A stretch of 63,630 nucleotides of DNA. Source: Verrucomicrobiota bacterium (GTDB taxonomy: Bacteria > Verrucomicrobiota > Verrucomicrobiia > Limisphaerales > J093). Under the pieces are notes generated by a model, which searched no databases, was not told the origin of the DNA, and saw only the letters and a program-made list of their open reading frames with translations. The stretch is from contig JAKLFY010000035.1 of the NCBI GenBank assembly GCA_022710935.1, positions 1 to 63,630 of the forward strand. Direction: 5' to 3'. Shown here piece by piece: positions 1 to 63,630 of this stretch; within the stretch, counting starts at the first letter, position 1, and each line of letters starts with the position of its first letter. The translations under genes were made by a program, and so were the position numbers.

Positions 1-229
1 TAGGCCGCGTGCCCCCACGCGGCGCAAATGATGACATCGGGAACAGCACTGCGCCGGGTCAGGCGACCCGGCCTACAACAACAGGCGTTGATGCTCATGG
101 TGTAGGCCGCGTGCCCCCACGCGGCGCAAATGATGACATCGGGAACAGCACTGCGCCGGGTCAGGCGACCCGGCCTACAACAACAGGCGTTGATGCTCAT
201 GGTGTAGGCCGCGTGCCCCCACGCGGCGC
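1..229. repeat. 102-bp tandem repeat, 2.25 copies
   Basis: Two full direct copies (1-102 and 103-204) and a 25-base partial third copy (205-229) are essentially identical. Each unit holds two perfect palindromes: CCGCGTG-cccc-CACGCGG and GCCGGGTC-aggc-GACCCGGC, so each could fold into two stable hairpins. A small open frame runs through the array, but it only translates the repeat and has no protein features. The array probably continues to the left of the window. Intergenic REP/BIME-type element is the best reading; function unknown. Confidence 0.85.
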
Positions 230-291
230 GCGAACAGACACCGGTGCGGACGCCGGGTAAGGGCCGACCACAGGGGTCGCCCATAAAGTTC

Positions 292-321
292 TTTACAGTC
301 AGGCGTACCGCCCCTTATTGT
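292..321 (+). promoter_or_regulatory. Candidate sigma70 promoter for rpsO
   Basis: TTTACA (292-297) and TATTGT (316-321) are separated by 18 bases and lie about 36 bases before the rpsO start. This is a match by eye to a -35/-10 pair, with no experimental support. Confidence 0.35.
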
Positions 322-356
322 CCGTCCTTCATTGATTTTGGCTGGACAGAACGGGT

Positions 357-614
357 ATGGAAGCAAAGACGAAGACGATCACGGATTTCCGGTTGCACGA
401 GAAGGACACAGGATCTGCCGACGTGCAAATAGCGCTTTTGACGCAGCGGATCAATCAGCTCACCGACCATTTGCAGAAGCACCGCAAAGACCACAGCTCG
501 CGTCGAGGCCTGCTGATGATGGTGGGCCAGAGGCGGCGTCTGCTGGATTACCTGCACACGACCGACTCGGACCGCTATCTTGCGGTGACCAAGAAGCTCA
601 AGCTGCGCAGGTAA
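357..614 (+). CDS. rpsO: 30S ribosomal protein S15
   Basis: Ribosomal protein S15 binds 16S rRNA early in assembly of the small-subunit platform and forms part of an intersubunit bridge. The 85-residue product is close to the usual 88-89 and shows the family core: [19 protein letters not shown] near residues 11-29, then [12 protein letters not shown] and [11 protein letters not shown]. The basic C-terminus ends KKLKLRR. The ATG at 357 gives the expected N-terminus. It is followed 234 bases later by pnp, the classic rpsO-pnp pairing, so co-transcription is likely. Confidence 0.97.
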
Positions 615-848
615 GGGCCTCCGCGAGCAGTCCGCGATCATGTGTCGCGGCTCCAGCCATAGCAGAATCCTTGGGCGAACAGCTCGCTCACCCGAGTGGG
701 GTGGGTCGGCCGGCAAAGCGCGGGCCGGCGGGAGCGACGCCTTAGACACACCGCGCCAACAAACACCAAGTCCTGCCGGCTTAGGGAAATTTCATTCGGC
801 TTCTCCGCGTGGGCGGTCGACTGAAGTTCCTCCGGGTCGGCAGGCAGA

Positions 849-3176
849 ATGAAAGTTCGTATGCCTGAAACAGTTACCGTCCCCGTCGGGGCCGGCCAAA
901 TCCACATCGAAACCGGTCTGCTCGCCAAGCAAGCGGACGGCGCAGTCACCGTCCGGCTTGGGGAGACCATTGTGATCGTGGCCACGGTTGCGGCCGCCAC
1001 GCCGCGGGAGAAGCAGGAGTTCTTCCCGCTGACAGTCGATTATCGGGAGAAAGCGGCGGCCGCGGGGAAATTCCCCGGCGGTTATTTCAAACGCGAAGGC
1101 CGTCCCACCGAGAAGGAGATCCTCACATCGAGGATGATCGACCGGCCCATCCGGCCGTTGTTCCCGAAAGGGTGGTTCAACGAGGTGCAAGTGCAGAGCA
1201 TTCTGCTCAGCGCCGACGGCGAAAACGATCCCGATATCCTCAGCATCAACGGGGCGTCCGCCGCCCTGATGGTCAGCGACATCCCCTGGGCCGGTCCCAT
1301 CGCGGCCGTCCGCGTGGGCCGGATCAAGGGCCAGTTCGTCGCCAACCCCACCCATGCGCAGAAGGCGGAGAGCGACCTCGATCTGGTCTATGTGGGGAGC
1401 GAGACCGAGATGGTCATGTTCGAAGGATCGGCCCTCGAGATTCCGGAAGCGGATTTCATTGGCGCCCTCAGCTTCGCCCAGCTTTGCTGTCAGCCGCTGA
1501 TCTCCGCCCAGAAAGACCTTGCGGCGAAGGCCGGAAGGCCGAAGCGCTCGATCACGGTCAACGTGGTTCCCGACGAGGTTTTGCGCGAAGCCAAGGCGCT
1601 CGCCGGCGAGCAGACCGTTCCGGCCCTGCTGACACCTGGCAAACATGAGCGTGAGGCCGCGTGGAAAGCCGTCACCGAGCAGGTGGCGCCCAAGCTGATC
1701 GAGAAGTTCGGCGCGGAGAAGATCACCGATTTCGTTCTGAAGGATACCTTCACCCACCTGCAAAAGGAGGCCGTGCGGGATCAGATCCTCAACCACGGAA
1801 AACGGCTCGATGGACGCGCCATGGACGAGGTGCGCCCGATCAGTTCCAGCGTGGGGCTTCTGCCGCGCGCCCACGGATCGGCCCTGTTCACCCGCGGCGA
1901 GACCCAGGTCCTGGCCCTTGTCACACTCGGCACCACCGAGGATTCCCAGGAAATCGATGCCTATACCGGCGGAGACAAGGAAAAGCAGTTCATCCTCCAC
2001 TATAATTTCCCGAATTTCTCCGTCGGCGAGACCGGGCGCATCGCGGGTCCGGGCCGGCGCGAAATCGGTCATGGGGCGTTGGCGGAACGTTCGATCGAGC
2101 CGATGGTGCCGCTCAAGGAATTCCCGTACGCGGTGCGGGTGACCAGCGAGATCATGGAGTCGAACGGCAGCACCTCGATGGCGACCGTGTGTGGCGGCAG
2201 CCTCGCCCTCATGGATGCGGGCGTGCCGCTGGTCCGGCCCGTCGCGGGAATCAGCATCGGGCTCTGCACCGAATACGGTTCGAGCGGCAAGATTGCCCGC
2301 TATGAAATGCTGACGGACATCATCGGGGCCGAGGACTTCTTCTGCGACATGGACTGCAAGATCGCGGGGACGGAGAAGGGCGTAACGGGTTTTCAGCTCG
2401 ATCTGAAGCTCAAGGGGATTCCGCACCTGTTGATGGCCGAGGCGATCGAGAAGGCGCGCGTTGCGCGGCTCAAGATTCTCAAGATCATGGCCGAGACGAT
2501 CGCCGAGCCCCGCAAGGAGCTCAGCAAGTACGCCCCGCGCATCCTGACGCTCAAGATCAATCCGGAGAAGATCGGCGCGCTCATCGGTCCGGGCGGCAAG
2601 AACATCAAGCGCATCGTCGATGAGTCCGGATGCGAGATCAACATCGAGGACGACGGCACGGTGCAGATCTACTCGACCAGTGCCGAGGGCATGGAGGTGG
2701 CCCGTCGCGAGGTCGAGGCGCTCAGCGCCGAGATCGAGGTGGGCAAGTTGTACCGGGGCAAGGTGGTCACCATCAAGGAATTCGGCTGTTTCGTCGAGGT
2801 GTTCCCCGGCCAGGACGGCCTTGTGCACATCAGCGAACTCGCCAACTTCAGGGTCAAACAGACCGAAGACATCGTCAAGCTCGGCGACGAAATCTGGGTC
2901 AAATGTCTCGGGGTGGATGAAAAAGGCCGGGTCCGACTCTCCCGCAAGGCGGCGATGGAGGAACGCGACAAGCTCGAGCGCGATAAGCAGCCCTCGGGCG
3001 AGGGAGAACGCCCGGCTCGGCGTCCGGAAGGCGATCGACCGCCGCGGAGCGAGCACCGATCGGAAAGGCCGGAGCGCAGGGAGAGGCCCAATCGAGGTGA
3101 TCGCTACGACCGCGGTCCGCGCCCGGATCGGGGCGAACGTCCGCCGCCGGAAGGGACACCCACGAATCAGGCTTGA
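849..3176 (+). CDS. pnp: Polyribonucleotide nucleotidyltransferase (PNPase)
   Basis: PNPase degrades RNA phosphorolytically from the 3' end and is a degradosome component in many bacteria. The 775-residue product has two RNase PH-type domains, with the second catalytic segment around D500-M-D502 ([13 protein letters not shown]). A KH domain with [10 protein letters not shown] lies near residues 578-590 and an S1 domain ([15 protein letters not shown]) at about 632-697. The tail after residue 700 is a low-complexity Arg/Glu/Pro-rich extension (repeated RPE, RSE, RGDR), probably a disordered RNA- or partner-binding tail. The start could also be the ATG at 861. The 234-base rpsO-pnp spacer shows no clear terminator. 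Confidence 0.97.
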
Positions 3177-3202
3177 TTTTACCGATCACGTCTTCATAAG
3201 TA
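3173..3202 (+). promoter_or_regulatory. Candidate promoter for the ferredoxin gene
   Basis: TTGATT (3173-3178), overlapping the pnp stop codon, and TAAGTA (3197-3202) are separated by 18 bases. They lie 28 bases before the ferredoxin ATG. Called by eye only. Confidence 0.35.
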
Positions 3203-3229
3203 CCAACGATTAACAACCAAAACGATTGT

Positions 3230-3463
3230 ATGGCTGACATCGCAAACAAATATCCAGAAAACGTCCCCGGCAAGTATTACGTCGACAATCAATGCATCGA
3301 CTGTGATCTCTGTCGCGAGACGGCTCCGAACAACTTCAAACGCAACGAGGACGGCGGCTACTCGTTCGTCTGCAAACAGCCCGAGAACGAGGACGAAGCG
3401 AGCCAGTGCAAGGACGCCAAGGAAGGATGCCCCGTCGAAGCCATCGGCGACAATGGGGCCTAG
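3230..3463 (+). CDS. Single-cluster [4Fe-4S] ferredoxin
   Basis: A small acidic electron carrier of 77 residues. Cluster ligands are C22, C25 and C28 (CIDCDLC) plus C67 in the EGCPVEAI motif, which is the single [4Fe-4S] arrangement with the second cluster lost. Two more cysteines, C48 and C60, could form the disulfide seen in some monocluster ferredoxins. The length and the N-terminal KYYVDNQCIDC segment fit the thermophile/Desulfovibrio-type ferredoxin I family. It has its own likely promoter and is followed by a strong terminator at 3609-3637, so it is probably monocistronic. Redox partner unknown. Confidence 0.93.
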   Translation: MADIANKYPENVPGKYYVDNQCIDCDLCRETAPNNFKRNEDGGYSFVCKQPENEDEASQCKDAKEGCPVEAIGDNGA

Positions 3464-3608
3464 TCGTCTGTTGAACGAGTCGAAACCCGCCGCGTGAGGA
3501 AACGCGGTCCGTTGGCCCCGTCCACTCTTTCAGAATAGAAGGTGCGCCGGGTTTCCTCACCGGGCAAACACGCCAAGAGGCGCGTCACTTTTGTTCTCTC
3601 AGTCAAAC

Positions 3609-3637
3609 CCGCAGGCGCCCATGCCTGCGGTTTTTTT
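3609..3637 (+). terminator. Rho-independent terminator
   Basis: A perfect 8-bp stem, CCGCAGGC-gcccat-GCCTGCGG, is followed by seven T residues (3631-3637). It ends the ferredoxin transcript. It also rules out upstream in-frame starts (for example ATG 3591) for the next gene, whose Tat signal begins at 3648. Confidence 0.92.
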
Positions 3638-3647
3638 GTCCGTGCCC

Positions 3648-6623
3648 ATGACCACGCGTCGTGAATTCCTGCAACATCTGGGAGGCTGGAGCGCTGCGGC
3701 GGCACTGTCAGCCCACTCGAATCGGCGCTCGCTCGCGGCCGATGCGGACGCTTTGCCCAACCCCGCGCTGCTCTTTCCCGGGCCCTGGGCCTTCCGCTTG
3801 CCGCGCGGCAGCATCATCCTCGTCAGTGACGCACAACTCGAGGAACTCGAGGACCCGGATCGCGAGGTCGATCTGAGCCTGAGCGCGACGCCGTATCGAA
3901 CCACGCTGCGGCGTCTCTGCCAGCAACAGCAGGCCCAGGGCGCAAGGACGCTCATTCTCGCTTTCGATCAGTTTTTCTCGCAGTACCGTCCCGGCCAGGG
4001 GGCCAATCCGCGTCGGCTAATGCCCGACACGGACGAGTACATCGGGAAGGTCGCCAAGATCAGTCAGACTCTGAAGGCGCACGGTCTGGGCCTCGAGTTG
4101 AGCCTGCTCAGTCCGCTCGAACTGGGCCCCGCCTATCGCGAGCGCACGGGCGAGTCGGGCCGATGGGTCCAGTACCGCGAGGGCCTGCGCGACCCGCGGA
4201 CCGGGCGCTACGAGGTCCAGTTGTGGCAGCACCGGCGTTGGACCAACAACAAAGGGGCAATCGAGCCGGATCGAGCCGGCGCGCGCGTCTTCGCCTTCAG
4301 GGAAAGGCCGGTGGGCGGCACCCCCTTCTGGCGCGTCTCACCCGAGGAGATTTGCGAATTGCGCGAACCGCCACAGATCGAGGAATGGAACGGGATGCTT
4401 GTCGAAGCGGGCACCTCGTTCGCGGCCCGCCGCGTCACGGTGCGCGGCGTCGGGGATGCCGACGCGGGACCGCTGGACCGTGTGCTGGTCGTGCTGAGCT
4501 ACGAAACGCCGGAGTTGGACTACTTCAGTCCGCAGGCCCTGCCGTTTCTGAAGGACCTGATCGACCGGTATCACCGGGCCGGCGTGCCGCTCAACGGGCT
4601 CTATGCGGACGAAATGCACATCCAGCAGGACTGGATCTACCACGGACATCATGACGAAGGGCAATTCACTCTGCGCTACCTGACGCCCAGCATGGCGCGC
4701 GCCTTCGCAGCCCAATTTGGGGCTGAGTTCGCGGATTTCGAGAAGTACCTCGTCTATTTCACATACGGGCAGCACGGCTTTCTCTCCGGACTCGAAGCCC
4801 GCGACCCCGCCCAACATGTCATCGGCGCCGACCCCGCCGATGTGCAGCGCACCTTCCTGCTGCGCCGGCGGTATTATGACCTGCTGACGCGCAAGGTGGT
4901 GGGTCTGTTCGCCGAAGCGAAGGCCTACGCCGAGCGGCAATACGGACACGAACTCGAGTCGCGCGCTCACGCCACCTGGGCCCAGAGCCCGACCATCGAC
5001 CGATGGGACACCGGGCCGTCGCCGCACGCGCCGCGTCAGTACGAGTACACGCCGAATTTTAAGTGGTCGAACACCGTGCACCAGGCCGCGTCGGCCTGTG
5101 ACGATTACTTCCGGTGGAACGACTTCCTCACCGGCGGCGGCAACGACCACGCCGAGGGCGGCTGGTCCGACCGCAATTACTACGCCCTCGCCCTGGCCTG
5201 CTCGACCGGCATATTGAACCGGACGCCCTACGCCTACGCCGCCCACTGGGGCATGCCCGGCGCGGTGGCGGAACGCCGCCAAGCCCTCGTCGATGCCTAC
5301 GGCGCGTCCGCAAGCCCGCCGTTCCAAGCCATCGAGAACTCGGAACATCGGGACATCGAGGTCCTGATGGTCTACCCCCTGTCGCTGGTGGCTTGCGAGG
5401 AGAGATTCGGCTCCTGGATGACCCAGTTCGGGTATGCAAATTACGTCACGCCCGGGGTGCTTCTCGAACGCGGACGCGTGACATCAGACGGCGCCATCGA
5501 GATGGCCGGACGCCGCTTCACGACCCTCGTCGTGCTGTTCGAACCTCTGCCGCCGGAGGGACTGCTGCCGTTGTTCGAGGAATTCGTCGAGCGCGGCGGG
5601 CGCCTGGTGTGGTCGGGGCCGCCGCCGCGAGTCGATTTGGCGGGCGGCGACGTTCTGGCGCGGTGGCAGAGGCTCTTTGGCATCCGCACAGTTGGTTTTC
5701 ACGCGCAAGGCCTGCTGGCGCCAGGCGAGGTCGTCGCCTTCGAAGGCCGACTCGAGAGCGTCCCGCACCAGACCATCCTGACCCATCTCCTGGTCGATCA
5801 TATCTACCCGGTCGAACCGGACACGACCAGCGCGGTGGTTGCGCGATGCGGCGCGAAGGCGATCGGTGTCACCTCGACGCGAGGGGGCAAAGGCTCGGTC
5901 ACGTATCTGGGTTTTCGCCCGCGCGACGATCAGGCGGCATCGCTCGGTTACGAGACGCGCACCTGGTTCGAGACGCTGCGGGCCTTGGGCGCTTATCCGG
6001 CGTCGCAAGCCGATCTGCCGGTGAATGACAATCCCAGCGTGGTGTCGCGCGAATCACCCTTGCTTGCCTGCCGGTTCCCCAACGGCACCGTGACCCTCGC
6101 CGTCCATTACCGGTCTCACATCGAGAGTTGGCCGGGCGGTTTCCACCGGGACGCCGACCAGGACGCCGAAGTTCTCAAACAGAATCCACTGCCTTCGGAC
6201 AGGATCGATTGCGCGGGCGGGTTGCGCGTTGCCGGCCACGACGTGCGGTATCGGGGCCGGTTGTTGGTCGCTTTCCAGGTTGGTGGGGACAGCCAATTGA
6301 AGGCGTTTGGCGGATATGATTGCGCGTCGATTCATTTGGACGGCGTCGAACACACGTTTGCCGAGCAGCCCGTCGCTCATCTCGCCTGGGCGCCGGTGGC
6401 GGAAAACCGCCGCGTTCCGGGTGGGGCGATCATCGAGATCTGGGCGGCCAGCACGGGGCCCGTGCGCATTCCGATGGCCGATGGCGCGGCCCGAGGCCGT
6501 CTCTTTCTCGCCGGCGCCGCGCCCGGCGCGTTGGGCGAGGAACTCGACTGCGCATTGCGCGACGGCGCGCTGGTGTTCGATCCTGCGTCACGGGGTCGGC
6601 GTCGGCACTTCTACCTCCTCTAA
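3648..6623 (+). CDS. Tat-exported glycosidase-like protein (unclassified)
   Basis: A 991-residue protein beginning MTTRREFLQHLGGWSAAAAL, a clear twin-arginine signal (RREFL), so it is exported folded. The start at 3648 is chosen because the signal begins there and the terminator lies just upstream. The middle part looks like a TIM-barrel glycosidase: long alternating segments and LYADEMHIQQDW near residue 320, where D or E could be catalytic. Residues about 560-700 (VLMVYPLSLVACEERFGSWM, then FEEFVERGGRLVWSGPPP) resemble the glutamine-amidotransferase-like trimerisation domain of GH42/GH14-type enzymes. A beta-rich C-terminal part follows. No specific substrate can be assigned, and a non-catalytic role remains possible. 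Confidence 0.6.
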   Translation: MTTRREFLQHLGGWSAAAALSAHSNRRSLAADADALPNPALLFPGPWAFRLPRGSIILVSDAQLEELEDPDREVDLSLSATPYRTTLRRLCQQQQAQGARTLILAFDQFFSQYRPGQGANPRRLMPDTDEYIGKVAKISQTLKAHGLGLELSLLSPLELGPAYRERTGESGRWVQYREGLRDPRTGRYEVQLWQHRRWTNNKGAIEPDRAGARVFAFRERPVGGTPFWRVSPEEICELREPPQIEEWNGMLVEAGTSFAARRVTVRGVGDADAGPLDRVLVVLSYETPELDYFSPQALPFLKDLIDRYHRAGVPLNGLYADEMHIQQDWIYHGHHDEGQFTLRYLTPSMARAFAAQFGAEFADFEKYLVYFTYGQHGFLSGLEARDPAQHVIGADPADVQRTFLLRRRYYDLLTRKVVGLFAEAKAYAERQYGHELESRAHATWAQSPTIDRWDTGPSPHAPRQYEYTPNFKWSNTVHQAASACDDYFRWNDFLTGGGNDHAEGGWSDRNYYALALACSTGILNRTPYAYAAHWGMPGAVAERRQALVDAYGASASPPFQAIENSEHRDIEVLMVYPLSLVACEERFGSWMTQFGYANYVTPGVLLERGRVTSDGAIEMAGRRFTTLVVLFEPLPPEGLLPLFEEFVERGGRLVWSGPPPRVDLAGGDVLARWQRLFGIRTVGFHAQGLLAPGEVVAFEGRLESVPHQTILTHLLVDHIYPVEPDTTSAVVARCGAKAIGVTSTRGGKGSVTYLGFRPRDDQAASLGYETRTWFETLRALGAYPASQADLPVNDNPSVVSRESPLLACRFPNGTVTLAVHYRSHIESWPGGFHRDADQDAEVLKQNPLPSDRIDCAGGLRVAGHDVRYRGRLLVAFQVGGDSQLKAFGGYDCASIHLDGVEHTFAEQPVAHLAWAPVAENRRVPGGAIIEIWAASTGPVRIPMADGAARGRLFLAGAAPGALGEELDCALRDGALVFDPASRGRRRHFYLL

Positions 6624-6630
6624 CCGCATA

Positions 6631-6656
6631 GCAGTCATTTTGTGAAATCTGACTGC
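6631..6656. terminator. Candidate bidirectional hairpin between convergent genes
   Basis: GCAGTCA (6631-6637) pairs with TGACTGC (6650-6656), with an inner TTT/AAA extension. It lies in the 148-base gap between the Tat-exported protein and the end of the respiratory operon. There is no long T tract, so intrinsic terminator activity is uncertain. Confidence 0.4.
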
Positions 6657-6771
6657 CGTGTGAACAGACGGGGTGGGAAGCATGCGGGTTGGCAGCCCGG
6701 ACATCCGACGCCGCGAAGCCTTGCACGACCGTGATGCGCTTCGTGCATGCCGGCCATCCAGGTTGGGTGTG

Positions 6772-7944
6772 TCATGCGGACTCGCGGAGCTCGGCCCTTC
6801 GACCGGCAATGAGCCCGGGGACGACCATCATGTGAAGGGCGAGCAGGAGGAGGAGACCGGCGACCAGGAACACCGCGAACAATCCCGCCATGCCCCACTG
6901 CGTGTGAACAGGCACCTCAGCGAGTGAGAAGAAAGGTCTCAACTGCTCCTGACGCACGACGTCCCGCAGAGCGACCAGGGGCGCCAGGGCCAGGAAGAAC
7001 GCCAGCGAAGCCATGAGCGGATAGGCCCACGAGGCTTTGTATCGCCCCAGGAAGACAAGCACCAGGCCGACGGACGCCATGGCCGTGCCCAGACCCAGGA
7101 GCAGCTTGGCCAGGCCCGCCGAGGTGACGTGTGAGCGAAGGTCGTCCGGCATCGCAGAAAGGATCCAGACACCGGCAACTGCTTCGAGCACCATGCCCAG
7201 GACGGCCACGCTCACGGCAATCCGGTGATTGTGTCTTCCCTCTTCGGTCAGACCCCACTTGAGCATCATGACGCCCCGGAACAGGATGGCGACGCCCGCC
7301 ACCGTGAAACCGGGCGCCAGAATCAGCAACCACCGCGCAAAGAGCGTTGGGTCGTCCATGTTCAGATTCCGGCCTCCAGGCGACTTCGCGTAAAGCCCCA
7401 TCCACTTCTCGGGCGAGACCGACAACGTGATGTTATTGACGAAGAAGAAGCCGACGCCCAGCAGTGCCATCGCCGCCAGAACCGAGAGTAGCAGGACGCC
7501 GGGATGCTCCGGGTTCTTCACGAGCTTCTGGTAGTAGAACACCCCGTACAGGAAGACCACCAGGGGAATCACCAGAATCCAGTGAAACCCGAGCAGAATC
7601 GACGAGGAGTAAAACATCTGCCCGTACAGAACCTGGACGAAGAGCAGCGGGGGTATGCCGAACGTGATCAGGTACGAGGTGCCCAGCGGCAGCAAATCCC
7701 GCAGATACCTCGCCAACCGGTCGTCGTACTGCTTCCTCGCGATCCTCAGCCACAGGTAGATGAAAACGCTCCCGACCGTCAGGTTCATCGCCAGGAAGTG
7801 CAGGGTCAGCGTGAAGTAGGACAGCGCCTGCAGCAGGATCGGCGGAACCGGATAGCCCAGCGGATCGGGACTCGGGATTGGAAGACCGCCGCCGCTCGCG
7901 GTCGCAGCGGCCAGCACGCCAGCCATCGCGAGTGCGGTGCTCAT
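6772..7944 (-). CDS. Multi-spanning bd-like oxidase subunit, last gene of respiratory operon
   Basis: A 390-residue membrane protein with about eight hydrophobic helices. Its N-terminal helices (ALSYFTLTLHFLAMNLTVGS, then LGTSYLITFGIPPLLFVQ) resemble the partner gene's cytochrome bd subunit I-like helices, including a His in the first helix. It is not an ordinary CydB by eye. The start at 7944 overlaps the stop of the upstream cytochrome gene by four bases (ATGA), so the two are translationally coupled and almost certainly subunits of one complex. A longer upstream reading exists, but its Arg-rich sequence is an out-of-frame shadow of the upstream gene. Probable role: second membrane subunit of a non-canonical bd-superfamily oxidase. 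Confidence 0.65.
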   Translation of the reverse strand: MSTALAMAGVLAAATASGGGLPIPSPDPLGYPVPPILLQALSYFTLTLHFLAMNLTVGSVFIYLWLRIARKQYDDRLARYLRDLLPLGTSYLITFGIPPLLFVQVLYGQMFYSSSILLGFHWILVIPLVVFLYGVFYYQKLVKNPEHPGVLLLSVLAAMALLGVGFFFVNNITLSVSPEKWMGLYAKSPGGRNLNMDDPTLFARWLLILAPGFTVAGVAILFRGVMMLKWGLTEEGRHNHRIAVSVAVLGMVLEAVAGVWILSAMPDDLRSHVTSAGLAKLLLGLGTAMASVGLVLVFLGRYKASWAYPLMASLAFFLALAPLVALRDVVRQEQLRPFFSLAEVPVHTQWGMAGLFAVFLVAGLLLLLALHMMVVPGLIAGRRAELRESA

Positions 7945-9365
7945 TGCGCCACCTCCGCCCCAGCCACTTCGAGACCGCGCAACGCCTGCCCGCGCCCGCC
8001 GGGGTCGAGACCGTTCCTTTCGGCCGTGGCCTGCGGATCGCGCACCAGGTCGCGCGGATCGACGGTCTCGCCGCGGAGGGAGAGCACGTAGGCCACCAGT
8101 GCGGCCTTGTCCAACGCATCCCCCTGAAACGGCGGCATCACCCCCATGTCCTGCATCGTGCCCAGCCACCGGGAGCCGAACTCGGGAGTCCAGTCGCGGG
8201 TCCGGTAGACCACGGACCGATAACCGTCGCGCGTGTGGCAACTGGCGCATTGGAGGCGGAAGACCTGTTCGCCGTGGGCGAGCGTGCGGGGCGCGACGCC
8301 GCCGCGCCACTTGGCCTTCTCAAGATAGGAACCATTCAGTTGAGCCGGGTCTTTGGCGTCCTTCACCCAGAGCCCGTTCGAGTAAAGGACCCCATGAATC
8401 ACGTACGGTTTGCGGCCCATTTCACGGAAGAACTCCGCCCCCATAATCCCCAACTGGGCCACCAACAGCATCGAGATGGCCGCAATGGTGTTGACCGTCT
8501 TGGGATACGCGGCGAACACCAGCGTTCCCACGACCAGAAGCGTCCCCGCCACCCCGGCGAGGATGGCCATCCGGGTGAGCGCCGAGAGCGTCCCGCCAAC
8601 CACTCCCACGGTTCCACCGCCAAGGATCGAGACCGTGCTTGCGGGCAGGGTCGTGAAGTACCAGTAGCTCAGGCCGGGAACCAGGATCGCCGCGGGAATC
8701 ACCCACTTCACGCAGAACTGGATGATGCGCGCCTTGAATTCCTCATCCCGGATGCGGCTCGCCACGAGGAAACCGGCCAGACCGGCCAGCAGGAACATCG
8801 TCACGGTGCGGATGAGCAGAGCCGGGAAATACCCGGGATTGAAGAACCCGGCCGCGATGTCCTTGTTCTCGAGCGTCCAGGCGCCCGGGGTGAGCATGAA
8901 CGTCAGGATGCCGTTGATCACCACCAGAGATCCCCAGGCGATGACGAAGTAGGCGCCTGCGAGAAAAGTCTGCATCCGCGGCGTGTTGCGTTTGAACCCG
9001 TAGTAATACAGGTAGAGCACGGTCAGTTCGCCCAGGAAGAAAACCCACTCGATGGCCCAGGCGAAGACGAACTGGTGAATCAGCAGGCTGGTGGCTTCGG
9101 CGCTTGCCAGTTGGATCGAGAACCAGATGCCAACGCCAGTCGTGGCCCCCACAACCGTCGTGTACACCAAAAAGAAGGTGGCGAACTTGTGCAGCCAGTC
9201 GCGGATCCGCTGCCCGTCAGGCTGTCGCCTCGACCAGATCTCGGCCACGACCAGGAACGCGCCCCCGCCCACCGCGACATGCGAGATGAGCACGTGGATG
9301 ATCGCGATGATCGCCACCACCAGACCCGCGCCCAAGCCCCCGACATCCCAGATTGGATAGTTCAT
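7941..9365 (-). CDS. Cytochrome bd subunit I-like protein fused to a c-type cytochrome
   Basis: A 474-residue membrane protein. Helix 1 carries H24 and H29 (AIIAIIHVLISHVAVGGGAF), like the heme-ligand helix of CydA. A helical segment with two glutamates, AIEWVFFLGELTVLYLYYY, aligns with the E99/E107 region that handles protons and heme in CydA. The quinol-binding Q loop of true quinol oxidases is not apparent. The C-terminal part holds a covalent heme site, C373-A-S-C-H377, with a candidate distal Met in MQDMGVMPPF. The bd superfamily is known to contain cytochrome c-bearing members; assignment to it here is inference. Electrons probably come from the Rieske/cytochrome b genes just upstream, so it may be a cytochrome c-fed oxygen reductase. 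The gap to the cytochrome b gene is 40 bases. Confidence 0.72.
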   Translation of the reverse strand: MNYPIWDVGGLGAGLVVAIIAIIHVLISHVAVGGGAFLVVAEIWSRRQPDGQRIRDWLHKFATFFLVYTTVVGATTGVGIWFSIQLASAEATSLLIHQFVFAWAIEWVFFLGELTVLYLYYYGFKRNTPRMQTFLAGAYFVIAWGSLVVINGILTFMLTPGAWTLENKDIAAGFFNPGYFPALLIRTVTMFLLAGLAGFLVASRIRDEEFKARIIQFCVKWVIPAAILVPGLSYWYFTTLPASTVSILGGGTVGVVGGTLSALTRMAILAGVAGTLLVVGTLVFAAYPKTVNTIAAISMLLVAQLGIMGAEFFREMGRKPYVIHGVLYSNGLWVKDAKDPAQLNGSYLEKAKWRGGVAPRTLAHGEQVFRLQCASCHTRDGYRSVVYRTRDWTPEFGSRWLGTMQDMGVMPPFQGDALDKAALVAYVLSLRGETVDPRDLVRDPQATAERNGLDPGGRGQALRGLEVAGAEVAQ

Positions 9366-9405
9366 CTCTTTTGCCTGTCAAATCGTCCGGCCAGGCCCCT
9401 TCGCC

Positions 9406-10506
9406 TCAGGAGATCCAACCCCACACGGTCAGCACAACAAACCCGGCCAGCAACGCCACCCCCGCCCGCTCGATCCATGTTCCGCGCCTGTCCGAAGGCA
9501 CCGCCCGGTCGAAAAACGGGACCAGCGCGCACAACAGCGGGACAATCCCCATCAGGGCCATTCCCGCATACTCGAGCTTCCCGGGGAAGAGCTTCAGCGC
9601 CTGGTACTGCGCCAGGAAATACCACTCGGGCTTGATGCCCAGCGGCGCCGCTCCGAACGGATCCGCTTCCGCTTCCAACGCCCTGGGCCAGACCGCCGAG
9701 AGCGCCACCAGCAACGCGAAGGCCGCCAGCCAAACGGGCAGCTCCGACGCGAAATAGTCGAAGAAGAACTTCTTGTGCTTCTTCTGACGCGCCGGCAGAG
9801 CCGCAAACGAGTCGGGCTCGCTCATCCCCTGGATCTGCACGAAAAGCAGGTGCATCCCGATCAACCCCAGAACCGCAAGCGGCAGCACCACCACGTGCAG
9901 CACGTAGAATCGGCCGATCGTGTCGGTGGTGACCGTCGGCCCGCCTCGCAGCAGGCTGGCCATCCAGGGGCCGAGACCCGGCGCTTTCTCCATTTCCGTC
10001 AAGCCGACGTTGGTCGCGAAGAACGAAAGATCGTCCCACGGGAGCAGATAACCCGAGAATCCGAAGGCCATGCAGAGCCCCAGCAGCGCCAAACCGACCA
10101 GCCACGTGCCCTCGCGAGGCGCCCGATACGCCTTCATGAAGTACGCCGAGAACATGTGCAGAAAGAGCGTCAGGATCATCAGGTTCGCCGACCAGTGATG
10201 GATGCTGCGCATCAGATTGCCGTAGGGCACTTCCATCACGATCCGTTGCACCGATTGCCAGGGCTCGGCCGGTCGATAGTAGACCATCAGCAGGATCCCC
10301 GTGAAAACCTGGATCGCGAAAAAGAAGAGTGCCAGACCGCCCATCATGTACCACGCGGCGTGCCGATGCTCGGGCACTTTCTTGTTCCTTAAGAAATCGA
10401 CAATGGGCCACACCGGGAACCGCGCCAGCAGCGCCCGACCCAGCTTGCCCAGCGCCTTGTCCGCTGGCGGCAATTCCTTCAGAGCCTCCTCCGGTACCGT
10501 ATGCAT
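9406..10506 (-). CDS. Cytochrome b of a bc/b6f-type complex (b6 and subunit IV fused)
   Basis: The 366-residue quinol-oxidising membrane subunit. Heme ligands are H103 and H117 in helix B (SIHHWSANLMILTLFLHMF) and H204 and H219 in helix D (YVLHVVVLPLAVLGLIGMH). The 13/14 intervening-residue pattern is that of b6 rather than mitochondrial-type cytochrome b. The C-terminal part contains the PEWY quinol-site motif (GIKPEWYFLAQYQALK) and the extra helices of subunit IV. The ATG at 10506 is preferred over 10530 because the latter lies inside a palindromic repeat. It follows the Rieske gene and precedes the bd-like cytochrome gene in the same direction. Confidence 0.92.
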   Translation of the reverse strand: MHTVPEEALKELPPADKALGKLGRALLARFPVWPIVDFLRNKKVPEHRHAAWYMMGGLALFFFAIQVFTGILLMVYYRPAEPWQSVQRIVMEVPYGNLMRSIHHWSANLMILTLFLHMFSAYFMKAYRAPREGTWLVGLALLGLCMAFGFSGYLLPWDDLSFFATNVGLTEMEKAPGLGPWMASLLRGGPTVTTDTIGRFYVLHVVVLPLAVLGLIGMHLLFVQIQGMSEPDSFAALPARQKKHKKFFFDYFASELPVWLAAFALLVALSAVWPRALEAEADPFGAAPLGIKPEWYFLAQYQALKLFPGKLEYAGMALMGIVPLLCALVPFFDRAVPSDRRGTWIERAGVALLAGFVVLTVWGWIS

Positions 10507-10519
10507 GTGATCTGCTTTT

Positions 10520-10594
10520 CTAGCCCGCATCGCCCCACGTTCTGTGGTCCTTCGGCTTCGCCAGGGTCACAACTCGATGAAACATGCGGGCTAG
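10520..10594. repeat. 75-bp palindromic repeat (family R1) supplying the Rieske stop codon
   Basis: The ends form a perfect 11-bp inverted repeat, CTAGCCCGCAT/ATGCGGGCTAG. On the minus strand it reads CTAGCCCGCATGTTTCATC followed closely by TTGTGACC, matching the element at 31179-31252. The TAG stop of the Rieske gene (10591-10593) is part of the element. Weaker relatives lie at 51268-51338 and 56901-56975. Confidence 0.85.
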
Positions 10595-11064
10595 GCCTTC
10601 TCCGACCGATAGACATACAGAAGCCCGCCCTGTTCCGCCACCCGGTACCGGGTCAGCGGTTTGGGAGGCGGACCCGACACGTTCTTTCCCTCCAGATCAT
10701 AGACCCCTCCGTGGCAATGACAGTGAATCGAGCCGCCTTGGAACTCGACGTTGCACCCCGCATGCGTGCATTTGGACGACAGCGCCCTCAACTCGCCCTC
10801 GGACGTTCTGAAAACCACCAGACCTCCCCCCGCAAAGCCCGCGTTCCGCCCCTGGCCGGGCTGCGCGATGTCTTCCGCCTTCACCCCCTCGATTGGCGCC
10901 TTCCCCTCCGCGTCAAACGGGTCTTTCGGAATCGTTGGGGCAAGGTATCGGTAGACCGGGTAGAGCAATCCGCCCGCCCAAGCCATCGACAACAGGCCCA
11001 ACCCCCCCAGGAAGCGGCGCCTGCCCCCGTCCCCCTCCCGCCTGGTTCCATTCGAGTCTGTCAT
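10591..11064 (-). CDS. Rieske [2Fe-2S] iron-sulfur protein
   Basis: A 157-residue high-potential electron carrier that takes electrons from quinol at cytochrome b and passes them to cytochrome c. Cluster motifs are CTHAGC (C99, H101, disulfide C104) and CHCHGG (C115, H118, disulfide C117). The N-terminus has a twin-arginine-like stretch, GGRRRFLGGLG, followed by a hydrophobic anchor, as expected for Tat-inserted Rieske proteins. The ATG at 11064 is chosen over 11085 because GGGAGGG lies just before it. It is the first gene of the Rieske, cytochrome b, bd-like/cytochrome c, bd-like operon. The TAG stop lies inside a palindromic repeat. Confidence 0.95.
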   Translation of the reverse strand: MTDSNGTRREGDGGRRRFLGGLGLLSMAWAGGLLYPVYRYLAPTIPKDPFDAEGKAPIEGVKAEDIAQPGQGRNAGFAGGGLVVFRTSEGELRALSSKCTHAGCNVEFQGGSIHCHCHGGVYDLEGKNVSGPPPKPLTRYRVAEQGGLLYVYRSEKA

Positions 11065-11334
11065 CGTCCCTCCCGTTTGTGGCAATCGAGATTCACTTCA
11101 GCCCCAATGCCCTCCAGTCGATTGCATGCCGGTCGCCTCCAGCCGCCCTGGAAATGCTGCACCCGCCCCTCGAAGGGTCTTGGAGCCAGATCGCGATCCG
11201 ACTTTCGCACCGCTTCCATCAGCCCTCACCCTACCAAGCCGCTCTGCTGCTGTACACCGGATTTCCTGGCGTGCTCCCCCTTCGCGGGACAATGCCTTTG
11301 ACTCCTCCCAGGGCCTGAACACGGTGAGCGCCGA

Positions 11335-12249
11335 TCACCGGGATTCTTCCCAGGTCTCGCACAGGCGGATGATCTCCGCGTCGCTGGCGCTGGGTGAGGG
11401 GAGGATGACGAGACGCGCCCGCGCTCGAGCCGTTTCGCCCGCCTTGAGGTCGCGTCCGAAAAGGGACAGGTAGGTCGAGTAGTGTCCATCGCTCTCGTGC
11501 GGCGTCGCGATCGCAAAGCAGTCGGTCGGCGCGGCCATCAGAATGGCGGCCAGACCTGCGCCTGGGGCCCGTCGAACGGCTAGCGGCCTGGCCAGCGGCG
11601 GACGAATCACCCAGGCGACCGGGTGCGGTTCGAGCTGCCAGCGTCCATCCCGAATGACCCCGGCCGCGGCGTCGTCGCGCGGGAAGATCTGCCAATCGCC
11701 TGCAGGCTTGTCAGCGGCGAAGAATCCCGACCGATTGGGCGTGGATGTGCTGTCCCGGGCGTAGACGATCGAGTTGGTGAACGGCGCGCTGAAGTAAGAA
11801 GCCAGAAACGATTCGAAGGCTTCGAGGTCACTGACCGCGCGGACGGTGGTCTCGAGGTCGAGTGTGGCCGGGCCGGCCCAGCGATAGAGTGCCTTCAGCT
11901 CGATGGGGCGTTCGGGCGTGGCCGGGAACAACACCTCGACCGCGCCGTCGGGGCGCAGTGTGGCGGTGCTGGGCCAATCCCAGGCGCCGCCTCCATGGCG
12001 TTTGCCCCGGGTGAACACGCGATAGTGACTGAACAGACCGTTGCTGCTGTCCAGGCGCGTGGCGGTCGGGACGTGAACGACGGAGGAGAGCCCGAGCGAT
12101 TTTCCGCCCGCGCGCAAGCGTCCGCGCAGGACACCGGTGTCGAACTCGAATCCGCCGTCGGCGGCGGGTTTGAAGGCTGGGGCTCCGTGGCTGGCGACGG
12201 CGCAGAGCGCCGCCAGCAGACAGGCGGCTGCGGGCATGAACGTGGTCAT
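11335..12249 (-). CDS. Secreted protein of unknown function
   Basis: A 304-residue product with a typical Sec signal peptide (MTTFMPAAACLLAALCAVAS, cleavage near HGAPA). The mature part is beta-rich (FEFDTGVLRGRLRAGGKSLG, then a series of short strands) and ends in a charged helix, DAEIIRLCETWEESR. I recognise no catalytic motif. The pattern resembles the sugar-binding or epimerase-like beta-sandwich proteins common in Verrucomicrobiota, but that is only an impression. It lies 55 bases downstream of mazG on the same strand. Confidence 0.6.
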   Translation of the reverse strand: MTTFMPAAACLLAALCAVASHGAPAFKPAADGGFEFDTGVLRGRLRAGGKSLGLSSVVHVPTATRLDSSNGLFSHYRVFTRGKRHGGGAWDWPSTATLRPDGAVEVLFPATPERPIELKALYRWAGPATLDLETTVRAVSDLEAFESFLASYFSAPFTNSIVYARDSTSTPNRSGFFAADKPAGDWQIFPRDDAAAGVIRDGRWQLEPHPVAWVIRPPLARPLAVRRAPGAGLAAILMAAPTDCFAIATPHESDGHYSTYLSLFGRDLKAGETARARARLVILPSPSASDAEIIRLCETWEESR

Positions 12250-12304
12250 TGGGTGGAGAGTGTGCTCCGCACCGATCGAAAGCCAAGCGCCGATTCACGC
12301 CGCT

Positions 12305-12325
12305 CTATTTAGATGCGACCCCATT
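12305..12325 (-). repeat. 21-bp sequence shared with 54273-54293 (family R3)
   Basis: The minus strand here reads AATGGGGTCGCATCTAAAT followed by AG, identical over 21 bases to 54273-54293 on the plus strand. Both copies sit at the very 3' end of a gene but are read in different frames, so the match is not conserved protein sequence. Confidence 0.85.
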
Positions 12326-12997
12326 GTCTTTCCGCTCTTTGGATCGCCATGCCCGTTCGCGTCGCTTCGCCTCCTGTCGCAACAGGGCCTCGGCGGACCA
12401 GCCGCGCTCCTGGCAGAGAGCGGCGAGTTCGAACAACGCCCTAGCAACCTGGGCCGGCGTGCGGCAGTCTTTCCGGGGAGGAAATCCTGGAGGGGGCGGA
12501 GAGGCGCGGAGGGGCTCCGCGACTTTCGCTTTGACCGCCTTTTTCCACAGTTTTTGCGCGCGCATGAGGGCGGGAAGGTGGCGGGGAATGCCGTCCATTG
12601 CCGAGGTGCGTTCGCTTTTTGTGCCGCGTTTCTCGTCCCGCTTGAGGCGATCCCATTGGGCCCAGACGGCGGCGGCGGTGTTGGCCGTGGCGGTGCCGAA
12701 GACGTGCGGGTGGCGATAAATCAGTTTGGCGACGAGCTTTCGGGCGACAGACGTGAAGTCGAAGGCGCCGCGTTCGCGGCCCAGTTGGCAATGGAAAACG
12801 ACTTGCAGCAGCAGATCGCCCAGTTCCTCTTCGAGTTCCTGGTCGTCGCCGGACTCGATCGCATCGATCATCTCATAGACCTCCTCGACGGCATGATAGC
12901 GGAGGGTCTGGTGGTCCTGCTCGCGGTCCCAGGGGCAACCGTCGGGCGCGCGCAAGCGGGCCATGATGGTCAGCAATTCGTCAATCGGCGTGGGCAT
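12305..12997 (-). CDS. mazG: MazG-type nucleoside triphosphate pyrophosphohydrolase
   Basis: MazG enzymes hydrolyse NTPs and dNTPs to NMP plus pyrophosphate, as house-cleaning and in control of ppGpp. The 230-residue product starts with the family signature LRAPDGCPWDREQDHQTLR. It shows the metal-binding EE-x-x-E ... E-x-x-D helices (EEVYEMIDAI, then EEELGDLLLQVVFH) at residues 38-66. The second MazG-like domain of E. coli MazG is only partly recognisable, with a Lys/Arg-rich C-terminus. It sits 21 bases after proB and is probably co-transcribed. The last residues (NGVASK) and the TAG stop come from a 21-bp sequence found again at the end of the GH95-like gene. Confidence 0.93.
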   Translation of the reverse strand: MPTPIDELLTIMARLRAPDGCPWDREQDHQTLRYHAVEEVYEMIDAIESGDDQELEEELGDLLLQVVFHCQLGRERGAFDFTSVARKLVAKLIYRHPHVFGTATANTAAAVWAQWDRLKRDEKRGTKSERTSAMDGIPRHLPALMRAQKLWKKAVKAKVAEPLRASPPPPGFPPRKDCRTPAQVARALFELAALCQERGWSAEALLRQEAKRRERAWRSKERKDNGVASK

Positions 12998-13018
12998 AGG
13001 CAGGAGGGCGCACAGACC

Positions 13019-14083
13019 CTAAAGGACAACCAGGTTGTCGCGGTGCACCAGCACGGTGCGGGTGAGGTTCTTGGCGCGGATCTGGTCGGCGGCGAATCCG
13101 GGGATGCCGCGGGCGAACTCGGTGCCTTCCACGTCGCAGATGCGCACGACGTCGCCGGCGCGGAACTCGCCTTCGCAGCGGATCACCCCCGGCAACAGGA
13201 GGCTCTTGTTGGCCTCGCGCACGGCCTGGCGGGCGCCATCGTCCACGACCAGAGTCCCGCGCGGGTGATGGAAGAAGGCGATCCAGCGTTTGCGGCCCTG
13301 GAGCTTGCGTTCACGCGGAACGAACATCGTGCCTTCGGCCTCGCCATCGAGAATCCTGGCCAGCACGCCGCGGCGCCGGCCGCTGGCGATCACCAGCGGA
13401 ATGCCCGAGCGCGTCACGATGCGTCCGGCATCGATCTTGGTGGTCATTCCGCCCACGGCAGTCGCGCTGAGCGTGCCGTGTCCGAGGCGGACGATCCCGT
13501 CGTCGATTTTCTCGACAGCGGGCAGGAGTCGGGCGTCAGGTTGTCCGTAGTTTTGGATCAGGCCGTCGACGGACGTGAGGATGACGAGGAGATCGGCTGG
13601 AAGCAGGCAGGCGACCAGTGCTGAGAGCCGATCGTTGTCGCCGAACTTGAGTTCCGTGACCGAGACGGCGTCGTTTTCGTTGATGATCGGGATGACGCCG
13701 CGTTGCAGGAGGGTGACGAGCGTGTTTCGGGCGTTGAGGTGGCGGTCGTGGTGTTCGAGGTCTTCATGGGTGAGGAGCACCTGGGCCACGTGCAACCCGT
13801 GACGGGCGAACAGTTTTTCGTAGTTGGCCATCAGGCGCGACTGACCCACCGCGGCGCAGGCCTGCAATGCGGCCAGATCGGTCGGGCGCTTGTCGAAGTT
13901 CAGCACACCCATGCCCGCGCCGACCGCCCCCGAGCTGACCAACACCAACTCGCGGCCGGCTTGCCGCTGCCCGGCCACCTGGGCGGCCAGTTGCTCCATT
14001 TGCCCGAGGTCGGGTTGCTTGCGGCTGTCCGTCAGGATGCCGGTTCCCAGCTTCACGACCACGCGGCTGATGTCTTCAGGCAT
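13019..14083 (-). CDS. proB: Glutamate 5-kinase
   Basis: This enzyme phosphorylates glutamate to gamma-glutamyl phosphate, the first step of proline synthesis. The 354-residue product has the amino acid kinase fold: VVVKLGTGIL, SSGAVGAGMGVL, IPIINENDAVS and FGDNDRLSALVA for substrate, Mg-ATP and feedback sites. A C-terminal PUA domain (GTLVVDDGARQAV to the end) is the usual ProB architecture. The ATG at 14083 (MPEDISRVVVKLG) is preferred; upstream in-frame sequence is Cys/Arg-rich and not family-like. proA is not in the window. It is followed 21 bases later by mazG. Confidence 0.95.
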   Translation of the reverse strand: MPEDISRVVVKLGTGILTDSRKQPDLGQMEQLAAQVAGQRQAGRELVLVSSGAVGAGMGVLNFDKRPTDLAALQACAAVGQSRLMANYEKLFARHGLHVAQVLLTHEDLEHHDRHLNARNTLVTLLQRGVIPIINENDAVSVTELKFGDNDRLSALVACLLPADLLVILTSVDGLIQNYGQPDARLLPAVEKIDDGIVRLGHGTLSATAVGGMTTKIDAGRIVTRSGIPLVIASGRRRGVLARILDGEAEGTMFVPRERKLQGRKRWIAFFHHPRGTLVVDDGARQAVREANKSLLLPGVIRCEGEFRAGDVVRICDVEGTEFARGIPGFAADQIRAKNLTRTVLVHRDNLVVL

Positions 14084-14197
14084 CTTGCGTCGCACAAAAA
14101 CTGAGTAACAAACCGCCGTTCGGGTGTCGAGGGACGAAAACGGATGGGCACTGCGGAGTTCACAGTGTGTGCGTGCCGAGAGAACCGCGAACAAGGC

Positions 14198-17125
14198 TCA
14201 GAAGCTTACCCGAAGCCGATAGAACTTTCCCGAGGCATCCGGCGATTCGAGGGTATACGCCGAGGTCCCGTCACTGAGGATCGGCCCGGGCGGAGTGACC
14301 CAGGGGCTCGATTGCGCGAGATCGGCCGTGGCTTCGAGGGTTGCCCCGCTGGTTCTGGCCGGCCAGGACACCTTGACCCATTGGGGGGCCGAGCGCTCGA
14401 CCGTGACGCGCGCGATGGCGGGGTAGAGGAGGTTGACCGTGGCCGTGCCTGAGAGCTGGAGAATCAGGCGCCCGTCGCCGGCCAGGAATTGATGCGGGCT
14501 GCCCAGGCCGACCGGTTTGCCGTCGATCTCGAGGGCGGGGGCGCGTGTCAGGCCGTTGATCAGGACCGAGTAGGATCGCGCGGACCATCCTTTGACGGTG
14601 AACCGGACTCCGTCGATGCGCTCCTCGATCGCCGTGATCTCGCCGGGCGCATGGACCAGCAGGGCGTGGCGATTCAAGGCCGCGAAGTCGTAGAGCGGCG
14701 GTTCTTCGAGCAAGCGGACGGCAGGCGCCAGGACTGTGGCGGGGTTGATCGCTGGGCCGTTGCGGGTCTGGGGACGCAGGTTGTAGCTATCGGGCAAGAG
14801 ACCGCGATAATCGGGGTCGTCGATCGGGTAGCAATGCTGGATTCCGGCCGCGGTGATGCCGTCGGCGATCCGCTTCCAGGGGCCGTCCGGGTCGTGTCGG
14901 GCAAAGCGGTAGAGGGCGTCGGCATAGACCAGGCCGCACCATTGCACGGGCAGACCGATCCAGTTGGGCGCGACCCAGGCCGTCGCCCCGAGGACGGGGA
15001 TCGTGCCATAGACGCCGACAGGGTTGGACGTGGGCGGACTGAGATAGACAAACGGCACGCCCGTCCAGGCCCAATAGCGGGCCTGTTCGAGGAACCCCGG
15101 GTCGCGCGTGAGTTCGAACCCGATCGTGTAGACGCGGACGAGATGGGCTGAGGCCAGGATGTCGGGCGTGTGCAGCGGAATCTCCCAGGTCTGTGCCCCG
15201 CGCGGGACTGTGTTGCGGAATTGATCGAGGGCGCGCAGGTGGCGCAGGCCCAGGGTGCGCAGGACGGGATTGCCGGAGAAGAGGGCATCGTTGAGCAGTG
15301 ACTGCAGGACGGCGGCGGTGAGGCCGTTGGCGTCGGGCGCCCAGTGAGTCCGTCCATAGTCCAGTCCGTTGGCCGGTTTCTGGTAATGGACCGAGCCATC
15401 GGGCTGGAACCGGCCAAGCAGGGCGTTTCCGTGCGCCTGGGCCGCCACAGCGTTGTCGGAGACGGCGCCATAGATCAGGGCCGGGAGCGGGTAGGTGACA
15501 TGGCCGACTTGGGCGCTGTTGTAGTTCGCAGGCGGCACGAGCGCCAGGGCGTCTTGTGCACTGGTCCGGAGGCGCGCGGCCAGATCCGTGTCGCCCACTT
15601 TCGGCGCGAGCCAATCCATATACAGGGCGGCGTCGGCACTCGGTCCCGACGAGAAGCCCGGGGCGGCATGGCGATAGCGGTTCCCATCGCGGATCTGCGA
15701 GTCAAGCCAGCCCCGTGCGGCGAGGGCGAAGAAGTCGTCCGTGCTCATTCCGATTCCGGGCACGGGCGGGAGGCCGAAGAGGCGGACGTACTGCTGCACG
15801 GCGGGGACAACGGACCCCCCGCGCCCGCCGAGGAGAAGAGCGCTGACCGTGACACTGCGGTTGGCGGCGAGCGTGACGGTGTCGTAAGGGAGCAGGCTGC
15901 TTTCCTCGCGGTTGATGCCGTCGGAGCCGGGGAAGAGCAGGCCCATGAGATGCGATTGGGTGCCGAAGAAGCGGTCGGGTGAATCGAAAACGGCGCAGGT
16001 GTTGGGTTGATCGCGGTTCCATGCCAGTCCCACGTAGCGTTCCTGGGCGGCCAGAGCCATGAGAGGAAACGTCAGTTTCAGGGTATCGGGCACCTGGCGA
16101 TCCGAGCCCGGCGGATTGAGGTCCGCGGTGGAACTGCTCGGTTCGTTGTCGAGATACTCGACACCCGCCAGAAGGGCCTGGATCTTGTTTGTGCCGTAAT
16201 CGCCCAGACCGGCCAGCAGTGTGAAGACAGGCAGGTAAAGCACCGCGCGCTCCTGGTCCGCGCTGACGCGGGTCGAGACGCCCAGCGCTCCGGCCTGGTT
16301 CAGCGTGAACGCCTGCTCGATCTGCCACCTGGCGCCGTCGGGATCGGTGCAGACGGCTTTTGCTCGAATCGCGCCGCCGATCATTCTGTCGGCCAGCAGG
16401 CTCAGCGGCTGGTGCTCGATCGTGACGACGGCATCGGGACCATATCCGAACGGGAGCCAGCGCACCTGGCTGTTGTGCACGTAGCCGACCAGGGCCCGGT
16501 TGTTGCCGCATGCCAGGCGTTGACCCGCAACGTGGATCTCGAATTCGCCCAAACCGCCGCGGCCATGAATCAGTTTGAGATCGCCCGATTCGAGCGTGAC
16601 GGCATCCGGACCGGGGCCGGATGGGGCAGGGGAAGGCCAGGCCGGCGGGTGGAATGCCACGCGCGGCTCGAACCGGAGTCCGTTGAGCACGCATGTGCCG
16701 CTGGTGCCGGGCGGGTCGAAGCGCAGGCGATAGCTCGGCCCCAGGGCGGGCAGGCGGACTTTTGCATCGTGCCACTGGCCGCCTCCCGGAACGGCGAACC
16801 GGACCGAGTTCTCTTCAGTCGCATGGGTGTTGAAGTAGAAGATCTGCGCCATGCCGCCTTGATCGGACTTGAAGCGGATGTGAAGCCAGAGCGGGGTGTC
16901 GGCGGGGTAATTGCGGACCGGCCCGATCGTGTAAGGATCGCTGCCGGTAATGGACAGCACCATGCCATCGGCGTTGCCTGCGATGGGACCGAGGTCGTGG
17001 GTTGGCTGCCATCCCTGCCGGTCGGCGGTCTTCGTGAAGTCCCACGACGGCAGTGGGGCGGGATGCGCGCTGAACGCCGACGCGAGGACAAGGGAGGCGA
17101 TGAGGGATCCGAGGGCTCGATGCAT
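14198..17125 (-). CDS. Large secreted protein, toroid-like carbohydrate enzyme candidate
   Basis: A 975-residue product with a Sec signal peptide (MHRALGSLIASLVLASAFSA). The ATG at 17125 is chosen; a TTG five codons upstream is the alternative. The N-terminal third is a beta-sandwich like a carbohydrate-binding module. The middle (about 430-780) is rich in Trp, Tyr and paired helices, such as SADAALYMDWLAPKVGDTDL and YWAWTGVPFVYLSPP, suggesting an alpha/alpha toroid as in polysaccharide lyases and six-hairpin glycosidases. The last 75 residues form the fibronectin-like C-terminal domain ending KFYRLRVSF, seen on many secreted Verrucomicrobiota proteins. No family or catalytic residues can be named. 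Confidence 0.6.
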   Translation of the reverse strand: MHRALGSLIASLVLASAFSAHPAPLPSWDFTKTADRQGWQPTHDLGPIAGNADGMVLSITGSDPYTIGPVRNYPADTPLWLHIRFKSDQGGMAQIFYFNTHATEENSVRFAVPGGGQWHDAKVRLPALGPSYRLRFDPPGTSGTCVLNGLRFEPRVAFHPPAWPSPAPSGPGPDAVTLESGDLKLIHGRGGLGEFEIHVAGQRLACGNNRALVGYVHNSQVRWLPFGYGPDAVVTIEHQPLSLLADRMIGGAIRAKAVCTDPDGARWQIEQAFTLNQAGALGVSTRVSADQERAVLYLPVFTLLAGLGDYGTNKIQALLAGVEYLDNEPSSSTADLNPPGSDRQVPDTLKLTFPLMALAAQERYVGLAWNRDQPNTCAVFDSPDRFFGTQSHLMGLLFPGSDGINREESSLLPYDTVTLAANRSVTVSALLLGGRGGSVVPAVQQYVRLFGLPPVPGIGMSTDDFFALAARGWLDSQIRDGNRYRHAAPGFSSGPSADAALYMDWLAPKVGDTDLAARLRTSAQDALALVPPANYNSAQVGHVTYPLPALIYGAVSDNAVAAQAHGNALLGRFQPDGSVHYQKPANGLDYGRTHWAPDANGLTAAVLQSLLNDALFSGNPVLRTLGLRHLRALDQFRNTVPRGAQTWEIPLHTPDILASAHLVRVYTIGFELTRDPGFLEQARYWAWTGVPFVYLSPPTSNPVGVYGTIPVLGATAWVAPNWIGLPVQWCGLVYADALYRFARHDPDGPWKRIADGITAAGIQHCYPIDDPDYRGLLPDSYNLRPQTRNGPAINPATVLAPAVRLLEEPPLYDFAALNRHALLVHAPGEITAIEERIDGVRFTVKGWSARSYSVLINGLTRAPALEIDGKPVGLGSPHQFLAGDGRLILQLSGTATVNLLYPAIARVTVERSAPQWVKVSWPARTSGATLEATADLAQSSPWVTPPGPILSDGTSAYTLESPDASGKFYRLRVSF

Positions 17126-17146
17126 TGGGTGTGATGGCAAAGCCGT

Positions 17147-17713
17147 TCAAACGCTCTTGCCGACGGAGAAGGCCTTGGCGACGAGCCCGCCGATTCCGTA
17201 GTAGGCTTGAGTGTCCGGAGCGAACACAAGCGGTTTGACCTTCAGGATGTCGGCGTTGCCGTCGTTGGTCATGGCCGTCTCGTCGACTTTGACGTCGACC
17301 ACTTCGCCCACGAACTGGGTGTGCAGACCCAACTCGATCGTGTGGGCCAGCCTGCACTCGAGGACCATCGGGAATTCCGCAACATAGGGGGCGTCCACCA
17401 GGTCGCTTCGCACCGGGGTGAGCTTCACATCGGCGAACTTGTCGACTTCGCGCCCGGAGACCAATCCGAAGCGATCGACGGCCTGGACATGGGCTTCGGA
17501 CGGGATACTGATCGTGAAGGCTCTGCGCGCGATGATGTTGCCGTGGCTGTAGGTGGCCTTGCGCAACGACACGGCCACACACGGTGGTTTCGAGCAGCAA
17601 ATGCCTCCCCAGGCAGCCGTCATGACGTTGGGCTTGCCGCGGGGATCGTAGGTCCCCACGATAAACACCGGTGTGGGATACAGCAGTGTCTTGGGTCCGA
17701 GAGATTTCTTCAT
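17147..17713 (-). CDS. Flavin reductase-like FMN-binding split-barrel protein
   Basis: A 188-residue protein of the flavin reductase/DIM6-NTAB family. The family pattern is present: [20 protein letters not shown] near the start, then [15 protein letters not shown] and [11 protein letters not shown], which line the FMN site. [14 protein letters not shown] follows. Members either reduce flavins with NAD(P)H or simply bind FMN; which applies here is not visible. The start at 17713 ([12 protein letters not shown]) leaves a 17-base gap to the upstream permease gene, so the two are probably co-transcribed. A cysteine pair ([10 protein letters not shown]) is unusual and might be redox active. Confidence 0.85.
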
Positions 17714-17730
17714 AGAACGAGCCTGTTGAA

Positions 17731-19719
17731 CTAGTGTCCGCCCGAAGCCCCGACACCGTGCAGGGCCTCCGCACGGCTGAGCCTGGGCCACGCATAGCCG
17801 TAAATGCCAATGAGCAGAAAGCAAACCATCGGCACCACAAAGGCGCGCGACATGTCGTAGTGGTCGGCCACAGCCCCCATCCACTTGGGCAGGACCGCGC
17901 CGCCCATGATACCCATGACGATAAAAGCCGACGCGCGCTTTGCCCGGGCGCCCAATCCATAAATGCCCAGGGCGAAGATGGTGGGGAACATGATGGACAT
18001 GAAGAAGTAGCTGAGAAAGACCGAGATCACGGAGATCCAGCCCAGCTTGAAGAAGACCAGCAGGCAGGCCGCCACGTTCAGCATGCCATAGAGTCCCACC
18101 ACGCGGTGCGCGGAGTATTTGCGCAGCAGCGCCGCCCCGGTGATCCGTCCGATCAAAAAGCAAATGAACCCAAACGACGCCAGGTTGGCCGCGCCCTGGT
18201 TGCTGACCCCGAGGATGCCGTCCCGATAGCCCAACGCCTCCGGATACGCATCCGCCAAGAGCATTCGGTTGCACCGGGCGGAACTGGAAGCGGGCGCATC
18301 GGGTGCGAGCAGTTGTTTGGTCTCTTCGGACAGGGAAATGCCGGCGAAGCGTTCCGGAGTGTAGAGGTTCTGTTTCAGAACGAGGCTGTTGAGATCCTGC
18401 GTCAGGGCCACGCGAAACGCCGTTGCTGTGACCGTGCCTTCCTGGAACTGGCTCAGGGTGCGGGCGGTCGCCGGCGAAAGGTTCGTGGCGATCAAGGCGG
18501 AGATCGGATCGGCCTTCTGGCTGAGCTTGTTCGCCAGGGCGGGAAGATCCTTGAAGTCCGATCGGGTGAACGCGGTGCGCACCTCGATCCACTTGCTGGT
18601 GCCGGATTTGAGCCAGGACGAGGGCAAAGGCGGCGGCTCGGACACCATGTAGTTGATCAGGAAGCTGAAGATGCCGGCCTGGGCGGCCACGTAAAGGAAC
18701 TGGGCGAGCGTGGCGCCCGAGAAGTGCTCGTGCGCCCAGATGCTGTGGTGGGAGAGGCGTTTGACAGTCCGCGTGAGGGCAATCGCAGCAATGATCATCG
18801 CGATCCCGCCCACCCACAGGAGGACAATGCCCAGGGCGTTTTCCGGACGGATGGTCACGCTCGACGGGTGCGGAAAGAACGAGGCCAATCCAACAAGGTG
18901 GGGGCCAACGCCAATCGAGTTGAGGATCAACCAGAGGATCATGCCGAAGATGCCGATCAGCACGCACACATTGGCCAGCAGCAGGCTATAGGCGCGCCCG
19001 AAATGGACGGCGCGCTCCGGTTGGGCGGACCCGGCGTTCGAGCTGTCGGAGTCGTCCATCCGGTAATCGTCCTCGGCTTTGATGTCGGGAACGGGAGCGA
19101 AGAAGAAGACCACGGCGAGCACCAGGACCACAACCGCCACGCCGGCGTAAGGGATCCAGAGCGTCTCGGCCCCGGTGCTTCGGCCCGACGCATCCTTCGC
19201 GTAAAAGAACATCCCGCCGGCAATCGGGCCCAGAATCCAACCGATGCCGTTGCACGATTGGGCGAGGTTGATGCGCGTGGCGGCGTATCGCGGCGGTCCC
19301 AGGACCGTGGTGTAGGGATTGGCGACGGTCTCGAGGAACGTCAGGCCGGACGCGATCACGCACACCCCGGTCAGGAACGCCCAGAACTGGGCGATGTGCG
19401 TCGCCGGGATGAACCAGAATCCACCCACCGCAACCAGGAGCAGACCCGCGATGATGCCGCCTTTGTATCCGAGTTTGATCGCCAGCCATCCGGCGGGCAG
19501 CGACATCAGGAAGTACCCCAGGTAGTGGGCGAACTGGACCCAAGCCGACTGGGAGAGGCTCAGATGGAGTTCCTCCTGGAAATGCTTGTCCATCACGTCG
19601 ATCATCCCGTTGCAGAATCCCCAGAGGAGAAACAGGGAACTGACGAGAACGAATGTGAACAGGACATTCTTCCCGTCGGATGTGACGAACATGCTCTTCT
19701 TGTCAGTGTCAGTGCTCAT
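17731..19719 (-). CDS. FucP-type sugar:H+ symporter with a large loop insertion
   Basis: A 662-residue major facilitator of the L-fucose permease family. Recognisable FucP features are [20 protein letters not shown] in helix 1 and [19 protein letters not shown]. Typical members, including the second copy at 46265, are about 440 residues. This one carries an extra, mostly hydrophilic segment at about residues 357-505, between [12 protein letters not shown] and the next helix ([15 protein letters not shown]). A helix-rich insert of some 150 residues in a transporter loop is unusual. The start is taken at [11 protein letters not shown]. Substrate could be fucose or another hexose. Confidence 0.88.
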
Positions 19720-19927
19720 AGAATAGCCGCAGTGGTGCGGAGTTGCGCAGGGCTCGAGGCCGCCACGGACCGCCAAGGCGCGCCCCGAACCGGCTCAGAT
19801 CCTCGTTTTCCTGCATAGTGGTCGGACGGCCCGCTCGCTTGCGGCTGTCCGCGTGCAATCGTCGAAACGCTCGAAGTTGACGGAGTCAGACGCGACTCGA
19901 TCCCGGCACGTTTCTTCCCGGCAAGGA

Positions 19928-21151
19928 TTACCGGGCCTTGAGTCCGTTCTTGATGTCGGCGATGGAGACGCCCAATGCGGCCCGGGCCACGGTATCGAGC
20001 GCCGATTCGTCGCCGCTCAGATGGATGGTGCGGTGGACGTGAGTGAGGCTCTTGCCCGGACGCAGCGCGGCGGCCGGCGACGAGGATTCGAGTTCGTAGA
20101 ACGGGCCCATGGGTTTGGCGCCGGGCGCGGGCGGGCCGTCGTTGTAGCTGTTGGCCGCATCGCCGCCGTAGGGGTTGTCCTGCAGTTTCCAGAGCGAGTT
20201 GACGTAGTCGGTGACTCCCTCGGGCTGGCTGAATTGCACCACGGTGAGAACGCGGTTGTCGGCGTCATAGCTGCCCAGCACAGCCTTGCTGCGCATCGGG
20301 CTGATCCCGATCTTGCTGCGGTAATTGCCGTCGCCGCTCAGGTAGATGACATCCTCCTTCACCACCAGCCGGTCCGGCGGAATGGCGCCGAAGTAATCCG
20401 AGGTCACCTTGACCCCGAGTTCGGATTCCGGTCCGGGCATGATCGGAACCACGATGGTGGTCGAGGGTGAGGGGGTGAACATGCCGAGAATCCAAATCGA
20501 GAGCAGGCCGCTCTCCTTTTTCCAGGCGTTCGCGCCGGCGTTCTTCAGCGTGTTCTTGGATTCGAACGCCACCAGGCTCACCCCATCGACCGCCTTGGTT
20601 CCGAGATTCTTCCACGCCGCCGCCGGGCGAAGCAAGCGGACCTGGCGGTCCACCGCGACGTCAAATCGGGTGCCCGAGTAGTTCGTCAGCGCGAACTCGG
20701 CGGCGAACCGCGCCCGATCCTGCGATGTTCGGACCACCTGAAAGGGCAGGGTATCGATCGCCGCCGGCGTGAACCAGTCCGCCAGCTCGAACTTCGCCCC
20801 TTTGGCGAAGAAGATCGAGAATTGCCCCCCCTCCGGTCCCAGCCAGAAACGGTCTTCCCCGCCGAACGCATTCATGTGCGGCAGGTACTTGCCCGACGCA
20901 ATCAATTCCCGATTGATCCAGCCGAAGCTCAGGCCGGCGTCGCTTCCCGCCGTGCTCGTCATCACGCGGCCCTGGTAAGCCGCCGACACCGCGGCCTTGG
21001 CCGCTCCTTTCTTGTCGCTGAGTTCGATGACATCGACGTGTTTCTTGAGGAAGGCGACATCGTCGCCGAACGAGGCGGCGGCGGCGCGGGGAGAAAAGGC
21101 GAATGTTATGGTCATGAAACAGAGAATGGCTGCCGGGAAGTTGCGTTTCAT
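19928..21151 (-). CDS. Secreted DUF6786-like protein
   Basis: A 407-residue product with a signal peptide (MKRNFPAAILCFMTITFAFS). Segments QGRVMTSTAGSDAGLSFGWI and NAFGGEDRFWLGPEGGQFSI match my recollection of the DUF6786 family, beta-rich periplasmic proteins found beside sugar-catabolism genes in Bacteroidota and Verrucomicrobiota. The GGEDRFWLGPEGGQ motif recalls sugar-epimerase-type beta-sandwiches, but no activity is established. It lies upstream of the FucP-type permease on the same strand, separated by about 210 bases that contain a GC-rich hairpin without a T tract. Confidence 0.65.
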   Translation of the reverse strand: MKRNFPAAILCFMTITFAFSPRAAAASFGDDVAFLKKHVDVIELSDKKGAAKAAVSAAYQGRVMTSTAGSDAGLSFGWINRELIASGKYLPHMNAFGGEDRFWLGPEGGQFSIFFAKGAKFELADWFTPAAIDTLPFQVVRTSQDRARFAAEFALTNYSGTRFDVAVDRQVRLLRPAAAWKNLGTKAVDGVSLVAFESKNTLKNAGANAWKKESGLLSIWILGMFTPSPSTTIVVPIMPGPESELGVKVTSDYFGAIPPDRLVVKEDVIYLSGDGNYRSKIGISPMRSKAVLGSYDADNRVLTVVQFSQPEGVTDYVNSLWKLQDNPYGGDAANSYNDGPPAPGAKPMGPFYELESSSPAAALRPGKSLTHVHRTIHLSGDESALDTVARAALGVSIADIKNGLKAR

Positions 21152-21196
21152 GGCCTGAAACCTACGGGTGAGGCGCGGGAAAGGTCAAGTCTGCAA

Positions 21197-21309
21197 CAGG
21201 GTCAGCCCTTAAGTTCCAAGTTAACGTCGGACGATCTTCGTTCGTGCGGCTTCGCGGGACACGACCGCCAATTACTCCTCGCTGACTTTTGACTTAAGGG
21301 CTGACCCTG
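21197..21309. repeat. 113-bp element with 18-bp perfect inverted ends (family R2)
   Basis: CAGGGTCAGCCCTTAAGT (21197-21214) is exactly repeated in inverted orientation at 21292-21309. The right arm overlaps the end of the YceI-domain gene, whose last residues (GSALKSKVSEE) and stop codon are encoded by the element. The same 18-mer recurs at 59115-59132, again at a gene end. Architecture resembles a REP/BIME or small MITE. Confidence 0.88.
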
Positions 21310-22198
21310 TCAGCCAATCGAAGCGGATCGTCACCTCGTCACCGGTCTTGATGAAGTCCCCGCCCGGGAATTTCGGTGAGGGGGGCGGGATCTTGAAGTC
21401 GGTCATCTTGAGCGTCTTGACGCCGCTGAACCGGAGGCGATTGGTCTCGAGACGGCGCATCTGCACCTCGATGTCGATGGCGTTTGTGACCCCCGCCACG
21501 GTCAGTTCGCCGACGGTGTCGAATTTCACGACTGTATCCTGCCCCGACGTCGCGTCCTTGGCCTTCATCGAGCGAAGCCGATAGAGAACGTCCGGATTCT
21601 CCTTCATGCGCATCGCCTCCTGCATGATCTCGTCCATTTTGGAGGCCCCGACGAGCGTCTGGCTCCGGAGCGATCGAACGGGGATTCTGACCTGGACCTG
21701 GGCGACGGCCTGGTTGGTCCAGGCGGAGGGCACCGGTTGCGCCGTGAGAAACGCCGGCTCGACCTCGAAGAAGCCGCCGATGATGCTGCCCTTGACCGTC
21801 CAGTCGTGGATGCTCGATGTGCCTTCGATGATCACCTGGCTGCCTGGCAGGGCCGCCCAGCGAACCCAGTCGACAGCCTCGGATCGGGTGTCGCCCGGAC
21901 TGGGAACGGGACCGCCGGGCTGGTCGGATCGGTCCGTCGCCATGGTCTGCAAGCGGGCCAGCGCATCGCGGAGTTCGAGGACCTGGCGGCGAAGATCGGC
22001 CACCTCTGAATCTTCGGTGACGGCGTTGAGGGCGCGCCCCTGCTCGGCGAGACGCAATTCGTCCATTGCCCGGCGGAGCTGCGCGGTCTGGCGGTACTGC
22101 AGGACCAGAGCCACCAGGAGCACCACGAAACAAAGCGGGCCGAACCAGCGCAAGCGCTTCTTCGGCGACACGGTCAGGAGCGGTGTGGGGGGGTTCAT
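21272..22198 (-). CDS. Membrane-anchored YceI-domain protein
   Basis: A 308-residue protein. An N-terminal signal-anchor helix (LCFVVLLVALVLQY) is followed by a coiled coil (residues about 35-85) and then a YceI-like lipocalin-type beta-barrel from about residue 105. That barrel starts VIIEGTSSIHDWTVKG, includes FDTVGELTVAGVTNAIDIEV and ends GDEVTIRFDW. YceI domains bind isoprenoids or other lipids in the periplasm. The final residues GSALKSKVSEE are encoded by a palindromic repeat, so the natural C-terminus probably ended near RFDWLTG. Upstream lies the divergent gene at 22630. Confidence 0.85.
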   Translation of the reverse strand: MNPPTPLLTVSPKKRLRWFGPLCFVVLLVALVLQYRQTAQLRRAMDELRLAEQGRALNAVTEDSEVADLRRQVLELRDALARLQTMATDRSDQPGGPVPSPGDTRSEAVDWVRWAALPGSQVIIEGTSSIHDWTVKGSIIGGFFEVEPAFLTAQPVPSAWTNQAVAQVQVRIPVRSLRSQTLVGASKMDEIMQEAMRMKENPDVLYRLRSMKAKDATSGQDTVVKFDTVGELTVAGVTNAIDIEVQMRRLETNRLRFSGVKTLKMTDFKIPPPSPKFPGGDFIKTGDEVTIRFDWLTGSALKSKVSEE

Positions 22199-22629
22199 AA
22201 ATCACGCTGTGTTGGCTGGGGAGCGATGGCCTGAACACCCAGGGTTTGGCGTTGGGAGGCCGACACGATGGCGTGGGAGGTCCGGACGGGCGTTCGCCAA
22301 CCTTCGGGGCGGCCTTTGGACTCGAGTGTCTGAACCGGCGCGGGCATGGGTGCAACTCAAACCCTGTCGTCGGCATGCGTCAATGCCGAACCCCGAGTTT
22401 TCAAGAGTGTTTCAGGAGTTGCCTTGGCGGGGAGTTCAAGGGCAGAGTTCCCGCGTTGCCCGATGACGCCCCGGTTGTTGTCGCGCAGGAGTTCGTTTCG
22501 ATGCGTCTCCTGCGGCCGGGTGAAACGGGGCTCGGTGGTTCGAGCGTGGCGGCCCGTGTCGGTTCCGCGGGGAATCGGCGGTTGTGGTGTGGTGGATCGA
22601 TCGAACAGAGAGAACAGAGAGGATACGGC
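22199..22629. other. 431-base divergent intergenic region
   Basis: This separates the YceI-domain gene (minus) from the six-hairpin enzyme gene (plus). An in-frame reading of the downstream gene extends back through it, but it has no signal peptide and no protein-like composition. A purine-rich stretch (AGAGAGAACAGAGAGGA) just before the ATG at 22630 serves as ribosome binding site. I see no RNA gene, repeat or convincing promoter pair. Confidence 0.5.
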
Positions 22630-24690
22630 ATGACGGAATCGTGGAACTCGGCCCTCCGAATGGGTGGGGCATTCATTGGAAAGGCCGGCGTGTCCCGGCT
22701 TGCCGGCTGGCTCGTTCTGGCCTGTCTGCTCGTGCCGGCACGCGCAGGGGAGGGCGCGCGTTTCGAGGGGCGGTATTTTGCCGGGCATGGGGATCGCGAT
22801 TATCTGCACCTGCTCGACACCGCGCGGGACATGTTCGAGGCCAGTGCGCGCCAGCCGAACCTGGCGCTGCTCTACGTGACGAACTGGAACGGGTTGGTCG
22901 AGGGGCCAACCTGGGATGCCTGGTGGATTCAGAACAGCTACGGCACCACCTACGCCGCGCTGCCGTTCCTGCAAGAGCCGTTCGTCACGTTCCTGCAGAA
23001 TGCGCAGGATCTCTGGTTCGATCAGATGGGTGACGGCAAACGCGTCGGAGCGGCGCCGCCATTCGACTGGGTGGCGCCCGACGGCGCTTTGTGCGACGCG
23101 GCGCGTCCGGGATGGATCGTGTACAAGCAGGGCGACGGGCGGACGGCCATTCACGATTGGGGGATGGAGTTCACGGCGGCGGGCATGGTGTTGCAGAGCG
23201 AACTGCTGCTGATCGGGCGCGACATCGAGGCCATTGCGAAGTATCTGCCCAAGCTCGAACGCTGTGCCCGCTTCATCGAGTCGCGTCGGGATCCGGCCAA
23301 CGATCTGTTCCTTGCGGGGCCCGCGGGCAATCTCCTGGCTCCCAGCTATGCGGGCTGGAAGAAGCCGGACGGCACCTTCGGCCACGCCTACCTCACCGGT
23401 CTTTCCGTCACGTACATCGCGGCCTTGGACCGATTGATCGAGTTGGAGACGCTGGCCAAGCGCCCGGGCGAGGCGGCTTCCTGGACCGAGAGGCGGGACC
23501 GGGCCAAGCGGGGTCTGCAGCGGCTTGCCACGCCCGAGGGATACTTCATCCGGTCGCTGGATCCCGACGGGACGAGGCACGGGGTGTACGGCGCGGAACG
23601 GCACGGTTACTTCGAGGCCTCGCCCAACCACGACGCCATTGCGTTTCGTGTCGTGGACGACGCGCAGGCCGAACGCATCTACCAGACGATGTCATCGATT
23701 TCGGGGTTGCGTCCGCACCAGTTCGTGCTGCCCAACTACCCGTCTTACGACGACATGTACGAGCGTCCCGAGGGCCTTTGGGCCTACGGCACGTGGGTGA
23801 ACGGCGGGCACTGGTCGACCTGCGAGGCTCGGATGATTCTGGCGTACTATCGCCTCGGAAAACACGAGGATGCCCGCCGCTCGATGAGCCAGTTGATGCA
23901 TTTCGCGGACGGTTTCCGGATGGACAATCCGCTCACCAAGTGCGGCAGCGACGTGTACCAGCCCGCGCTCCCGATCAATCTCACCTACGATGCCTTTGGC
24001 CCGCCCGCGGCCTTTGTGCGGGGCCTCTTCGAGTATCGCTACAGCGCCGAGGGCCTCACGCTGGTTCCGCGCCTCCCGGACGGCCTCTCCCGCGTCGATC
24101 AGTTTTTCCCGATCCGGTTCGGACGCAAACAGGTCTTTGTCTCAGCGGCCGGCCAGGGCGAAATCGCCTCGGTCGAGGTCAATGGCCGGCGCTGGGAGCG
24201 TCACGATGCGGCCACGGTGTTCTTGCCTTACGAGTCGACGCCTGAAGTGGCGAAGGTTCAGATTGCGTTGGGCGGAGCGAAGATCGAATCGCGGGCCGCC
24301 GAGTCGTCCTTTCCGCCGCCACTGGTCGCCCTGCCGACCGGACACGACTGCGCCGTGTGCCGGGAGATCGGGCGCTCGGGCGCGCGGTTGGCTCAGTTTT
24401 ACCGAAAGGCATGCGAGGCTGGCCTGGGCGACCGGTACGAGGCGGCGCACGCGCGATTGGCGCTAGCCTGCGCCTGGGCGGCGCACGAGCGCGTCGAGTT
24501 GGTCAAGAAAGGCCAGGTGCCGCGGTTGCCGGAGGTGTCTGAGGCTGCCGCCCGGAAGGCCTACGCCACGAGCGCGCGCCTTTTGCAGGACGGCCTGGTG
24601 CGCGTGCTCGAAGCGCCCGCGGACGGGAAGAGTGAAATCGAGCAACGACTCGCCGCCTTGTGGCGCGAGACGGCGGCGGCCGCCAGATGA
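22630..24690 (+). CDS. Secreted six-hairpin glycosidase-like enzyme
   Basis: A 686-residue product with an N-terminal hydrophobic signal (RLAGWLVLACLLVPARA). The central region has the regular helix pairs and aromatic/acidic clusters of (alpha/alpha)6 glycosidases: GPTWDAWWIQNSYGTTYAAL, DWGMEFTAAGMVLQSELL and EGLWAYGTWVNGGHWSTCEA. The C-terminal part of the barrel ends with a beta-sandwich (GLTLVPRLPDGLSRVDQFFP), as in GH78/GH94/GH95-type enzymes. A family cannot be chosen by eye. The last 130 residues are helical and rich in Ala/Arg. The stop overlaps the start of the next gene (ATGA), indicating translational coupling. Confidence 0.68.
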   Translation: MTESWNSALRMGGAFIGKAGVSRLAGWLVLACLLVPARAGEGARFEGRYFAGHGDRDYLHLLDTARDMFEASARQPNLALLYVTNWNGLVEGPTWDAWWIQNSYGTTYAALPFLQEPFVTFLQNAQDLWFDQMGDGKRVGAAPPFDWVAPDGALCDAARPGWIVYKQGDGRTAIHDWGMEFTAAGMVLQSELLLIGRDIEAIAKYLPKLERCARFIESRRDPANDLFLAGPAGNLLAPSYAGWKKPDGTFGHAYLTGLSVTYIAALDRLIELETLAKRPGEAASWTERRDRAKRGLQRLATPEGYFIRSLDPDGTRHGVYGAERHGYFEASPNHDAIAFRVVDDAQAERIYQTMSSISGLRPHQFVLPNYPSYDDMYERPEGLWAYGTWVNGGHWSTCEARMILAYYRLGKHEDARRSMSQLMHFADGFRMDNPLTKCGSDVYQPALPINLTYDAFGPPAAFVRGLFEYRYSAEGLTLVPRLPDGLSRVDQFFPIRFGRKQVFVSAAGQGEIASVEVNGRRWERHDAATVFLPYESTPEVAKVQIALGGAKIESRAAESSFPPPLVALPTGHDCAVCREIGRSGARLAQFYRKACEAGLGDRYEAAHARLALACAWAAHERVELVKKGQVPRLPEVSEAAARKAYATSARLLQDGLVRVLEAPADGKSEIEQRLAALWRETAAAAR

Positions 24691-27236
24691 ACTCGTTGTT
24701 CGGGCGGTCTGCGGCTCGACCGATGCGCGAAACCATGCTGTCCCGGTTTTCTGCTTCGCTGGCGTGCGCCTGTCTGTGCGCGTGGGCCGCCCTGTGTCTG
24801 GGGGCTGAAACCGCGCCTGCGACGCCGATCTCGCCTGGCGTGGAACCGACGCCAGACACCCGTCTGCGTCTGCTGATCGAGACGGATGCCGGCGGCGATC
24901 CGGACGACGAACAATCGCTCGTCCGATTTCTGCTCTGCGCCAACGAGTGGGATGTCGAAGGCATCATTGCCAACCGCCCGGAGGCGCGCGCCGGCGAGAA
25001 CCGGAGCGAAGAACGGACCGGCCTGGGCATCGTCCGCCGCCTGCTCGACGCCTACCGCCAGTGCCACACGAATCTCGCGCGGCATGATCCGCGCTACCCG
25101 ACTCCGGAGGCCCTTTGGGCGAGGACCGTGCCGGGATATGACGACACGGAGGAGGGGGTTCGTTTGATCCTTGCCGCGGTCGATTCCGCCGATCCGCGTC
25201 CGCTGTGGTACTTGGACTGGGGCAGCGACCGGGGCAGCGCCACGAACAATCTGCGGCGCGCATTGGATCGAGTCCTGCGGGAACGCGGGCCGGACGGGTA
25301 CGCCGCGTTCAAGTCTCGTTTGCGGCTCTCGTCCTACGATACATTTGGCGGGCATACCGCCCGGCTCGAACCGCCTTTTCCGCTCTGGGTCAACACGTTT
25401 GCGCCCGAGATCTCGGGTCGCCGTTGGTACCATCGCTTCTCCGCGCTGACGGCAACGGCGGGCGGGTTCGACCTTGCGCGGGACGCCCTGACGGGCCACG
25501 GACCGCTGGGGGCGCTCTACCCGACAAACAGTGGGCCCGGCCAAAAGGAAGGTGACACGATGACCTTCCTCTACCTTTTTCCCACGGGGATGAACGATCC
25601 GGAGCGCCCGCACTGGGGCAGTTGGGCGGGCCGCTACGGTCCGAACGAGGAGTTCGCCGGAAAGCCCTATTCCTGGGCGAATCAACAGGACGCCTGGCGG
25701 GGTGCAACCAACCGCGACAACACGCTCGCCCGTTGGGCTGAGGCTTTGCAGAACGACTTCCGCGCGCGACTGGACTGGTGTGTTCGACCACGTGCAGAGG
25801 CGAATCATCCGCCTTGTGTGCGCGTCGAGAGTCCCTTGCACCGGATCGTCCGCGGTGGGGAGAGCATCCGACTGAGCGCCGCGGCGTCGAGCGATCCGGA
25901 CGGCGATGTGCTGACGTTCGACTGGGTGGCTTATCGGGAGGTCGGCACGTATCGTGGAGTCGTCCAGGCGCGGGCGGAGGGGCCTTTGCTGTCATTCGAG
26001 GCGCCTCCGGTGACCTCGCCGGAAACGGTCCACTGGATCGTCTCCGTCACGGACAGAGGGTCTCCACCGTTGACGCGTTACCGGCGCATCGTCTGCACTG
26101 TGTTGCCGGGCGCCGCCGAACCGGGTGACGGACCGGTGTGGCGGAAGATTCAGTCCGCGTTCACCTCGCCTGATCGCCCTGGGGGTGAAGAGGCGAGTTT
26201 GCGGTCACTGTTCCGCTTCGACAACGGACGTGAAGTGCAGACCGCTGCCGACTGGGCCGAGCGGCGTGCCGAACTGATCGAATCCTGGCACGCGATCATG
26301 GGGCCGTGGCCGCCGTTGCTCGAACGCCCGCGGCTGGATGTGCTCGGCAGCGAGACGCGGGAGAATCTGGAACAGCGCCGTGTGCGGATCGAGATCGCGG
26401 CTGGCCAGACCGGCGCAGGCTGGCTGCTGCTGCCGGCTGGACGCGGGCCATTTCCGGCCGTGCTTGTGGTGTACTACGAGCCTGAGACAAGCGTCGGGTT
26501 GAATCCCAAACAATCGCTGCGGGACTTCGGACTCGAGCTTGCGCGGCGCGGATTCGTGACTCTGAGCCTGGGGACGCCGGGGGGCAATGCCTGGAAGCCG
26601 GAACTGGGCGGGGCGCAATGCCAGCCGCTCTCCTATCACGCATACGTGGCGGCCAATGCCTGGCGCGCGCTCGCGAGTCTTGCCGAGGTCGACCCCGGGC
26701 GGATCGGGGTTGTGGGCCACAGTTACGGGGGCAAATGGGCGTTGTTTGCAGGCGCATTGTGGGATCGGTTCGCCGCCGTGGCGGTGAGCGATCCGGGCAT
26801 CGTCTGGGACGAGAGCCGGCCCAATGTGAACTATTGGGAGCCATGGTACCTGGGCCGCGATGCGAGCCGGACGCGCCAGCCTGGCGTCCCGACCGAGGCG
26901 AATCCGCGGACAGGCGCCTACGCGCGACTGGTGGCTGAGGGCCGGGATCTGCACGAGGTGCATGCATTGATCGCGCCCCGGCCTTTCCTGGTTTCGGGCG
27001 GATCCGAGGACCCGCCCGAGCGCTGGCGCGCGCTCAATCACACCGTTGCCGTCCATCGCCTGCTTGGCGTGACCAACCGGGTTGGGATGACGAACCGCGC
27101 GACGCACGCGCCCACGCAGGAATCGAACGAGCAGATCTATGCGTTCTTCGAGGTCTTTCTGCGGGCCCAACCCAGCGGCGGCGTCGATCGAAGAGGCGCC
27201 CCGGCCTCGGCGTCCCCCGTTTCGCCCAATCGATGA
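24687..27236 (+). CDS. DUF1593 nucleoside hydrolase-like domain fused to an alpha/beta-hydrolase esterase
   Basis: An 849-residue secreted protein with its signal at about MLSRFSASLACACLCAWAAL. Residues about 55-390 form a DUF1593 domain, opening with LLIETDAGGDPDDEQSLVRF, the Asp-rich loop of nucleoside hydrolase-like folds. A DUF1593-type beta domain (SAAASSDPDGDVLTFDWVAY) follows to about 470. The C-terminal half is a separate alpha/beta hydrolase: nucleophile S679 in GHSYGGK, an acidic turn in SGGSEDPPE and a candidate His in NRATHAP, like CE15/acetyl-xylan-esterase-type enzymes. Both halves are usually separate proteins acting on plant or algal polysaccharide. Start overlaps the upstream stop by four bases. 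Confidence 0.75.
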   Translation: MNSLFGRSAARPMRETMLSRFSASLACACLCAWAALCLGAETAPATPISPGVEPTPDTRLRLLIETDAGGDPDDEQSLVRFLLCANEWDVEGIIANRPEARAGENRSEERTGLGIVRRLLDAYRQCHTNLARHDPRYPTPEALWARTVPGYDDTEEGVRLILAAVDSADPRPLWYLDWGSDRGSATNNLRRALDRVLRERGPDGYAAFKSRLRLSSYDTFGGHTARLEPPFPLWVNTFAPEISGRRWYHRFSALTATAGGFDLARDALTGHGPLGALYPTNSGPGQKEGDTMTFLYLFPTGMNDPERPHWGSWAGRYGPNEEFAGKPYSWANQQDAWRGATNRDNTLARWAEALQNDFRARLDWCVRPRAEANHPPCVRVESPLHRIVRGGESIRLSAAASSDPDGDVLTFDWVAYREVGTYRGVVQARAEGPLLSFEAPPVTSPETVHWIVSVTDRGSPPLTRYRRIVCTVLPGAAEPGDGPVWRKIQSAFTSPDRPGGEEASLRSLFRFDNGREVQTAADWAERRAELIESWHAIMGPWPPLLERPRLDVLGSETRENLEQRRVRIEIAAGQTGAGWLLLPAGRGPFPAVLVVYYEPETSVGLNPKQSLRDFGLELARRGFVTLSLGTPGGNAWKPELGGAQCQPLSYHAYVAANAWRALASLAEVDPGRIGVVGHSYGGKWALFAGALWDRFAAVAVSDPGIVWDESRPNVNYWEPWYLGRDASRTRQPGVPTEANPRTGAYARLVAEGRDLHEVHALIAPRPFLVSGGSEDPPERWRALNHTVAVHRLLGVTNRVGMTNRATHAPTQESNEQIYAFFEVFLRAQPSGGVDRRGAPASASPVSPNR

Positions 27237-27302
27237 CCAGCGCGCATCGGGCGGCAAGGCCCGCATCTGAAGTGAGATCGCTGGTCGTGCGTCCGTTGCG
27301 CT

Positions 27303-29039
27303 TCAGCAGTCCAACGACCACTGTTCCGGTTCCATCACTGCGCGGTAAAACCCCGTCGCGCCGCCCGGCTCCGATGGCAGGTCGAACCACAGCGGCCAAT
27401 CGGCGCTGCCGTAGGTACCCACGCAGGTCCAGTTCGCCAGGTCCGACGAGAACTCGAGCCGCATCGTGCGTTCGGACGGTCCTGTGATCTCGAGTCGCAG
27501 CCGCCGGCTCGCCTGATCAACTCCGATCGCAAGGACGGGTGCGGCCGGCCCGATGGTATTCGAGACGAACATCGCCCCTCTCTTGCCCACTGTTATGAAT
27601 CGGTTCTGGCCATAGGCGATGCTCCGCAGCTCGTCGTCAAACCAGAAGAGACGATGCTCCGCGTCCGTCCCGAGGTCGGACCACGAGGTCACAGAGATGG
27701 CAGGCTGAATCCAATCGTTCCAGGGGGGCAGGCTCCAACCGGGCACCCAGACCGTGACGGTCATGTGGGATTGGGCGACGAAATCCGCAAGCCCGATCTC
27801 GTTCCCATAGGTGTCGCCCGGTTCCCATCCCCAGTCGATCCCATCGACCGACCGCAAGACAAGATGGCACAGCGCAGCGGGCTCCCGGAAGACCGCGCAG
27901 AACGTCCCACCCTCGAATCGCAAGGGAGCCAGGAAGATTCCCGAGTTAGGGTCCTGCAGTGTGACTGACCAGGAGAGCCCATCGTTCGAGCGCAGGATTG
28001 GGCCGCTGAGCGCCTGAGCCAGGACCAGCCAGCGGTCGTTGCCCCAGGCAACGGCCGAAAGGTTCTCCGTGGTCACGGGGGCCAGCGAGTCCCAGACTGC
28101 GCCGTCCGTCGAACGCAGCAGGGTGCCGGCCGCGCCCACAACCACCACCTGCGAACCGTCGGTCGCCAGGTCCACGAGATCCGACGTCGTTGCGTTCTCC
28201 CGCCGGGTCCAGATCGAGCCGTCGGGCGAGGTGGCGAGCGCGCCCGCCGAGCCGACGGCGATGAACTGAGATCCGACGGAACGGACTCGTGTGAACCTCC
28301 CGGCGGGTGCCATCGCGGCGGAGGACCATTCCAGTCCGTCCGTCGAAATCACCACTCCATGCGGCCCGCGGGCCATGAACACGCCATTGCCGAACACCAC
28401 GTCTTCGAGGTTGTCTTCGGTGACACTCGTCCGGAGTGTCCAGTCGGTGCCGTCGCTCGAGTTCAGCACCGTCCCGGCGTCCCCCACCGCGACATACGTC
28501 CCCGCCCCAGAGGCAGCGGCCCGGAGCGTTTGGAAAGTCGGCGTCGGCTGAGATGACCAGGCCAGTCCGTCCGTGGACCGGAGCAAGGCTCCGCCTGCTC
28601 CCAGGGCGAGGATGTTCGAACCCGCGGCCACCACCGCCACCAGGTTGGCCCCGGTGCTGGTGTTTCGCATTTCCCACCCGAGGCCATCGTCTGAGGTCAG
28701 GATGGCGCCACCGTCGCCAGCCACGATAAACCGGTCCATGGCGAACAGTCCAAACCGGAGTTCGTTGGTGGTGGGTGTCGCCGCGCGCTGCCAGCTCCCG
28801 GCGGGTGCGTGGTGGAGAATGACGCCGCCGTCGCACAAGGCCACGACCGCTTGCCCGTCATGCATGAGCGTTCGGGCTTGGGCTGTGGCTGGGAAGGGCT
28901 GCAGCCGGGTCCAATCGACCACCGGTCCTGCGGCCATCCATCCCGCGCAGGTGAAGCCGGCCAAGGTCAGGCCCAATCGCACGATGGCGCCCAGGCCGTT
29001 GGGGGCCGGGCCAAAGCCACTGGCGCCTGAGGCGTGCAT
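27303..29039 (-). CDS. Secreted beta-propeller (BNR-like repeats)
   Basis: A 578-residue product with an N-terminal hydrophobic segment (GLTLAGFTCAGWMAAG). Residues about 60-400 carry eight or so repeats of roughly 40-45 residues, each with the pattern G-x-x-F/Y-[IV]-A-V-G-x-x-G-x-[IL]-x-x-S-x-D-G-x-x-W (for example TYVAVGDAGTVLNSSDGTDW, QFIAVGSAGALATSPDGSIW). This is the sialidase/Ycf48-like BNR blade, so a seven- or eight-bladed propeller is expected. The last 80 residues form the fibronectin-like domain (RLEFSSDLANWTCVG ... GFYRAVM) shared with other secreted proteins here. Likely adhesive or carbohydrate-binding; no enzyme residues identified. Confidence 0.75.
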   Translation of the reverse strand: MHASGASGFGPAPNGLGAIVRLGLTLAGFTCAGWMAAGPVVDWTRLQPFPATAQARTLMHDGQAVVALCDGGVILHHAPAGSWQRAATPTTNELRFGLFAMDRFIVAGDGGAILTSDDGLGWEMRNTSTGANLVAVVAAGSNILALGAGGALLRSTDGLAWSSQPTPTFQTLRAAASGAGTYVAVGDAGTVLNSSDGTDWTLRTSVTEDNLEDVVFGNGVFMARGPHGVVISTDGLEWSSAAMAPAGRFTRVRSVGSQFIAVGSAGALATSPDGSIWTRRENATTSDLVDLATDGSQVVVVGAAGTLLRSTDGAVWDSLAPVTTENLSAVAWGNDRWLVLAQALSGPILRSNDGLSWSVTLQDPNSGIFLAPLRFEGGTFCAVFREPAALCHLVLRSVDGIDWGWEPGDTYGNEIGLADFVAQSHMTVTVWVPGWSLPPWNDWIQPAISVTSWSDLGTDAEHRLFWFDDELRSIAYGQNRFITVGKRGAMFVSNTIGPAAPVLAIGVDQASRRLRLEITGPSERTMRLEFSSDLANWTCVGTYGSADWPLWFDLPSEPGGATGFYRAVMEPEQWSLDC

Positions 29040-29102
29040 GATTCACACTGTAAGTGGCATAGGTTGGAAAGCAAGTTGTGAATGCCTCGCGGGGCCGACA
29101 GC

Positions 29103-29310
29103 GCCAATTCATGAAGACGAAAAGGCCGGAGGGAGGCCGTCCCCACTCCTACGCCTGGGTGTGCACGAGCAGAGCAGAGGAGGGGCGACGTCCTCGTCGC
29201 CCGCAAACACAGTCTGCAATCCCTTTGGTCGGGGTCTCGTCCCCCGCCATCGCGAGTGAAGGCGTTGGTTCCGGGCGATGGTCCGTCGCGGCTCCGCTTC
29301 ATGAATTGGC
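29103..29310. repeat. 208-bp MITE-like element, copy A (family R4)
   Basis: Bounded by 14-bp perfect terminal inverted repeats, GCCAATTCATGAAG (29103-29116) and CTTCATGAATTGGC (29297-29310). The interior holds GGGGCGACGTCCTCGTCGCC, a hairpin shared with the 96-bp tandem repeats at 47.6 kb. Copy B at 31269-31381 lies in the opposite orientation and is 95 bp shorter, about one 96-bp unit. It occupies most of the 363-base gap between the beta-propeller and fmdB genes. Confidence 0.85.
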
Positions 29311-29343
29311 CCTGCGGGCCCGAAGGGTGTCGGACCCGAAGGG

Positions 29344-29371
29344 TTGCAAAGTCGCCGGTTTTTGGTAAAGG
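29344..29371 (+). promoter_or_regulatory. Candidate promoter for fmdB-like gene
   Basis: TTGCAA (29344-29349) and TAAAGG (29366-29371) are separated by 16 bases and lie 31 bases before the ATG at 29403. A weak match, called by eye. Confidence 0.3.
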
Positions 29372-29402
29372 GAAGTGCCCGGCGCATTCGCCGGTCGGTT
29401 CT

Positions 29403-29720
29403 ATGCCAACATATCATTACATGTGTGAGAAGTGCGGTCACGAGTTCGACCATTTTCAAGCGATGTCCGATTCGCCCCTCAAGACGTGTCTGAAAGAGAA
29501 TTGCGGTCGAAAGACATGGGGCAAGGGGCGGGTCAAGCGCGTACTGAGCGGCGGCGCCGGGCTGATTTTCAAGGGCAGCGGTTTCTACATCACTGATTAT
29601 CGGAGTGAGGGATACAAACAGGCCGCAAAGAAGGAGTCCGAGGTTGCGGCTCCCAAGAAAGATGCGTCTTCCACTGCAAAGAAGGAGGCGAAGTCTGAGA
29701 AACCGGCGAGTTCAACCTGA
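29403..29720 (+). CDS. FmdB-family zinc-ribbon regulatory protein
   Basis: A 105-residue protein starting MPTYHYMCEKCGHEFDHFQ, the FmdB/CxxC_CxxC_SSSS signature. The second metal-binding pair is less regular (C-x-KEN-C-G: KTCLKENCGRKTWG). It continues GAGLIFKGSGFYITDYRSEG, also typical. The C-terminal 35 residues are a Lys/Ala/Ser-rich disordered tail. FmdB proteins are thought to be regulators, but their targets are mostly unknown. The gene is flanked by MITE-like copy A upstream and is followed 115 bases later by the degenerate peptidase gene. Confidence 0.9.
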   Translation: MPTYHYMCEKCGHEFDHFQAMSDSPLKTCLKENCGRKTWGKGRVKRVLSGGAGLIFKGSGFYITDYRSEGYKQAAKKESEVAAPKKDASSTAKKEAKSEKPASST

Positions 29721-29835
29721 GTCGCCGGCCTGCGATCGGATCGTCGAGGCATGGCAAGTTGTCTGTGAAGGCGGACGAAGGGTGCGCTCTGGTCCCGTCC
29801 GCTCGCTCCGTGTTATCGGCGCAAGCCGGGCGCGG

Positions 29836-31182
29836 ATGTGCCGGTGGGTTGGGCTGGCGGTGTTGATGGCGGTGTTGGGGCAGGTGCGGGCCGCGACGGT
29901 CTACAGCCGCTCCGGCCAGTTTGTGGTTCACAGTCCGTACGCCACCATGCCCACCCTGAATCAACTGACCACCTCGGTCAGTTCGAACCGGGTGACCCTG
30001 GCGCCCGATCCCCTGGCGGTCTCCTGCGAGCGCATCAAGACCGGCGTGCTGCGGGAGATCGATCTGCCGGATCGCTGGCGCGGCAAGGTGCATGTCCGGA
30101 TCAAGCCGCGGCTTCGCACCGGCACGCCCCCTGCGTTTGTGTCGACGCGGTATTCGGACGGCTGGCAGTACACGCTCGAGTTGCCGGAGGAGATCGAGCC
30201 GGACGCCCTGGTTCGCTCGGTCGTGCTTGCGGTGTTGACGGAGATGGCCAATCGCCAGGTGGGGGTGCGGCCCGCGGAGATTCCGATCTGGCTGGTCGAG
30301 GGCCTGTCCGCCGGTGCAACCCATGCGATCGGTCCGGACCCGGTGGTGGCATCGACTCCACTGCGCGCGCGGCTGGGGGCCTCGGTGGGGCAGCTCGACA
30401 CGGCGCCGCGGACTCGGCTGGGCGCCGAGAACCTGGGGGAAATGCGGGCCTGGCTCTTCGATCGGGTTCCTCTCACATTCGCCCAACTGAGTCAGCCGAC
30501 GCCGGAACTTCTGTCGGGCGAGCTCGGGACGACGTATCGCCACTGCGCGCAGTTGCTGGTGCGGCAGCTCCAGGCCCTGCCCCAAGGGCGCCGCTGTCTC
30601 CAGGCGTTCGTCTTTTCCCTGACGCGGTCGCTGAATTGGCAGACGGCTTTTCTCCAGGCCTTCTCGGGGCAGTTTGGCCGGCTTTTGGATGTCGAGAAGT
30701 GGTGGACGGTCAGCATGCAGGGGTTCTTGCGGGGCGATCAGCCCAACGCATGGTCCCGGGCAGTCAGTCTCGACAAGCTGGCCGAGATCCTCCGCGTCCG
30801 CGTCGAGGTCCAGGAGCGTCCGCGCGCCCCGCGGCGCGCGACCGTGCTGTCGCTTCAGGAGTTCATGGGCAAGACGGAGTTCGCCGCGCATCGCGGCGTT
30901 GTTCGGGTGCGGGTCAGCCGACTGCAGGCGATTCAGCGCAGCGCGGCGCGCGAGGTCGTGCCGCTGATCGAGAGCTACCGGGCCGTGCTCGACGAGTATC
31001 TCAGCCGTCGCGCGCAGGCCGGCCGATCTCCCTTGGCCAAGCGCGTCGGATCCCTCCCGCCGGCGTTGCTGCTCCGCGAGGCGACGCGTCAGTTGGACGA
31101 TCTGGATCGGCAGCGCGCGCAGGCGAGCCTGCTGGCGGACCGGCCGCTGGCGCCGCCCTCTGACAGCCCGGACACGCGCTAG
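29836..31182 (+). CDS. Secreted gluzincin-like protein lacking the HExxH zinc site
   Basis: A 448-residue product with signal peptide MCRWVGLAVLMAVLGQVRA. The fold pattern of the peptidase MA-like (gluzincin) family is visible: IPIWLVEGLSAG (around residue 153) corresponds to the conserved P-x-W-L-x-E-G-L segment carrying the third zinc ligand. The preceding helix, where HExxH should lie, instead reads VVLAVLTEMANRQ, with no His. It is therefore unlikely to be an active zinc peptidase. The C-terminal half is helical and Arg-rich. Stop codon TAG belongs to a palindromic repeat (31179-31252). Confidence 0.65.
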   Translation: MCRWVGLAVLMAVLGQVRAATVYSRSGQFVVHSPYATMPTLNQLTTSVSSNRVTLAPDPLAVSCERIKTGVLREIDLPDRWRGKVHVRIKPRLRTGTPPAFVSTRYSDGWQYTLELPEEIEPDALVRSVVLAVLTEMANRQVGVRPAEIPIWLVEGLSAGATHAIGPDPVVASTPLRARLGASVGQLDTAPRTRLGAENLGEMRAWLFDRVPLTFAQLSQPTPELLSGELGTTYRHCAQLLVRQLQALPQGRRCLQAFVFSLTRSLNWQTAFLQAFSGQFGRLLDVEKWWTVSMQGFLRGDQPNAWSRAVSLDKLAEILRVRVEVQERPRAPRRATVLSLQEFMGKTEFAAHRGVVRVRVSRLQAIQRSAAREVVPLIESYRAVLDEYLSRRAQAGRSPLAKRVGSLPPALLLREATRQLDDLDRQRAQASLLADRPLAPPSDSPDTR

Positions 31183-31252
31183 CCCGCATGTTTCATCAAC
31201 TTGTGACCACCGCAAAGCGGATGACCCCCCAATGCGGACCACTGCGGGCTGG
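31179..31252. repeat. 74-bp palindromic repeat (family R1) supplying a stop codon
   Basis: Starts CTAGCCCGCATGTTTCATC, identical over 19 bases to the minus-strand reading of 10520-10594, continues with TTGTGACC and ends TGCGGGCTGG. The TAG of the upstream gene (31180-31182) is the second to fourth base of the element. Confidence 0.82.
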
Positions 31253-31268
31253 CTGGTCGTCACGCAGG

Positions 31269-31381
31269 GCCAATTCATGAAGTGGAGCGGCGACGGCCCG
31301 TCGCCGAGAAACACCGTGTTCACTCGCAATGGCGGGGGACGAGACGTCCCCCCTCCAGCCTTTTCGTCTTCATGAATTGGC
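31269..31381. repeat. 113-bp MITE-like element, copy B (family R4)
   Basis: Bounded by the same 14-bp terminal inverted repeats as copy A (GCCAATTCATGAAG at 31269-31282, CTTCATGAATTGGC at 31368-31381) but in inverted orientation: its right 24 bases are the exact reverse complement of copy A's left end. The interior has a GGGGGACGAGACGTCCCCC-type hairpin. Copies A and B bracket fmdB and the degenerate peptidase gene. Confidence 0.85.
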
Positions 31382-31452
31382 GCTGGTCGTCACGAACGAC
31401 TTGAAAAAGGGGGTTGTCGTCCGGGCGGGTCTCGCCCAATCTCACCCGCTTT

Positions 31453-32787
31453 ATGCAGCAAGTGAATGTGGGCATGATTGGCGGCGGGACCGTCGGCGGC
31501 GGGGTGTTTCAGGCGCTCGAACGGAACGGCGCGCTGCTCAGTTCGCGGGCGGGGGTGCGCGTGCATCTGCGCAAGATCGCGGTGAAAGCGTTCGACGAGC
31601 CGCGCAAGGTCGACATTCCGCGCGCGCTGCTGGCTCTGGACTGGCGCGAGGTGGTCAAAGACCCCGAGGTCGACATTGTGGTCGAGCTTGCGGGGGGCAC
31701 GACGGTGGCGCGTGGGATGATTCTCGAGGCCCTGCGGCTGGGCAAACCGGTCGTGACGGCGAACAAGGCGCTGCTTTCGGCGCACGGGGAGGAGTTGTTC
31801 GCCGCGGCGGGGCGCTCGGGCGCCAACGTCTATTACGAAGCCAGCGTGGCCGGCGGCATTCCGATCATCAAGTCGCTGCGCGAGGGTTTCATCGGCAATC
31901 GCATCCTGCGCCTCTACGGCATCGTCAATGGCACGTGCAATTACATCCTGACCCGCATGAAGCTCGAAGGGGCCGAGTTTGCGGATGTGCTGGCGGAGGC
32001 GCAGCGGCTCGGGTACGCGGAGGCGGAACCCTCGCTGGACATCGATGGGCACGACTCGATGCACAAGGTGGGCATCCTGGCGTCGTTGGCGCACGGGTTC
32101 TGGGTCAACCCAAAAGACATACACGTCGAGGGGATTCGAAACGTGTCGCAGATGGACATCCAGTTTGCCGGCCAGTTGGGATACACAATCAAGCTGTTGG
32201 GCGTGGTCAAACAGATGGATCCGCCGGCCGGCCGGGGCAGGGGGCGGGCGCAGGCCGGGCCGGTGCTGGTGGCGGTGTACCCGGCGCTCGTGCCCAACGG
32301 CCATGTCCTGGCCGGCGTGAATCACGCGTTTAACGCCGTGTTTGTGCAGGGCGACGTGGTTGGCGACACGCTGTTCTACGGACGCGGGGCGGGCCAGGAT
32401 CCCACGGCGAGCGCGGTGCTGAGCGATCTGGCCGATGCGGCGCTGGATCTCACGCACGAGAGCCGGCGTCGAGTCCCGCCCTTCGTGGCCCACGCGAAAG
32501 ACGGACGGGTGCTGGCGCTGTCCGAGGCGGTCTGCCGCTATTACGTGCGGTTGCGGGTGGTGGATCGGCCCGGCGTTTTGGGCCGTGTGGCGACGATTCT
32601 GGGGCGAAACCGAATCGGCATTTCCTCGGTGTTTCAGCCCGAAGGCCACGAGGGCGGCGTTGTGCCTTTGATTCTGATGATCCATGAGGCTCCGAACAGG
32701 GCGATGGCGAGGGCTCTGGCGCAGATCGGACGGCTTGGGGCTGTGAAGGCGCCGCCGGTCATGTTCCGGGTCGAGAGTTTCATGTGA
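31453..32787 (+). CDS. hom: Homoserine dehydrogenase
   Basis: Reduces aspartate semialdehyde to homoserine with NAD(P)H in threonine/methionine synthesis. The 444-residue product has the Rossmann motif VGMIGGGTVGGGV at the N-terminus, VVTANKALL (substrate/NADP site), EASVAGGIPII and the catalytic-domain signature GYAEAEPSLDIDGHDSMHK. A C-terminal ACT domain (YYVRLRVVDRPGVLGRVATI, from about residue 360) suggests allosteric control, usually by threonine. The ATG at 31453 is used. The stop lies 29 bases before the thrC ATG, or overlaps a possible GTG start of thrC. Confidence 0.96.
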   Translation: MQQVNVGMIGGGTVGGGVFQALERNGALLSSRAGVRVHLRKIAVKAFDEPRKVDIPRALLALDWREVVKDPEVDIVVELAGGTTVARGMILEALRLGKPVVTANKALLSAHGEELFAAAGRSGANVYYEASVAGGIPIIKSLREGFIGNRILRLYGIVNGTCNYILTRMKLEGAEFADVLAEAQRLGYAEAEPSLDIDGHDSMHKVGILASLAHGFWVNPKDIHVEGIRNVSQMDIQFAGQLGYTIKLLGVVKQMDPPAGRGRGRAQAGPVLVAVYPALVPNGHVLAGVNHAFNAVFVQGDVVGDTLFYGRGAGQDPTASAVLSDLADAALDLTHESRRRVPPFVAHAKDGRVLALSEAVCRYYVRLRVVDRPGVLGRVATILGRNRIGISSVFQPEGHEGGVVPLILMIHEAPNRAMARALAQIGRLGAVKAPPVMFRVESFM

Positions 32788-32816
32788 GCGCGTGCGTCCG
32801 ACGCGGGGGCGAAACG

Positions 32817-34208
32817 ATGGAACCGGTGATTCTCGACAGCACCAACGAGCAGTCGCCTCCGGTTGGCCTGCGCGAGGCGCTGCTTCGCGGGCAGGCTCCG
32901 GACCGCGGCTTGTACTGGCCCAGGCGGTTTCCACCGCTGAGCCCGGAGGAGATTGCGGCGTTCGCCGGCCTGCCGTATTGGCGAATCGCCTGGGAGGTGC
33001 TGCGGCGTTACATGGGCGGCGTGCTCGACGCGGAGGCCCTCGAGACCGTGTGCCGCGAGGCGTATGATTTTGATGTCCCTCTCGAGCCGGTGTGCAACCG
33101 CATCTATGTGATGCGTCTGGACCGCGGCCCGAGCGCGTCGTTCAAGGATTTCGCCGCCCGGTGGATGGCGCGCGTGATTGGGCGGTTCGTTCGGGAGGAG
33201 GGGGGCGAGTTGACCATTCTGACGGCGACGAGCGGGGATACGGGATCCGCGGTTGCGAGCGCGTTTCATGACGTGCCCGGAATCCGTGTGATTGTGCTGT
33301 TTCCCGTTGGTGAAGTCAGCGAGCGCCAGCGCCGGCAGATGACCACCCTGCGCGGGAACATTCGCGCGGTGGCTGTCGGGGGGAAGTTCGACGATTGCCA
33401 GGCGATGGTGAAGCGGGCGTTCTCGGATCCGGTCCTCGGAGCGATTCCGCTGACATCGGCCAACTCGATCAACATCGGGCGGCTTCTGCCCCAGAGCGTC
33501 TACTATTTCTATGCGGCGTCGCGCGTGGCCGAGTGCGGCGAGCCGGTGGTGTTCGCGGTGCCCAGCGGGAATTTTGGCGACATGATGGGCGCGGTGGTCG
33601 CGCGCGCGATGGGGCTTGCGCTCAAGCGCCTGGTGGCGCCGGTCAACGGCAACGATGCGTTCCCGAGGTTCCTGGCGACCGGGAGCTACGAGAAGATCGA
33701 GCCGTCGCGCGCCTGCCTTTCCAACGCCATGAATGTCGGGCACCCGAGCAACCTGGCGCGCCTGGTGGCGGCGTACGGGGGGCGGATGGACGAGGCGGGC
33801 GCGATTCATCGCCGGCCTGACCTGGACCGGATGCGGGGCGACCTGTACTCGACATCGGTCTCGGACGCGCAGACACGGGAGGCGATTCGCGCGGCGTGGG
33901 AGCGGCATCGTCTGTTGTTGGAACCGCATGGGGCGGTCGGGTGGCGCGGGCTCGAGGATTACCTGGCCGTCGAGCCGTTGGGCGGGTCGCCGGCGGTGGT
34001 GATCGAGACGGCGCATCCGGCGAAATTCCCGGATGAGATTGTGGCGTTGCTGGGTTTTGCGCCGGAGGCGCCTGCGGCGCTGGCCGCTCTGGACCAGTGC
34101 CGGGAGGATTACGACCGGCTCGGAGTGGACTACGAGAGCTTCCGCGATTACCTGCTCGAAAGGCACTCCGCGGGCTCCGCCGGGCGCCAGTCGAGCACCC
34201 TGAGCTGA
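32817..34208 (+). CDS. thrC: Threonine synthase
   Basis: Converts O-phosphohomoserine to threonine using PLP, the last step of the pathway begun by the adjacent hom. The 463-residue product carries the PLP-lysine motif GPSASFKDFAARWM (K110), ILTATSGDTGSAVASAF for phosphate binding, and VPSGNFGDMMGAVVA. An in-frame GTG at 32784 overlaps the hom stop codon, but the ATG at 32817 is preceded by a purine-rich GGGGGCGAAA and gives the normal N-terminus. The 3' end overlaps convergent recJ by 61 bases; the last 20 residues are probably not essential. Confidence 0.95.
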   Translation: MEPVILDSTNEQSPPVGLREALLRGQAPDRGLYWPRRFPPLSPEEIAAFAGLPYWRIAWEVLRRYMGGVLDAEALETVCREAYDFDVPLEPVCNRIYVMRLDRGPSASFKDFAARWMARVIGRFVREEGGELTILTATSGDTGSAVASAFHDVPGIRVIVLFPVGEVSERQRRQMTTLRGNIRAVAVGGKFDDCQAMVKRAFSDPVLGAIPLTSANSINIGRLLPQSVYYFYAASRVAECGEPVVFAVPSGNFGDMMGAVVARAMGLALKRLVAPVNGNDAFPRFLATGSYEKIEPSRACLSNAMNVGHPSNLARLVAAYGGRMDEAGAIHRRPDLDRMRGDLYSTSVSDAQTREAIRAAWERHRLLLEPHGAVGWRGLEDYLAVEPLGGSPAVVIETAHPAKFPDEIVALLGFAPEAPAALAALDQCREDYDRLGVDYESFRDYLLERHSAGSAGRQSSTLS

Positions 34209-35890
34209 ACCGTGCGGCGTCCGTCGTACGAGTTCACCTGGGGCGCGCAGGCCAGGTCGAACGAGCCCTCGGGGCATGGCTGCTGGGCACCGCCCCACCA
34301 GATCGCTTCGCCCGTGGCGGCGCCGTCCGTGACCCAGAGCTTGATGTGGCGCTGACCCCGCCCAATGCACGCGGGAGGGCGGCGCAACGAAACGCGCGGG
34401 ACGACGATTTGAACGGGGGGATTGCCGCACCCGCGCGGCTCGAGTCGCTGGAGTTCGTCCACGCGTTCGAGGGTGAGTTCGCGCAGCGGCGTGATGGCGT
34501 CCAGGCGGAGCGGCGGGCGCAAATCGTGGAGGTCGAGCGCCTGGCGGGCGAGGCGATTGAGGCGTTCCCGCAGGGCGGGGAGGTTCTCGGGTCGGATGGT
34601 GAGTCCGGCGGCCATGGCGTGCCCGCCATGCCGCAGGAGGAGGTCGTCACACGCCCGCAAAGCCGCGGCCAGGTCGAACCCCTCGATGCTGCGTCCGGAT
34701 CCGCGCCACGCATAGCCGTCGCCGCCCAGGATCAGGGTCGGGCGATAGAATTCGTGGAGCACGCGCGCGGCGACGATGCCGACGACCCCGACGTGCCAGA
34801 GCAGGTTGCCCTCGACGATGACGCAGTCGGTATCCGGTCGGAACCGGGCGCGGACGGCGGCCACCACCTCCTCGGCGATGGTTCGTTCGATTTGTTGGCG
34901 CTCGCGATTCTGGGCGTCCAGGAGGCGGGCAGCGGTCTCCGCGCTTGCGGGGTCGCGGGCGAGCAGGAGGTCCAGGGCCGCCGTGGCGTTTTCGAGCCGG
35001 CCTGCGGCGTTCAAGCGGGGCGCGAGCTGAAACCCGACCTCCCATGCGCCGATCGCGCCCGGGACATGCGCCACATCTTTGAGAGCGAGCAGGCCGGGCC
35101 GTTTCAGCGCGTTGATGCGGGCGAGGCCGGCCGAGGCGAGCACGCGGTTCTCGCCGGTGAGCGGCACCATGTCCGCGATGGTGCCGAGGGCGACCAGATC
35201 GAGCAGGGGCCGCAAGTCAAACTGTTCGGCGAGCGGGCAGCCGAGGGCGCGCCCGCGCTTGACCAGGGCATGGGCCAGTTTGAACGCGAGGCCGACCGAG
35301 CAGAGCTGCTGGAGGCTGGCCGGTCCGGGCGGGGCGAGTTGCGGATTGACGAGCGCGACGGCGGGCGGCGGCGGAGACGAGACCTGGTGGTGGTCGAGGA
35401 CGATGACATCGACGCCGCGTGTCTTGAGGCGGGCGATGGTGTCGTAGGTGGTGGAACCGCAGTCGACGGCCAGCAGGAGCCGCGCGGGGGAACGTTCCAG
35501 GCAGCGGTCGACCGCTTCGATTGTGAGGCCGTATCCCTCATCGAGCCGATGGGGCAGGTAGGAGGCCACGCGCCAGCCCAGCGGCTGCAGCACTTCGATC
35601 AGGAGGGCCGTCGCGGTGACTCCATCGACATCGTAATCGCCGAAGATGACCACGGGCTCGTCCCTTTGCCTGGCTTGCCAGAGGCGATCGACCGCGGCGG
35701 GCATGTTGGGCAGACGGTCCGGATCGGCCAGATGCCGGAGGCGGGGGGCCAGGAATGATGTGGCCTGGTCTGCGTCGAGTTGGCCGCGGTTGATGAGACA
35801 CTGGGCCAGAAGCGGGGAGGCGCCGAGCGCCGCGGCAATCGCCCGGGCGAGTTCAGGCTGAGCCGCGGCCAGGAGCCAGCAATGCCTCAT
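34148..35890 (-). CDS. recJ: Single-stranded-DNA exonuclease RecJ
   Basis: A 5'-3' single-strand exonuclease used in recombination and mismatch repair. The 580-residue product has the DHH-superfamily motifs: VVIFGDYDVDGVTATALL (DYDVDG at 85-90), LLLAVDCGST, VIVLDHHQVS, then LGTIADMVPLTGENR. The DHHA1 region shows GRSIEGFDLAAAL and RHGGHAMAAGLTI, followed by an OB-type RecJ domain to the end. Length is normal for the family. The 3' end overlaps the convergent thrC by 61 bases. Confidence 0.95.
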   Translation of the reverse strand: MRHCWLLAAAQPELARAIAAALGASPLLAQCLINRGQLDADQATSFLAPRLRHLADPDRLPNMPAAVDRLWQARQRDEPVVIFGDYDVDGVTATALLIEVLQPLGWRVASYLPHRLDEGYGLTIEAVDRCLERSPARLLLAVDCGSTTYDTIARLKTRGVDVIVLDHHQVSSPPPPAVALVNPQLAPPGPASLQQLCSVGLAFKLAHALVKRGRALGCPLAEQFDLRPLLDLVALGTIADMVPLTGENRVLASAGLARINALKRPGLLALKDVAHVPGAIGAWEVGFQLAPRLNAAGRLENATAALDLLLARDPASAETAARLLDAQNRERQQIERTIAEEVVAAVRARFRPDTDCVIVEGNLLWHVGVVGIVAARVLHEFYRPTLILGGDGYAWRGSGRSIEGFDLAAALRACDDLLLRHGGHAMAAGLTIRPENLPALRERLNRLARQALDLHDLRPPLRLDAITPLRELTLERVDELQRLEPRGCGNPPVQIVVPRVSLRRPPACIGRGQRHIKLWVTDGAATGEAIWWGGAQQPCPEGSFDLACAPQVNSYDGRRTVQLRVLDWRPAEPAECLSSR

Positions 35891-35941
35891 AACCGGTGGC
35901 CGGGCGATTCTGGGGCGGGCGCGGCGGGCATAGGCCAGAAC

Positions 35942-36952
35942 TCATGAGTCCCGGGGCGGCGCGGGCACGGACAGGCGTTTTGCGGCGCGGTCCCGCCGCT
36001 CGGCGATGACCGAGGCGAGGATCGAGCCGATGATGACGCCTGCGACGACGGCCAGGGACCATCGACTCGGGATTTTGACCCAGTCGACGATGAGCATCTT
36101 GAAGCCGATGAAGACGAGGACGACGGCGAGGCCGACCTTGAGATAGCGGAAGTAGGTGACGGCGCCGGCCAGGACGAAGTAGAGCGATCGCAGCCCGAGG
36201 ATGGCGAACGCGTTGGACGTGAAGACGATGAACGGGACGGTGGTGACGCCGAAGATGGCGGGGATCGAATCGAGGGCAAACACCAGGTCCGTTGTCTCGA
36301 CCATGATGAGCACCAGGGCCAGCGGCGTCAGGGCGGGGTGTCCATGGTGGCGGGTGAAGAAGCGCTGCCCGTCGTATTCGGTGGTGAAGGGGAAGAAGCG
36401 GCGGACCAGGCGCAGGACGGGATTGCGTTCGGGGTGGACTTCCTCGGTGTCATCGGCCGTGAGCATCTTGAGGCCGGTGAGGACGAGGAACAGGCCGAAG
36501 ATGTAGAGGACCCATTCGTAGCTGTGGATCAGTTCGGCGCCCAGCCAGATCATGAGCCCGCGCATGATCAGCGCCCCGAGGATGCCCCAGAAAAGAACGC
36601 GGTGCTGGTATTGGCTGGGGACGCGGAAGTAGCGGAAGATGACGGCGATGACGAACACGTTGTCCATCGAGAGCGACAGTTCGATCAGGTAGCCCTGGAG
36701 AAAATCGGTGGCTTCCCCCCGTCCGCGCACGGGCACCAGAGTGAGGGCGAAGGTCATGGCCATGCAAAACCAGACCGAGGTCCAGGCCAGCGCCTCGCGG
36801 AATCCGACGACGTGGGCCTTGCGGTGGAACACCCCGAGGTCGAGGGCGAGAAAGAAGATGATGACCAGGACGAAGCTGACCCAATGCCACCATTGGATTG
36901 CGACGACCGCGAGCATCACTGCGGCCAGGCTGGAGCCTTCGATGGCATGCAC
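35942..36952 (-). CDS. TerC/Alx-family integral membrane protein
   Basis: A 336-residue protein with about nine transmembrane helices. Family motifs are present: LDLGVFHRKAHVVGFREAL, the acidic helix LIELSLSMDNVFVIAVIF, and VETTDLVFALDSIPAIFGVT. The Asp/Glu residues within helices bind metal. TerC-family proteins are linked to manganese export in the secretory context and to tellurite resistance. It starts at a GTG (36952) with no better ATG nearby and lies 15 bases after secDF on the same strand, so it may be co-transcribed with yajC-secDF. Confidence 0.93.
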   Translation of the reverse strand: MHAIEGSSLAAVMLAVVAIQWWHWVSFVLVIIFFLALDLGVFHRKAHVVGFREALAWTSVWFCMAMTFALTLVPVRGRGEATDFLQGYLIELSLSMDNVFVIAVIFRYFRVPSQYQHRVLFWGILGALIMRGLMIWLGAELIHSYEWVLYIFGLFLVLTGLKMLTADDTEEVHPERNPVLRLVRRFFPFTTEYDGQRFFTRHHGHPALTPLALVLIMVETTDLVFALDSIPAIFGVTTVPFIVFTSNAFAILGLRSLYFVLAGAVTYFRYLKVGLAVVLVFIGFKMLIVDWVKIPSRWSLAVVAGVIIGSILASVIAERRDRAAKRLSVPAPPRDS

Positions 36953-36967
36953 AAACCGCGGCCGCCG

Positions 36968-39490
36968 TCAGGCCGGCTTGACCCGGCCCTGCGCAGCCGC
37001 AACCGCCGTCTGGTCGATGGCCACGGCCTCGGCGCCGATCTTGGGGCGCTGCCCTTTGTGCCACCAGAGCACGATCGGGCAGGCAATCATCATGCTCGAA
37101 TAGGTGCCGCTCAGAATGCCGATCAGGAAGGCGAAGGCGAGGTCGTTGATCACGTTGCCCCCGAAGAGGTAGAGCGCCAGGGTCGCCAGCAGCACCGCGG
37201 TGCCCGTGATGATCGTCCGGCTTAGCGTCTGGTTGAGGGCGATGTCGATCAACTCGCGGAACGAGCCGCGGATCCCCAGTTTGAGGTCCTCGCGGATGCG
37301 GTCCATGATCACGATCTTGTCGTTTGTCGAGTAGCCGATGATCGTCAGGATCGCCGCCACCATCGGCGCCGTAAGCTGGCGTCCGCTCAGGAAGTAGATG
37401 CCCATCGTGAGCAACACGTCGTGTAGGAGCGCAAGCACCGACGCCACCGCGAACGAGAATTCGTAGCGGAAGGCGACATAGACGAGGATGCCGAACATGG
37501 CCAGCAGCGTGGCGACGATGGCGGAGCGCTGGATTTGGGCGCCCACGCTCGGCCCGACGCTGTCTGTCCCCACAACGGTCATCCCCGCTTGGGGAAAACC
37601 CTCTTGCAGGGCCTGTTCCATTCTCGAGCCTGTGCCGACGCCCGCCATGATCTGGAGCGTCTCGGGCGCGCCGATCTGCTGCTGGTACTGGATGAGCGAG
37701 TCGCCCAGACCGGCCCGATCCATCACCCGGCGCAGATCGTCCACCGGAACCCGCTCGGTGAAGCGGAACTGCACGACATCGCCTCCGACGAAATCGACGC
37801 CCAGGCTCTTGTGCCCGCGTGCGATCCCGTACCCGATGCCGGCAATGATGAGGATCAGGGAGGTGGCGACGGTGAACTTGCCCCAATTCATGAACGGCAG
37901 ATGCCGTATGCGGATGAGCGGCAGCATGCGCACCGTGCGGATCCAGTTTTTGGACAGGAGATAATCGTAGATCAGGCGGGTGACCACCAGGGCGGTGAAG
38001 AAGCTTGCGACAATGCCGATGGTGAGCGTCACGCCGAAGCCTTTGACCGGGCCGGTGCCCATGTAGATGAGGATGACCGAGGCGATCAGCGTGGTGACGT
38101 TCGAATCGAGAATCGTTCCAAACGCCTTGTGATAGCCGGCGGCGACGACTCCGCGGATCGATTTGCCGGCCGCGATTTCCTCCCGCATGCGCTCGTAGAT
38201 CAGGACGTTGGCGTCGACGGCCATGCCGACAGCCAGGGCGATGCCGGCTATGCCCGGCATGGTCAGGGTGCTGTCCATGGCGCACATGGCCCCCATCAGG
38301 AGAAAGACGTTCAGAGCCAGCGCCAGGTTGGCGACCAGGCCGGAGGCGAAGTAGAAGATGATCATGAACACGAACGTGCCGGTCGCCGCGATGATCGAGG
38401 CGCGGAATCCGCTGTCGATCGAGTCCTGTCCCAGAGACGGGTCGACCGTGCGCTCCTCCTCGATATGGACCGGGGCTTCGAGGGGATTCTGGAGGACGTT
38501 GGCGAGTTCATTGGCCTCGCGCAGGTCGAAGTCGCCCGAGATCTCGCACGAGCCGCCCAGAATCTCGGTGCGGATGACCGGCGCGGAGTAGAGTTCGCCA
38601 TCGAGGACGATAGCCATCTGGTGGCCGACGTGCTCGCGGGTGATGTCGGCGAACAGGGACGCGCCCTCGGACTTGAAGAGCAGGTTGATTCTCGGGGAGC
38701 CGGTGACCGGATCGAGATAGACGCCCGATCGGTCCACATGCTTGCCCGTCAGGCCCCGCTCGGGCGTCTTCCGGAGCAGGTATCTGCGAGTCGGCTGAGG
38801 CTCCTGGCCCGCGCGACGGCGGGTTCGCTCCTCCTTGATCTCGTAACCGGGCTCGACGATCTCCTGTTGGACCAGTTCGGCGCTCTGGGGGTGGACCATG
38901 CGGAATTCGAGGAACGCGGCCCGCTGCAGGGTGCTCTTGGCGCTTTCCTTGTCGGCCTCGGACAGGCCGGGGATCTGAATCAGGATCCGGTTTTCGCCCT
39001 GGGGTTGGAGCTGCGGTTCGGCCACGCCGAAGCGGTCGACACGCTTGCGCAGGACCTCCATTGCCTGTTCGAGGGCGTGGCGTTTGTCGACCACGTTCTC
39101 GAAGCGGTTGGTGTCCATGGCCACCAGGAATGACGTGCCGCCCTGCAGGTCGAGGCCGAGCTTGATCTTGCCGGCGGCCTTGCGTTGGATCTGATTCAGG
39201 ATATGGCGGTTCTGATCCGCCGCCTCCTCGTCGGCCAGGGACGGGAAGTAGCGGATCAGGTCATTCGTGCCGACCGCCATCTGCAGGTTGCGGAAGGCGT
39301 GGTCCGGGTTGGCCTCTTGCAGGCTGCGCGCCTGCTCGACGATGGCCGTGAAGTTGGTGTCCACGTATTCCGCCTGCTTCTCGAAGACCCGGATCAAGTC
39401 GCGCGGGGTGGGTGGGTAAAGGGAGTAGAAGGCCCAGGCGATCGCAAGGATCGCGAGTGCCAGGGAGGTTTTCCAGACGTTGCGACTCAT
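36968..39490 (-). CDS. secDF: Fused protein translocase subunit SecDF
   Basis: Uses the proton gradient to pull proteins through the Sec channel on the periplasmic side. The 840-residue product is a natural SecD-SecF fusion. The SecD half (1 to about 520) has LGLDLQGGTSFLVAM, the P1 domain, and the helix GMAVDANVLIYERMREE. The SecF half (about 540-820) has LGVDFVGGDVVQFRF and GYSTNDKIVIMDRIRE. Twelve transmembrane helices are expected. It follows yajC by 32 bases, the usual gene order, in a genome with many exported proteins. Confidence 0.96.
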   Translation of the reverse strand: MSRNVWKTSLALAILAIAWAFYSLYPPTPRDLIRVFEKQAEYVDTNFTAIVEQARSLQEANPDHAFRNLQMAVGTNDLIRYFPSLADEEAADQNRHILNQIQRKAAGKIKLGLDLQGGTSFLVAMDTNRFENVVDKRHALEQAMEVLRKRVDRFGVAEPQLQPQGENRILIQIPGLSEADKESAKSTLQRAAFLEFRMVHPQSAELVQQEIVEPGYEIKEERTRRRAGQEPQPTRRYLLRKTPERGLTGKHVDRSGVYLDPVTGSPRINLLFKSEGASLFADITREHVGHQMAIVLDGELYSAPVIRTEILGGSCEISGDFDLREANELANVLQNPLEAPVHIEEERTVDPSLGQDSIDSGFRASIIAATGTFVFMIIFYFASGLVANLALALNVFLLMGAMCAMDSTLTMPGIAGIALAVGMAVDANVLIYERMREEIAAGKSIRGVVAAGYHKAFGTILDSNVTTLIASVILIYMGTGPVKGFGVTLTIGIVASFFTALVVTRLIYDYLLSKNWIRTVRMLPLIRIRHLPFMNWGKFTVATSLILIIAGIGYGIARGHKSLGVDFVGGDVVQFRFTERVPVDDLRRVMDRAGLGDSLIQYQQQIGAPETLQIMAGVGTGSRMEQALQEGFPQAGMTVVGTDSVGPSVGAQIQRSAIVATLLAMFGILVYVAFRYEFSFAVASVLALLHDVLLTMGIYFLSGRQLTAPMVAAILTIIGYSTNDKIVIMDRIREDLKLGIRGSFRELIDIALNQTLSRTIITGTAVLLATLALYLFGGNVINDLAFAFLIGILSGTYSSMMIACPIVLWWHKGQRPKIGAEAVAIDQTAVAAAQGRVKPA

Positions 39491-39522
39491 GGCAAGGGGG
39501 GGAGACTCTCGGGAAGGAAAGG

Positions 39523-39855
39523 CTAATTCTGATCGTTGCTTGTGCTGCGCTCGAGCACCTGTGCGATGGCGCTTTTGAGCACTTCGAGCTTGGAATCGGC
39601 CGACCGCAGGGAGGCGGTCTTGTCTTTGACGCTGACGATGACGCCGCAGATGCCGCTGCTGGTGACCACCTTGTCACCCGGCTTCAGGGCCTTGACCAGC
39701 GCCTCGTGTTCCTTGGCCTTCTTCTGCTGCGGCCGCCAGAGGGCGAAATAGAACATGAAACCCATGATGGCGATCATGCCCAGCATTTGGAGCATGCCCG
39801 CCTTCGGGTCTTGCGCCGGTTGTTGCGCCAGCAAACACCAAGAAATACCTGTCAT
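39523..39855 (-). CDS. yajC: Sec translocon accessory protein YajC
   Basis: A 110-residue single-span membrane protein that associates with SecDF. After a short N-terminus (MTGISWCLLAQQ) comes one hydrophobic helix (MLGMIAIMGFMFYFALW), then RPQQKKAKEHEALVKALKPGDKVVTSSGICG, the family signature. The ATG at 39855 is preferred over 39906, whose extra residues are not YajC-like. It is the first gene of a yajC-secDF(-terC) transcript. Confidence 0.94.
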   Translation of the reverse strand: MTGISWCLLAQQPAQDPKAGMLQMLGMIAIMGFMFYFALWRPQQKKAKEHEALVKALKPGDKVVTSSGICGVIVSVKDKTASLRSADSKLEVLKSAIAQVLERSTSNDQN

Positions 39856-39962
39856 GTTTTCGATCAAAGAAGGGGGAGAATCTAGGGAGATCCCCCCGTT
39901 TGGCAAGCACGGATGCGCTCAAAGAATCGGAGCGCGCCTCGCCGGGTGATCATGCCGGCGCC

Positions 39963-41297
39963 TCAAACGAACTCGTTGATCAGGTTTTCGAGGAATTCCT
40001 GGCGTCCGCTTGCGTTGGGATCGAGGCGGCCCTTCTTGAGCACGTAGGCTTCCAGTTCCTTGAACCCGACTTCGCCCCGCTCGATCCGCCGCCCGACGCC
40101 GCCGTCCCATGAGCTGTAGCGGTGACGGACGAATTCGGCCAGCCGGCCATCCTTGCGGACGGCAGCCGCGATCTTCAGGCCGCGCGCGAAGGCGTCCATG
40201 CCCCCGACGTGCGCGTGGAACAGGTCCACCGGCTCGAAGCTCTCCCGGCGGCACTTGGCGTCGAAGTTGGTTCCGCCGGTTGTCAGACCGCCATACTTGA
40301 GAAGGGTGAGCATGATCTGCGTGGTCAGATAGATGTCCGTGGGGAACTGATCCGTATCCCAGCCGAGCAGCAAGTCGCCGGTGTTGGCGTCAATGCTCCC
40401 GAGGGCGCCGGCCGCCCCTGCGACCTCGAGGTCGTGCTGCATCGTGTGGCCCGCGAGGGTGGCATGGTTGGTCTCGATGTTCAGCTTGAGATGGCCCATC
40501 AGGCCGTACTCGCGCAGGAAATTCAGGCAGGCCGCGGCGTCCGAGTCGTACTGGTGTTTGGTCGGTTCCTTCGGTTTGGGCTCGATGTAGAACTGGCCCT
40601 TGAACCCGATCTTCTTCTTCCAGTCGACCGCCATGTGCAGAAAGGCGCCGAGGTGATCGAGCTCGCGCTTCATGTCGGTGTTCAGGAGCGTCGAGTAGCC
40701 CTCGCGTCCCCCCCAGAAAACGTAGCCCGCGCCATCGAGCTCGTGCGTGACCTCGATGGCCTTCTTGACCTGGGCCGCGGCGTGGGCAAACACGTCGGCA
40801 TTGCAACTGGTCGCCGCCCCATGCATGTAGCGCGGGTGGGCGAACAGGCAGGCGGTGCCCCACAACAATCCGACCCCGGTGTCGGCCTGGTGCTTCTTCA
40901 ACTCCTTGACGACTCGATCGAGGTTCCGGTTCGTCTCGCCCAGGGTGCGCCCTTCGGGCGCGACATCCCGATCGTGGAACGCATAGAACGGAGCGCCCAG
41001 CTTCTGGCAGAACTCGAAGAGCACAGCCACGCGCTTGAGCGCCATGTCGAGCGAGTCGGACCCGTCTTCCCACGGGCGGTGCCACGAGCGGTTCATGCCG
41101 AACATGTCGGCCCCGACCCCGCGCAGCGTGTGCCAGAAGACGACCGAGAACCGCAGATGCTCCTTCATCGGCTTGCCCTCGACCATCTCCTCCGGGTTGT
41201 AATGTTTGAAGGCCAGGGGGTTTTTTGAGTCGGGCCCTTCGTAGCGGATGGGGTCGATGCCCGGGAAGAACTCCGCTCGTGCGGTTCGTTTTTTCAT
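39963..41297 (-). CDS. xylA: Xylose isomerase
   Basis: Interconverts D-xylose and D-xylulose using two divalent metals. The 444-residue product belongs to the long (class II) xylose isomerases. H108 in [12 protein letters not shown] is the ring-opening His, [14 protein letters not shown] carries a metal-binding Glu, and [17 protein letters not shown] plus [19 protein letters not shown] hold the remaining ligands. [15 protein letters not shown] is also typical. No xylulokinase gene is adjacent, so the rest of the pathway lies elsewhere. It has a well-formed promoter at 41321-41349 and is divergent from the DUF5069 gene. Confidence 0.97.
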
Positions 41298-41320
41298 GCG
41301 TGTTGTCAGATGTTCGGCGC

Positions 41321-41349
41321 ACTCTAGCGGGGCTGGGCGGACGTGACAA
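41321..41349 (-). promoter_or_regulatory. Candidate sigma70 promoter for xylA
   Basis: On the minus strand, TTGTCA (41349-41344) and TAGAGT (41326-41321) are separated by 17 bases, with the ATG 23 bases beyond the -10. A good consensus match. No obvious operator palindrome is visible. Confidence 0.6.
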
Positions 41350-41366
41350 GACGTGTCTTCGGCGGA

Positions 41367-41394
41367 TTGACACGGGCGGAGCGTCCTCCATACT
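41367..41394 (+). promoter_or_regulatory. Candidate promoter giving a leaderless DUF5069 transcript
   Basis: A perfect -35 TTGACA (41367-41372) and -10 CATACT (41389-41394) have 16-base spacing. The ATG at 41402 follows the -10 by only 7 bases, about where transcription should start, and no Shine-Dalgarno sequence fits. This implies a leaderless mRNA. Confidence 0.55.
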
Positions 41395-41401
41395 GGCGGG
41401 C

Positions 41402-41830
41402 ATGAGCGAGCCAATCTTCCCACGCAGTCCGCGCGAGACGATGTGCGGCTGGGTGCATCTGCCCCGGTACGTCGACAAGATCCGCCTCCATCTGGCGGGC
41501 CGGCTTCACCCCGACTACCACGCGAACCTGGGCCAGGGCTTTGACGGACGCTGGCTGGCGGCGGCCGGTGTGGCGCACGCCCGGATGGTCGAGGTGGTGC
41601 GCCAGTCGATCACCGACGGCGAGGTCTGCGACTGGGTCCGCCGCAACGTGAGAAAGACCGATGCCGAGAAGGCGGCGCATCGCGAGGAGGTTCTCGGTTT
41701 CCCGGCATCGACCGACGCCGCGATGCAGAGCCTGCTCGAAAAGCGCAAGGCGGAGGCCGGCATGACGGGCCGCGGCGACATCACGACTTTTGTGGACTTC
41801 ATCGATGCCGACGAGGGGCGGTCCACATAG
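41402..41830 (+). CDS. DUF5069-family protein
   Basis: A 142-residue soluble protein with the DUF5069 pattern: an N-terminal [21 protein letters not shown], then [21 protein letters not shown] and [10 protein letters not shown] helix-rich C-terminus includes [20 protein letters not shown]. The family is common in Verrucomicrobiota and Acidobacteriota and has no established function to my knowledge. The gene appears to be transcribed from its own promoter as a leaderless message, divergent from xylA by 104 bases. Confidence 0.82.
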
Positions 41831-41846
41831 TGTGGCCGAATAGTGT

Positions 41847-41875
41847 TTGACACTCTGGAAGTCGGTTCCTAGTTT
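41847..41875 (+). promoter_or_regulatory. Candidate sigma70 promoter for the 41890 operon
   Basis: TTGACA (41847-41852) and TAGTTT (41870-41875) are separated by 17 bases. The ATG at 41890 lies 14 bases after the -10, so the 5' leader would be under 10 bases. Confidence 0.55.
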
Positions 41876-41889
41876 GACGAGGCAATTTT

Positions 41890-42318
41890 ATGGCAGAAAA
41901 CACACCGAATACGCCCGAGGCGCCGGCTCCTCCGAAGCCCGCCGAAGCTGCCAAGGTGCAGCCGAAGAAAGAGACCGTGCGGATCAGTCTGCCTCCGAAA
42001 CCGACGGCGGCTCCCACGATCAAGATTCCCACGCCGGCTCCCGTGGCGACTCCGACGGCCGCCGCTGCGGCAGCGCCCGTGTCGGGCGCGGCCCCGGCGC
42101 CCGCTGCCCCCGCGGCCCCGGCGCCGAAGCCTGTCGGCGTTGCTCCGCCGTCGGCCGCCGCCGCGGCTGCCCCTCGCGCGCCGTCGCGGCGGGCTGCGGC
42201 ATCTTCCGCGACCGGCATCACGATGTTGGACAATGGGTTGGCGGTGGCAGCGGCTGTTCTGGGCCTGGCGGCATTGGTGAGCGTCTTTCTGCTGCTGCGG
42301 ATGCTCCAGTTCCAATGA
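41890..42318 (+). CDS. Pro/Ala-rich protein with C-terminal membrane anchor
   Basis: A 142-residue protein. Residues 1-110 are low-complexity, Pro/Ala-rich and probably disordered, with a short basic-hydrophobic motif KKETVRISLPPKP. Residues about 115-137 form one membrane helix (GLAVAAAVLGLAALVSVFLLL), leaving the N-terminal part probably cytoplasmic. No enzyme features are visible. It is the first gene of a tight same-strand group (gaps of 64, 24 and 22 bases) with thioredoxin, a GspF/PilC-like protein and an aminotransferase. Confidence 0.7.
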   Translation: MAENTPNTPEAPAPPKPAEAAKVQPKKETVRISLPPKPTAAPTIKIPTPAPVATPTAAAAAAPVSGAAPAPAAPAAPAPKPVGVAPPSAAAAAAPRAPSRRAAASSATGITMLDNGLAVAAAVLGLAALVSVFLLLRMLQFQ

Positions 42319-42382
42319 GGCATCGGCGACCGGTCTGACGATCGGCCGGCCGTTCTCCGAATTCCGAAAGGGGGCTGCCCAC

Positions 42383-42721
42383 ATGGCCTTCGAGAAAATC
42401 CTCACGCTCACCGCGGAGACTTTCGGCGGTGAGATTGCCGGGTCGCCCGTCCCCATGCTCGTCAATTTCTGGGCGGATTGGTGCGCCCCGTGCCACAGCA
42501 TCGCGTCCCTGCTCGACGATTTGGCCATCGAGTACGAGGGCCAGGTCCGCTTCGGCAGGGTCAACGTCGACGTCGAGCCGCAGTTGGCCGCCGAATACCG
42601 CATCAGCGGCGTGCCGACGCTCCTTCTGTTCAAGGACGGCCAGGTGCAGGACGTCATCGTGGGGCTGAAGAACCGGCGGGATCTCGTCGCGAGCCTCGAA
42701 CAGGTGCTCACTCCCGCATGA
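42383..42721 (+). CDS. Thioredoxin
   Basis: A 112-residue dithiol-disulfide oxidoreductase. The active site WADWCAPCHSI has the WCxPC core with Ala at the first variable position (usual W-C-G-P-C). The cis-proline loop RISGVPTLLLFKDG is intact. There is no signal peptide, so it is cytoplasmic. An AGG-containing purine stretch (CCGAAAGGGGG) precedes the ATG. It lies between a membrane-anchored protein and a GspF/PilC-like protein, an unusual setting for thioredoxin. Confidence 0.94.
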   Translation: MAFEKILTLTAETFGGEIAGSPVPMLVNFWADWCAPCHSIASLLDDLAIEYEGQVRFGRVNVDVEPQLAAEYRISGVPTLLLFKDGQVQDVIVGLKNRRDLVASLEQVLTPA

Positions 42722-42745
42722 GTTCCCGGCGCAAGCCGTGCCGCC

Positions 42746-43744
42746 ATGCCTCTGATTGTCACGCCGGGTCGGCTCGCGCGGTTGGGGGAATTCTACTACC
42801 AGCTCAAGTCGATGCAGGCCGCCGGCTTGAGCCTGATCCAGGCGCTTGATCAGCTTCGGCTCGCCCCTCCCAGCCGATCGCTCGTCCGCCCCATCGAGCG
42901 TCTGCTCGACGGATTGAACCACGGCCTCTCTTTCACCGAGGCCCTCAAAAGTCTCGGGCGCTGGCTGCCCTCATTCGACCTCGCACTGCTCGCCGCGGGC
43001 GAACAGAGCGGACGCCTCGATTCGGTCTGCGGGCTTCTGGCCCAGTATTACCAGAACCGCGCCGCACTGGCGCGCCAGGTGATCTCCTCCCTCATCTATC
43101 CCGCGGTGATCGTCCATGCCGCGATCTTGCTCGGTCCATTCCCCCAGTTCTTCCTGACCGGCGATCTTGTCACCTATGCCCGGCAGACGCTGGGCACCCT
43201 CCTGCCGCTCTACGGTGTGGTCCTGCTCGGCGTCATGGCCTGCCAGAGCCGGCGTGGAGCATTCTGGCGCTCCGCTCTCGAACGCCTGCTTCATTTGGTC
43301 CCCGTGCTCGGCAGGGCGCGGCGAAGCCTGGCCCTGGCGCGTCTCACGGTGGCGCTCGATGCCTTGCTCGAAGCCGGTGTGTCCGCGGTCGAAGCCTGGC
43401 CCCTCGCAGCCGCGGCCAGCGGGTCGCCGGTGCTCGGGCGCGATGTGGCGGGTTGGAAGACCCGCCTTCTGGGCGGGGACGCGCCGGGCGACCTGCTGCC
43501 GCGGGCGCGTTCTTTCCCGAGTTTCTTCTCGAATCTTTACCGGACAGGGGAGATCAGCGGCACGCTCGATGACGCTCTCAAACGCCTGCGCGTCTACTAC
43601 GAGGACGACGCCCAGCGCAAGATGAAGGCCCTGGCCTTCTGGGTCCCTTTCGCCATTTACATCGTGATTCTGATCGTGCTCGCCATGACAGTCCTCGGGT
43701 TCTGGGTCGGCCACTACAACGCAATCCTCGATACGGAATACTAG
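42746..43744 (+). CDS. GspF/PilC-like type II secretion/type IV pilus inner-membrane protein
   Basis: A 332-residue protein with two T2SSF domains. The first is about residues 10-125 (FYYQLKSMQAAGLSLIQALD, then LLAAGEQSGRLDSVCGLLAQYY). The second is about 190-300 (LALARLTVALDALLEAGVSA, then RTGEISGTLDDALKRLRVYY). Each is followed by hydrophobic helices, the last being AIYIVILIVLAMTVLGFWVG. Such proteins form the membrane platform for pseudopilus or pilus assembly. No ATPase or pilin gene is beside it, so it probably serves a system encoded elsewhere. It is shorter than typical 400-residue GspF. Confidence 0.88.
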   Translation: MPLIVTPGRLARLGEFYYQLKSMQAAGLSLIQALDQLRLAPPSRSLVRPIERLLDGLNHGLSFTEALKSLGRWLPSFDLALLAAGEQSGRLDSVCGLLAQYYQNRAALARQVISSLIYPAVIVHAAILLGPFPQFFLTGDLVTYARQTLGTLLPLYGVVLLGVMACQSRRGAFWRSALERLLHLVPVLGRARRSLALARLTVALDALLEAGVSAVEAWPLAAAASGSPVLGRDVAGWKTRLLGGDAPGDLLPRARSFPSFFSNLYRTGEISGTLDDALKRLRVYYEDDAQRKMKALAFWVPFAIYIVILIVLAMTVLGFWVGHYNAILDTEY

Positions 43745-43766
43745 CCGTCGGCTGCTTCTTCCCCTT

Positions 43767-44921
43767 ATGACAATTGACGAAATCCTGTCGAACGAACCGC
43801 TGCGCCTCGAGGAGTTTCCCGTGGCGCAGCGCTCGGTTTACCTGGCCCATGCCGGCGTCTGCCCGCTGCCGCGTCGTGTGCAGGTCGCCTTGACCGCCTA
43901 TGCCGCGCACGGCGCCACGTGCGACCAGGAGGAGGCGGTGCCGCCTTCGTTCCTGGCGGATGCGCGCCAAGCCGCCGCCGGGTTGATCGGCGCCACGCCA
44001 TCGGAGATTGCCTTTGTGGGGCCGACGTCTCTGGCGTTGAGCTTCGTGGCGGCGGGTCTGCCGTGGCGGCGCGGCGACAGCGTGCTGCTGTATGCGGACG
44101 ATTACCCGAGCAATGTTTACCCGTGGATGGCCCTGGCATCGAGAGGGGTCGAGGTGCGCGCTCTCGAGACGGACGCGCTGGGGCGGATCGTGCCCGAACA
44201 GGTCCTGGCGCGCGTGGACGATCGGACGCGCCTGGTCGCGCTTGCCTCCTGCCATTTCGTCTCCGGCTGGCGCCTCGAATACCAGGAGATCGGACGGCGC
44301 TTGCGCGAGCGCGGAATCTGGTTTTGCCTCGATGGGATCCAAACGCTCGGCGCCTTTCCGCTGAACGGGCCGTGCGTGGATTTCCTGGCCGCGGACGCCC
44401 ACAAGTGGTTGCTGGGGCCGTGCGCCGCCGGCATTCTCTACGTGCGCAAGGAACTGCAGGCCCAGCTCGCCCCGGTCGCCTTTGGCTGGAACAACGTCCG
44501 CTGTCCGGGCTTCGTGGCGGCACCCGAGCTGGTGTTGCAGGGCGATGCGCGCCGTTACGAGGCTGGCAGCACGAACCTCCTCGGCCTGGTCGGGCTCAAA
44601 GCAGCCTGCGATCTGATCCTCGAGCTCGGAGTGGATGCGATTGCCGCGGAACTGCTCCGCAAACGGGCCTGGCTCATCGCCGCTCTGCAAGCCAAGGGCC
44701 TCTCGGTGCTCGGCGCGGACGCGCCTCCCGCCAATGCCTCGGGCATCGTGACCGCGTTTCGTCCCGGAGCCGATATGACGCCGGTGCACCGGCGTCTGGC
44801 CGCGCACGGCGTGATGACGTCGCTGCGCACGGATCGGACGGGCCAGAACTACGTGCGTTTTTCGGCGCATTTCTACAACACGGACAGCGAACTCGAGAGG
44901 GCTGTTGGGGCTCTGGCGTGA
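43767..44921 (+). CDS. PLP-dependent class V aminotransferase/cysteine desulfurase-like
   Basis: A 384-residue enzyme of the class V aminotransferase fold. The PLP lysine is K213 in AADAHKWLLGPCAAGILYV, with the preceding FCLDGIQTLGAFPL supplying the Asp that contacts the pyridine nitrogen. Substrate is not deducible: relatives include cysteine desulfurases, isopenicillin N epimerase-like and kynureninase-like enzymes. A desulfurase active-site cysteine loop is not apparent near residue 310-340, so plain desulfurase activity is less likely. It starts 22 bases after the GspF/PilC-like gene. Confidence 0.85.
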   Translation: MTIDEILSNEPLRLEEFPVAQRSVYLAHAGVCPLPRRVQVALTAYAAHGATCDQEEAVPPSFLADARQAAAGLIGATPSEIAFVGPTSLALSFVAAGLPWRRGDSVLLYADDYPSNVYPWMALASRGVEVRALETDALGRIVPEQVLARVDDRTRLVALASCHFVSGWRLEYQEIGRRLRERGIWFCLDGIQTLGAFPLNGPCVDFLAADAHKWLLGPCAAGILYVRKELQAQLAPVAFGWNNVRCPGFVAAPELVLQGDARRYEAGSTNLLGLVGLKAACDLILELGVDAIAAELLRKRAWLIAALQAKGLSVLGADAPPANASGIVTAFRPGADMTPVHRRLAAHGVMTSLRTDRTGQNYVRFSAHFYNTDSELERAVGALA

Positions 44922-44956
44922 GGGGAGGCGTGAACACGAAAGTGAAAGGCGATGCG

Positions 44957-46210
44957 ATGATCGAGTGTCTTAGCATGAAGACGGGCCGACCGGGCTCGAT
45001 CCCGCGGACCGCGGCTTCGGCGTTCGGGGTGATCGTTGCCCTCGGGCTGCCGATCTTCGAGTCGCTTTCTGGTCAGCCGGATCGGTCCGGCCTGCCCTGG
45101 ACGTTCGCGCAACTCGAAGCGCCGCCGCAGTGGAAAGTCCTCGAGCGTCCGAAGGCCGAGGGCGTCCGCGCCATTGCGTTCGCGGGTCTGCCGTTTCGGG
45201 GAAGGCCGACGCAGGTTTTCGCGTGGCTGGGCGTGCCCGAGGTTGCCTCGGGCCAGACCGTCCCCGCGATGGTTCTCGTCCACGGTGGCGGTGGCACGGC
45301 CTTCGACGAATGGGTGCGCCTCTGGATCGAGCGCGGGTACGCGGCGATCGCAATGGACACCTGCGGGCAGGTGCCGGTCGGCAACTACGGAGAATGGACG
45401 CGCGCTGAGCAGGGCGGGCCGCCCGGGTGGGGCGGATTCGATCAACTGAGCTGGAAGCCGGAGGACCAGTGGACCTTTCATGCGGTGGCCGATGTTGTCC
45501 TGGCGCATTCGCTGATCCGCTCGCTGCCCGGAGTGGATCCGGAGCGTGTGGGGTTGACCGGCATTTCCTGGGGCGGCTACCTGACCTGCATCGTCGCGGG
45601 CGTCGATGCGCGCTTCAAGCTCGCCATTCCGGTGTACGGCTGCGGCTTCTACGACAAGACCGTCTTTGCCGCCGATCTGCTCCGGCTCGGGCGCGACGAG
45701 GCCTCGCGCTGGATGCAGTTGTGGGATCCGTCGGTCTATCTCCCGTCCGCGAAAATGCCGATGCTCTGGGTGACGGGCAGCAACGACTTCGCCTACACGC
45801 TCGATGCCCTCCAGCTTTCCTACCGCCTCACCCAAGGCCCTCGATCGCTCTGTGTCCGGTTGCGCATGCCGCACGGACACCATGGGCCGGGGGAGAACCC
45901 CCGCGAGATTCATGTCTTCGCCAACAGCATCCTGAAAGGCGAGACCGGACTGCCCCGCATCGTCGACGCCGGCAGGGAGGGAGCGAACGTCTGGACCGCC
46001 TACGCGTCGCAGGCGCCCCTGGTCAAGGCCGAGCTGAATTTCACGCGGGACAGCGGCGCGTGGCAGAAGCGCCGATGGGAGGCGATCCCGGCCCGTCTCG
46101 AGGCGTCCAGGGCCACCGCGACGCTGCCGGAGGGAACGCGCGCGTACTATTTCAACCTCTTTGACGAACGCGAGTGCGTGGTGAGCTCGGAACACGCGGA
46201 GTGCCCATGA
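44957..46210 (+). CDS. Secreted alpha/beta-hydrolase, acetyl-xylan-esterase-like
   Basis: A 417-residue product with an N-terminal hydrophobic signal (TAASAFGVIVALGLPIFESLSG). The hydrolase core has PAMVLVHGGGGTAFDEWV (oxyanion region), nucleophile S204 in GLTGISWGGYLTC, WVTGSNDFAYTLD for the acid, and RMPHGHHGPGE for the His. A C-terminal beta domain follows. This matches dienelactone-hydrolase/acetyl-xylan-esterase-type enzymes that remove ester groups from polysaccharides. The ATG at 44957 has AAAGG upstream; an ATG at 44975 is possible. It is followed by a FucP permease gene 54 bases later, consistent with one carbohydrate operon. Confidence 0.8.
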   Translation: MIECLSMKTGRPGSIPRTAASAFGVIVALGLPIFESLSGQPDRSGLPWTFAQLEAPPQWKVLERPKAEGVRAIAFAGLPFRGRPTQVFAWLGVPEVASGQTVPAMVLVHGGGGTAFDEWVRLWIERGYAAIAMDTCGQVPVGNYGEWTRAEQGGPPGWGGFDQLSWKPEDQWTFHAVADVVLAHSLIRSLPGVDPERVGLTGISWGGYLTCIVAGVDARFKLAIPVYGCGFYDKTVFAADLLRLGRDEASRWMQLWDPSVYLPSAKMPMLWVTGSNDFAYTLDALQLSYRLTQGPRSLCVRLRMPHGHHGPGENPREIHVFANSILKGETGLPRIVDAGREGANVWTAYASQAPLVKAELNFTRDSGAWQKRRWEAIPARLEASRATATLPEGTRAYYFNLFDERECVVSSEHAECP

Positions 46211-46264
46211 TCGGAAGCAGACTTGCGCCCGCGGCGGCTTTGCCGGTACAACGTCGAATCACAA

Positions 46265-47593
46265 ATGACGCAGAACTCGAAAAAGCTCAACCACACCTTG
46301 TTGTTCGCGTTCCTCATGGTCGCCTCCCTCTTTTTCATCTGGGGGTTCTGCCATGCCATGCTGGACGTGCTGAACAAGCATTTTCAGAACATCCTGCACG
46401 TGAGCAAGGCGCAGTCGGGCCTCATCCAGACCTCCGTGTTCGGTGCCTATCTGATCGTGGCCCTGCCGGCGGCGTTGCTGATCCGACGCATTGGCTACCA
46501 GCGGGGCATCCTCCTGGGGCTGGCGGTGCTGGCCATCGGAGCGTTTTTGTTCATTCCGGCCGGATTGGTGTTCAGGACGTTCTGGGCCTTCTGCCTTTCG
46601 CTGTTCGTGCTCTCCGCCGGGTTGGCCTGCATTGAGACCGCGGCGAATCCCTACGTGACCGTGCTCGGCCCGAAGGACGGCGCGGCGGGGCGGTTGTCCG
46701 TGGCGCAGGCGTTCAACTCGTGCGCCTACATCATCGCCCCCGCCGTGGGCGGCTTTCTCCTGTTCGGTCAGAAGGTGGACTTGGCCAACCCGGACTTTCA
46801 CCCGCTCATCCTGCCCTACGTCGTTCTGGGGTGCGTGGTCCTTCTGATCTTCGGCGTCTTCTCCTTCATCCACTTGCCCGTCATTGACGACGAAGGCCAA
46901 GCCGAAGCGGCCGGCGATTCAGCGACGTTCAAGGCCCCGCTCCTCCGCCAGCCGCACTTCACTTTCGGCGTCGCCACCCAGTTCCTCTACATCATCGCGC
47001 AGATCGGCATCAACGCCTTCGCCGTGAATTACATCGTCGAGAACGCGATCGTGAAGAACGCCGCCGGACAGGAGAGCACCTCCCCGCTCTTCGCCTGGTG
47101 TCGATCGGTGACGCATGCGGCCAATGCCGACGCCACCGCCGCTTACGTGGTGACCTTTGCCATGGTCCTTTACGCAGTGGGCCGGTTCACTGGCGCGCCC
47201 ATTTCCCGCGTCATCAAACCCCACCTCCTGCTCGCGCTCTACGGCATCGCCAACGCCATCGTCATCCTGCTGGCCATGGCCGACCTCAAGATGGTTTCGT
47301 GGATGATCCTGCCGCTCTGCTGGCTGTTCATGTCCATCATGTTCCCGTTCATCTTCGCAATGAGCGTGCGCAACCTCGGCGCGCAGACCAAGATCGCGGC
47401 GTCGTTCCACGTGATTGCCGTCGGCGCGGCCGGCTCCATTTCCGCCGTGCTCATGGGTTGGCTCTGGGACCGTTTCCACAGCGTCGGAATCTCCTTCGCC
47501 CTGCCGCTGGTCTGCTTCATCGCCACCACCATTTACGGCTTCGCCTATCCGAAGCTGCTCGAGAAGTCGCGTCTGGCCGGCGCCACGGCGTAA
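46265..47593 (+). CDS. FucP-type sugar:H+ symporter
   Basis: A 442-residue major facilitator of normal length for the L-fucose permease family, with about 12 helices. Signature segments are LFFIWGFCHAMLDVLNKHFQ in helix 1 and ETAANPYVTVLGPKDGAAGR. NSCAYIIAPAVGGF and FMSIMFPFIFAMSVRNLG are also typical. It likely imports fucose or a related sugar released by the neighbouring enzymes. It is the second FucP-type gene in the window; unlike the copy at 17731 it lacks the large loop insertion. A tandem repeat lies directly after it. Confidence 0.92.
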   Translation: MTQNSKKLNHTLLFAFLMVASLFFIWGFCHAMLDVLNKHFQNILHVSKAQSGLIQTSVFGAYLIVALPAALLIRRIGYQRGILLGLAVLAIGAFLFIPAGLVFRTFWAFCLSLFVLSAGLACIETAANPYVTVLGPKDGAAGRLSVAQAFNSCAYIIAPAVGGFLLFGQKVDLANPDFHPLILPYVVLGCVVLLIFGVFSFIHLPVIDDEGQAEAAGDSATFKAPLLRQPHFTFGVATQFLYIIAQIGINAFAVNYIVENAIVKNAAGQESTSPLFAWCRSVTHAANADATAAYVVTFAMVLYAVGRFTGAPISRVIKPHLLLALYGIANAIVILLAMADLKMVSWMILPLCWLFMSIMFPFIFAMSVRNLGAQTKIAASFHVIAVGAAGSISAVLMGWLWDRFHSVGISFALPLVCFIATTIYGFAYPKLLEKSRLAGATA

Positions 47594-47622
47594 AAGGCCC
47601 CTCCGACAGCGGTTCACGATCC

Positions 47623-47862
47623 GGAGGGGCGACGCCCTCGTCGCCCGCGAACGGATGCTGCGATTCCATTGGTCGGGGACGAGGACGTCCCCACCCCCAC
47701 GCCTCCGCGTGCACGAGTGGAGGGGCGACGTCCTCGTCGCCCGCGAACGGATGCTGCGATTCCATTGGTCGGGGACGAGGACATCCCCACCCCCACGCCT
47801 CCGCGTGCACGAGTGGAGGGGCGACGTCCTCGTCGCCCGCGAACGGATGCTGCGATTTCATT
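47623..47862. repeat. 96-bp tandem repeat, 2.5 copies (family R4 related)
   Basis: Units begin at 47623, 47719 and 47815 (exact 96-bp period). Each holds two hairpins, GGGCGAC-gtcctc-GTCGCCC and GGGGAC-gaggac-GTCCCC. The core also occurs once, diverged, inside the MITE-like element at 29103-29310. It fills most of the 400-base gap between the FucP gene and the next gene; no coding sequence is supported there. Confidence 0.9.
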
Positions 47863-47921
47863 GCCCTCGAGCAGGCGCGGCGTGATGAGCGAAACAGACA
47901 CATTTTCGAGCCGCACAGATA

Positions 47922-47949
47922 TTGATCCGGGCCGAGGGTGTGGTAAGAT
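47922..47949 (+). promoter_or_regulatory. Candidate promoter for the fucolectin-domain gene
   Basis: TTGATC (47922-47927) and TAAGAT (47944-47949) have 16-base spacing, 44 bases before the ATG at 47994. A moderate match, by eye. Confidence 0.4.
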
Positions 47950-47993
47950 CGAACACGCTTTCCACCGAACTCAGAGACAGGAAAACACAGACA

Positions 47994-50900
47994 ATGAAAA
48001 GAACTCTCATGATCGCAGGCACGGCGGCCGTGTTGTGCCTGGCGGCAACATCCGCCAGGGCGACCGTGCTGACGAATCTGGCCCGGGCCGGCATCGCGAC
48101 CCAATCCACCACGCACAGCGCGCAGGGCGTCGCCAGCAAAGCCATCGACGGCAACACCTCGGGCCTGTGGGGCGACGCGACAATGTCACACACGGCCGAC
48201 AACGACCCGGCGCCGTGGTGGCAGGTTGACTTGCAGGGAGTCCAGCCCATCGGCCATCTCCATTTTTGGTTCCGGGAAGAGTGCTGTTTTGCCCGCAACG
48301 ATTACCTGCGTATCGTGATTTACGACAGCGCGGACGTGGCGACGCGAGTGGCGTTGTGGGAGACGAACAACCTGGCCTGGTGGCCGGGCCAGACCCCGCG
48401 GGACATCGGGTTTGACATCGATCCGCCGATCGCCGGTCGGGTCGTTTACGTGGAACATCTGCCCGAGCAAACTTCGGACCTCTACATTTGCCTGTCCGAA
48501 GTCGAGGTGTTCAACCAGCCACTGGCGGCCAAGGTGAACTTCGCCCTGCAAGGCATTGCCAGTTCGAGTTCCTGTTACAATTACGATTGCACCCTGTTCG
48601 GGCCGCAGCAGGCGATCGACGGCAATCACTTCGGAATCAGCGCGGTCGATCCGTGGGGATACTCGGCGCCCGTGGACGATTTGGCGGCTGATCCGTTGCC
48701 CTACTGGCAGGTGGAGCTCGTCGCCTCCCACACAGTGGGCAGCGTCGTCCTGTGGCCGCGGCGGGATCGGACGTATCAGCGGTATGAGAACATCCGGCTG
48801 AGCGTGTTGGATCCGAGCGCGGCGACCATTTACCAGCAGGTGTTCACGGTGCAGCCCAGCGGACCCGCGTTTGTCGTCAACTTCGCGCCGCCGCTGGCCA
48901 ACGCCAACGCGGTGAAGATCGAGACGACGGAGCAGACGCCCGACAAGTTCCTGAACCTCCCGGAGGTCGAGGTGTTCGGGCCGCTGACCTCGGCGCCCGG
49001 CTTCACCTTTGTGGCCGATCTGCAGCCGGTGACGGTCGAGGAGAACCGCCCGGCGACATTGGGCCCGGTGATGGCGTCGGTGGATGGCGGGGTCCGGCCT
49101 GAAGACATCAGCTATCGGTGGTATCGAAACGGCGTCGAGATCCCGGATGCGGCTGGGAGCTGGCTCGCGTCGTATACGCTTCCCGACCTGGCGCGCATGG
49201 CCAATGACGGCGACCGGTACAAGGTGCAGGTCTCGGTCTCAGGCCACGGCGCGATGTCGTCGGAGGTGGCGTTGTCGGTGCTGGCGGACACGGTTGCCCC
49301 GGTCCTGGCGACGAACTTCTGGGTGACGATCGATCAGCCCTACCTGCATCTCGAATTCAGCGAGCTGCTCGATTCTGCGTCGGCGGCCGACCTCGGCAAC
49401 TTCGCGTTTGAAGGAGGTCCCACGGTTGCGAGCGCCACGCTCGAGCCCGACGGCAAGACCGTCGTGCTCACCGCGGGCCATGTGCTCCTGGGCGACGAAA
49501 TGGCCCTGAACATCAGCAAGGTGAAGGACCTCAAGGGCAACGCCATCGCCCCCGTGCGGGTGACGGGCGCATTCCCGTCCGTCTCGATCAATTACGCCCG
49601 GGCCGGCATTGCCACGCAATCATCGACCTATTCGCACTCGGTCAATCCCGTCGCAAGCAAGGCCATCGACGGCAACACGGCCGGGGCCTGGCCTGCCGGC
49701 TCGCTCTCCTGCACCGCGGGCGCCGGCGACTACGGCTGGTGGGAGGTCGACCTGACGGCCGCCAAAACCATCGGGACCGTCGTGGTCTGGTGGCGGACGG
49801 ATTGCTGTTTCGCGCGCAACCGGAACGTGGACCTTGTCATCTACGACAGCGCCGATCCGGCGACGCGCACTGAGATCTTGCGGCAGCCCGTTTCCGGCGC
49901 CACGGATCCGCCGAACCCGGTGACGCTCAATTTGCCCGACGGGACTGAGGGCTGGGTGGTGCGCCTCGAACACACTTGGGAAACCGACACCATCGACCCC
50001 ACGAACATGCAGCTCTGCCTGGCCGAGGTCCAGGTGCTGCCGCCGCCCGTCGGGCTGGCGGTGACCCGTAACCCGAAAAGCTGGAGCGTGCATGCGGGCG
50101 ACCGGGTGTTCCTGCGCGCCAGCGCCGACGGCACGCTGCCGATCAGCTATCAGTGGCAACTCGACGGCGTGGACATCGCGGGCGCGACGAGTCCGGAGTT
50201 GGTGATCGAGAACATCACACCGGCCCAGGCCGGCACCTACACAATCAAGGTCGTCAATGCGCTGCGCACGCGCACCAGCCTGCCCGCCACCGTCGCGGTG
50301 GCTCCGCGCCCGAGCCTCGGCGCCAGTCTCGTGGCCCGGTACCGCTTCGACAGCGACCAGGGCACCAACATCGTCGACGACGCCGCGCTGAACCCGGCCA
50401 AGTCGATCGTGCACAACGGCGAAAACCGGAATGCCCTTTGGGTGGATGAAGTGACCGACGTCAACAACGTGACCCGCGCCGGCGTCATCCAGTTCGACGG
50501 CACGTTTCGCGACCAGCAGATTGCCATCCCGCCGCACCCGGATTTCGACATCCCCGCGGGCACGATCTGTTTCTGGATGAAAGGTCTGCCCGCCAATACG
50601 GTCGGCAACACGGGCGCAACCATCTGGGACCGCCGCACGGCCTTCAGCCAGGGCAGCCTCGGGGATTCGCTCAGCGTCGCCGCCGAATTCAGGGATCCCA
50701 ACATCTACGCCGATCACGAGCCGGGCTGTCTGTTCAATCAGAACTCGACAACCGGCGTAAGCGTCGATGGCAAGACTCGGGTGGACGACGACGTCTGGCA
50801 TCATGTCGCCTACGTGTTCGTCATGGAACCGATCGGCATCAACGCCTTCTACGTCGATGGCAAGCTCGACGCGGAGAAGACGGACGGCGAGTCCGGGCCC

Positions 50901-51236
50901 TGGCCGGTCGGGCAGGAAAACGAGTTCGGACGCTCCTGGGATTCGTGGTCCATGGCGTATTCAGGGTGCCTCGACGACATTCACTTCTTCAACCGCGTGC
51001 TCAACGCCGCGGAACTGCAGCAGTTGATGACGACGGGCATCCCGCCGACCCTGGCTTACAGCGTCGACGCCAGCAGTCTGGTGCTGACCTGGCCGGCTTC
51101 CGGCTGGATCCTCCAGCAGAACGTCGATGTGGCGAATCCCCAGGGTTGGAGCGACATCCCCGGCGCCACGAGCGGCACTCACACCGTGACTATGTCCGCA
51201 CCCGGCAATGTCTTCTATCGGCTCAAGAAACAATGA
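47994..51236 (+). CDS. Secreted protein with three fucolectin/discoidin-like domains, Ig-like and LamG-like domains
   Basis: A 1080-residue product with signal peptide MKRTLMIAGTAAVLCLAATS. Three F5/8-type C or fucolectin-like modules lie at about 27-175, 178-330 and 532-690. The first and third are close copies (ARAGIATQSTTHSAQGVASK; AIDGN; WWQVDL or WWEVDL). Ig-like domains are at about 340-430 and 690-770 and a bacterial Ig-like SbsA-type domain at 430-530. A LamG/concanavalin-type sandwich follows at about 780-1010 (FRDQQIAIPPHPDFD ... ALDDIHFFNRVLN type), then the C-terminal domain ending NVFYRLKKQ. There is no catalytic domain, so it probably binds fucose-containing glycan for the adjacent GH95-like enzyme. 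Confidence 0.82.
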   Translation: MKRTLMIAGTAAVLCLAATSARATVLTNLARAGIATQSTTHSAQGVASKAIDGNTSGLWGDATMSHTADNDPAPWWQVDLQGVQPIGHLHFWFREECCFARNDYLRIVIYDSADVATRVALWETNNLAWWPGQTPRDIGFDIDPPIAGRVVYVEHLPEQTSDLYICLSEVEVFNQPLAAKVNFALQGIASSSSCYNYDCTLFGPQQAIDGNHFGISAVDPWGYSAPVDDLAADPLPYWQVELVASHTVGSVVLWPRRDRTYQRYENIRLSVLDPSAATIYQQVFTVQPSGPAFVVNFAPPLANANAVKIETTEQTPDKFLNLPEVEVFGPLTSAPGFTFVADLQPVTVEENRPATLGPVMASVDGGVRPEDISYRWYRNGVEIPDAAGSWLASYTLPDLARMANDGDRYKVQVSVSGHGAMSSEVALSVLADTVAPVLATNFWVTIDQPYLHLEFSELLDSASAADLGNFAFEGGPTVASATLEPDGKTVVLTAGHVLLGDEMALNISKVKDLKGNAIAPVRVTGAFPSVSINYARAGIATQSSTYSHSVNPVASKAIDGNTAGAWPAGSLSCTAGAGDYGWWEVDLTAAKTIGTVVVWWRTDCCFARNRNVDLVIYDSADPATRTEILRQPVSGATDPPNPVTLNLPDGTEGWVVRLEHTWETDTIDPTNMQLCLAEVQVLPPPVGLAVTRNPKSWSVHAGDRVFLRASADGTLPISYQWQLDGVDIAGATSPELVIENITPAQAGTYTIKVVNALRTRTSLPATVAVAPRPSLGASLVARYRFDSDQGTNIVDDAALNPAKSIVHNGENRNALWVDEVTDVNNVTRAGVIQFDGTFRDQQIAIPPHPDFDIPAGTICFWMKGLPANTVGNTGATIWDRRTAFSQGSLGDSLSVAAEFRDPNIYADHEPGCLFNQNSTTGVSVDGKTRVDDDVWHHVAYVFVMEPIGINAFYVDGKLDAEKTDGESGPWPVGQENEFGRSWDSWSMAYSGCLDDIHFFNRVLNAAELQQLMTTGIPPTLAYSVDASSLVLTWPASGWILQQNVDVANPQGWSDIPGATSGTHTVTMSAPGNVFYRLKKQ

Positions 51237-51267
51237 CCCTTCGCCGCGCGGCCGCGGATTCATTCGA

Positions 51268-51338
51268 GCCGGCATGTTTCATCGCCATGGCAGAATGCCG
51301 CGAGGCGAGTGAGCCTGGTTTCGCCCCATGCAAGCCGG
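51268..51338. repeat. Diverged 71-bp palindromic repeat (family R1)
   Basis: Contains GGCATGTTTCATC like the R1 copies and is bounded by CCGGCATG and CATGCAAGCCGG, which can pair. It lies 31 bases after the upstream stop codon and 40 bases before the next ATG. Confidence 0.55.
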
Positions 51339-51378
51339 TGGCGAATCGGCGTCCGCCCGAATGAGAAGAAGGCCGATC

Positions 51379-54297
51379 ATGAAGAAGACCCTAAGAGCGA
51401 CATTGACGCTTGCCACCCTGCTCACAGCGCCGGTTTTGACCGGGGTCGGCAATGCCGCGGACACCATCGACGAGCGAATTACCCATGTCGGCGTCGCGTC
51501 GGGCACACGCGAGATCTCGCTCACCTGGACATCGAACTCGAACACCGTCTACGCGATCGAGCAAACGCCCCGATCCACGGGCGCGGAGTGGGAACCGGAG
51601 ATCGGCAGTAGACTGGCGCGGGGCTCGAGCACGACCGCCGAGCTCCCGCGTCCGGCCACCAACGTGCACGGCTTTCTGCGTGTGGCCCGGGATCTGAAGG
51701 CGACCCGCTACCGCAACGCGCTGGAATCCGCGGCCATCCGGCAGTCCACGCTCGGGGACATCGCTGACAACTCGCTGCTGATCGGCAACGGCGACATCAA
51801 CGCCCTGCTGTACGCCGGCAGCACCGGACTCAGGCTCCGCCTCACAAAGAACGATGTCTGGGATGCGCGCGTCAATACCGCATCCGACGCCCCGCTGGCC
51901 GCGATCGACATCGCCAAGGGCTCGATGAGCGGCGGCACGGATTCACCGGCGAGCTGGAATTTCCCCTATCCATGCCCGCTGGCGTGCGCCGTGCTCGACC
52001 TCGAATCCACCGCCAGTGCCGGCTGGCAGCAGATCCGGTCCGAGGGCTCGCTGAATCGGTGGGTCTCGACAAACGGGTTGGCCGTCATGTCGATACGCGG
52101 TGCGGCGGGGGCGTCGTGCGGCTGGCAGGGGGCGTTGAGCACCAGCCTGGTGGCCACGAACATCCATGTGCGCCTTTCGGGAACCAGTAATGCGCGCTAT
52201 TTCCTCGAGGTCATTACGGACGCCGGCCAATACACGGGCGGCACGGGCTGGAAAACGACCCCCACGTCCGAGAGCGATGCCTCCTTCAGCCTCCCGCCCG
52301 GCACCCGCGTCGCGCACATCGTCGTCTATGCCTGGACGACCGACAGCGCCCTGGCGGAAAACCGCTACTCCATCATCGAGTTGCGCGGGCCGTCCGGCAA
52401 TTACGCATTCGATCTGGGCCGCGTGGCCCATTCCTCCGCAACGAACTGGCTCGATCTGCGCAATGCGGTGGCCGCCGCTCCCGGGAGAACGCCCGGCAGC
52501 ACCCTCGCCGTGCGCGCGCTCGCCGATCGGAATGTGTTCCTGATTGAAGGCGACACCGATGTGACGCTGCGGCCCACAACCGCGCCCTTTGTGCCGCCCG
52601 CCCAACGCGGCACCCATGGGCCGGTCGAATACCTGGTGCAGACCCTCCCGCCCGATCCCGGCTATCCCGCCACGGGCGATTGGCCGGGCAGTTCTTTCGT
52701 CGTCGCCCGGGCCACGCGGGGTCCGCGCACGGCGGTCGCCATTGTCACCTCGCACGAATCGAGCAGTGCTCTGAACGACGCCATCGCGCTGGTTGCGTCG
52801 ACGCTGGACGCCGCTCCCGACGCTGTGATCCAGTCCCACGAAAGCGTCTGGAGCGACCACTGGGCGGCCTGCCGGATCGACCTCGATGACACGTACCTCC
52901 GGGACGTGTGGTATCGGAACCTTTACTTCATGCGGTGCGTCAGCAAGGCCGGCGTGAAACCCGTCGGGTTGTTCGCGGGTCTGGTGAGCGACTCCGCGGC
53001 CTGGCACGGCGACTATCACCTCAACTACAACGCGGAACAAACCTACTGGGGTTGGTACGCCTGCAACCACGCCGAATTGTCCGAGCCATACGAGTGGCTG
53101 ATCCGCGGCTACCTGCCCCGGGCCCGGTGGTTCGCCGGGCGCACGTACGGATGCGCCGGCGCGTTTTTCCCGCACAGCGTGTTCCTCTACGAACCGCCCG
53201 ACCCGGCGTCCTGCAAGAGCAGGAACGGACGCCAGGTCGCGTTCATTCCGTACACCTACACCCTTGGCGACGCCGGCTGGGCCATTCAAAACCTCTGGCT
53301 CCACTATAAGTTCGACCCCGACACCGCCCGGCTGCGCTCCCATCTTTACCCGGCGATCCGCGAAGTCGCCCTGTTCTACGCCGAGTTTGCCGACCGGTGC
53401 AGAACGAACAGCGCGACCGGCAGGATCGTCTTCGGCCCCACTTACAGCCCCGAGCACTGGAACTGGGGCAAACACGACGGCACCTGCGATATCGCGTTCG
53501 CGCGGGTTGCGCTCAAGGCTGCGATCGAGAGCGCGGGCGTGTTGGGCGAAGACACAGCGCTCGTGTCGCGCTGGCAGCAGACGCTCGAGAAGCTCCCGGA
53601 ATACCCGCGCACAGCCGGCGCGTCGCCGGTGGTCCTGGACGTGGCCGGCGTCTCGCCCACCACCTACAATGTCCCCGTGCCCGCCCTGCCGGTGTACCCG
53701 GCCGGCGAGGTCCATTGGTTCTCTCGATCCCCCGAGAAGCAGCTCTTTACGAACACAATCGCCCGGATCGCTTCAAACGGGAACAACGACCTCATCATCC
53801 TGTCGGGCGCCCGGGTGCGCCTGAGCATGCCCGACGCCTGGTCCTGGACCCGCGGCCGGTTCCTCGCCCGCCAGCGGCCCAACGGGACCCTGGCGTTGAA
53901 TGTGCTGGGAAGCGCCTTCAACGCGTACGGACATTACACCGAACAGTTCGCCGCCAGCAGTGTCATCGCCGAGATGCTCCTCCAGAGCGTCAACGACATC
54001 CTCCGATTCTTCCCCGCCTGGCCCTCGGACAAGGATGCGAGCTTCGAAAACCTGCGGGCCCAAGGCGGGTTCCTGGTCGGTGCGGATTTGACTGCGGGGC
54101 GGATCGAGAACATCCGGGTGGTCTCGACGGTTGGCGGGCGGCTGCGTTTTCTCAGCCCGTGGGCGGTCGAACCGCGGGCCCGCAGGAACGGCGAGCCGGT
54201 CAATCTCACCCTCGAGGACGGAGCGATCTACCGGGTGGACACCGTCGCGGGCGACCTCATCGAGCTGAGCGCAATGGGGTCGCATCTAAATAGTTGA
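51379..54297 (+). CDS. Secreted GH95-like glycosidase (alpha-L-fucosidase family)
   Basis: A 972-residue product with signal peptide MKKTLRATLTLATLLTAPVL; AGAAGG precedes the ATG. The GH95-type (alpha/alpha)6 core is marked by WHGDYHLNYNAEQTYWGWYA: D545, N549 and N551 match the LNxN pair used by characterised GH95 enzymes. TYSPEHWNWGKHDGTCDIAF supplies the conserved late Asp. However, the helix usually reading W-E-H-Y reads NLWLHYKF, so the Glu thought to act as acid is Leu. Activity on fucose or galactose is therefore not certain. The last residues (MGSHLNS) are encoded by a repeated sequence also found at the end of mazG. Confidence 0.75.
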   Translation: MKKTLRATLTLATLLTAPVLTGVGNAADTIDERITHVGVASGTREISLTWTSNSNTVYAIEQTPRSTGAEWEPEIGSRLARGSSTTAELPRPATNVHGFLRVARDLKATRYRNALESAAIRQSTLGDIADNSLLIGNGDINALLYAGSTGLRLRLTKNDVWDARVNTASDAPLAAIDIAKGSMSGGTDSPASWNFPYPCPLACAVLDLESTASAGWQQIRSEGSLNRWVSTNGLAVMSIRGAAGASCGWQGALSTSLVATNIHVRLSGTSNARYFLEVITDAGQYTGGTGWKTTPTSESDASFSLPPGTRVAHIVVYAWTTDSALAENRYSIIELRGPSGNYAFDLGRVAHSSATNWLDLRNAVAAAPGRTPGSTLAVRALADRNVFLIEGDTDVTLRPTTAPFVPPAQRGTHGPVEYLVQTLPPDPGYPATGDWPGSSFVVARATRGPRTAVAIVTSHESSSALNDAIALVASTLDAAPDAVIQSHESVWSDHWAACRIDLDDTYLRDVWYRNLYFMRCVSKAGVKPVGLFAGLVSDSAAWHGDYHLNYNAEQTYWGWYACNHAELSEPYEWLIRGYLPRARWFAGRTYGCAGAFFPHSVFLYEPPDPASCKSRNGRQVAFIPYTYTLGDAGWAIQNLWLHYKFDPDTARLRSHLYPAIREVALFYAEFADRCRTNSATGRIVFGPTYSPEHWNWGKHDGTCDIAFARVALKAAIESAGVLGEDTALVSRWQQTLEKLPEYPRTAGASPVVLDVAGVSPTTYNVPVPALPVYPAGEVHWFSRSPEKQLFTNTIARIASNGNNDLIILSGARVRLSMPDAWSWTRGRFLARQRPNGTLALNVLGSAFNAYGHYTEQFAASSVIAEMLLQSVNDILRFFPAWPSDKDASFENLRAQGGFLVGADLTAGRIENIRVVSTVGGRLRFLSPWAVEPRARRNGEPVNLTLEDGAIYRVDTVAGDLIELSAMGSHLNS
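54273..54293 (+). repeat. 21-bp sequence shared with 12305-12325 (family R3)
   Basis: AATGGGGTCGCATCTAAAT plus AG, identical to the reverse complement of 12305-12325. Here it encodes the last residues before the TGA stop of the GH95-like gene, in a different frame from the mazG copy. Confidence 0.85.
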
Positions 54298-54560
54298 CAT
54301 ATCGCTCAACGCTGAGTCGAGACGCGCTGGGGCGGATCATGAATGACGGATGACTGTACGGGAGGGGGCTTAACCGCGAACCACGCGAACCACGCGAAAA
54401 GATGGAATCGCAGACTTTCGTCGATGCCCCAGATCCCCGTATTTCGCGGTTCTGAGCCAAAACTCACCACAAGGCGGTCACGGAGACTGAATCAGATAGA
54501 ACCCGGCGGGTGCACCCGGCGTGGTGGCATGGGCGTTGGCGACCACCGCTCAATCCCTCT
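54298..54560. other. Intergenic region without a recognisable gene
   Basis: 263 bases after the GH95-like gene. Near 54373 there is a short direct repeat based on CGCGAACCA (about three copies). No open frame with protein-like composition, RNA gene or clear terminator is seen. Confidence 0.4.
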
Positions 54561-54722
54561 TCAACTTCCGGCAAGCGATAAGGTCTCCATTGCCTTTCGG
54601 CTCTCTGTCCAGTCACCACTCTTTGTTGAGGGGGTAAATAGGGGGTATTTTACCTTTCGTCCCCGCCACATTAACCAGTAGATGGCAACTACCACGGCAA
54701 TGATGAGGATGGCTGAGATCAT
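54561..54722 (-). CDS. Small single-span membrane protein (hypothetical)
   Basis: A 53-residue frame starting MISAILIIAVVVAIYWLMWR, one strong hydrophobic helix followed by a basic stop-transfer (RGRKVK). Its ATG overlaps the TGA of the preceding 38-residue frame (ATGA). This could be a coupled pair or the two halves of one small protein split by a frameshift. No family recognised. Confidence 0.4.
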   Translation of the reverse strand: MISAILIIAVVVAIYWLMWRGRKVKYPLFTPSTKSGDWTESRKAMETLSLAGS

Positions 54723-54835
54723 GATGGATTTGGGGCTGATGCCGGTTTCGCGCCGGCGGTGTCGATCGGCCGGCTCGGGGTGTCCGAATCCCCGTCGCCC
54801 GGTTCGACTGCTGGAATGGTCTGTTTCTCGCTCAC
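54719..54835 (-). CDS. Small acidic/Pro-rich peptide frame, possibly fused by frameshift to the next
   Basis: A 38-residue frame from a GTG (VSEKQTIPAVEPGDGDSDTP), disordered in character, ending in the four-base overlap with the membrane peptide at 54561. Read through with a shift, the two would make one about 90-residue anchored protein. A longer start at 54916 adds a Cys/Arg-rich segment that seems less likely. Confidence 0.35.
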   Translation of the reverse strand: MSEKQTIPAVEPGDGDSDTPSRPIDTAGAKPASAPNPS

Positions 54836-54896
54836 GGGAACAGCATCGCACACGGTGGCGCGGGCGGGGTGCTTCGTCGGTCTGCGGCACGGCTCG

Positions 54897-56138
54897 CTAA
54901 GAGCGTCTGCAGGCAAAGACCTCCAAAGCTTCGAGGTCTGACGGGGTCACAATCTCTATGCCATTCAACTCATTTGCCCGCCTTTGCAGACTCGCGGCGT
55001 TTTGGGCGGTCGGTGTCTGATAGACCGCCAGGAAGCGACGGGTGAAGCGTCCCCCGATCGTGCGGGCACGGTTGTCCAGTTCGTCCAGCAGCGGCACCAG
55101 CCTCGCTTTGAGTCCGCCGCGTTTGCAGCAGAAATAGGCGATCTGCACCCCATCCACCCCAACGATGTCCTCCTCGAGGTCGAATCCCCCGCGGCGTTCG
55201 CCGATGTTGACGGACCAGCGCAGGTCGCGAAATTGGCCGCTGCGCGATGCGGCATCCACCACAGCTACCTCCCACCAGCCGCCTGAGAGAAAAGCGAGGG
55301 CGAACTGGAGAGGCCGCACGGCGTCGAAATACTCTTGCGGCTCCGGGCGTTCGGTTTGGGCGAGCTCTTCGAGGTCCGGGCGTGTGGTTGCGGGTAGATA
55401 CAAGGCAGCGCCGTGCGCCCGCGCCAGTCCGGCTTCCAGCGCCAACTCTCCGACCCTTGGCGGCAGGAGCCAGGGTTTGTCGAACAAAGGAAGCCAATCG
55501 TCCGCACGACGCGGTTCGCGTCCGTTGGGGCAAAGGCCTTTGGATCCGTGGGTTGCACACCAGGCTTCCTCTTCGTGGTGTTGATGCTCGAGGAGATGGC
55601 GCGCAAGCCTCAAGTAAGGTTTCCAATCCCGTCCGCCTGTGACCCGCTGACGCCCGTTGGCGGCGGCGATAGGGTTGACGGTCAGGGCCTTTTGGTGGGG
55701 TGTAAAACTGAAATCGTCGCCAAGGACCGAGTTGAGCTTGGGCCCTGTGTGCCCATCGATGAACTGCCGATGGTCGGTGTCGACGTAGAGGGACACGGAC
55801 TCTTCGCGGAGGGCCGCTTCGTAGGCTCCGATCGACATCAGTTTGGTGCCGCCCGTGAAGTTGACCACGGGCGCGAGGGCGTCCGCCTTGGCCTCTTGCA
55901 TTGCGCGGATGACGGCGCGCGACGTTTCCGGGATCGAGGGCATCTCCGTCAGGCGGACGTCCTCCCGTGTCGTCTCGACGCTGGCTTGGCGAGCCGCTTC
56001 GAGGATATAGGCTGAGCGGGCTGCGGTCCTTGGCGTTGCGAGGTGAAACACCTTCGCGGGTTTGAGCGCGAGCAGCGGCAGGAGGTTCTGCATGGTCTGC
56101 TCGCTGATGAGTTGGATGAGGGCAAGGGGTTGAGGCAT
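54897..56138 (-). CDS. Card1/Can2-like CARF-domain nuclease (DUF1887 family)
   Basis: A 413-residue protein. The N-terminal CARF domain reads LIQLISEQTMQNLLPLLALK and later VVNFTGGTKLMSIGAYEAAL, the NxTGGTKxM ligand-pocket motif of the DUF1887/Card1 group. These bind cyclic oligoadenylate made by Cas10 during type III CRISPR immunity. The C-terminal part is a PD-(D/E)xK-type nuclease: SGGWWEVAVVD, then FDLEEDIVGVDGVQIAYFCCKRG, where the metal Asp and the Lys are kept but the usual Glu before the Lys is Cys. In known members, activation gives cutting of ssDNA, ssRNA or nicking of plasmids. Here the cOA-producing Cas10 is missing nearby. Confidence 0.85.
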   Translation of the reverse strand: MPQPLALIQLISEQTMQNLLPLLALKPAKVFHLATPRTAARSAYILEAARQASVETTREDVRLTEMPSIPETSRAVIRAMQEAKADALAPVVNFTGGTKLMSIGAYEAALREESVSLYVDTDHRQFIDGHTGPKLNSVLGDDFSFTPHQKALTVNPIAAANGRQRVTGGRDWKPYLRLARHLLEHQHHEEEAWCATHGSKGLCPNGREPRRADDWLPLFDKPWLLPPRVGELALEAGLARAHGAALYLPATTRPDLEELAQTERPEPQEYFDAVRPLQFALAFLSGGWWEVAVVDAASRSGQFRDLRWSVNIGERRGGFDLEEDIVGVDGVQIAYFCCKRGGLKARLVPLLDELDNRARTIGGRFTRRFLAVYQTPTAQNAASLQRRANELNGIEIVTPSDLEALEVFACRRS

Positions 56139-56171
56139 GGCGTGACACGTGGTGCGGCTTCTCTTCGAGTT

Positions 56172-56375
56172 TCAGTTTGCGCCGCAGCATTTTTTGTACT
56201 TCTTGCCGCTGCCGCACGGACAAGGCTCGTTTCGGCCAGGGCGTGGCTCGGAGCGAGCCGGCGTTGGGGGCGGTGCGAGACTCTCATCGGCGATGTCGTC
56301 GGAGTCGAGGGCGTCCAGATCCCAGGGGCGCGGCGCGGAGACCGGGCGTGACTTGTCATGGCACAGGGACAACAA
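56172..56375 (-). CDS. SEC-C motif small protein
   Basis: A 67-residue protein whose end, [20 protein letters not shown], is a SEC-C zinc-binding motif (C-x-C ... C-C), like the tail of SecA. The N-terminal 45 residues are acidic and disordered. Stand-alone SEC-C proteins are common, sometimes in defence or mobile regions; roles are unknown. It ends 33 bases before the Card1-like gene on the same strand and may be co-transcribed with it. Confidence 0.8.
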
Positions 56376-56519
56376 GGATTCGGACAGACCACGAAGCGGA
56401 CGCTGAAGGACTGTTTGGCAAAGGGCCCATGATCGAGGGTGAACTCTGCGGTCAACGCCCCTGGCGCCTCGGTGTTGGAACGGGCGGGAGCCGGCTTGGG
56501 GTCGAACTTCATGGCATGG

Positions 56520-56849
56520 TCAAGTAACAGCGGTGCGGAGTTGGTCGACTTCGGGAATCAGGCCCATGGGGATGAGCGGCAAGATCGACGGATGCGACTC
56601 GGCGAGGCGGGTCAGATCGAGCCGGTCCTTCTGGCGTTTGGTGGCGCGGCGCGCGGGGTCGGCGGCCGCCCAAAGCTTGCCGCGGACGAGGTCATCGAGG
56701 GCGGCCACGGGCAGGCGGACGCCGAAGAGCTCGGCTTCGACGGCGCGCGCGGGGAACGTGGCGTAGCGGTCATTGACGGTGACCCATCGGCCCTCAAAAG
56801 GGCACACCGCAGAGGGGCAGGGTGATGGGAAATCAAGCGGACTGCTCAT
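56520..56849 (-). pseudogene. Probable remnant of a nucleotidyltransferase-like antitoxin/defence protein
   Basis: A 109-residue frame. The C-terminal part (LFGVRLPVAALDDLVRGKLW, then RRATKRQKDRLDLTRLAESH) matches the end of a nucleotidyltransferase-like family common in Verrucomicrobiota, usually about 160 residues with an N-terminal GSxxxxD site. Here the N-terminus is short, Pro/Cys-rich and lacks that site, so the gene looks truncated by recombination. It could instead be a short functional member. Confidence 0.5.
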
Positions 56850-56900
56850 CTGGCGGACAGACTAACTGCTGGCTGGTCGCGGGGCAAGCGGGGCAGGCGA

Positions 56901-56975
56901 CTAGCCTGCATTTCTCAACACCTTTTGCCACCGCGAAGCCGGAGTTCAGAAGAGAGAAGTCAGCATGCAGGCTAG
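56901..56975. repeat. 75-bp palindromic repeat (family R1)
   Basis: Bounded by CTAGCCTGCAT and ATGCAGGCTAG-type ends (perfect CTAGCCTGCA/TGCAGGCTAG) with an interior related to the 10520 copy (CCACCGCGAAGCCGGA). It lies between the nucleotidyltransferase remnant and the RAMP fusion gene. Confidence 0.82.
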
Positions 56976-56999
56976 GAAAGCGCGCTCCTTTTTGGTCAA

Positions 57000-57101
57000 G
57001 GTCGCCTCTTGCGTTTACGCATCGAGCCACCGGTGGTCGAGCGGCGGTATCGGGTGAGCCTCGCCTGCGAGGTCGAAATCGAGGAACTCATGCGAGATTA
57101 G
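57000..57101 (+). pseudogene. Possible 3' fragment of an unidentified gene
   Basis: A plus-strand frame with no start reads about 33 residues, RLRIEPPVVERRYRVSLACE then VEIEELMRD, to a stop at 57099-57101. It has protein-like composition but no upstream continuation beyond the R1 repeat. I do not recognise it; it may be debris from the rearrangement of this region. Confidence 0.25.
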
Positions 57102-57103
57102 GC

Positions 57104-58081
57104 TCACAGCTCCTGCCAAGTGTCGGGCTGCGATTGATGACTATCCAGAGCCGCCCGGGCCCGGTCGAGTATGTCCCTCTGCGAGGCGGTTATCAGCAAG
57201 CGCAACTGGCCGCCGAGTCGCACGATCTTGAATCTCACTTTCGACGCTTCGCGCCCGCCCCGCGCTTTGCCGAAGATGTGCGGCAATCCATCGACTGTAT
57301 CGGTGGCGGCTTGCCTCAATGCGTCGAGGCTGTCGCCGATTTCGCGTCCTGCGATGAAGACGGGCCAACTGCAGCCCAATCGGTCCAGGCGCTGGCGCAG
57401 TTCGGACGGGGTTTGGGGCGCCGTACCGTCGGCGGGCCAGACATTGCCGCCGCCGCGATTGGCACGCAGACCCAAGGCGCCGAGCAGAAGCCAGACTTCG
57501 AGAGCGGCCTCGACTCTTGCCTGGAGCTCAGGGCGCAACGGGCCAAAACGGCTGATGACCTCAAGTTTGAAGTTGGCGCCAGCTTTGAATGCGGCTTGAG
57601 GGCTGGCCTGCCCACCATGCTTGTGCGGTAGAGTGGGAATTCCAGGTGTGGGGGCAGGTTGGGCGCGGATCTGAGTGGCTTCGAATGTCTCAACTCGGCC
57701 TCCAAATGACCTGCGGAGATCATCAAGGAAACGAGCTGCATTGGCATTGGCTGCCGGTGACAGCCCGTGGGCAGCCTTTGCGACCGTGGCCATCTTGGCT
57801 GCCACGCTGGCGTCACGCAGGAGTCTGTCGGCCTTCTCTGGATTCCTTTCTGTAAGCCTGTCTGCTTGGCTCTTCAAATTGGAAGGATCCTTGGTGAGCA
57901 GGTCGGCGCCTCGGCTGACAATCCGCAGCACGCTCCATCGGCTGGCCTGATCCAGCTTCTTGCCGCCTCCGAGTGCGGACTCCTTGGGCAGCGCGAATTT
58001 CTGATGCAACAGCGAGCGGTTTTCGACCGCCTCGGCCCAGTCGCCGATGAGTTGGCGGACGTCGGGGCTAATCGGAATCAT
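57104..58081 (-). CDS. Type III-B CRISPR RAMP fusion: Cmr6-like N-terminus joined to Cmr1-like C-terminus
   Basis: A 325-residue frame. Residues 1 to about 120 (VENRSLLHQKFALPKESA, then ASRWSVLRIVSRGADLL) look like the start of Cmr6. From about residue 155 the sequence changes to the end of Cmr1: LPHKHGGQASPQAAFKAGAN, then WLLLGALGLRANRGGGNVWP, the Gly/Arg loop of RAMP proteins, and a Cmr1-like tail VRFKIVRLGGQLRLLITA. Cmr6 and Cmr1 are normally separate proteins of about 300-400 residues each. The frame is open throughout. The start overlaps the Cmr2'-'Cmr5 remnant by 14 bases, consistent with cmr5-cmr6 order. Probably a deletion product. Confidence 0.62.
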   Translation of the reverse strand: MIPISPDVRQLIGDWAEAVENRSLLHQKFALPKESALGGGKKLDQASRWSVLRIVSRGADLLTKDPSNLKSQADRLTERNPEKADRLLRDASVAAKMATVAKAAHGLSPAANANAARFLDDLRRSFGGRVETFEATQIRAQPAPTPGIPTLPHKHGGQASPQAAFKAGANFKLEVISRFGPLRPELQARVEAALEVWLLLGALGLRANRGGGNVWPADGTAPQTPSELRQRLDRLGCSWPVFIAGREIGDSLDALRQAATDTVDGLPHIFGKARGGREASKVRFKIVRLGGQLRLLITASQRDILDRARAALDSHQSQPDTWQEL

Positions 58082-58235
58082 CGCTGCCTCCCTCGCGATT
58101 GCCCTTCTTGACGAAGCGTTTGGCGTAGGACAACCAGGCCAGCGCCTCGTCAGTGGCTTGTTTGAGTGTCGAGCTGTCCGCCTGCTGCGTCAGGTAGGCG
58201 GCGAGTTTGCGTTTCCAGAAGCTGGGTTCAGTCAT
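58068..58235 (-). pseudogene. Cmr2 (Cas10) start fused in frame to Cmr5 end: deletion remnant
   Basis: A 55-residue frame. The first 15 residues, MTEPSFWKRKLAAYL, match the start of Cmr2/Cas10 (normally followed by HDPP and the HD domain). The rest, TLKQATDEALAWLSYAKRFV then KKGNREGGSDDSD, matches the C-terminal helix and tail of Cmr5. Everything between, about 5 kb in a full operon (most of cmr2, all of cmr3 and cmr4, most of cmr5), is absent. No Cas10 Palm or GGDD motif remains, so neither target binding nor cyclic oligoadenylate synthesis is possible from this locus. Confidence 0.7.
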
Positions 58236-59020
58236 GGCGACAGGACAGTTGATGGCGTCAGGCCGATGGCGGCCTCGACGGACGGGCGTGCTGGTTGCGG
58301 TTGCGCACGGGGCCAGTCTCGCCGGGAAGGCGGGCGAAGCCAAACCGGAGGACGTCGGCGGACGTCCCGGGGACAGCGGCGCAGACGATGGAGGGGGCGG
58401 TGATGATACAGTGTTCGCGGGGCTCAGCCCGGTCGGATGACGCAGGGGCGCTTCGAGCCGAGCCGATTCGAACCTTGGGCGGTACGGCTTCCACGAACAA
58501 ACGCGTCGAGGATGCGGACAATGGGGAATCTTGCCAACCGAAAAAGTGAGTCGTTGAAAAATGCGGGCGCGGGCCCAGGGCGGGACTGATTGTCTTCTCC
58601 TTCTGTAACGGCTCGGATATCGAACCGCGAATGGACGCGAATGGACGCGAATCGAGCCGCGCCGGACCGATCATCAACTCCATTGCGTCTAAGAAACGGG
58701 GGCATGGGGAGTCATATACACGGAGCCTGCGAGCCGGGCGCGATGGACGCGGTGGTGAAGGTGACCACATCGTTCGTTCTCATCCGTTTGCCGGTCGAGT
58801 CAGGAGCGACGATTGTATGAAACGAGGAACTGCGCCCACGAGATCGGTGGCGGTTTGGCCGGATGTGGGCTCGATGAGCTATGCAGCCTGGCTGCGCGCG
58901 GTAGCGCTGCGGCCCCAGCCCTCATTGCGGATCCCGGTGACGCCGGCCAACCGGGAGTGCCTGCGGCGTCTGCGCATCGCGGAGGCCGAGGCCTGGGAGT
59001 CGACGGCGACGTCGACGGCG
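58236..59020. other. 785-base region without a convincing gene
   Basis: Upstream of the Cmr remnants and downstream of the CotH gene. It contains a short tandem of GCGAATGGAC near 58628-58651 and several weak frames. The best is a 72-residue plus-strand frame, 58817-59035, with VAVWPDVGSMSYAAWLRAVA and ending in the repeat at 59021, but no family is recognised. No CRISPR repeat-spacer pattern is visible here or anywhere in 54-59 kb. Confidence 0.45.
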
Positions 59021-59132
59021 CAGACCCTAAGTTAGTACTGAGCGAGCCCTCGTGCATGTGTTTGACATGGCCGGTCCGTCGCCCGCCAGGCCTGGCGCAA
59101 CTCGCAAGCTTCTAACTTAAGGGCTGACCCTG
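59021..59132. repeat. 112-bp element with R2-type ends at the CotH gene stop
   Basis: The right end, ACTTAAGGGCTGACCCTG (59115-59132), is identical to the arm of the 113-bp element at 21197-21309. The left end (CAGACCCTAAGTTAG) is a partly degenerate inverted copy, so the overall size matches too. The right arm encodes the last residues (ARVSP) and the TAA stop of the CotH-domain gene. Confidence 0.7.
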
Positions 59133-62100
59133 GCCTCTTGCACCATCAGGATCTGGTAGAACCGCAACGCAACGTCGTCGGTTGTCGAGTCGGTCAGGCT
59201 GGCGGTCGCGCTTTGAGCTTGCACTTCGGCCGGCAGTTCGGTCCAGGAACCGTTCTCGAGATCCTCGCAATACCGCACGCGATAGGTGCGTCCGGGCAAG
59301 GCCTCCCATGTCAGCGTCACGCCTGTGGCGGGATCCGAGCGCACCTCGAAGATCCGGATCTCCGGCCACTCGGTGGACGCGATGCGGTTCGGTGCCCCCG
59401 GCGTGGGCGGAGACATCCGGTAATAGGGTAGTGGCGCGGCGTCGGGCCAGCGCCCCTCGCTGCGGTCGGTTTCCTGCGCAGCGAAGACCACCTGATCGAT
59501 GGGCCGGCCCGTGGCGTCCGCGAGAAGGATCTGTTCCCCCAGTTGGTCGAGTCGGAAGTTCACGTGCAGATCGCCATTGGGGCGGGACTGTTCGGGCTGC
59601 CCGTCGGCCCAGACGAGGAGATAACCGTGTGGCGGGATGTAGAAGCCCTGCGGAACGACGAACAGAGACGGTGTCGCCGGATTGTCGCTGAGCCAGAACC
59701 CGGCGATCGAGACCGGGCTGGGGCTTGGATTGTGGATTTCGAACCAGTCGTCGAACGCGCCATCCGCGGGATCGGCCACAGCGCCCTGGTTCGAGGCCAT
59801 CCATTCGTTGATGAGGAGGTCGGGGGGCGGCGTGTTTGTGCTCGAGCACTCGATCCGGATCGAGTCGGTGGCGTCCGCGACGGGTTGTCCGGCGCGGTCG
59901 AGTCCCTGGACGTCGAGCGCGTTGGCGCCCGGTTGCAGGGTCAGCCTGAGGCTCCAGCGTGTGGGTGAGAACCAGGAGAGGGGGTAGGGGATCCCGTTGA
60001 CGGTGATCGTGCGGATCCAGACCGGGGCGGTGCCGGTGAGGGTGACGACGGTTTGGGGGGTGGTGTGGTCGTTGCCATTATTGGTCGTGATGGCAAAGGC
60101 GGCCTCGACCGTTTTCAACTGGCCTTCGAGGTACGCGCGGCGCTGACTGATCCAGGACTTGATGGCACCGGGGCTGTTCAGGCCGACATTGTTGGCGCGG
60201 AACGCGGCGTACTTGGCGTCGAGGATGGGGTCGATGGCGCTGGCGCGGAAGAACGTCTGCATGGCCTCGTGCAGGCCGGCCCAATAGCGCCGGACGAAGG
60301 CAGGCGTCTGATACATGCGCTGGATGGCGGGGTCGCCCACGTCGAACAGCGGCGCGTCGGGGGGGTCGTTGAACACGCCAAGGCCGACATCGAAGTCCCA
60401 GCACATCAGTTTCCAGGAATCGCGTTCGGGCTTGTAGAGGAAGGTATTTTTTGCGTTGGGATTGCCGAACGCATCCCAGAACGACGCCAGGTCGTTCATG
60501 GCGAAGGTCAGCATCCAGTGATCGACGTCGACAATCGTCTCGACGCGTCCGAGGTACTCGTTGGTGGCGTTGACCGCATCGACCAGGGCGAAGAGCGGCG
60601 CGAAGTCGTTCGCGGACCCGCGCACGGCGCGGGGGCGCCAATTCCAGCGGTAACGGGCGGTGTTTTTGCGGCCGTCGGGCAGGGTGAAGGGTTCGAGGGT
60701 GTTGAGGAGGCACGGATCGAGGCGGTAGCCGGCGTTGTCGAACTCGTTCCAGCAATCGGTCTTGTAAAGGTGCCCGCGGTCGTCGCCAGGGAACCATTCC
60801 TCGATGGTGTCGCTGCCCGGCTGCTGGACATCGTCGTAGATGGCGCCGCGCCGAATGCCGTTGACGAACAGGTGCACATAGCGGCGGTACATGTTGGGCA
60901 GGCCGTACTGATCGAGGAACCAGTACATGAGCTGTTCGCGTTGGTCGGTGTCGTCGCGCACGGGCCAGTCGAGCGTGACATGCCGTTCGCCGAGAAACCG
61001 GTCGTCGGCGGGAAGGTTGACGTCATACCCGCAGAGATTGCCGGTGGGGCTGGTGTAACCGGGGGAGGTGTAGGAACTGCCGCTGTAATGCGCGCCGGCG
61101 TTGTAGATGACCCGGTTGGTTCCATAGACGAACGTGGCGTCGACGTCGTCGTTGCTCATTTTTTCGCGGCTGGCCCAATGGGCGTGGGACGCCGCAGTGA
61201 TCCAGAGATGATAGTTGGCGAAAGCGCCCGGCACATGGTCCTCGCCGACCCTGACGAGGCATTCGCGCGCGGGCGCGTCGGCGGGGAACCGGTTGGTCGC
61301 GGGCGCGGCGTGGGCATCGAGGGCCTCGACAAAGAACGCGACGAGGGTTCCCTTCGGCTGGGCGGGGAGAACAGCCGAGTAGATGCCGTCATTCGGGAAT
61401 TCGTCGGATCCCGCGCCGTCATCAGACATGGCCACCGCCGTGGTGACGGGACCGGGATCGATGCGGTAGTGGACGAATGCGCCGGCAATCCCATCGGGAT
61501 CGCTGAGGCGGGCTTCGACGCGAATGGGTTGTCCGGACGGCGGCAAGACAGGGCGATGGGCGACGCCGGTGATGGCGGGAGCTGCATTGGCGCGGTTCTG
61601 GCTGTTGCGCGCGGCGGGGGTGCCGAGATTGTCCGGGAGGGTCAGGCGTCCACAGGCTTCGAGAGCGCCCCCGCGAAGGCGCAGGAGGATTTCAGGGTGC
61701 CCTTTGAGCCAGCGGACCCGCGCGCGAATCGTGACCGACGATCCGACGGGGATGCTCGATTGGAGCGGGGTGAAGGCGCGGTTGGCGACGTGATCTCCGC
61801 GTTCGGTGGCCACGAGGCGCAGCGAGCGGGCGCTCTGATGGCCTCCGTTCTTCTCCCACGCGCTGTGGCTTTGAGTGCCTTGGAATGTCCAGCCGTTCAG
61901 ACCGCTCTCGAAGGTCGAATTGGCAATCCGATTGTTGCCGGCGACGAGAACTTGCACCGTGTCGACCAGCGCCTCGCCCGGGCCCATCAGGAAGATCTGG
62001 AGTTGTTCGGCGGAGGGCATCGACGGATGCGGCGAGACGAGGGGGCCGGTGGCCTCGACGGTTGTCCAGGGGGCCTTGGCGGTCTCGTCGCTGTCGGCCC

Positions 62101-63630
62101 AGTTGGGAGCCAGATCGGCGTCGGCTCGAGGATCGATCCGTTCCAGACTGCTGCCGCCGCCGTCCGCCCAGCGACCCCATCGACCGCCATCGCGGTAGGT
62201 GACCTCATCGATCTGCACCCATGCGGGTTCGGGGGCCGGTTCCTCCTCCGGGGAGGCCGCGCCATCGAATCCGAGGGGCGCTTCGAGCGCGATGCGCTCG
62301 CCTCGACCGGAGAGAGTGCCTGTGAAATCTCCGAGGATGAGAGCGGGATCGACGTCGGGGCGATTGGCCCGGAGGCGCGCCGCGTTGCGGGCAACCACCA
62401 GACAACCGCCCGGGGCGATCGGCGTGCCGGGTGGAAAGCGGAACTCGATGCCATCGGCGAGGCGCCATCCGCCCAGATCGAGCTCGTCCGGCCCGGAGTT
62501 CTGGAGTTCGACGTATTGGTCGTCGTCGGTCTCCGAGATCGGGTGGTACATGATTTCATTGATCACGACGGCCGAGCGGCGCGGACGCGCGTTGATCGCG
62601 CCTGGCGTGGGCCGATCGAGTGCGTGCAGGCGATCCGCGCCATCGGGGAACCGTCCGAAGGCCGCGCCCTGCCATTGGGGGGTGAGACGGACGGCATCGA
62701 GGATGCGGTCGAGCGCGGGGTGGCTCAGGAACACCGATTCGCCGGCTGCATCCAGGGCGAACCCGAGTTGGGTCTCGTCGAACACGACGAACCCACCCGG
62801 GGCGAGCACCGTGCCATCGGGGATGCGGAATTTGGCTGCGATGCGATCGTCGCTCAGGTAACAGCCGGCGAGGTCGGCCGGGCGCGGGCTGCTGTTGTAG
62901 AGTTCGATGAAATCGGGCTGGCCTGGATCGGCATGGCCGAGGAGTTCGTTGATGACAGTGCCGGCCAGCGGATCCGCGGGGGGCGGGTCGGGCCTGCCGG
63001 GCGAGCCGCCCCTGGCCATGCTCGAAGCCCAGGCACGGGAGTCCCTCTCGCCATAGCTCGGGCAAACCAAAACCAACGAGTGACCTGTGCCGTCCGGGGC
63101 GACAGGCCAGGGGTAACGGTCCGCATAAGAGACCTCGAGGACGACGGCGCCGGAGCGTTTGCGGAGGCGGATGGTGCCGCCTTCGTTGGCGAGTTTGCCG
63201 TCGAAGGGGCCCAGCACGTTGGTTGCGCCGGACACCGCGCGCAGGTCGTCAGGCACGGCGGCCACGACGAGATAACCGTTGCCGGCAAGGATTGTGTTCG
63301 GAGGAAAGGTGTAGTCGCATTCCCCTGAGAAGCGCCATCCGCTGAGATCCTCGAAGAAGGGATTCGAGTTGTAGAGCTCGATGAACTCGACGTTGTTCGA
63401 GTCGGCGCGAGGCGCGGGCTTGTACATGATTTCCGAGAAGACTATCCCAGTGCGGCGGCTTGACGGGCCGAGCGGCTCGCTGGTGTTCGGCGAAGGCCCG
63501 ACCACCGGGCTGGTCGTGACACCGGTGTTGCGTATCTGCGCGCTCATCAACACGCCGTTGGTGTGGCTGGAAATCGCGAACCCGAGGTAAAGCGTGTTGC
63601 TCGCCGTCATGGTGATGCCGCACACGGGCG
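59117..63630 (-). CDS. Giant secreted protein with CotH kinase-like and lamin-tail domains (5' end outside window)
   Basis: At least 1502 residues; the frame is open to the right edge, and the first residues (ITMTASNTLYLGFAISSHTN) look like the end of a DUF1349/LamG-type sandwich, so the start lies beyond the window. Three lamin-tail domains occur at about 60-170 (VFSEIMYKP), 222-345 (VINELLGH) and 353-470 (VVINEIMYHP). A CotH spore-coat/kinase-like domain spans about 800-1185 (NGIRRGAIYDDVQQPGSDTI, then KLMCWDFDVGLGV, with metal-site Asp residues). A fourth lamin-tail domain is at about 1270-1405 and a fibronectin-like C-terminal domain follows. CotH domains in other proteins act as atypical kinases; role here unknown. 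Confidence 0.85.
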   Translation of the reverse strand, partial: PVCGITMTASNTLYLGFAISSHTNGVLMSAQIRNTGVTTSPVVGPSPNTSEPLGPSSRRTGIVFSEIMYKPAPRADSNNVEFIELYNSNPFFEDLSGWRFSGECDYTFPPNTILAGNGYLVVAAVPDDLRAVSGATNVLGPFDGKLANEGGTIRLRKRSGAVVLEVSYADRYPWPVAPDGTGHSLVLVCPSYGERDSRAWASSMARGGSPGRPDPPPADPLAGTVINELLGHADPGQPDFIELYNSSPRPADLAGCYLSDDRIAAKFRIPDGTVLAPGGFVVFDETQLGFALDAAGESVFLSHPALDRILDAVRLTPQWQGAAFGRFPDGADRLHALDRPTPGAINARPRRSAVVINEIMYHPISETDDDQYVELQNSGPDELDLGGWRLADGIEFRFPPGTPIAPGGCLVVARNAARLRANRPDVDPALILGDFTGTLSGRGERIALEAPLGFDGAASPEEEPAPEPAWVQIDEVTYRDGGRWGRWADGGGSSLERIDPRADADLAPNWADSDETAKAPWTTVEATGPLVSPHPSMPSAEQLQIFLMGPGEALVDTVQVLVAGNNRIANSTFESGLNGWTFQGTQSHSAWEKNGGHQSARSLRLVATERGDHVANRAFTPLQSSIPVGSSVTIRARVRWLKGHPEILLRLRGGALEACGRLTLPDNLGTPAARNSQNRANAAPAITGVAHRPVLPPSGQPIRVEARLSDPDGIAGAFVHYRIDPGPVTTAVAMSDDGAGSDEFPNDGIYSAVLPAQPKGTLVAFFVEALDAHAAPATNRFPADAPARECLVRVGEDHVPGAFANYHLWITAASHAHWASREKMSNDDVDATFVYGTNRVIYNAGAHYSGSSYTSPGYTSPTGNLCGYDVNLPADDRFLGERHVTLDWPVRDDTDQREQLMYWFLDQYGLPNMYRRYVHLFVNGIRRGAIYDDVQQPGSDTIEEWFPGDDRGHLYKTDCWNEFDNAGYRLDPCLLNTLEPFTLPDGRKNTARYRWNWRPRAVRGSANDFAPLFALVDAVNATNEYLGRVETIVDVDHWMLTFAMNDLASFWDAFGNPNAKNTFLYKPERDSWKLMCWDFDVGLGVFNDPPDAPLFDVGDPAIQRMYQTPAFVRRYWAGLHEAMQTFFRASAIDPILDAKYAAFRANNVGLNSPGAIKSWISQRRAYLEGQLKTVEAAFAITTNNGNDHTTPQTVVTLTGTAPVWIRTITVNGIPYPLSWFSPTRWSLRLTLQPGANALDVQGLDRAGQPVADATDSIRIECSSTNTPPPDLLINEWMASNQGAVADPADGAFDDWFEIHNPSPSPVSIAGFWLSDNPATPSLFVVPQGFYIPPHGYLLVWADGQPEQSRPNGDLHVNFRLDQLGEQILLADATGRPIDQVVFAAQETDRSEGRWPDAAPLPYYRMSPPTPGAPNRIASTEWPEIRIFEVRSDPATGVTLTWEALPGRTYRVRYCEDLENGSWTELPAEVQAQSATASLTDSTTDDVALRFYQILMVQEARVSP

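Follow-up and report, generated by a model that had tools for sequence, protein, structure and literature searches.

The closest described relatives of the protein examined here are the CARF nucleases Can2, Card1 and Cdn1 (DUF1887, CARF4 clade; PDB 7BDV, 6WXW/6XL1 and 8Z4I/9U49, respectively). In Can2 numbering, the residues that bind cA4 are Ser19, Thr42, Lys99 and Tyr118 (PMC7969007). The metal site of Cdn1 comprises E274, E308, D310, E323 and K325, and each of the substitutions E308A, D310A and E323A abolishes activity (PMC12825302). VC1899 from Vibrio cholerae (PDB 1XMX) is a Card1-like protein with no type III partner in its genome, said to have been “cast adrift”, and its pocket has been lost, with D9, D34, R96 and V115 at the cA4 positions (PMC7969007).

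The window, meaning the whole stretch of DNA analysed (63,630 nucleotides of contig JAKLFY010000035.1 from a Verrucomicrobiota bacterium), encodes a protein of this kind, and the features of its gene were as follows.

54897..56138, minus strand: CARF-PD-(D/E)xK effector, Can2/Card1-like, 413 aa, of what is called below the SxK branch (ORF, Pfam, PADLOC, model).
55761..56120, minus strand: CARF domain, residues 7-126 (Pfam PF23400; Can2 alignment and the pocket residues of PMC7969007).
55836..55862, minus strand: NFTGGTKLM motif, residues 93-101.
54939..55346, minus strand: PD-(D/E)xK nuclease domain, about residues 265-400 (AlphaFold model, structure match, profile alignment to Can2, Card1, VC1899 and Cdn1).

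The effector ORF begins with ATG and runs through 413 codons without an internal stop. It is not a chance frame, as full-length homologues 70-73% identical to it occurred in three other genera and dN/dS was about 0.1 where measurable. The N-terminus matched the Pfam family CARF_Card1 (PF23400) over the cut-off (E=1.4e-10), and the PADLOC model CARF4-PDDEXK matched at E=2e-24. The Pfam family Card1_endonuc (PF09002) gave no match in the window effector and matched three of six aligned relatives (E up to 1; best 0.00067). By sequence, the best solved relative was Can2 (7BDV). An AlphaFold model built on 21 relatives reached a mean pLDDT of 93.6 and a pTM of 0.89, and its structure matches covered nearly the whole length, with VC1899 the closest (Z 30.3), followed by Can2 (29.4), Cdn1 (27.2) and Card1 (26.7), the last three spanning 329-352 residues; structures that matched through the CARF domain only scored Z 17 and below. 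The effector therefore shares domain order and whole-length fold with Can2, Card1 and Cdn1, although it is longer between the CARF domain and the nuclease core. The initial annotation had called the protein full length with an intact NFTGGTKLM pocket, and the alignment with Can2 bore this out: S12, T35, K99 and Y118, the four pocket residues common to Can1 and Can2, were all retained. We regard the protein as a putative nuclease that is, by sequence and predicted fold, a divergent homologue of the Can2/Card1 family.

Other Verrucomicrobia encoded full-length relatives of the effector (45-73% identity) on the downstream side of complete III-B operons, the normal place for a protein resembling Can2, Card1 or Cdn1. 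As the reference for such an operon we used locus L050, which comes from a genome in the host's order assembled as a single contig and where Cas10, Cmr3, Cmr4, Cmr5, Cmr6, Cmr1, a TIGR02710 protein and the effector follow one another intact. The window locus showed the same gene order with pieces missing, and the following remnants were located upstream of the effector.

58191..58235, minus strand: Cas10/Cmr2 stub, first 15 codons (29-nt identity to the cas10 start of L050).
58068..58190, minus strand: C-terminal portion of Cmr5, continuing the reading frame of the Cas10 stub (62% identity to L050 Cmr5 over 47 aa; Pfam Cas_Cmr5).
57674..58081, minus strand: N-terminal part of Cmr6, about 136 aa, continuing in frame into Cmr1 (50-53% identical to the Cmr6 proteins of L050 and L051).
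57104..57673, minus strand: C-terminal part of Cmr1, about 189 aa (54-58% identity to Cmr1 of L050 and L051).
57021..57098, minus strand: C-terminal 26-aa tail of a TIGR02710-family CARF protein (tblastn match, reading frame, same tail in L050).
56520..56849, minus strand: weak AbiEii-like nucleotidyltransferase piece (Pfam E=0.041, below the cut-off; 58% over 36 aa to L052).
56172..56375, minus strand: short ORF immediately preceding the effector, with a SEC-C zinc motif at its end (Pfam SEC-C E=2e-11).

At the first junction, the 15 cas10 codons led directly into the last 40 codons of cmr5, the joint falling at the short shared word TACCT (YL). The stub encodes the 15-residue peptide MTEPSFWKRKLAAYL, and its DNA, TTCTGGAAACGCAAACTCGCCGCCTACCT, was identical over 29 nt to the start of cas10 in L050, which confirmed the proposal that Cas10 had been reduced to 15 residues. 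At the second junction, about 136 codons of cmr6 were joined in frame to the last 189 codons of cmr1, and at the third, the cmr1 stop was followed directly by the final 26 codons of the TIGR02710 gene. The AbiEii-like piece is part of the degraded DNA that separates cmr1 from the effector. As the L050 order was preserved with three broken junctions, Cas10, Cmr3, Cmr4 and most of the remaining operon have been removed by at least three deletions, and the last gene alone is whole. An in-frame outcome at both large deletions would be expected by chance about one time in nine. Of a Cas10 with GGDD and of Cmr1 and Cmr3 to Cmr6, the host genome held solely the 15-residue stub and the Cmr5, Cmr6 and Cmr1 pieces. 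The picture of an intact Card1-like effector beside a dead Cmr locus, with no Cas10 left, was thus upheld.

The locus was flanked by genes for a 1502-aa CotH/lamin-tail-domain protein (window 59117-63625) and a GH95-like glycoside hydrolase (51328-54297). GC3 was 0.82-0.84 in these flanking genes versus 0.69-0.74 in the cas remnant, a contrast consistent with foreign origin of the locus. Near-identical 96-bp tandem repeat units at window positions 47623-47863, ahead of a 1104-aa ORF, do not look like a CRISPR array, given their spacing and the lack of variable spacers.

The degree of drift in the remnants gave an indication of the age of the loss. The Cmr1 piece was 54% and 58% identical to its counterparts in L050 and L051, which shared 57% identity between themselves; for the Cmr6 piece the values were 50% and 53%, with its counterparts sharing 51%. 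As these pieces were undrifted, the loss was recent on this time scale. The effector had kept 80 of the 81 columns invariant in nine relatives, and its terminal branch measured 0.18 versus 0.12-0.16 in its sisters. Its dN/dS to two sisters was 0.08-0.15, a value that mostly reflects evolution preceding the loss, since synonymous distances were near saturation. An intact ORF was therefore rejected as evidence of selection: with dead Cmr1 and Cmr6 neighbours equally undrifted, the condition of the effector is no proof of continued use. Three readings of the orphan had been offered at the outset (in-trans activation from another type III locus, response to a different cyclic nucleotide, and early decay), and early decay, or recent stranding, fitted best, as the deleted neighbours were themselves undrifted. 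In the phylogenies, the effector grouped with L015, L017 and L019, and the Cmr1 and Cmr6 pieces with L050 and L051; judging from these groupings, effectors and Cmr modules have probably recombined among Verrucomicrobia loci.

In the intact relatives, recognition of target RNA would lead Cas10 to make cyclic oligoadenylate, most likely cA4, which would bind between the CARF domains of an effector dimer and close the two nuclease domains on nucleic acid. With Cas10 and most of the Cmr complex deleted, the continued use of the effector would depend on another source of signal, and the host assembly (7.5 Mb, 95.7% complete, 4.3% contamination, 259 contigs) was searched for one. The Cmr2 profile TIGR02577 gave no Cas10 match anywhere in the host genome at E up to 10; the same search was positive for 20 of the 24 genomes searched from the order, all 24 of which encode CARF relatives, indicating that the method works in this group. 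A 909-aa Cas10 taken from another genome in the host's taxonomic family and used as query also found none in the host assembly. The Cas10 palm domain (PF22335) gave nothing over the cut-off in the host genome; its single match (E=0.83) was rejected as a Cas10, lying in an ORF of another kind (L014). The sole match to the RAMP profile was the window's own Cmr1 piece. On these searches, a second type III locus was rejected for the host assembly. No plasmid copies were found, and no viral contigs. No CD-NTase cyclase was detected either: the host genome held no SMODS match and no DncV-like match, the latter by a weaker search that was positive in one control genome only. No source of cyclic oligoadenylate was detectable in the host assembly, and in lacking Cas10 this genome differs from those of Can2, Card1 and Cdn1.

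Cas1 matches in the host genome were set aside as a sign of type III, as the full Cas1 belongs to a type I-C locus with Cas3, Cas5, Csd1/Cas8c, Cas7, Cas1 and a large CRISPR array. This locus is intact (G000 C1:173974-188400; L011, L012) and its array contains over 80 repeats, GTCGCCCCGGTGTTCGCACCGGGGCGCGGATTGAAAC. Type I-C systems make no cyclic oligoadenylate. Beyond the array, at C1:189281, Cas4/Cas1 occur again as a partial copy, and a partial Cas1 (profile positions 60-198) lies inside a 510-aa ORF (L013:7765-9294; G000 C112:58721-59170), adjoining an Eco57I-type methylase and away from any CRISPR locus seen.

These results bear on whether the effector could still be used in trans, answering to cyclic oligoadenylate from a Cas10 in the unassembled 4%, on a plasmid or in a type III system on a mobile element, with the in-frame fusions kept so that expression of the effector was undisturbed. 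The intact reading frame, pocket and fold are in line with such use, as are the in-frame outcome at both large deletions and the effector phylogeny, which differs from that of the Cmr pieces and suggests that such effectors move between loci. However, no Cas10 or RAMP was present elsewhere in the assembly, leaving the proposal that the effector answers to another type III locus unsupported, and the undrifted Cmr pieces look equally intact without any use; we regard in-trans use as improbable. Sensing of a different cyclic nucleotide made by a CBASS-like cyclase, which had also been proposed, found no support in the genome, where SMODS and DncV-like cyclases were lacking. The CARF pocket is intact despite the loss of Cas10, as this reading would have it, but its residues match the cA4-binding ones of Can2, and we give the idea hardly any credence.

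The deletions themselves may reflect assembly errors or strain mixture, in which case the real organism would carry a complete III-B locus. Undrifted pieces, two clean in-frame junctions, the 4.3% contamination and the 259 contigs would all fit such an artefact. On the other hand, the missing Cas10 and RAMP genes were on no other contig, three separate junctions would be needed, and the Cas10-Cmr5 joint lies at a shared word (TACCT/YL), as is often the case in real illegitimate deletions; an artefact accordingly seems quite improbable. The preferred reading is that the protein was an ancillary effector of a III-B system recently lost by the lineage, and is now stranded, foldable and silent with an intact sensor. 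We consider this fairly likely; the assembly is 95.7% complete in 259 contigs, and its missing portion, or a plasmid that was lost, could still encode a Cas10. The silence of the stranded effector in the cell, any residual activity and cA4 as its ligand are what we infer.

The initial annotation also drew attention to the nuclease motif, read as D...CCK in place of D...ExK, which lies in the following stretch.

55122..55175, minus strand: active-site stretch E322-x-D324 ... C337-C-K339 (profile alignment, branch survey).

Residues C337-C338-K339 correspond to codons 55122-55130, the codon of C337 being 55128-55130. Profile alignment placed C337 at the Glu of ExK in Can2, Card1 (E308), VC1899 and Cdn1 (E323), confirming that Cys occupies the position of a metal-binding Glu. 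Of the five residues of the Cdn1 site, four had counterparts in the window protein (E290, E322, D324 and K339), and C337 replaced E323. When 320 genomes of the order were surveyed, along with 387 across the phylum, 20 aligned proteins were found to share the replacement, with Ser at the Glu position in 17, Thr in one, Ala in one and Cys in the window protein. E290, E322, D324 and K339 were identical in all 20, down to 25-30% identity. Together with L062, these proteins formed one Verrucomicrobia branch (the SxK branch; tree support 99), and cousins outside it had E or D at the Glu position. Cas10 with GGDD was present in all eight SxK loci having cas10 on the same fragment (L045-L052), which indicates that the missing Glu is old and belongs to a working III-B context. 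The anomaly of the motif was thus real, but it was not particular to this orphan, as the whole clade shares the replacement, eight of its members being shown beside GGDD-bearing Cas10. With S, T, A or C at this position across the branch, CCK was rejected as a sign of decay; it is a Ser-to-Cys step inside the branch, Cys337 being an inherited variant of the Ser that stands there instead of the second metal-binding Glu. The window effector thereby differs from VC1899, the precedent for a Card1-like orphan, in which the cA4 pocket was lost and ExK kept; here the pocket was kept and the missing Glu is an inherited exception.

Two further members of this group were observed. In L062 (G553 C11:48158), G, G and L stand at the places of E322, D324 and K339 and the CARF domain is kept; from its sequence it appears to be a natural pseudo-nuclease with a destroyed active site. 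In L057 (7969-9339; G305 C171), the SxK effector has no Cas10 in the 14 kb around the locus, and a weak Cas10 match (E=7.5e-5) lies about 16 kb away; a possible toxin-antitoxin pair, formed by two short ORFs, lies downstream (9558-10997).

Restriction enzymes of the Cfr10I/Bse634I/NgoMIV type use an SxK-type motif, with the helix that follows contributing the acid at about K+14. The window protein has acids at K+13 and K+14 (D352 and E353) that recall this SxK...E arrangement, and homology is not claimed. Unlike in the Cfr10I type, the acid is missing in several distant SxK members, D/E at K+13/K+14 being kept in the near branch only; no universal replacement for the lost Glu was found, and the branch cannot be explained by one substitute alone. 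The invariance of the four other catalytic residues across so wide a divergence favours some form of catalysis. The essential role of the same Glu in Cdn1 speaks against ordinary catalysis in the SxK branch. Quite possibly, and we put this forward tentatively, SxK proteins are working nucleases activated by cyclic oligoadenylate that do without the Glu essential in Cdn1, the metal ligand having moved to the next helix (D352/E353) or the metal being held by fewer protein ligands; metal, substrate or speed would then possibly have changed, and the window protein would be one such enzyme, stranded shortly after its Cas10 was lost. Alternatively, and as a question separate from the orphan state, the SxK proteins could be pseudo-nucleases in which the nuclease fold serves solely for binding nucleic acid or a partner. 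Cleavage by Cdn1 is abolished by E323A at this very position (PMC12825302), and Ala and Thr also occur there among the SxK proteins. However, retention of E290, E322, D324 and K339 throughout the branch runs counter to this reading, as does L062, a truly decayed cousin in which three of these residues were lost, and we think it unlikely.

Taken as a whole, the initial interpretation was partly supported. As for the orphan, it is a relic of an ordinary kind, with VC1899 as its precedent. What is new here is the SxK branch, although it may have been described earlier in the Makarova 2020 CARF classification or the Card1 paper. CARF nucleases are toxic when switched on, and a genome without Cas10 that keeps such an effector therefore offers a snapshot of type III immunity being dismantled. 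More useful than the orphan is the natural, branch-wide replacement of a Glu essential in Cdn1 while the other active-site residues were frozen. If the SxK proteins cleave, the sequence rule for predicting active CARF PD-(D/E)xK effectors must change; if they do not, a branch of type III effectors works by something other than cleavage.

Follow-up and report, generated by a model that had tools for sequence, protein, structure and literature searches.

Two overlapping reading frames at 57104–58235 (minus strand) of the window, that is, of the whole 63,630-nucleotide stretch analysed, are very probably what is left, in decayed and non-functional form, of a type III-B (Cmr) CRISPR-Cas system that was once complete and was recently deleted. 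The frames consist of collinear fragments homologous to the intact operon of those relatives, with segments missing. Two features that the initial annotation had missed, a single CRISPR repeat and a Card1-like gene on the same strand, indicate that the decay extends to the entire locus. Degraded CRISPR loci are a known kind of thing and the present example is a new one; the relic is real and unusually legible.

The intact counterpart was found in Verrucomicrobia bacterium ADurb.Bin006 (G001, MWFF01000198.1), which belongs to the same genus as the window genome. Its contig carries six cmr genes in the order cmr2-3-4-5-6-1, the very order that the initial annotation had presumed to be ancestral, together with a TIGR02710 CARF gene, a Card1-like gene, a Csm6-like gene of the ring nuclease family, cas1, an array and a cas2-sized frame at the place expected for cas2. 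Cmr2, Cmr4, Cmr6 and Cmr1 exceeded the NCBIfam cutoffs (cmr6 with TIGR01898 at E 6.6e-31, cmr1 with TIGR01894 at E 3.7e-10); Cmr3 and Cmr5 gave family matches below cutoff and were placed by gene order as well. The window aligned to this contig in three pieces, ungapped or nearly so: 58195–58522 to G001 1597–1922 (81% nucleotide identity, blastn), 57675–58196 to 7537–8058 (522 bp, 90.0%, no gaps) and 57091–57674 to 9253–9836 (84%). The cmr pieces are collinear at 81–90% nucleotide identity, and both loci have the CRISPR repeat and the 14-bp cmr5/cmr6 overlap in common. However, besides all six cmr genes G001 possesses three CARF-type genes, cas1, cas2 and about 23 repeats, whereas the window holds a pair of fused stubs, a single CARF gene and a single repeat, and the chromosomal site of the cas locus differs between the two genomes.

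The longer frame (57104–58081, minus strand) encodes 325 residues and, compared with G001, joins residues 1–135 of Cmr6 to the last 189 residues of Cmr1. Its residues 1–136 were 82% identical to G001 Cmr6, inside a 492-codon frame, and residues 131–324 were 78% identical to G001 Cmr1, inside a 266-codon frame located 1.2 kb further on. Since family HMMs alone failed on this protein (RAMPs HMM at E 0.1, below cutoff; no NCBIfam match; no Pfam, NCBIfam or PADLOC model above cutoff), its halves were assigned via G001, the only same-genus genome among the 97 related genomes against which it was searched. A Cmr6-Cmr1 fusion was absent from the 319 other genomes of the order searched, and wherever a genome of the order matched both halves, cmr6 and cmr1 were separate frames. 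No relatives of the protein were found in viral contigs, and the papers searched contained no report of such a fusion.

The shorter frame (58068–58235, minus strand) encodes 55 residues: Cmr2 residues 1–13, a shared Tyr14 and the C-terminus of Cmr5, as indicated by Pfam Cas_Cmr5, collinearity with G001 and the junction alignment. Cas_Cmr5 matched above its curated cutoff (E 1.6e-4), covering only positions 84–117 of the 119-position profile, and the PADLOC Cmr5 model matched too (E 5e-5). The Cmr2 start was assigned from the aligned DNA, which reaches 41 bases into G001 cmr2; the first cmr2 codons and the region upstream of them are retained at 58197–58522 (minus strand), within the piece of 81% identity. 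The initial annotation, which had read the two frames as a Cmr operon collapsed into two in-frame fusions, was borne out by the G001 genes matching each half; profile searches agreed for the Cmr5 part of the 55-residue protein and fell short of their cutoffs for the 325-residue one.

Both fusions are explained by two deletions, as had been proposed, with G001 collinear on either side of each junction. Junction 1 (58195/58196, minus strand) connects cmr2 to cmr5 at Cmr2 codon 14 and lacks 5,616 bp relative to G001, a figure that counts the 2-bp TA microhomology common to both deletion edges. Junction 2 (57674/57675, minus strand) connects cmr6 to cmr1 inside codon 136 of the 325-residue frame and lacks 1,194 bp, with no clear microhomology. 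Both positions fall within the ranges anticipated for them. We infer two separate events of illegitimate (non-homologous or microhomology-mediated) recombination: the larger would have taken away cmr3 and cmr4 entirely and cmr2 and cmr5 for the most part, the smaller most of cmr6 and the start of cmr1. Further loss would have affected cas1, cas2, a Csm6-like gene and the array except for one repeat. Both deletion lengths are divisible by three, and this coincidence would have left two open chimeric frames.

The retention of frame and gene overlap had been regarded as striking, an impression that faded upon alignment. The 14-bp overlap (58068–58081, with its counterpart at 7652–7665 in G001) was simply inherited, because it lies inside the single uninterrupted block of 522 bp (57675–58196, minus strand) that comprises the 3' end of cmr5 and the 5' part of cmr6. 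The chance that two random deletions both keep the frame is about 1/9.

Site-specific shortening and misassembly had also been offered as explanations. In G001, which is a relative and not the ancestor, the longest words that the deletion edges share measured 5–6 bp when 30 bp were compared and 8 bp when 100 bp were compared, and shuffled sequence gave words of equal length. Repeat-driven recombination and an assembler misjoin are both disfavoured by this. Fusions made by repeat-mediated or site-specific shortening, for example by recombination between direct repeats, are thus barely credible: the 2-bp microhomology at junction 1 would suit them, as would the Tyr-Leu codons on both sides of it, from which the true ancestor may have shared about 6 bp at most, but neither junction has direct repeats beyond the shuffle expectation and by eye the two have no motif in common. 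It is likewise very improbable that the true genome has a full operon of which the assembler skipped two stretches. The assembly is indeed a draft of 259 contigs; however, the deleted genes were not found elsewhere in it, a graph assembler needs long shared words to misjoin where the longest near the breakpoints are the 8-bp words found equally in shuffles, and one locus would have been hit by three separate losses (two deletions and the array). Illegitimate recombination is the mechanism we favour.

What remains would not suffice for interference. Of Cmr2, the Cas10 subunit whose palm/cyclase domain marks a functional type III-B system, residues 1–13 persist, and neither Cmr2 nor a Cas10 palm domain was detected elsewhere in the assembly (95.7% complete). 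Cmr3 and Cmr4 are absent, Cmr1, Cmr5 and Cmr6 are truncated, and no Cmr5 or RAMP family match was obtained elsewhere in the assembly. Instead of a guide-supplying array there is one repeat of its family genome-wide. With cyclase subunit, backbone subunit and guides all missing, neither RNA-guided interference nor cyclic oligoadenylate is to be expected, and the Card1-like protein would be left without its activator.

Most likely, the two small fused genes no longer work. The AlphaFold2 model of the 325-residue fusion was poor (pLDDT 50.9, pTM 0.42) compared with intact G001 Cmr1 modelled from an equally thin alignment (pLDDT 69.8, pTM 0.68), for which a structure search returned solved Cmr1 structures as top matches. 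Judged by the latter model, the Cmr1 part of the fusion is devoid of its N-terminal strand and helices. Of Cmr6, the whole RAMP core is missing. Consequently, the complete RRM-type core with glycine-rich loop region of RAMP/Cas7-type proteins is not present, and the minimal RAMP protein suggested by the initial annotation found no structural backing.

The frame itself shows no sign of decay. Its 325 codons contain neither stop nor frameshift, none of the 30 positions at which at least 85% of Cmr1 relatives agree has changed, and the pairwise omega of the Cmr1 part against G001 was 0.29, below 1, a value that includes the time before the deletion. Under simulated neutral drift, with neutral lengths taken from the fit to the entire window branch, the frame stayed free of stops in about 2–25% of runs, and survived in less than 6% when frameshifts were added; stop-free survival is higher if the deletion is recent. 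The open frame, the conserved residues and omega fit a recent deletion and also some continued selection, a recent deletion being the simplest account of the intact frame. Four-taxon codon models disagreed among themselves and had saturated outgroups, so that they neither assign selection to the window branch nor separate these two readings. Outgroup-polarised counts for the Cmr1 part gave 4 synonymous and 14 nonsynonymous changes in the window versus 6 and 2 in G001 (Fisher p 0.026; p 0.12 for all parts together), which hints at relaxed constraint, yet the strictly conserved residues are untouched.

Selection might instead have kept the fusion, and perhaps the orphan Card1-like protein along with it; the fusion would then be a minimal RAMP-like protein serving, say, as RNA-binding regulator or dominant-negative subunit. 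The undecayed frame with its intact Cmr1 residues speaks for this, as do the translation coupling inherited through the 14-bp overlap and the likewise open Card1-like gene. We nevertheless consider it very unlikely, given the missing parts of both RAMP proteins and the poor predicted fold, the loss of all guide RNAs and partner subunits, the lack of a second example among 320 genomes of the order and the 1/9 odds that chance alone keeps the frame. A specific form of this idea, in which the fusion is expressed and maintained as a stand-alone, guide-free RNA-binding protein that acts with the Card1-like protein in Cas10-independent defence or regulation, is scarcely tenable. We retain the reading of a recent, non-functional remnant.

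The Card1-like gene (54897–56138, minus strand) encodes a 413-residue CARF protein in an open frame, assigned by HMMs and by a relative in genome G026, and it is orphaned in that the assembly has no Cas10. It contains a CARF domain (CARF_Card1 at E 1.4e-10, above cutoff; PADLOC CARF_PDDEXK at E 2.2e-24) and matched the Can2 structure 7bdv (E 9e-7). As to the PD-(D/E)xK nuclease motif, in a weak alignment to Can2 the E-x-D and the lysine are kept and the glutamate of ExK is a cysteine; the G026 relative has alanine there, and by sequence this subfamily may possess an altered nuclease site. The G026 gene, 52% identical over almost the full length, adjoins cmr1, as do the homologues in G009 and G118. 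VC1899 of Vibrio cholerae is an orphan CARF nuclease which, like the window protein, belongs to the Can2/Card1 family and lacks an associated type III system (PMC7969007). With VC1899 as precedent, the orphan gene is the part of the locus that would most likely keep activity. Unlike VC1899, it still lies beside a repeat and the remains of its parent Cmr operon.

The Card1-like gene is separated from the cmr1 remnant by a spacer without homology (56139–57090, no strand assigned), in which HMMs detected SEC-C (E 2e-11) and AbiEii-like (E 0.041, below cutoff) fragments. These short fragments (56172–56849, minus strand) occupy the place at which G118 has a Csm6-like gene, and the AbiEii-like one is matched at 44% in G109.

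The single CRISPR repeat (54582–54617, minus strand) is identical to the G001 array repeat at 35 of 36 positions and no other copy occurs in the genome. In G118, cmr1 is followed by a Csm6-like gene, a Card1-like gene, an array of 34 repeats, cas1 and, in the place of cas2, a small frame. As in the window, the Card1-like gene lies downstream of cmr1 and is followed by the array in matching orientation, and the distance from gene to repeat is similar (about 280 bp in the window, about 330 bp in G118). Since the repeat takes the position of the G118 array, the window keeps the stump of the same architecture. G118 differs in its intact cmr6 and cmr1 frames, the Csm6-like gene between cmr1 and the Card1-like gene, its 34 repeats of a related but different sequence, and its cas1 and cas2. 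The G001-type repeat had no exact match in viral contigs. A role of the lone repeat in guarding a CreTA-type module was considered and rejected, as any Cmr effector that could use it is gone.

Other CRISPR-related sequences occur in the same assembly (G000). Contig C1 (172000–191990) bears a CRISPR-Cas system of its own, which has a long array, a different repeat and a different cas gene order; by eye, the order of its genes and the starts of its proteins are similar to type I-C. On contig C112 (about 57764–59296), a 510-residue frame matched Cas1 in part (E 1e-34), and the 20 kb examined revealed no array.

Next to the cmr remnant, a CotH kinase/lamin-tail-domain (LTD) protein of 1502 residues is encoded at 59117–63625 (minus strand). 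It belongs to a family that is strongly expanded in such genomes (46 matches in G001, 89 in G005). Elsewhere in the window, at 47623–47863, a 96-nt unit is tandemly repeated in about 2.5 copies that are 96–98% alike. Between the window genome and G001, identity amounts to 95.9% for the RNA polymerase region, 91.6% for the flanking CotH/LTD gene and 81–90% for the cas remnants. Vertical descent of the locus at a single site was rejected, since in G001 no cmr locus adjoins the CotH/LTD gene. Given this gap in identity and the separation of flanking gene and cas locus in G001, the cas loci of the two genomes were probably gained or moved separately. Such separate gain or movement is common for defence loci.

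The locus documents cleanly how a CRISPR system of several subunits comes apart, with large internal deletions and an array reduced to one repeat. It also holds a warning for annotation pipelines: short hypothetical genes may be operon remnants. If the fusion were functional after all, it would represent a new kind of RAMP-derived protein. Finally, the ancillary CARF effector is still open after the loss of the cyclase, and this order of loss bears on the origin of orphan CARF proteins.
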